Shown here one piece after another: positions 1 to 20,553 of a stretch of DNA of 20,553 nucleotides; the first letter of the stretch is position 1; every line of letters starts with the position of its first letter. The DNA comes from a virus. The position numbers and the translations under genes are program-made. The stretch covers positions 1 through 20,553 of IMG/VR virus record IMGVR_UViG_3300038629_000032. The stretch is one strand, 5' to 3'. The notes under the pieces were generated by a model. That model was not told the DNA's origin and made no database searches. It saw only the letters and a list, made by a program, of their open reading frames with translations.

Positions 1-1409
1 TAAGCCGTAGCAGCATCAGCACCGTTGAAATTAAACAGGACTGCACTTGGTTCGTCTGCCGGGGTGTACTCTTCTCTGGGAACTGGAACCCTGCCGTGCA
101 GTACAGCCTTCGTTATACGTAGATCATCAATGTTACCGGGGAAGTGTCTATTGTCGGCATCCTGTACTCCAATAAAGAGCGCAGCACCATTATCGAATAT
201 TGTTCCGGTTGCTTTATCGTAATCCTCAAGAACTCCATTGAAGTATATGTACGCGGTATCATTGTGATCGTCCCAAACTAACGCAATATGCGCCCACTCG
301 CCAACCACGAGAGAGGTTGTTGAAAAGACTTCATTTATGGCTCCACCATTAAAATAAATTCCGAATTTGACAGTCTCGTCGGATTGCATCGAACTGTTCC
401 AGTTAGGCCAGACAGAGCCTTGCACACCAGACTTATTAAGTATCGTCCTAGAATTTGTAATAAGGCTGGTCGCCCTAAGCCAGAACTCAATCGTAATATC
501 TTCGCCGTTCAGCACACCGATATTAGTATTATGCGGAACTGTTACGTAATCACTAACTCCATCTAAAAACAGCGATGATCCACCGAACTTCGATTCAGTG
601 GTGCTTATCTCGGCAGTGCTGAAAAAAGTGAAGTCGTGGTTTGTATCGTCTTCAGATGTATAGGTTGTAGTGCCATCAGCACGGTCAAAATTCGCCAGTA
701 GGCCGACACTACTCCAGTTTGAATCGAAATCAGGGTATGCTTCTGTCGGTGGCGTGAAAGTGGTGGTGTATCTCGCAACTCCTTTGGTGATGCGAACGTT
801 GTCGATCCATCCATCAACAAAATTAACAATAGGACCGAAAGCATCTAGCGCACCAACCATCAGGGGTTCCGCGTTAGGGTTGAGAGTGTGGTTATGCGTA
901 CCAGTCGCTCCAACTTGACTGCCGTCAACAAAGAGAAGCATGTCATCTCCGCTTCGTACAGCCGCGATGTGATACCACTGATCGGTGACTGGGTTCCACG
1001 CGCCCGACGTGGTTATATTCCCACCCCCAGTACCGTCGGATGACGTAGTGATAGCAAGCTCATCTGTTCCTCCTTGATAGCCAAGCAACCACGACCTCTC
1101 ATCTCCGTCTGACTCCCAATGGCTAAGAAACGTCTGGTTGCTACCCCCTGATGGATCACCATTGAACCGAACCCAAAACTCCAGCGTGAAGTCGCCACTT
1201 CCAAACTCCCAGTCAGCAGAATCAGGGAAAGTCACATAGTCTGAAATACCATCCAACAACAATGACGCTGTACCAAACATACTCTGAGCAGTATCAAGCT
1301 GAGCAGTGCTAACGAAGGTGGCTGTTCGTAGTGCATCATCTTCAGATGTATAAAAAGCGTCAGTGTCATCTCCGTCGAAGTTAGCTAACAGAGAAACGCT
1401 GCTCCAGTT
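1..1409 (-). repeat. Tandem LamG-like domain array (about 660-690 bp period)
   Basis: Two complete copies and the start of a third follow each other. They begin at 1409 (NWSSVSLLANFDG), 719 (NWSSVGLLANFDR) and about 59 (SAVLFNFNG). Each copy contains a fly-casting order of motifs: LLANFD, a G-x-SL-x-LDG-x-SDYV segment, an EFW strand, W-x-HIA, and a closing N/D-x-RITK segment. Copies differ widely in sequence, so this is an old or selected divergence and not a recent duplication. Confidence 0.75.
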
Positions 1410-4373
1410 ACGGTCTCCTGTTTGGATGCCTTCAATTGCACCAGCGGCAAGAACCAACATCTCATTAGCGTCGAAGTTGACAGCCGACACATCACTGAGA
1501 GATACGTCGTCCTGAAAAGAAGCCTCACCATCGACGTTCAGAGTAGTATTAAAATCAACCGCACCATCGACGTTAAGGGTAGTATCAAAATCAACCGCAC
1601 CCTGAGCGTTCAGGGTAGTGACAAATGTAGCTGCCCCATCGACGTTCAACGTGCTGTCGAAATCAACAGCACCTATTGAGTTTAGCGTGGACTGGAATAC
1701 TGATGCTCCATCGACATTCAGTGTGCCGTCAATGTCAGTGGATGCTGAAGTTATATTGGTTGTCAGTCCGTCAATGATGGTATCGAAAAGAGGATCACCG
1801 ACAATAAATCTATCAAGAGTAAAACTTGGTGCGACTGATTCACCGTAATGGAGGTCTATTATGCCGAACTCGCTCACGAATGGGATGCCAAGACTGGTCC
1901 ACACCTTCCCATCTGTTGATTCGATCATGATGGCATTGGCACTAGTGCCATGTTCGTGTATCAGAAACTTTTCATGCTGCGCGTCCCATATGGGATTCGC
2001 GTATCCAACTAATGAGAAACCTGTTCCGAGCGTGAACGAAAGACCACCATCGTCCGACCAAACAACCTGTTGGGTGCCAGTATGATCAACGACCACAACA
2101 ATATCTAAGGCTGGTGAATACGATGAGCTTTGTTGTGAAGGAGTAATCCCAGTCGGCATTGCGTCCTCGTGCCACGTCCAGACATCACCATCTGGCGAGG
2201 TGTACGTATCCGTCTGAGTCGTAACAGCTAGAAAATGACTATGCGCCGATATCCACTGCCCATGTGCTGCCGTTATGTCGGTCGTACCAGCTGTCCATGT
2301 AATCAGATCAGAAGAATAATACGCTTTGTTCGAGATGCTCGGTGTCACCACCGCACGTTGCTGTTCCGGTGACCAAGAAAGGGAAGTTGGTGCAAGGCCG
2401 GTTGGATAATCTGATTGCGTCCACGCAATCCCATCAACCGAATAATAGATTCCAGAGCCATTAAGACCCCAATACCATAATTCAAGCTCATCAATGTAGC
2501 CCATGATTGTGCCGTTGAACCCATCGGTTGGACCACCTGTTGGCACAAGCTCAGTCCAAGTTAGAGCATCATCATCACTATAGTGACCCCAGCTACCGCT
2601 ACCACCATCTTGGCGAATCCATCTGCCTTGTGTTCGCGAATAAGCAGTTACGCCGATTGTGCCTGAACGAAGATCGTTGGTAGATGGGGTCCAAGTAACA
2701 GCCCCATCTGTGGATACCTGAAAATCATCACCGGGATTGGTGAAGATTGTTGCGAGAACCGAACCTACACTGCTAGAGGCACCTGATGCGGAAAGGTTCA
2801 GAAACTCAGATGGATCACCAGCAAAATCTTCCCAGTTGATACCAATGTTGTTTGCAATATCAATCCGTGTTCCATCAACACGAGTTACGAAACCGGGATC
2901 ACCAACAATGAACTCATTGCTACTACCGACAAACCCACCAAGGAGACTGGTCGGATACGGACCAGTTGGCGGTGTGTAAGACACACCTTTGTACCGGGCA
3001 AAATCTTTTGTAATACGAAGATTTGCCATATGACCAGCAAAGAAATCAACAGGTCCAGAAGTCCACTCCCAAGCACCAAGACGTAGAGGTGATACATCCC
3101 CTTGCCACAGGTTCGTGTGATTAGTTATTCCGGTATTTGTTATGGTCAGAACACCGTCAACATAAAAATAGCATTCGTCGTTGACACCACCATTATACCC
3201 CCTAAATATTTCCCAGCAGAGCGTGTACCACTGACCTGCTACTGGATTCCATGCCCCGTTTGTAGCAAAGGTAGCGCCACTACCATTATCAGTTGTACGA
3301 ACCTCCATCTGAGTGCCGCTAGTTAGCCGCATGTCCCAGTGACGTTCGCCGCCAGTGGTATCATACTTACTTACAATCGTCTGGCTGGTGGAAGGATCAA
3401 CGACATAATAAACATCAATCTCTACTGTGAAGTTTCCTATCTCTGTTGCCCCATCATCACCGGGGTCATGCGCAGGGTGCAAAGAGTGATCGGTAGGCCA
3501 CCAAACAATATCGTTAGTGCCGTCAAGTAGTAGTGTGTTTTCTCCGTAACGTGTGATCGCGTCACTTATATGTGCGTTATCAACGAACGTGCCAGACCCA
3601 TGCGCATTGTTGGAAAGGTCTGTTGCTACGGTGGTGCCATTATCCCCAGTCAGCGGAGCAAGGATAGAGACAAGGGCGAACTCAGGATCGCCATCTAACA
3701 CTTCACCAAGCTCAGTAAATTCAATAAACTTGTTTGAAACAAAACTGGAGTCTTCCCAGTTGATTGACGCACCGATCTTAAACTGCAAGAAACCAACATC
3801 ATGGTCCCATATCAGCTTGCCTCCTGTGTTCTTCCACTCAGTACCGTCAGCATTGAACAGCAAGTCGTACCTTTGTTGAGGTATTGTGGCAAGGTCGGTA
3901 TCAGTCAGACCAAAAAGAGAATCAACGCTGACACCACCGGGCGCTTCTATCGCTTCCCATCTGTTATTAGCATCGACGTAAACAAGTATTTCACCGTCTT
4001 CTGGGGCTGGTATATGAACATCTGTCAGTTCACCGAGCGCTAAAGTCCCACCAGCAGTTCCGGGTACAAACTCATCACCATCCCAGATAAGACTCTCACC
4101 AATGATGGGTATGCCAGTAACATCATCAAGATCGAAAATGCTTGACGGTACGTTTTCCTCGAAGTCGAGGATGTCAGCGACAACGTGCGTGTGAATTATT
4201 GGCGCAAAGAGAGCATCAAGGTTGTCGTCAAACTCAGTGTCAGGGATGGTGGATTCTTGTTCTTCCAGTGACTGGAAACGATATTCGAGTGCAGCCACAA
4301 GCAGCCGCATATCGTACGGCTTGATCGGTTCCTCTATCCGAAAGGATGGAAATGCAACTCGTTGCCGACTCAT
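1..4373 (-). CDS. Giant mosaic tail-appendage / receptor-binding protein, C-terminus beyond window
   Basis: The frame is open from the ATG at 4373 to the left edge, giving 1457 codons with no stop. It starts inside the stop of the nozzle gene (ATGA), which suggests coupled translation. Residues 1-230 hold fibre-type modules: a HTHVVADILDFEE motif near residue 57 and LTDV...DGEILVYVDANNRW. Residues about 232-478 form a LamG/concanavalin-like domain ending in a LRITKDFARY motif. Residues about 540-840 carry seven Asp-box-like motifs (S-x-D-G...W-T) about 44 residues apart, as in beta-propellers. Residues 884-955 are six 12-residue repeats. Residues 989-1218 and 1219-1438 are two more LamG-like domains, and a fourth begins at the edge. 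LamG folds commonly bind glycans, so I infer a host-surface-binding fibre or spike. No catalytic motif is evident. Family and exact position on the virion are inferred from domains and gene order. Confidence 0.85.
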   Translation of the reverse strand, partial: MSRQRVAFPSFRIEEPIKPYDMRLLVAALEYRFQSLEEQESTIPDTEFDDNLDALFAPIIHTHVVADILDFEENVPSSIFDLDDVTGIPIIGESLIWDGDEFVPGTAGGTLALGELTDVHIPAPEDGEILVYVDANNRWEAIEAPGGVSVDSLFGLTDTDLATIPQQRYDLLFNADGTEWKNTGGKLIWDHDVGFLQFKIGASINWEDSSFVSNKFIEFTELGEVLDGDPEFALVSILAPLTGDNGTTVATDLSNNAHGSGTFVDNAHISDAITRYGENTLLLDGTNDIVWWPTDHSLHPAHDPGDDGATEIGNFTVEIDVYYVVDPSTSQTIVSKYDTTGGERHWDMRLTSGTQMEVRTTDNGSGATFATNGAWNPVAGQWYTLCWEIFRGYNGGVNDECYFYVDGVLTITNTGITNHTNLWQGDVSPLRLGAWEWTSGPVDFFAGHMANLRITKDFARYKGVSYTPPTGPYPTSLLGGFVGSSNEFIVGDPGFVTRVDGTRIDIANNIGINWEDFAGDPSEFLNLSASGASSSVGSVLATIFTNPGDDFQVSTDGAVTWTPSTNDLRSGTIGVTAYSRTQGRWIRQDGGSGSWGHYSDDDALTWTELVPTGGPTDGFNGTIMGYIDELELWYWGLNGSGIYYSVDGIAWTQSDYPTGLAPTSLSWSPEQQRAVVTPSISNKAYYSSDLITWTAGTTDITAAHGQWISAHSHFLAVTTQTDTYTSPDGDVWTWHEDAMPTGITPSQQSSSYSPALDIVVVVDHTGTQQVVWSDDGGLSFTLGTGFSLVGYANPIWDAQHEKFLIHEHGTSANAIMIESTDGKVWTSLGIPFVSEFGIIDLHYGESVAPSFTLDRFIVGDPLFDTIIDGLTTNITSASTDIDGTLNVDGASVFQSTLNSIGAVDFDSTLNVDGAATFVTTLNAQGAVDFDTTLNVDGAVDFNTTLNVDGEASFQDDVSLSDVSAVNFDANEMLVLAAGAIEGIQTGDRNWSSVSLLANFDGDDTDAFYTSEDDALRTATFVSTAQLDTAQSMFGTASLLLDGISDYVTFPDSADWEFGSGDFTLEFWVRFNGDPSGGSNQTFLSHWESDGDERSWLLGYQGGTDELAITTSSDGTGGGNITTSGAWNPVTDQWYHIAAVRSGDDMLLFVDGSQVGATGTHNHTLNPNAEPLMVGALDAFGPIVNFVDGWIDNVRITKGVARYTTTFTPPTEAYPDFDSNWSSVGLLANFDRADGTTTYTSEDDTNHDFTFFSTAEISTTESKFGGSSLFLDGVSDYVTVPHNTNIGVLNGEDITIEFWLRATSLITNSRTILNKSGVQGSVWPNWNSSMQSDETVKFGIYFNGGAINEVFSTTSLVVGEWAHIALVWDDHNDTAYIYFNGVLEDYDKATGTIFDNGAALFIGVQDADNRHFPGNIDDLRITKAVLHGRVPVPREEYTPADEPSAVLFNFNGADAATA
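1509..1724 (-). repeat. Six tandem 36-bp (12-residue) repeats within the appendage gene
   Basis: Six in-frame units of exactly 36 bases encode variants of TLNVDGAVDFDT: TLNVDGASVFQS, TLNSIGAVDFDS, TLNVDGAATFVT, TLNAQGAVDFDT, TLNVDGAVDFNT and TLNVDGEASFQD. Hydrophobic residues alternate around the conserved T-L-N and F. That pattern fits short repeating beta-strands, as in trimeric fibre shafts. The array lies between the Asp-box region and the downstream LamG domains. Confidence 0.9.
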
Positions 4374-6868
4374 CCGCGCTTACCGTGTGGTCCTGCTCTT
4401 CCCCTCCAGTTGCCCATACGCCACTTGTCTCCGGTATCAGAGGATGAGACCTTAACTGCAACCTGCCGCGCACGTATTCTGGTTGATACCTTCCTTGTGT
4501 TGGCATCCACCGTGTACGGTCCCTTCGTTATCCTGTCAGCCGCTGGATATTTGCGTCCCGTCAGGTTCACAGTAACGCTACCTTGGAGCGTCAGGAAGTC
4601 GGGGATAAGCTGGTCTACGTGCATCAATTCCTCACCAGCGGTCGGTATCTCCATATCGAATGATTCGATATAGCTTGACATCGCTACGCCGTCAGCATCG
4701 GTGCCAGTCTCATGTTCATACAGGTAACCGTCAGCGCCAGTTGCATAGGCTTTCTCAAACTGGGGTGAGCGATCTGCCCATGCTGTACGAGCCAGCATAC
4801 CAGTAGCCCACGTGCCTTCTTCGTAGTTGTACATCACGTAACGATTCACTTCAATCGGGCTGATGTCAAAGTTCTGTGCAGTCAGTACGCCAACCGGACC
4901 AACTGCAAAGTTGTAGAAGCGGAACGCATTTACAGCTGTTGCCGCTGGTTCCATATGAAGCCCAGCAGAACCGTCTGTGTACAACGCCAGCTCAGGAGTA
5001 GATAAGGCAATCTGCCATACCTGAACGTCATCGAGCCACAAGGTAAGATTTGGTGTGTCGAACTGCACCGTTAGTGTGTACTTCGTATCCACTACAGCTG
5101 CCGACGATATTGCGGTGAACGTAACCAAGCCCGGATCATTATCCAAGACGCTCTTCACGCCGCTTGCGTTCTTCTTCCTGACGCGAATCGTATCAGTAAA
5201 GATGTCAGCCTCAATGTAGATGCCTTGAGCATCATCAGAGGTAGTGTCAGGAGTGCCTGTGATCTCGGTACGCAGGAACACCATGCCACCCCACCGCTCA
5301 GCACCACCACCAAGAGAATCAAACGCAAACTCTACAGCCCACTCACACTCTGTCGGAGTCAGGATTGGCTCATCATTGGTCAGGACGTAATCGTACTCGT
5401 AACCATTATCTGCTGTGCGAGTTGGCGTTGTAAATCCATCAGATGAGTTGAATACGTAGTCGTATCCGATCGTGCCGCTGCCCTGCGATAGAGAAAATCC
5501 CGATGGTAACCTCAGATCGAACGGTTGCTGCGCGTAAGCCAGTGGATCGTACGATGGGTAGAAGAACCAGACCTCATTGAACTCACGATTCAGACCACCG
5601 TAAACCTTGTCTCGCTGATCGACATTAATGAAGTCGTACACCCAGTTGCGTACGTCGCACGGTAGCACCCTGACAATACCGTCATAGATGTAGAAGTCAG
5701 ACTCAGCCATGAAGATTACGCGAGCATCAATCGGTACTGCTGCGTTCGGACCCAGTATGGAGACGTTCTCACCGACCGTATTCAGACCGAAGACATCAAA
5801 GCCACCAAAGAACGGCAATGTGTGAACGCTGACATCCGTGAAAACGATCGTCTCAAGCCGTGAGCGTACGCCTGTGACGATTTTGGAGCCTGAGTATAGT
5901 CTGAGGTCACCTGACGTGTTGGTGCTGGTAGGCACCCAATCATTCAGGTCTTCAGTGGAACACCATCGGATCAACATCGGGTCAAAGGCGTTGTTGAAGA
6001 AGTCGAACGCACCCAGAGCGATCACATGTCGGTCTCGCTGCGAGACGATCATTGCTTCATTGTTGGGTGGCGCGTCACCACCAAATGGAGAGGCTCTTGT
6101 GCCAGTACCTTTAGAGCGATCCCACCAGTACATTTGTCCACCACGTGGGCAGCACAGTAAGTCTTCGCCCCACGTATCGAGGGACCATGTTCGTATTGGC
6201 AGCACCAGTGTTGATCCTGTCCGTTCGTTACCGTAGCCCTCACGCCCATACGGACCTGTGCCGTAGCCAGTAGCCGCGACAGCGGTCTCTTTTCCTATGG
6301 TGATTTGATACTCAGCCCTGACCACTGTGCCACCTTCGTTGGCACCACCAGTAGCCGCTGTACCAGCATTGGTTACCTCATAGAGATTTGGATTAATGAT
6401 CAGATCAACCGTGTACTCACCATTGAAGTCAAGGCCACTGGCTCCACCGATAATAGCATTCGAGAACTCTACGTAGTCACCAAGCTGCGACCCATGATTT
6501 ATGTCAGTAACCTGCACACGTGTCTCACCAGTGAAGGTCTCAAAAGGACCAAGACCACCATTAACAGGCTCTGAGACGTGCCTTAGCGGAGTGATGTCAA
6601 AGAGGGTGCCGTCCTGCCATAGATACAGTTTGGTGTCGGTAGCAATCGCAGACCAGCGCTTGGCATCCAGCGAAGACCAATCCAACAAGCGACGACAGGT
6701 GCCAATGAACTGTGGCTCAACCTTTGTCCAGCCACCTATTTTCTCAGCCAGCCCTTTGCGGAAGCGCACTTTGTCCATCGAGAACCAGCGACCAACAGCA
6801 CCGCGCTCAGACTGCTCAGTATATTGACCAGCACCAATCGGTAAATTAAAGACAGCTTTCTGTGTCAT
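4370..6868 (-). CDS. Tail nozzle / packaged-DNA stabilisation protein with inserted concanavalin-like domain
   Basis: This 832-residue protein probably forms the nozzle that closes the portal channel, the role of P22 gp10 and of nozzle proteins in SU10-type podoviruses. Family-like features are the N-terminal FNLPIGAGQYTEQSERG, VRFRKGLAEKIGGW (34-47), a beta domain with VTDINHGSQLGDYVEFS (119-136), GYGTGPYGREGYG (201-213), FNEVWFFYPS (430-439), NRYVMYNYEEGTWATGMLAR (675-694) and a basic C-terminus (WRMGNWRGRAGPHGKRG). Residues about 450-668 separate FYPS from NRYVMYNY, which I expect to be nearly adjacent in ordinary members. The insert is beta-rich and ends LWLDDVQVWQI...FRFYNFAVG, like a LamG/concanavalin lectin domain. 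The start overlaps the previous stop (TAATG) and the end overlaps the next start (ATGA). Confidence 0.85.
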   Translation of the reverse strand: MTQKAVFNLPIGAGQYTEQSERGAVGRWFSMDKVRFRKGLAEKIGGWTKVEPQFIGTCRRLLDWSSLDAKRWSAIATDTKLYLWQDGTLFDITPLRHVSEPVNGGLGPFETFTGETRVQVTDINHGSQLGDYVEFSNAIIGGASGLDFNGEYTVDLIINPNLYEVTNAGTAATGGANEGGTVVRAEYQITIGKETAVAATGYGTGPYGREGYGNERTGSTLVLPIRTWSLDTWGEDLLCCPRGGQMYWWDRSKGTGTRASPFGGDAPPNNEAMIVSQRDRHVIALGAFDFFNNAFDPMLIRWCSTEDLNDWVPTSTNTSGDLRLYSGSKIVTGVRSRLETIVFTDVSVHTLPFFGGFDVFGLNTVGENVSILGPNAAVPIDARVIFMAESDFYIYDGIVRVLPCDVRNWVYDFINVDQRDKVYGGLNREFNEVWFFYPSYDPLAYAQQPFDLRLPSGFSLSQGSGTIGYDYVFNSSDGFTTPTRTADNGYEYDYVLTNDEPILTPTECEWAVEFAFDSLGGGAERWGGMVFLRTEITGTPDTTSDDAQGIYIEADIFTDTIRVRKKNASGVKSVLDNDPGLVTFTAISSAAVVDTKYTLTVQFDTPNLTLWLDDVQVWQIALSTPELALYTDGSAGLHMEPAATAVNAFRFYNFAVGPVGVLTAQNFDISPIEVNRYVMYNYEEGTWATGMLARTAWADRSPQFEKAYATGADGYLYEHETGTDADGVAMSSYIESFDMEIPTAGEELMHVDQLIPDFLTLQGSVTVNLTGRKYPAADRITKGPYTVDANTRKVSTRIRARQVAVKVSSSDTGDKWRMGNWRGRAGPHGKRG

Positions 6869-8079
6869 TACGGCTCGAACTCTATAATGGCAATAAGTAA
6901 TGCAGATGCAGCCGTCCCTTCATCACCACCACCAGTATCACCAGCCCTTCTTATTTGAAATAGAGAGGATGCTGAATCACGCACATCTGTAGCTGAAACC
7001 GACCACGTTTTAAGGACTGATAGTGCAACCCACGTCCCATCAGCTGCTCCAGTCAAGTCCCAAACTTGACCACCAGTTCCAACTACCGTTCGTACTTCGT
7101 AGTCGCCCGGAGTGATGGAATTACCGTCATACCACGAAGTAGTTAAATTCTGATTGCCGCTCTCAGTATTTATTCTTTGTAAAGTACCACCGCTGTCAGC
7201 CAAGAACCCGTAGCCAACAGTGTCAGTCCCAGAGCTGACAATGACGGCAAAACTGGTTATATCGAAAAGGTTGAGAACACCATCAGTCTCACCCTTCAGG
7301 CGTAATTCAGCACGAAGAGTTGCTTCTGATTTCGCTCCATTGAATGTAGGAGGCGCAAGGTTCTCTGGGAAAAAGGCTGCTCCAGCTCTACCACCGGAAC
7401 CTCCGTTACCAGCCCCACTACCACCAATAATACCTGTGGATGGATTGGCAAACTGACCATAGGTGCCGCCATAACCATAGCCAGACCCTGAACCACCATT
7501 GTTAGTGCCAGATGTGCCACCTGCTCCACCACCACCTGCTGAGGTCTGAGTGCCTGCCGTGCCAGCTGTTGCTATCGGAGAGCCTGTCGGAGAGCCTGCT
7601 GCGCCACCAGCGGCATCACCCCAACCGATGCCACCGCCACCACCGCCGCCCGGAGTACCATCAAGACCAGTGTCGTTGAAACTACCACCACCACCTCCAC
7701 CGCCACCGCCGAGCAGGAAGCCGTCATCAATATCAATATTAACGGCGAAGGTGTCTGATTGAATTGCATGTCCACCGCTACCACCGCCACCACCCTTAGT
7801 GCCTTGGTTGCCGTTATCGTCACCTCCAGCACCACCAGCACCACCTGTTCCGATGAAGCGTCCATTATTGGTAGCGGTAAACTGGAACGTGCTACCCGCA
7901 GCAAAATCAGCCGGGATGATTATTTCCGCAAGATCAACATTGTTTGCTCTGACTACGACATCAACTGGTTCAGACGGAGAGCCTAAAAATACCCATAGGT
8001 CGCCAATGTAGGTGTCGATCTCTGGTTCTACATCAAAGACTCCGCTACCACCGATAAGAGAGATTGGTATGCGCCACAT
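6868..8079 (-). CDS. Glycine-rich adhesin-like tail protein
   Basis: From the ATG at 8079 the product has 403 residues. Residues 1-70 look like a small beta domain (MWRIPISL...). Residues about 72-232 are a glycine-rich block with many GG and GGGGGGG runs broken by short loops. Residues 250-403 form a beta-rich C-terminal domain (W-D-L-T-G..., ending ALLIAIIEFEP). Such blocks resemble the polyglycine-II sandwich of T-even/S16 gp38 adhesins and similar glycine-rich phage tail proteins. I infer a receptor-binding or fibre-tip role. The chosen start overlaps the preceding stop as TAATG, a pattern shared with neighbours. An upstream ATG at 8118 (13 more residues, GGAG 4 bases before it) would overlap the preceding gene by 40 bases and cannot be excluded. 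No cleavage site or catalytic motif is seen. Confidence 0.8.
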   Translation of the reverse strand: MWRIPISLIGGSGVFDVEPEIDTYIGDLWVFLGSPSEPVDVVVRANNVDLAEIIIPADFAAGSTFQFTATNNGRFIGTGGAGGAGGDDNGNQGTKGGGGGSGGHAIQSDTFAVNIDIDDGFLLGGGGGGGGGSFNDTGLDGTPGGGGGGGIGWGDAAGGAAGSPTGSPIATAGTAGTQTSAGGGGAGGTSGTNNGGSGSGYGYGGTYGQFANPSTGIIGGSGAGNGGSGGRAGAAFFPENLAPPTFNGAKSEATLRAELRLKGETDGVLNLFDITSFAVIVSSGTDTVGYGFLADSGGTLQRINTESGNQNLTTSWYDGNSITPGDYEVRTVVGTGGQVWDLTGAADGTWVALSVLKTWSVSATDVRDSASSLFQIRRAGDTGGGDEGTAASALLIAIIEFEP

Positions 8080-8942
8080 TAAATAACAACCACGTTCTTG
8101 ATTATCGACACCAGCCATCGCGCTCCACCAATGTCATTAAGACCAGTGACGTACTCGAAACCAAGGTAATCAATGTTGCCGAATGCCGTTGATAATACAG
8201 GTGCGCCACCAGCTGCCATGAATGCGGAAGACGCAAAAGTCATGGCATGTGGTGCGCCAGTACCCTGCTCAACAAACAAGCTGAACTGCTGCCCGGTAGT
8301 CGCATTGGCAGGTGCTGTTAAATTGAATGCAGCGGTTGTCAGGTGGTAGAAGGCATTACTGTCTGCACAGTCGATGTTGACGTTGCCAGTATCAATAAGC
8401 AGCTCTACTCGTTCTGTTACCTGACCTTGGGTGAACGTCTGTGCTAAAGCCTTTTGTGCAAAGTCTGCACCATCAACACTAATCAACTGAAGAGAATTCG
8501 CGGCTTCCGTTGCGCTCGCTGCCGTTACAGATGTCGCTGCGGATGCTGCGATTACGTCAGTACTGTCGCAGAACACCCACTGTGCCTCACCAGCAATAAT
8601 TGTTGGACCTGTGCCTGCAACCGTCTTCACCACAACATCACCATCGGATGTGTTCGCAACCAGATAAATTTTGCTGCGAGTTGGCACGATGATGTTACGA
8701 GACCCACCGGGTGATCCAAACAGATTAAGGATCATGTAGCGAGCGCTTGTCGCGTTACTGGGACCACCAGCAGTGTCATCCAGCGTGTAGTCCTGTGCGA
8801 CTGTTATATCGAGATCAGCAGTACCAGAGATACCGTCTTCCAGAACCTGAAGAGCGCTGACATTAAGAACGGTTCCCCATGTGTCTGGGTTCTCATCCAG
8901 AGCCTGTAGAGTCATCCTGAGTAATGGGCTAATGGTAGACAT
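8079..8942 (-). CDS. Probable tail fibre / appendage structural protein
   Basis: The product has 287 residues. The N-terminus (MSTISPLLRMTLQALDENPDTWGTVLN) matches the opening seen in many phage fibre and tail-tip proteins, where a P-x-x-WG-x-x-LN segment occurs near residue 20. The middle has an alanine/serine-rich linker near 130-150. The C-terminal part (about 190-287) is beta-rich: FNLTAPANATTGQQFSLFV, then DYLGFEYV and RWLVSI. It starts 3 bases after the stop of the preceding gene, behind a clear AGAGG Shine-Dalgarno site 6 bases from the ATG. I see no enzymatic motif. It lies among neck and appendage genes, so it is probably a virion component, but the family is uncertain. Confidence 0.7.
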   Translation of the reverse strand: MSTISPLLRMTLQALDENPDTWGTVLNVSALQVLEDGISGTADLDITVAQDYTLDDTAGGPSNATSARYMILNLFGSPGGSRNIIVPTRSKIYLVANTSDGDVVVKTVAGTGPTIIAGEAQWVFCDSTDVIAASAATSVTAASATEAANSLQLISVDGADFAQKALAQTFTQGQVTERVELLIDTGNVNIDCADSNAFYHLTTAAFNLTAPANATTGQQFSLFVEQGTGAPHAMTFASSAFMAAGGAPVLSTAFGNIDYLGFEYVTGLNDIGGARWLVSIIKNVVVI

Positions 8943-8945
8943 TTC

Positions 8946-9605
8946 TTACCTCTGATTAGTCGGTGACGCTGGCACTTCCATGGGTGTCAGGTTATATCGT
9001 TGATTGAGTAGCTCGTAAGTCTCTCTCTTTGCAATCACCAGCAGCTCGGTGTAATCGGTCTTCCATACTTCAACTCGATCATCAGCCTTCAGGAACTTCT
9101 CTGACTCAGCAAGGCACGCCTTGAAGAGCAGATCATCCTGATGCAGTGATAACCATGTCGTTGCATTACCAACAGAGAGTCTCGTTGGGCGCGTCACGCC
9201 ACGAGCGTTAAGTGTATAAGTCCCGTCAGGAATCGGTGAGAGAAGCCAATCAGTCTCAGTCTGTTCAGAGTAGTATTTAGGTGGAGCTGTTGCCCCTATC
9301 ACCTGATGATCCCTGACGAAATCGGTAGACCGCAGTTCGAGAAAAGTTCTCACGCCTGCGTTGTCGTAATAAATAGATTGTGTCACCACCAGCTCAGTGT
9401 CGGCAACAGGCTTTGTTACTGTCTCTACGCCACTAGAAGTTGGTGCTGTGTTTTCTGATGTGAAGATGGATAGGTCGAGATCGCGCCACGCACGCATCTC
9501 ACCAAGATTGATCAGATCATCGATCGCCCCTTGAAATTCGAGGTCATCATCTTCCATCCATGCCTGAAGATTGTCGCTCAACTCAGTATATGTTTTATTG
9601 CTCAA
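8946..9605 (-). CDS. Adaptor-type neck/tail protein (second copy), TTG start
   Basis: The 219-residue protein opens with TYTELSDNLQAWMEDDDLEF and a helical stretch ending in GEMRAWRDLDL. A beta region follows (PPKYYSEQTETDWLLSPIPDGTYTL, about 104-128). A C-terminal helical bundle closes it (WLSLHQDDLLFKACLAESEKFLK...VWKTDYTEL). This helix, beta-insert, helix plan and these motifs fit adaptor proteins of SU10-like and T7-like short-tailed phages, which join portal to nozzle. The start codon is TTG at 9605. It is supported by GGAG 7 bases upstream and by the TTGA overlap with the preceding stop. A second adaptor-type gene lies at 10761-11489. Which of the two contacts the portal is inferred only from gene order. 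Confidence 0.75.
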   Translation of the reverse strand: MSNKTYTELSDNLQAWMEDDDLEFQGAIDDLINLGEMRAWRDLDLSIFTSENTAPTSSGVETVTKPVADTELVVTQSIYYDNAGVRTFLELRSTDFVRDHQVIGATAPPKYYSEQTETDWLLSPIPDGTYTLNARGVTRPTRLSVGNATTWLSLHQDDLLFKACLAESEKFLKADDRVEVWKTDYTELLVIAKRETYELLNQRYNLTPMEVPASPTNQR

Positions 9606-10210
9606 GGCGCAGCTCCATATATCTGCACTGACGTGATCGCAAATTCCCAGAAGGTCGCGTCAGCCAGTGGCGTGATGTAGAACGTGCCACCGTTCGCCTG
9701 AAAGTCAACGCCAGAGAACAATGGAATGATGAAGTTGAAACTCTGCGGGTTGCCAGCACCCTTCGCAAACACTGAGGTCTCATGGTAGATAACAGGAGGT
9801 GTGCCACCACCAACATCCAGCTCAAACTCAAAGCGGTTCACTGATGCTGCTGTGGACTGTCCAACACAAGACACACGCACCATGCCGAAGTTATTCAGAC
9901 CATTCGGGGTCAGTTTATTAGTCACCGTATTCCAAAAGTGCAGAACCTGTCCGGGTCCATGCACTACTTCAGGATGACCAAAGTCACCCAAAGCGCCATC
10001 AATGGTGACCTGCGTTCGTGCCGCCGCAAGAATCGTTCTGGGAGAGCCAACCGTGTACGTGCCATCAAGGTGGAAGTCCCAACCCTGATTTGCCAGATAC
10101 CTTGAGCTGACAACATAGTCACGCATTGTCTGCGGAGTAATTGAAGCTGGTCCCTGCCCATCAGCAAAATCATCTAGCAGTTCAGCCTCTGTTCTTACGG
10201 TGTCTACCAT
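9602..10210 (-). CDS. Beta-rich virion protein, fibre- or collar-like
   Basis: The product has 202 residues. Residues about 7-35 (TEAELLDDFADG...SITPQTMRDYVVSS) match a short N-terminal motif found in many phage structural and fibre proteins, of the form F-A-D-x...I-x-P-Q-x-x-R-D-x-V-x-S. Residues 45-202 are predicted to be mostly beta strand with few charged residues and end in TFWEFAITSVQIYGAAP. The pattern suggests a jelly-roll-type domain, but no fold can be proved by eye. The start overlaps the stop of the preceding gene as TAATG, with a GAGGAA site about 10 bases upstream. The end overlaps the next (TTG) start. It is probably part of the neck or a fibre. Confidence 0.65.
   Translation of the reverse strand: MVDTVRTEAELLDDFADGQGPASITPQTMRDYVVSSRYLANQGWDFHLDGTYTVGSPRTILAAARTQVTIDGALGDFGHPEVVHGPGQVLHFWNTVTNKLTPNGLNNFGMVRVSCVGQSTAASVNRFEFELDVGGGTPPVIYHETSVFAKGAGNPQSFNFIIPLFSGVDFQANGGTFYITPLADATFWEFAITSVQIYGAAP
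9613..9616 (-). promoter_or_regulatory. Shine-Dalgarno site that supports a TTG start
   Basis: GGAG on the minus strand lies 7 bases before the TTG at 9605. No ATG or GTG occurs near the beginning of this frame that would keep the conserved N-terminal helix, so this site decides the start. Confidence 0.65.
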
Positions 10211-10764
10211 TAGTCGAATTCCTCACTAAAGTCTGAGGTGAATATGTTGTCATACGTGTATCCAAGATAATAATCGTTGCCAGCCGCAGCAACATCATCA
10301 AACGCTACGTTGAATGGCACAGTGAATGACGGACAGTCTGCCTCCGTTCTCGTCATGGAGACAAACCAGCTGAGATCATCACGCTGAATGTACACGCACT
10401 CACCAAAGATAAATGCCATTGCCTCGCTGATCACAATCTGCCTCTCACCACCAACGAGAGCCTCTGTAATGGTCCCTGTCGCTGGATACAGTATGTTCGG
10501 CTCAGGTGGGCAGGAATCCAGCCCAGTGCCGTCTGGCAGCCCGTAGCCAACTGGAATGGATATCTCTGGTGCGGGTCTGTACAGAGCCACAGGATCAGTC
10601 ACCGTGACTGGTATTTCCTGCGGATGTTTGGGTTCCCACCAATCAGGGTGCACCAGCAAGCCGGGGATGTGACCGTCCTCAACCAGATCGCGGTACATCA
10701 TCTTCTGCCCTGAGCGTTGACACTCTGCAACAGCGTTGTGGCCTTTAGCGTAGGTCTTGCTCAT
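10210..10764 (-). CDS. Neck-region virion protein with degenerate zinc-ribbon-like N-terminus
   Basis: The product has 184 residues. Residues about 6-60 (YAKGHNAVAECQRSGQKMMY ... EPKHPQEIPVTVTDPVALYR) resemble a short N-terminal module I recall from podovirus neck-region proteins. Relatives carry two Cys-x2-Cys knuckles followed by a P-x-H-P-Q motif. Here only Cys15 of the first knuckle remains (Ser18 at the partner position) and the second knuckle region (LLVHPDWWEP) has no cysteine, so zinc binding is unlikely. Residues about 100-184 are beta-rich and acidic at the end (SDFSEEFD). It overlaps the preceding adaptor gene by ATGA and the next gene by TAATG. The role is unknown; location between two adaptor-type genes points to the neck. 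Confidence 0.65.
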   Translation of the reverse strand: MSKTYAKGHNAVAECQRSGQKMMYRDLVEDGHIPGLLVHPDWWEPKHPQEIPVTVTDPVALYRPAPEISIPVGYGLPDGTGLDSCPPEPNILYPATGTITEALVGGERQIVISEAMAFIFGECVYIQRDDLSWFVSMTRTEADCPSFTVPFNVAFDDVAAAGNDYYLGYTYDNIFTSDFSEEFD

Positions 10765-11489
10765 CGGTAATGTCTCGCGCTCCCTCTCCTGCGCCGATGA
10801 CTCGACGTTGGAACGATGCGTACATCACCACGCTCGCGAACGGCATTCGTTCCCTTGGTGAATGCAATCTCTGCCTTGCCGTATAGCGCCTGTTCCAGCT
10901 CCGGTGGCGCAAACTTCTCAGCCAGACGGAACGCCAGACCATAGGCAAAAGCGTCATACATTTGGTAAGGGATGTCAGCTGTATCAGCTGCGGTGTCCGA
11001 GTCCTCAAACTTACGCACAGTGTTGAACACTATTACGTCAGTCGAGTTCTCAGGGACCGTCCAGAACGTCATGGTAATACCATCACGTCCTTTATCGATG
11101 AATACCCTGTCAGGTCGTCCCTCGGTGTCCTTCTCTGGTATATCGAGAAACTCACTTCGAGGCATGAATGTGACGGGTGTGTCTACACCATCGCGGCGCA
11201 ATGCCACGTCAATGATGTCGATGATGTTTGTGCCGCTAACATCAAGATCAAAGTCCGTACCAGCAACGTAAGTAGCCTGACTTTGTGTCATCGTCATTAG
11301 CTCCTCCGTGATACGAAAGTCGTGATAGTCCTCAGTCGCCCACGCTGCCAACATGAAACGCATGGAACGTCGCGCAGATAAAATATGCCGAGACGTAATC
11401 TTGGCAGGGTCTATCCGTGCACGCTCCATGGCTTCATCAACCAGCTCAGCGAGATCAGGATTAAAAATATACGTCCCTGATGTCGTCAT
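10761..11489 (-). CDS. Head-to-tail adaptor (P22 gp4 / T7 gp11-type connector)
   Basis: The 242-residue protein begins with an amphipathic helical region: LAELVDEAMERARIDPAKIT, then SARRSMRFMLAAWATED. A beta domain follows (about 70-170), with ATYVAGTDFDLDVSGTNIID and a GRPDRVFIDKG segment. A second helical part contains YDAFAYGLAFRLAEKFAPPE (about 180-200), and the tail is basic. This order and the motifs match the widespread family of adaptor/tail-accessory proteins that bind below the portal ring in short-tailed phages. The start has an AAGGA site 7 bases upstream. Only 4 bases separate it from the previous gene, and its stop overlaps the next start as ATGA. Assignment to this family is strong; equivalence to one named protein is an inference. 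Confidence 0.8.
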   Translation of the reverse strand: MTTSGTYIFNPDLAELVDEAMERARIDPAKITSRHILSARRSMRFMLAAWATEDYHDFRITEELMTMTQSQATYVAGTDFDLDVSGTNIIDIIDVALRRDGVDTPVTFMPRSEFLDIPEKDTEGRPDRVFIDKGRDGITMTFWTVPENSTDVIVFNTVRKFEDSDTAADTADIPYQMYDAFAYGLAFRLAEKFAPPELEQALYGKAEIAFTKGTNAVRERGDVRIVPTSSHRRRRGSARHYR

Positions 11490-11493
11490 GAGT

Positions 11494-11862
11494 TTATCCT
11501 TGCGTTATCGCGTAGGTTACTGAACCAGCTGCACCTGCCGTTATGTTGATGCGAAACGCATAGACTGCATTGTCAGTGAGTTGCGCTCTCGCGCTTATGC
11601 TCCCACTTGCAATCAGGTTAGTCCAAATCGCAGCAGTAGGTGCAACATACCGACTTGCGTCAAGGGTCTGAAGGTTCACCGCATTCAAAGCATTCGCGTC
11701 ATACGTGATGTTTTGAAGAGTCGTATCTACCGTGAAGGTGACCGTACCATTCGCAACAACCTGTATGTCGGTATCACTCGGTCGGGTTTCAACAATAACG
11801 TAAGTAGCACCAACACCAACTGGTGTCGTGCCCGTAAAGGGTCGTATGCGAGTATGTGCCAT
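11494..11862 (-). CDS. Small beta-rich virion-type protein, unknown role
   Basis: I do not recognise this 122-residue protein. It has alternating hydrophobic and polar residues over most of its length, such as TYVIVETRPSDTDIQVVANG and AVYAFRINITAGAAGSVTYA, with little predicted helix. This pattern is common in small decoration, head-completion and tail-tube-like proteins. It has a very strong Shine-Dalgarno region (AGGGAGGGGAG, ending 2 bases before the ATG), which suggests high expression, as for a structural protein. It lies 12 bases after the previous gene and 4 bases before the adaptor. No signal peptide or membrane segment is seen. Confidence 0.65.
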   Translation of the reverse strand: MAHTRIRPFTGTTPVGVGATYVIVETRPSDTDIQVVANGTVTFTVDTTLQNITYDANALNAVNLQTLDASRYVAPTAAIWTNLIASGSISARAQLTDNAVYAFRINITAGAAGSVTYAITQG

Positions 11863-11874
11863 GACTCCCCTCCC

Positions 11875-12357
11875 TTAGTCGTTGACCTTACCGTCATCAT
11901 CAAACGTGTACGTGATGAACAGGTCGAACGTGCCACCAGTAGCATTTGTGCCACCGCCATCACTGACAGTGACCTCAGCCTGTTCAGCCAGCACGGTGCC
12001 AAGTAGCACACCACCCTCTGTTGAACTAAGGTCATTACTCGAACTACCACCAGCGGCATCAACGGCTGCGCCATCGACAAGACCGTCATCATCCGGCGTT
12101 AGCAACTCAAGGCCAACGTCCAGTAACGGTGTCGTACCACCAGTGCCTTCAGCCAATACATCCACGCGAAGAGGAATAGCCCCTATCGGCATGAACGAAC
12201 CAGTCAGTATTCCTGCGGCAGCAAGAGTGGCATCAAGTCCTCTGATTGCCAATATAACTGGCACTACAGCGACTGCTGGTGCTGGTAACCTGCTTGAACT
12301 TGCTTCTGTTGCGCCACTGGCTCGCCAGTAGCCTTTAATCGTGCTTCGTTTGCCCAT
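11875..12357 (-). CDS. Virion-type protein of unknown role, first gene after the RNA structure
   Basis: The product has 160 residues. The N-terminus (MGKRSTIKGYWRASGATEAS) is basic and the rest is low in basic residues. A run of small hydrophobic residues (PAPAVAVVPVILAIRGL, about 25-41) is followed by an acidic, glycine- and serine-rich middle. The C-terminus is a beta strand pair (TFDLFITYTFDDDGKVND). I do not recognise the family with confidence; a decoration or head-completion protein would fit the location. The start has GGAG 8 bases upstream and is the first gene downstream of the structured gap after the capsid gene, so its level may be set by readthrough of that element. Confidence 0.65.
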   Translation of the reverse strand: MGKRSTIKGYWRASGATEASSSRLPAPAVAVVPVILAIRGLDATLAAAGILTGSFMPIGAIPLRVDVLAEGTGGTTPLLDVGLELLTPDDDGLVDGAAVDAAGGSSSNDLSSTEGGVLLGTVLAEQAEVTVSDGGGTNATGGTFDLFITYTFDDDGKVND

Positions 12358-12398
12358 CTGTCTGTCTCCAGTCTCTTTCGAGTCGTCAGGGTTAAATT

Positions 12399-12505
12399 AA
12401 AAAACCAGTGCTGGGTGACGTAGGTCTCCCACAATGTGGTGGAAACCCTGTCGCGATCACCATGCCGCGACAGGGAGGCAAACCATATCACCCAGCCCTG
12501 TACTG
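12399..12505 (-). terminator. Branched, perfectly paired RNA structure with T run after the capsid gene
   Basis: In the gap after the capsid stop, the minus strand forms a closing stem CTGGGTGA (12488-12495) with TCACCCAG (12411-12418), extended by CAGT (12502-12505) with ACTG (12406-12409). Inside it are a perfect 10-bp hairpin, CCCTGTCGCG (12466-12475) with CGCGACAGGG (12446-12455), loop of 10, and a small CCAC-ATT-GTGG hairpin (12429-12439). Six T residues follow directly (12404-12399). The layout fits an intrinsic terminator or attenuator that limits transcription beyond the abundant capsid gene. Pairing is seen; function is inferred. The gap from 12358 to 12506 holds no coding frame that I can support. 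Confidence 0.65.
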
Positions 12506-12506
12506 C

Positions 12507-13421
12507 TTACGTGCTGCCAGAGCTGCCGAATGCACCTCGGTAGTCAGACCAACCGAACGTGTAACGCTCACGAGCTTTGTACCGCATGTTGCCAGTTTCA
12601 AAGTCGCCTTCGAGTCCACGTTGGATGTTCTTCCTTACCATGTGCTTCAAGCCATCCGGGCAATCAGTAATCAAAGTCCACGCATTTGGGTCCGTGAGAC
12701 GATGATTCTTGTAAGAGCCACCGGGGATCATGCTCATCTTCTTAATGGCATTAATGTCGTTGTCTGCCGTACCGGGACGGTAAGGAGACATCAACAGCCG
12801 TTCAGCGACGAAACATAGGTCGGTTGGGATGATGAGCTTGGCTGCTCGTACAGCGATCGGGATAGAACGCTCGTCAACAAACTTACTGATGGCGATCAGA
12901 GCTTCCTCTAACGAGGTCTCCGACAGATCAGCCTGTGTTGAGAACGTGTTCGCCTGAACGCCACCGCCGAAGAGTGGATGTAACGTCGAGAACAACTCAA
13001 CTCCGTCTCCACCCGGAAAGGCAGAATCGAAACCGTTGTTCAGGATAGCTGCACCTTTAACTTCTTTGGTGTGCTGCATTGAGCGTGCAAGTGCCTTGGA
13101 GTACTTAGAGCCGAATGATCCATACAGCCCATCTTCCTCAGCTTCTTCCGTCAGGGAGAAGGCAAGGGCGATAGTCTCGTGGACGTATCGTGACGTGAAC
13201 GCTTCGCCGCCCTGATCATAAGTGACCGGAGCGCCTTCAGGCTTAACTGGAGCACCAGCCAGACCTGCAAGCAACACATCTTCTTCATACGCTTTGATGG
13301 AGTTTTCTACCGCATAGATAGGTCTCCATTCCTGCTCGTACCTACGAAACTCCAACCCGAAGACGGTGTTCAAGCCTTCTTGCAGGAGCTTCCTAAAGCG
13401 AGCGCGATTCATAATAGCCAT
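12507..13421 (-). CDS. Major capsid protein (HK97 fold, Mu gpT-like type)
   Basis: The 304-residue protein matches the phage major head subunit type often labelled Mu gpT-like. The N-terminus is helical (MNRARFRKLLQEGLNTVFGL). A conserved stretch follows with SRYVHETIALAFSLTEEAEE and DGLYG (about 80-105). The next block is HTKEVKGAAILNNGFDSAFPGGDGVELFSTLHPL (about 120-155). After it come a helix, DLSETSLEEALIAISKFVDE (about 165-184), and a beta C-terminus. Length and motif order are those of HK97-fold subunits that form the shell. A strong AAGGGAG site lies 8 bases before the ATG. It is preceded by scaffold and decoration-type genes and followed by a terminator-like structure. No N-terminal delta domain or neighbouring protease was found, so assembly probably uses the separate scaffold. 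Confidence 0.88.
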   Translation of the reverse strand: MAIMNRARFRKLLQEGLNTVFGLEFRRYEQEWRPIYAVENSIKAYEEDVLLAGLAGAPVKPEGAPVTYDQGGEAFTSRYVHETIALAFSLTEEAEEDGLYGSFGSKYSKALARSMQHTKEVKGAAILNNGFDSAFPGGDGVELFSTLHPLFGGGVQANTFSTQADLSETSLEEALIAISKFVDERSIPIAVRAAKLIIPTDLCFVAERLLMSPYRPGTADNDINAIKKMSMIPGGSYKNHRLTDPNAWTLITDCPDGLKHMVRKNIQRGLEGDFETGNMRYKARERYTFGWSDYRGAFGSSGST

Positions 13422-13435
13422 TATTTATGCTCCCT

Positions 13436-14029
13436 TTAGATGGATGCGAGTGGCGATGCGACCAGAGCGCTCTCGGACATAACCACGTCTACACGTGCGT
13501 TATCTGCCGATGCGTCTGATAGAAAAATGCCATCAGGTGCGAGTGAAAGTCCAAGGACTTGGAACTTAGCAGTACCAGCTGCTGGTTGAGCCAGCGAAAA
13601 ACCGGAAACTCCGGTTGCGGCATTGCCTGCCCCAGCGACGAGATCAGCGTACAGATGTACGTCAGCTGCGACAAAAGCTCCATCCTGTTGGACGGAAAAA
13701 ACGATATTCAGGTCGGTGTACACGAATGCTTCAGCATTGACCGAACCAAGAGTGACTGTACCGCTCACCCATTGTTTCGCCCATACAACATCACCGTTAG
13801 CAGCGGTGTACTGGCACCCGGCAAAAATGCCAAGTACCGGACCACCAGTGCCGGATACGTCGATGTTGTTGCCGTCACCTGCCGGGGTTGCGTGCATGAT
13901 TACTGCATCACCCAAGAAGATGTCAGACGCTAAAGCGGATGCGATTGAAAATCCACCTGTATATCGCACGAGACCACCAGAGCGGTGGCGAACGGGAGTA
14001 AACCCGTTAGGTGCGTCGAGATTTGGCAT
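13436..14029 (-). CDS. Probable capsid decoration / head structural protein
   Basis: The product has 197 residues. It opens with MPNLDAPNGFTPVRHRSGG, a start typical of phage head proteins that precede or follow the capsid gene. The rest is almost wholly beta-type: DIFLGDAVIMHATPAGDG, GPVLGIFAGCQYTAANGDVV, EAFVYTDLNIVFSVQQDG and SVFLSDASAD-like segments. Such a plan fits a trimeric decoration or cement protein. It has GAGGT about 9 bases upstream and lies 11 bases after the previous gene and 14 bases before the capsid gene. The decoration role is inferred from composition, size and position. Confidence 0.7.
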   Translation of the reverse strand: MPNLDAPNGFTPVRHRSGGLVRYTGGFSIASALASDIFLGDAVIMHATPAGDGNNIDVSGTGGPVLGIFAGCQYTAANGDVVWAKQWVSGTVTLGSVNAEAFVYTDLNIVFSVQQDGAFVAADVHLYADLVAGAGNAATGVSGFSLAQPAAGTAKFQVLGLSLAPDGIFLSDASADNARVDVVMSESALVASPLASI

Positions 14030-14040
14030 TGAACATTACC

Positions 14041-14598
14041 TCATTCATCGTCAGCCACCCCGACGGGTTGTACCCGCTGTGTAGGGTGGGTCACCGATGT
14101 TTTATGATCCTTCACAATCGGATGACCCGCTATCTGGGCCGACTCTAGGTCGTGTTCAACGCCATACATTTGAGCTGCTGTTTGCTGCTCAAGCGACTTC
14201 TTGCGCTTCATAAGGACACGAGAGTCGATCTCCATCAAGATGAGATCATCCACCACAATCATCCCTTCAGCTGAATTCGCAAAAGTGGCATAAACGCGCC
14301 ACTCCTCAGACAGTGTGTCAGGTGACCGAGGTCTCCATCCTTCACGCCATGAGCGATTCAAATTCTTGGGATCGTCCACACCTCGAATTGACTTCCTGAC
14401 CCATCGTTGGGTCATTCCATCCTGAGCCGGGGGTGCGTCGAGCGAACTCGGTCGAACCCATGGGGCTTCAGCTTGTTGGTGGGTGGCATCGTACTCCGAG
14501 GTCTCATCCACACGAGTCTCGTGTCCATGGTCTACGCCATGGGTGGTAACAGCTGGTTTAGGTGCTACCTTTTTTCTTACTGGTTTCTTAGCAGTCAT
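14041..14598 (-). CDS. Conserved-type head-module protein of unknown role
   Basis: The product has 185 residues. The N-terminus is basic and disordered (MTAKKPVRKKVAPKPAVTTH, rich in lysine, proline and histidine). The core (about 48-95) has RPSSLDAPPAQDGMTQRWVR, then DDPKNLNRSWREGWRPRSPD. This core is of a kind I recall from hypothetical proteins between scaffold and capsid genes of environmental podoviruses. A helix follows (DLILMEIDSRVLMKRKKSLE, about 117-136), then a tail rich in histidine. It starts inside the scaffold stop (ATGA), so it is probably coupled to scaffold translation. It may be a scaffold partner or an internal head protein; the sequence does not decide this. Confidence 0.65.
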   Translation of the reverse strand: MTAKKPVRKKVAPKPAVTTHGVDHGHETRVDETSEYDATHQQAEAPWVRPSSLDAPPAQDGMTQRWVRKSIRGVDDPKNLNRSWREGWRPRSPDTLSEEWRVYATFANSAEGMIVVDDLILMEIDSRVLMKRKKSLEQQTAAQMYGVEHDLESAQIAGHPIVKDHKTSVTHPTQRVQPVGVADDE

Positions 14599-15638
14599 CG
14601 TTTCTCTCCTTGCTCGGCTTCTCGCTTATTACGTGCAAACTCTCTCAAGACCTCTGGGTCGTTCGGGTCAAGATTAAACTGCCGCATAGTTCTGAAGTCC
14701 TCCGCATCGAGTTCAACTTTGCTACTACTAGATCGCTGGTGGCGTGTTTCATTGCCACTGACCGGAGCTACAACAGGTTTGCCTCGTCGCTTCCCGGTGT
14801 CGGTGTCATCGGCACCAGCTTCTAAATCATCATACAGTTCCGGTGCTCTCTCCTTAATACGCTTGTTTAACTCTTTGAAATACTGCGGCGTATCAGGATC
14901 GTAACCGTCTGCATAAACTTCCTTATCAAGGCGATTGGCAAGACGGGTCTGTCGTTCAAACCCGTCTTGTTTATACCAATCACCTTGGTCTTCCATCCAC
15001 TTCGACGTTTCCGTATCCGCGTCTTTCCGACTCGTTGGTGTAACTCTATCATCAAATGGTTGTACATTACCATCTAGTGGTAGGTTTGTGAGGTTGGCTT
15101 GAGCCATCACTTTGTCAGCTTTCAGATCAGTAAGCCGCGACGTGAGTCGCACCTGATCGTCTGTCTTACCGTCCTCAATAGCTTGTTTGAGATCGGCCTG
15201 AACTTGCGTGATGCCCTCACCAGCCTGTTCGACGGTTTTCTCTAAGCTCCGCTTGTCTCGATCGTAGGAGTCTTTAGCAAGACGAGTCGCCTGCTCCTCC
15301 CAGTAATCACCGCGCTGTTTTTCCTTAGCCGTTGCTCGTGTAGCGCGTTGAATTCTCGACTTAACTTTCTTCGAGTAGTCGTCATCGTCACTGGCATTAC
15401 TTGCATCCTGCTTCCCGGTGTCCTGCGTATCGGCTGCTGAATCATCTTCAACGTCTGCGGATCGCAATCCATCGAACTGCTGGTTGTCGTCGTTGCCGTC
15501 ATTAGTATCTGCCGATTGTGCATCGGGAGATAACTGAATGCCGTCGTCTTTCGTGTCAGCGTCCAAGTCCACAGTAACAGGTTCTTTCTCCTGCATACCG
15601 TGTAAGTCTTCAAAAACTATTTCGTTTTCTATAGCCAT
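14595..15638 (-). CDS. Head scaffolding protein
   Basis: The product has 347 residues from the second of two adjacent ATG codons. AGGGG lies 6 bases before this one and only 3 before the ATG at 15641. Residues about 18-88 are strongly acidic and of low complexity (many D, Q, N and S). A charged helical region follows, about 90-185, with likely coiled coil: KKVKSRIQRATRATAKEKQR and LKADKVMAQANL. The second half is helical and ends in a basic segment (EFARNKREAEQGEKR). Acidic, helical proteins of this size just before the capsid gene are the usual scaffolds of short-tailed phages, which guide shell assembly and then leave. The C-terminal basic helix would be the expected capsid-binding part. 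No protease motif is seen. Confidence 0.78.
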   Translation of the reverse strand: MAIENEIVFEDLHGMQEKEPVTVDLDADTKDDGIQLSPDAQSADTNDGNDDNQQFDGLRSADVEDDSAADTQDTGKQDASNASDDDDYSKKVKSRIQRATRATAKEKQRGDYWEEQATRLAKDSYDRDKRSLEKTVEQAGEGITQVQADLKQAIEDGKTDDQVRLTSRLTDLKADKVMAQANLTNLPLDGNVQPFDDRVTPTSRKDADTETSKWMEDQGDWYKQDGFERQTRLANRLDKEVYADGYDPDTPQYFKELNKRIKERAPELYDDLEAGADDTDTGKRRGKPVVAPVSGNETRHQRSSSSKVELDAEDFRTMRQFNLDPNDPEVLREFARNKREAEQGEKR

Positions 15639-15650
15639 CATTCACCCCTG

Positions 15651-16040
15651 TTAAATATATGCGCGGAACTGAGTCGGGTCATCAACGATAGCCATAATGC
15701 CATCGTCGTTCATCGACAAATATTTCACGCCGTTCTTCATGATCACCTTCTGCCCACCATAGGTGCCATAAATAATCCAATCACCAATCTTCGGCTTAGG
15801 ATCAACGTCTGCCAGATTAATGCCTGATCGCGTGATAGCCTTGTAGCAGAGGTTACCCATCGCTACGATTTGACCGACATACGTCAGGTACTCTTCTGAC
15901 TCCATTGAATCACCTCCATATATGATGCCACCCGCAGATTCTTTGGGCGGCGCATATGGACGAATGATCACGCGCCATCCGATCGGTGTGAGTGGTAACT
16001 CAGCATCGATCTTTGGCTTCACGAAAGCGACCTCACTCAT
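15651..16040 (-). CDS. GroES-like co-chaperonin encoded in the head operon
   Basis: This 129-residue protein aligns with bacterial GroES (Cpn10, about 97 residues). LTPIGWRVIIRPYAPPKESAGG corresponds to the GroES core start LHDRVIVKR. The mobile-loop equivalent, SAGGIIYGGDS, keeps the GG plus hydrophobic tripeptide (IIY in place of the usual IVL). Further on, YVGQIVAMG, PKIGDWIIYGTYGGQKV and a closing DDGIMAIVDD match GroES strands. GroES caps GroEL and helps fold substrates in the cytoplasm. By analogy with T4 gp31, the phage protein probably works with host GroEL on a capsid or related protein. It starts at the ATG at 16040 with GGAG 7 bases before it and overlaps the previous stop. A GTG at 16043 is less well spaced. 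Homology is clear; its partner is inferred. Confidence 0.85.
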   Translation of the reverse strand: MSEVAFVKPKIDAELPLTPIGWRVIIRPYAPPKESAGGIIYGGDSMESEEYLTYVGQIVAMGNLCYKAITRSGINLADVDPKPKIGDWIIYGTYGGQKVIMKNGVKYLSMNDDGIMAIVDDPTQFRAYI

Positions 16041-16269
16041 CACTCATCTCCGGTAAGTTATCGCCTTCGTCGTCTGGCTCTTCCGTTGCCTTCAACATCT
16101 GACTAGCCAGACTTCCTGCCCGGTCGTAACCAGCAATGATCCCGGTTATCTTCTTGTACTCTTCAAAGTCCTTGCATTGACCCTTACCGAGCTTTGCTGC
16201 CTCGGTAAAAGCTGCCTGTTGTAATCCTTTCTGAAAATCTTCAACAAATTGTCTAAGTGACACTTGCAT
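16033..16269 (-). CDS. Small acidic-tailed protein, unknown role
   Basis: The product has 78 residues. The first half is helical (SLRQFVEDFQKGLQQAAFTE). GQCKDFEEYKKITGIIAGYD follows at about 30-49, then another helix and a strongly acidic end (EEPDDEGDNLPEMSDE). I do not recognise it beyond its likeness to small proteins that follow the portal gene in other podovirus genomes. A very good AAGGAG site lies 8 bases before its ATG. It overlaps the preceding gene by 17 bases and the co-chaperonin start by 8 bases. The one cysteine and the lack of any enzymatic motif suggest a small structural or assembly factor. Confidence 0.65.
   Translation of the reverse strand: MQVSLRQFVEDFQKGLQQAAFTEAAKLGKGQCKDFEEYKKITGIIAGYDRAGSLASQMLKATEEPDDEGDNLPEMSDE
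16048..16051 (-). promoter_or_regulatory. Shine-Dalgarno site selecting the co-chaperonin start
   Basis: GGAG lies 7 bases before the ATG at 16040 but only 4 before the in-frame GTG at 16043, so the ATG is preferred. The site is within the end of the previous gene. Confidence 0.55.
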
Positions 16270-16435
16270 CTATCTTTCTCCTTGCTACACCTGCCAGTTT
16301 ATCGAGCAGTGTTTGGTATGACGCGCCAGTTTCATTAGCGGAACGGGCGAACTGTCGAGGGGATACACCACGAACTCCTCTCTTGCGGAGGAACTCGCGT
16401 GCTGCACGCACATCTTTTGGTTTAACTTGTGCCAC
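16253..16435 (-). CDS. Small basic helical protein overlapping the portal stop, GTG start
   Basis: From the GTG at 16435 the product has 60 residues. It is basic and helical (VKPKDVRAAREFLRKRGVRG). A second part has the pattern SPRQFARSANETGASYQTLL, which recalls small conserved proteins behind portal genes and loosely a helix-turn-helix. AAGG lies 9 bases upstream. An earlier in-frame GTG at 16522, with AAGGAG 4 bases upstream, would give 89 residues but overlap the portal gene by about 100 bases, so the shorter form is preferred. Function is unknown. Confidence 0.6.
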   Translation of the reverse strand: MAQVKPKDVRAAREFLRKRGVRGVSPRQFARSANETGASYQTLLDKLAGVARRKIDASVT

Positions 16436-18851
16436 TCGGTCGTGCCTTTTTCGTTGTCGCAGCTTTTGCCGCTGCCAGTTTATCTTCTCTTGTGATCTTC
16501 GCTTCGTTAGCTCTTGCTTCACGTTGCTCCTTACGACCTGCCATGAAGTCTTCGCGACGTTCTTTATCCATCGCTGCCATCTCCTGACGTTCTATCTCTG
16601 CGAGGGTGCGCTCATCCTGACGTGCCATCTCTCTGTCGTGGGCATCATCCAGTCTCGCCTGCTCGCGCTCATGCACCTCATCGTCCGGGTCCATGCTGTC
16701 TTCAGGGTCCATGATCTGTATCTGTGGAACCATGGCTGCTGCCTGTGCGATCTGCTGCTCTATCTCAGGTGGCATTGGCTGATCTGGTCCGAACTGACCC
16801 GGCTGCGGTAACTGGTTACCCAGCTTCCTCTGCATCTCCACGAAATACTTGAACGAGTAATGCTGCGCCATGTGCGCTTGCATCAGCGGTCCCAACTGCT
16901 CAAGTGCCTCTGGTTGCAGACCATTGACAAAGTTCATGTGCACCTTGATGTGTGCGTCATGGTCTTGGTCGATGAACGGCTGAGCTGACTGCCCCTGAAG
17001 CATGTTCATGTTCTCCATCACTGGGTCTTCACGCTGCGGCTCGTTCTTCTGCAACACACCCTCTGGATCAGGTATGCGAATAGCCTTCAGGAAGCGCTCT
17101 TCTACTTCCATGCGGTTGTACAGGTCTGGCGCTTGTGTTGCTCTCTCGATCAGCGCTTGTCCCTGAGCGATCCTCTGAGTGCTTGAGAAGATGTTCGGGT
17201 CACTGATCGGAATGACATCGACTCTGCCATCGTAGTCCTCACGCAGCACTACCGACTCAGGGTCTGCCACCTTGTATGGATACTGGTCCGGCAGAAACTC
17301 ATAGTTGAGTTCAGCTCGGAGTTTGAACTCTTCAGCTGCCGCCATGTGAAGGCGACGATGGATGGCAGATAAGGGCTTGCTGCCTTGCTCTATAAGCGCG
17401 ATGGTAGTGCCCACCGGACCAGTATTTGATGCCTCACCTGTCAGCACTTCAGTCGAGCTGCTGAACGCCTTGCCTGCGCCAAGCAGGACCTCGAACAGTT
17501 TAGCCAGTGCTGGTGATGGGTCTTTGAATGGTGGCGTGTAGAAGGCTCGGTTCAGCTCCTCAGCTGACATGTTCACTTCTTTGTACAGCCCCGGCGTGAT
17601 GTGTTCATCACCCGGCTTCATCTTCGCATCGTTGGAGACGTAGCCACCCTGCATGTTGGCGAACGCAGCACTATCGAGCAGCGCTCTGATCGTACCAGAG
17701 GTTGCCTCAGCCACACTGCCAATCATATGCAACAGTCCAAAGCCGTAGAAGCCCAGACCCGGCAGGTATTTGTAGTGCGTGAACCAGATGCGCTTTTGCA
17801 TCAACTGGTCATCTTCCTTCCAGTTGCGACGGATAGATAGGCACTCACGTGTCTCACGCTCGATGGTGACGATGTACGGCAGTGGTGACTGCTTTTGGTA
17901 GCGCTCTTGGTCAGCGTCGATCATTAAGTCGCAGTGACACTCAAGCACGGTGTACACGTTGTCATCAGTGTGCACGTCAGCTGTTCGTGAGTCAGCCTGA
18001 TCAGCATGATCCCGAATGCGATCGTCACCAGTGTCTGTTGCGTACGGTGTCAGGTCGGGCAGCTCTAATGGCTCCCAGAACCCAGACTCGAACAGCTTCT
18101 TCATCTCCGTCGAGTTCTTGAACATGCGATGCGTGTAACGTGGTGAGGACGCAAGGTCTGTCGCGATGTACGGCACGATGAAATCAGTCGATGGAATGTA
18201 ACGACTCACCACCATGTTGCTGAGGCTGTCCCAGTACGTCTTCTTGAATGCTGAACCACCCAGCGGCAGATAGAAAAGCATCGAGTCCACCTGCCAGAAG
18301 TAGCTACGGTCCTGATCAAGAATCTGGTAATTCATGTGATTCTTGATGCGGTCAGCCTGCTCTTCTTTCTCGCGGGTAATCTCACCAACGATCTTCGTCT
18401 TCACTGGTCCTTCGGATGGGAATATCTCTTCGATGGCACGCGCCTGAAACTGCACCACAGCTTCACCGATGAGAGGGTACGTCACAGCAGAGGCACCATC
18501 GAATGGCAGCTCTTCCATGGGGATGTTGTTCAGGCCCAGCAGCTCCATGGCTTGATCCATGCGCTGTTCCCAGTCCTTGCGAGACTCGATATCAGTCTCC
18601 ACCCACTCGATCACATCATTAGACAACTTCTGAAGCTCGGTGCGCGACAGGTCGAACATGATGTTCGATGCGTGCTCATCGCTGTCGTCTCGCGACATAC
18701 GACTCATGCCCGGATTGAAGTCAACCGTGGCACTGTTGCCTCGACGTGTTATCTGTGCGCCACCAACCTTACCAGAGAAGCCTTCGTCCTCCATCTCTGG
18801 CATCTCCGGGCTTCGCCCAAGTTCTTGCATATCTTCTGGTCGTGTTGCCAT
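16422..18851 (-). CDS. Portal protein
   Basis: The 809-residue protein is of the size of P22/T7-class portals of short-tailed phages. It forms the twelve-subunit ring at one head vertex through which DNA enters and leaves. Family-like stretches are DWEQRMDQAMELLGL (93-107), LPFDGASAVTYPLIGEAVVQ (115-134), ARAIEEIFPSEGPVK (137-151) and SMLFYLPLGGSAFKKTYWD (190-208). Long helical and wing-like segments follow. The last 96 residues (about 714-809) are extremely charged and probably form a long helix (HEREQARLDDAHDREMARQD). That may reach into the head like the P22 barrel, but this is inferred. AGAGGA lies 5 bases before the ATG, and 2 bases separate it from the terminase stop. No frameshift is seen. 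Confidence 0.85.
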   Translation of the reverse strand: MATRPEDMQELGRSPEMPEMEDEGFSGKVGGAQITRRGNSATVDFNPGMSRMSRDDSDEHASNIMFDLSRTELQKLSNDVIEWVETDIESRKDWEQRMDQAMELLGLNNIPMEELPFDGASAVTYPLIGEAVVQFQARAIEEIFPSEGPVKTKIVGEITREKEEQADRIKNHMNYQILDQDRSYFWQVDSMLFYLPLGGSAFKKTYWDSLSNMVVSRYIPSTDFIVPYIATDLASSPRYTHRMFKNSTEMKKLFESGFWEPLELPDLTPYATDTGDDRIRDHADQADSRTADVHTDDNVYTVLECHCDLMIDADQERYQKQSPLPYIVTIERETRECLSIRRNWKEDDQLMQKRIWFTHYKYLPGLGFYGFGLLHMIGSVAEATSGTIRALLDSAAFANMQGGYVSNDAKMKPGDEHITPGLYKEVNMSAEELNRAFYTPPFKDPSPALAKLFEVLLGAGKAFSSSTEVLTGEASNTGPVGTTIALIEQGSKPLSAIHRRLHMAAAEEFKLRAELNYEFLPDQYPYKVADPESVVLREDYDGRVDVIPISDPNIFSSTQRIAQGQALIERATQAPDLYNRMEVEERFLKAIRIPDPEGVLQKNEPQREDPVMENMNMLQGQSAQPFIDQDHDAHIKVHMNFVNGLQPEALEQLGPLMQAHMAQHYSFKYFVEMQRKLGNQLPQPGQFGPDQPMPPEIEQQIAQAAAMVPQIQIMDPEDSMDPDDEVHEREQARLDDAHDREMARQDERTLAEIERQEMAAMDKERREDFMAGRKEQREARANEAKITREDKLAAAKAATTKKARPSGTS

Positions 18852-18853
18852 GG

Positions 18854-20506
18854 TTATCCTCTTTGACCACCGTAAGTGCGAACTGGTTTGTTCACGTGGT
18901 TCATCAGGTTGTCGTTATCGTCGTCATCGTCAAGGAAGTCAGCACTCCACTTCTTCCTCAACCACAGCATTGCCATGGTCACTGTATCCACCATGTCATC
19001 ATGATCATCAGCCGGGAAATTACCGCACTGGCTGATGACCTCTTGTGCCCAGTTGCGCTTCACGTAGAAGATGCAACCACGTTCCAATACAAGAGAGGCA
19101 GCGTGCGCTCGCACGAACTTCGAGTCAGTGACCTTTATTCGAGCGACGGGTAAATTCGCACGTCGCATCTCCTGCGCCAGAGAGTGACCGGATGCCTTCT
19201 TCTCGATCAGCACCTTATCTGGTTTCCATAGCTCAGCTGCCATCATTGCGTTCTCGCGCAACTCAGGGAACTCCATACGCTTGTTCAGTCGCTCCAGCAG
19301 GATCAGGCACAGTCGTGTCTGTCCTTTGTACTGGGCAGTCCATGGTAGTTTGCGATTGAGCCGCTCTTCGTACTCGAACACACCCCACGTGGTCCGGGCA
19401 CTGTAGTCGTGCTCCTCGTCCTCTTCAAAAGCGGTGTCGTAGGACTGGATGATCATGGACAACTCTGGCAGCTCTGGCTCTTCCCACTCACGCCAGTGAT
19501 GCTCCTTCATGATGTTGCCGCCCTTGGCTGAAGGGTTCTGCTGAATCTGTGACTCGAAGCCTCGCTCAGTCAGCTCCATGGAGAGCTTACGCATCTCATC
19601 AGGACCGAAGCGATCCTCTTGCAGTAAATCGTTCTCCAACTTACGCGGGTCAGAGAATATAACCTGTTCGTTGTGTAGCGGCTGTATATGGTCACCGAAG
19701 GTGAAGATTTCAGGATCAGCCGGGATGATTCGCTTGCTCTCTTTCTTTGACTTGGTGATACAGCGAGTCTTTGGTACGAAGTAGCCGGGAAGGTTGAGGT
19801 GCACCCACCCACCAGTCGAGAGCACATGACCCGGTAAATCCTGATGGTGACCACGCTGGGCAATGATCACTCGACCCAGTTTCTTCATGTCGTTACCACG
19901 TGTTGACATGGTGTCACGCCACCAGTCGATCACGCCTGCACGGATGGTATCGGAGTTGATCTCCTTCATGTTGTGAGCGTCATCTACGACGATACGATCA
20001 CCACCCTCCCCGGTAGCAGTGCCACCGACTGACGTTGCCAGCCTGTAGCCATAGTAATCGTTGTCGAACCTCCCCTTCTGGTTCAGGTCGCTCGACAACT
20101 GAAAGCAATCCCCGAAATGTTCCTGATACCACGGTGACTGTATTAGTCGGCGGCACTTCACGCTGTCTCGAATCGTCAGGGATGAAGCATACGTTGCAAA
20201 CAGCCACTGTATTGATGGATTCCATGTCCACTCCCATGCAGGCCACATGACTGCGACCAAGGTTGATTTCGTGTGTCGTGGTGGGATGTTGATCACCAGA
20301 TCATCGATATCACCAAGCGACACGTAGGTGAGGTGCTCACAGATGGCATCGATGTGCCAACCACCCTTGAACTCCTTACCGGGTTCCACAACATGCCACG
20401 CTTGCTCGATGAAGCTGCGAAGGTCGCGCTTCATGTCCTCAGCCTGAATCTGTGTCCACATTCTTGTGGCTGAGTGCTGGTCGATTGCTTGTGGGATCAC
20501 ACTCAT
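18854..20506 (-). CDS. terL: Terminase large subunit (ATPase and nuclease)
   Basis: The product is 550 residues from the ATG at 20506. This motor packages DNA through the portal and cuts the concatemer. The ATPase half has a Walker A-type loop INIPPRHTKST (about 72-82) and a Walker B strand RIVVDDAHN (171-179). The nuclease half has an RNase H-like pattern. The acidic residues lie in IQSYDTAFEE (Asp357 region), KVLIEKKASG (Glu435 region) and NFPADDHDDMVDT (Asp500-507). The end is a run of aspartates and asparagines. The frame remains open for 15 more codons to the right edge (ending SREVLQSTN before this ATG). No clear Shine-Dalgarno site precedes the ATG, so the true start may lie upstream of the window. 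A small terminase is not in this window. Confidence 0.87.
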   Translation of the reverse strand: MSVIPQAIDQHSATRMWTQIQAEDMKRDLRSFIEQAWHVVEPGKEFKGGWHIDAICEHLTYVSLGDIDDLVINIPPRHTKSTLVAVMWPAWEWTWNPSIQWLFATYASSLTIRDSVKCRRLIQSPWYQEHFGDCFQLSSDLNQKGRFDNDYYGYRLATSVGGTATGEGGDRIVVDDAHNMKEINSDTIRAGVIDWWRDTMSTRGNDMKKLGRVIIAQRGHHQDLPGHVLSTGGWVHLNLPGYFVPKTRCITKSKKESKRIIPADPEIFTFGDHIQPLHNEQVIFSDPRKLENDLLQEDRFGPDEMRKLSMELTERGFESQIQQNPSAKGGNIMKEHHWREWEEPELPELSMIIQSYDTAFEEDEEHDYSARTTWGVFEYEERLNRKLPWTAQYKGQTRLCLILLERLNKRMEFPELRENAMMAAELWKPDKVLIEKKASGHSLAQEMRRANLPVARIKVTDSKFVRAHAASLVLERGCIFYVKRNWAQEVISQCGNFPADDHDDMVDTVTMAMLWLRKKWSADFLDDDDDNDNLMNHVNKPVRTYGGQRG

Positions 20507-20553
20507 GTTCGTAGACTGAAGAACTTCGCGACTGTCAACAAACGACGCACGAC

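Follow-up and report, generated by a model that had tools for sequence, protein, structure and literature searches.

The viral sequence that we analysed (hereafter, the window; 20,553 nucleotides) encodes a GroES-like co-chaperonin within its head operon. Across the loci that we sampled, this gene is linked to the gene for one lineage of major capsid proteins; the linkage runs in both directions, is nearly absolute, and usually spans about 2 kb. We consider it probable that the protein caps the host's GroEL so that one of the phage's head proteins can fold, with the major capsid protein as the leading candidate. The gene and its slot in the head operon were known before from related phages. 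What this analysis adds is the measured two-way linkage, the separation of these proteins from host GroES as a clade, and the extension of the mobile loop that they share.

The gene is on the minus strand at 15651-16040, where the plus strand is interrupted by stop codons. It has an ATG at 16040, an in-frame GTG at 16043, and a stop codon at 15651-15653; counted from the ATG, the protein has 129 amino acids. The sequence GGAG lies 7 nt upstream of the ATG. An earlier note on this DNA had placed an open reading frame at these coordinates, correctly but without giving the strand, and had called its product a GroES. Profile searches agree, as Cpn10 is the best match in both Pfam and PHROG. In Pfam, the sole match is PF00166 (Cpn10; 38.2 bits versus a cut-off of 21.1, E = 1.5e-9, covering profile positions 2-93 of 93), and the top PHROG is PHROG_3188, "co-chaperonin GroES" (E = 1.1e-14). 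Both E values are far beyond chance. The closest sequence in the PDB is GroES from Xanthomonas (3nx6, E = 1.6e-7). The gene is also under purifying selection: in a pairwise comparison with one relative (L003), dN was 0.11 and dS was 0.93 (dN/dS about 0.11). Given the Pfam and PHROG matches, dN/dS, and the predicted fold and loop count described below, the gene almost certainly belongs to the GroES/Cpn10 family. No RNA families or tRNAs were found in the window.

An AlphaFold2 model of the monomer, built from 85 aligned sequences, had a pLDDT of 83.9. When we compared this model to the PDB with Foldseek, GroES from GroEL-GroES complexes headed the list (E = 1.7e-7, target TM up to 0.76), and the best viral matches were GroES proteins from uncultured viruses. 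The co-chaperonin of phage T4, gp31, was lower in the list (rank 34, 13% identity). The predicted fold thus has the GroES beta-barrel, and the sequence keeps a mobile loop with a hydrophobic triplet; by the earlier note, a predicted fold without the barrel and the loop would have spoken against its reading. Compared with E. coli GroES, the protein has 32 extra residues, which are scattered along the chain: about 14 at the N terminus, four in the mobile loop, six in the roof segment, and about eight at the C terminus. The note had suggested that about 30 extra residues might widen the cage or alter the loop. The second idea is partly right: the loop is four residues longer, across the lineage. 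A pair of cysteines in the roof segment (C65/C83) was considered as a conserved feature and rejected because they are not strictly paired among the relatives and the window's protein lacks C83.

The head genes around GroES are all on the minus strand. Upstream are the large terminase subunit (18854-20506, 550 amino acids; PF17289, PHROG_38) and the portal protein (16422-18851, 809 amino acids, 92 kDa; PHROG_1216, portal, E = 5.8e-25). Two small open reading frames then intervene, so the note was right to place GroES two genes after the portal. One encodes a basic protein of 89 amino acids (16253-16522; 58-91% identity in close relatives) and overlaps the 3' end of the portal gene by about 100 nt, although its true start may lie downstream. 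The other encodes 78 amino acids (16033-16269) and is directly upstream of GroES, whose start it overlaps by 8 nt; it has tblastn homologues in relatives (29-57%) and matched no known family among the Pfam and PHROG profiles. After GroES comes a putative scaffolding protein (14595-15641, 348 amino acids, pI 4.5), followed by two conserved head-module proteins, one of 185 amino acids (14041-14598; PHROG_36003, unknown function) and one of 197 amino acids in a decoration-like position (13436-14029; PHROG_37556, unknown function). Next is the major capsid protein (12507-13421, 304 amino acids, 33.6 kDa; PF25209, PHROG_371), which we propose as the main client. There are 2230 bp from the end of GroES to the start of the capsid gene. 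The earlier note had put GroES just before the scaffold, and that position is right; the scaffold itself matched no family or PDB profile, and we assign it, as a putative scaffold, from its position, its acidity, and its charged, helix-forming composition. Orthologues at the same position in other phages are just 15-24% identical to it. Elsewhere in the window, among the tail-region genes, a 416-amino-acid protein (6868-8118, minus strand) has a long glycine-rich central stretch.

Close relatives keep the full order of the window's head genes. Their capsid, portal and terminase proteins are 77-96% identical to the window's, and where the capsid protein is 89-96% identical, GroES reaches 61-83%; of the two, the lid is thus the faster-evolving protein. 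This looks as if GroES were adapting to different host GroELs. In a 65-kb contig binned as Desulfuromonadales (L252, JAQYVZ010000022.1), the capsid protein is 90% and GroES 69% identical to the window's; this is a weak hint that the host belongs to the class of the Desulfuromonadales.

The same slot is occupied by GroES in a wider set of phages whose capsid proteins are 37-56% identical to the window's. The shared order is terminase, portal, one or more small open reading frames, GroES, putative scaffold, two genes, and major capsid protein. GroES is already annotated in this slot in Roseobacter phage CRP-902, Pelagibacter phages HTVC027P and HTVC023P, phage DSL-LC04, Caulobacter phage RW, phage 023Pt_psg01, Planktothrix phage Pag-Yong1, Alcaligenes phage QDWS535, and several spring-water phages. 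It counts as one of the 13 core genes in a set of 82 HTVC023P-type pelagiphages (PMC9599517) and is labelled in CRP-901-type genomes (PMC10149686). The window's GroES is therefore another case of a known kind.

To quantify the linkage, we scanned viral contigs and bacterial assemblies with an alignment of the capsid proteins and with two sub-alignments of GroES, as an alignment of all 11 named GroES proteins was too diverse. Starting from the capsid gene in viral contigs, GroES was found 1.9-2.4 kb upstream in all 56 informative loci (from the best 80 of 213 to about 600 matches); another 24 loci were uninformative because the upstream sequence was too short. In bacterial assemblies, 58 of 61 loci had GroES upstream, at about 2 kb except for two (3.1 and 3.8 kb). 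One of the three loci without it (L270) was set aside, leaving 58 of 60, because its scaffold has 100-N gaps, including one that falls between the place where GroES is expected and the capsid gene. The other two belong to the group of most distant capsid relatives. The total is 114 of 116 informative loci, with the viral share drawn from those best 80 matches. In the reverse direction, the capsid gene lay 1.9-2.3 kb downstream of GroES in 128 of 128 informative loci (best 80 of 213 to about 600 matches per viral scan). As the best matches were used, the viral counts represent the nearer relatives. The earlier note had placed GroES inside the head operon of this genome, and the association is stronger than one genome could show. 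Matches in Acinetobacter phage MD-2021a were set aside because they are a bacterial groS-groL pair inside bacterial sequence.

The linkage is looser among the most distant capsid relatives. Three of these (L324, L330, and MW202601) have no GroES in the slot, and in MW202601 none was seen nearby. Another distant relative, the predicted Methanomicrobiales virus BK063670.1, has groS at 100-456, upstream of the terminase and outside the head slot. (A groS gene would be odd there if the archaeal host depends on a group II chaperonin.) These cases imply that the capsid fold itself does not strictly require GroES. Separately, a single 4.8-Mb contig of Phenylobacterium sp. J367 contains two relatives of this head module (L294 and L312), each with a GroES of its own, so temperate or domesticated members may exist in the wider lineage.

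In a maximum-likelihood tree, a single branch (support 100/99) separated 49 GroES proteins of phage head modules from 13 host GroES; several branches are long, which leaves the inner order unsure. The host sequences were taken from genomes, including those that harbour the relatives as prophages or assembly contigs, except for the E. coli row, which is a sequence that we take to be E. coli GroES. Because the genomes that harbour the relatives are represented, recent capture is unlikely for the window's lineage. Host-type GroES was found in 11 of the 12 bacterial assemblies that we searched; the twelfth is small and probably incomplete. No Cpn60/GroEL was found in 15 phage records (some of which are fragments), which leaves the host's GroEL as the partner.

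The part of GroES that contacts GroEL is the mobile loop, and in the window's protein its anchor, I39-I40-Y41, follows G37-G38. The mobile-loop-like segment that the earlier note had read as SAGGIIYG is present in the product (ESAGGIIYGG). Position 39, equivalent to I25 of E. coli GroES, is isoleucine, leucine or valine in 85 of 85 relatives. Across these sequences, position 41 (equivalent to L27) is mostly leucine and position 40 (equivalent to V26) is variable. Mutational work found that I25 and L27 are essential for binding GroEL and that V26 is not (PMC5575113), and the conservation of the phage proteins fits this pattern. The tyrosine at the L27-equivalent position of the window's GroES is unusual. 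Some relatives have a degenerate loop (L178, with GDSDIV; L332; L325), and others have lysine at position 41. Considering the loop pattern together with the predicted fold, the window's GroES very likely docks on host GroEL.

The phage GroES of these head modules typically have a mobile loop that is four residues longer than that of cellular GroES. We counted the residues between the anchor isoleucine and the glycine that closes the loop. This length was 12 in all 67 cellular GroES examined, and 16 in the window's GroES and in 104 of 105 phage sequences from one alignment. In a second, partly overlapping set, it was 16 in 51 of 61 loci, and most of the others had 17. Among seven GroES from unrelated phages, the length was 11-12 in five, 9 in one, and 17 in one. 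The extension parallels T4 gp31, whose loop is longer than that of GroES (22 versus 16 residues) and whose chamber is slightly larger (PMC6318259). A literature search, which did not cover the work of Marine et al. (2017) on chaperonins of viruses in virioplankton, found no earlier report of the extension. At 33.6 kDa, the window's capsid protein is well below gp23 (56 kDa); it would not need a wider cage on grounds of size, and capsid-protein size alone does not account for the longer loop. As a side observation, four loci (L415, L416, L417 and L418), from genomes in the same phylum as a Flavobacterium single cell (G016), encode a second, divergent Cpn10 paralogue beside a normal GroES; its open frames have 139-181 amino acids, its loop segment has 14 residues, and its roof segment has about 30.

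If the protein works as we propose, GroES would be made together with the head proteins, would assemble as a heptameric ring, and would dock via its mobile loops on the host's GroEL; the closed chamber would then fold one of the phage's head proteins. The most likely one is the major capsid protein, whose gene lies about 2.2 kb further downstream. We moderately favor the capsid protein as the main client, given the linkage and the precedent of T4, where the phage co-chaperonin gp31 has the capsid protein gp23 as its client (PMC6318259). Linkage by itself does not set the capsid protein apart from its neighbours, because the putative scaffold and the two genes after it travel with GroES as well. 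The client might instead be one of these, or the portal. All are nearer to GroES than the capsid gene is, all are co-inherited with it, and the start of GroES overlaps the small open reading frame before it. At 92 kDa, however, the portal is too big to fit inside the closed chamber. Scaffolding proteins tend to be flexible and helical, and the known chaperonin clients are capsid proteins. These include T4 gp23 (PMC6318259). Overall, another head protein as the client seems rather unlikely.

Alternatively, the lid might serve the takeover of the host in general, by boosting or redirecting GroEL folding for many phage proteins or by displacing host GroES, without any special tie to the capsid. 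The predicted fold is that of a generic GroES, other phages carry GroES outside of head operons, and T4 gp31 can also substitute for GroES with host proteins (PMC6318259). Nevertheless, a near-absolute linkage at a fixed distance to one capsid lineage is not expected for a general accessory gene, and we view this explanation as a serious but minority possibility. A GroES fold that has lost GroEL binding and been repurposed for the virion or its assembly, such as a ring at the portal vertex, would suit a gene inside the head operon and the degenerate loops of some relatives, but it is improbable given that the GroEL-contact positions match the known mutational pattern across the family. Finally, phages do carry host-like chaperonin genes, such as the GroES-GroEL pair of Flavobacterium phage immuto, so the gene might be a recent capture from a host, carried as passive or metabolic cargo. 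This reading is already contradicted by the separate clade, the strong purifying selection, and the fixed place in the head operon, and we give it very little weight.

A broader proposal is that this is a capsid-dedicated lid for GroEL, inherited with one lineage of major capsid proteins across phages of many bacterial groups, that independently evolved a lengthened mobile loop like that of T4 gp31. We offer it tentatively and would sooner bet against it than for it. If it is true, then phage lids are commonly tuned for capsid proteins, even for ones that fit the ordinary cage; the tuning might act on how high the cage is, on affinity, or on the competition with the host's GroES. The four-residue extension is a precise feature to trim or to swap into laboratory GroES. 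In a very common assemblage of phages, the head module includes the GroES lid as regularly as it does the scaffold and the capsid protein, and the question of why this capsid needs its own lid becomes testable in the culturable relatives.

Among known systems, several unrelated large phages (BcepSaruman, GAP32, immuto, and Bacteroides phage DAC16) also encode a member of the Cpn10 family. Unlike the window's GroES, theirs have a canonical loop (11-12) and no adjoining annotated head gene, and in immuto GroEL adjoins GroES. Bacterial GroES (PF00166) have the fold, the GroEL-contact triplet, and the conserved core in common with the window's protein, which differs in its length (129 versus about 97 amino acids), with four more residues in the loop, six more in the roof, and extensions at both termini, and in falling outside the cellular clade. 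T4 gp31 resembles it in being a phage-encoded lid that serves the host's GroEL, in having a capsid client (proposed, for the window), and in its longer loop. However, gp31 lacks the roof loops and is 14% identical to GroES (PMC6318259), whereas the window's protein can be recognised as Cpn10 from its sequence and has retained a roof segment, one that is longer than E. coli's; neither its sequence nor its closest fold points to kinship with gp31. The HTVC023P-type pelagiphages and CRP-901-type roseophages (MN698239, MN698241, OQ401624; PMC9599517, PMC10149686) carry a GroES of the same family in the same slot, with the long mobile loop, and their capsid proteins are 53-56% identical to the window's. 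Their GroES are 27-40% identical to it, and those of the pelagiphages have longer N-terminal tails. The window represents a different phage, probably with a different host.
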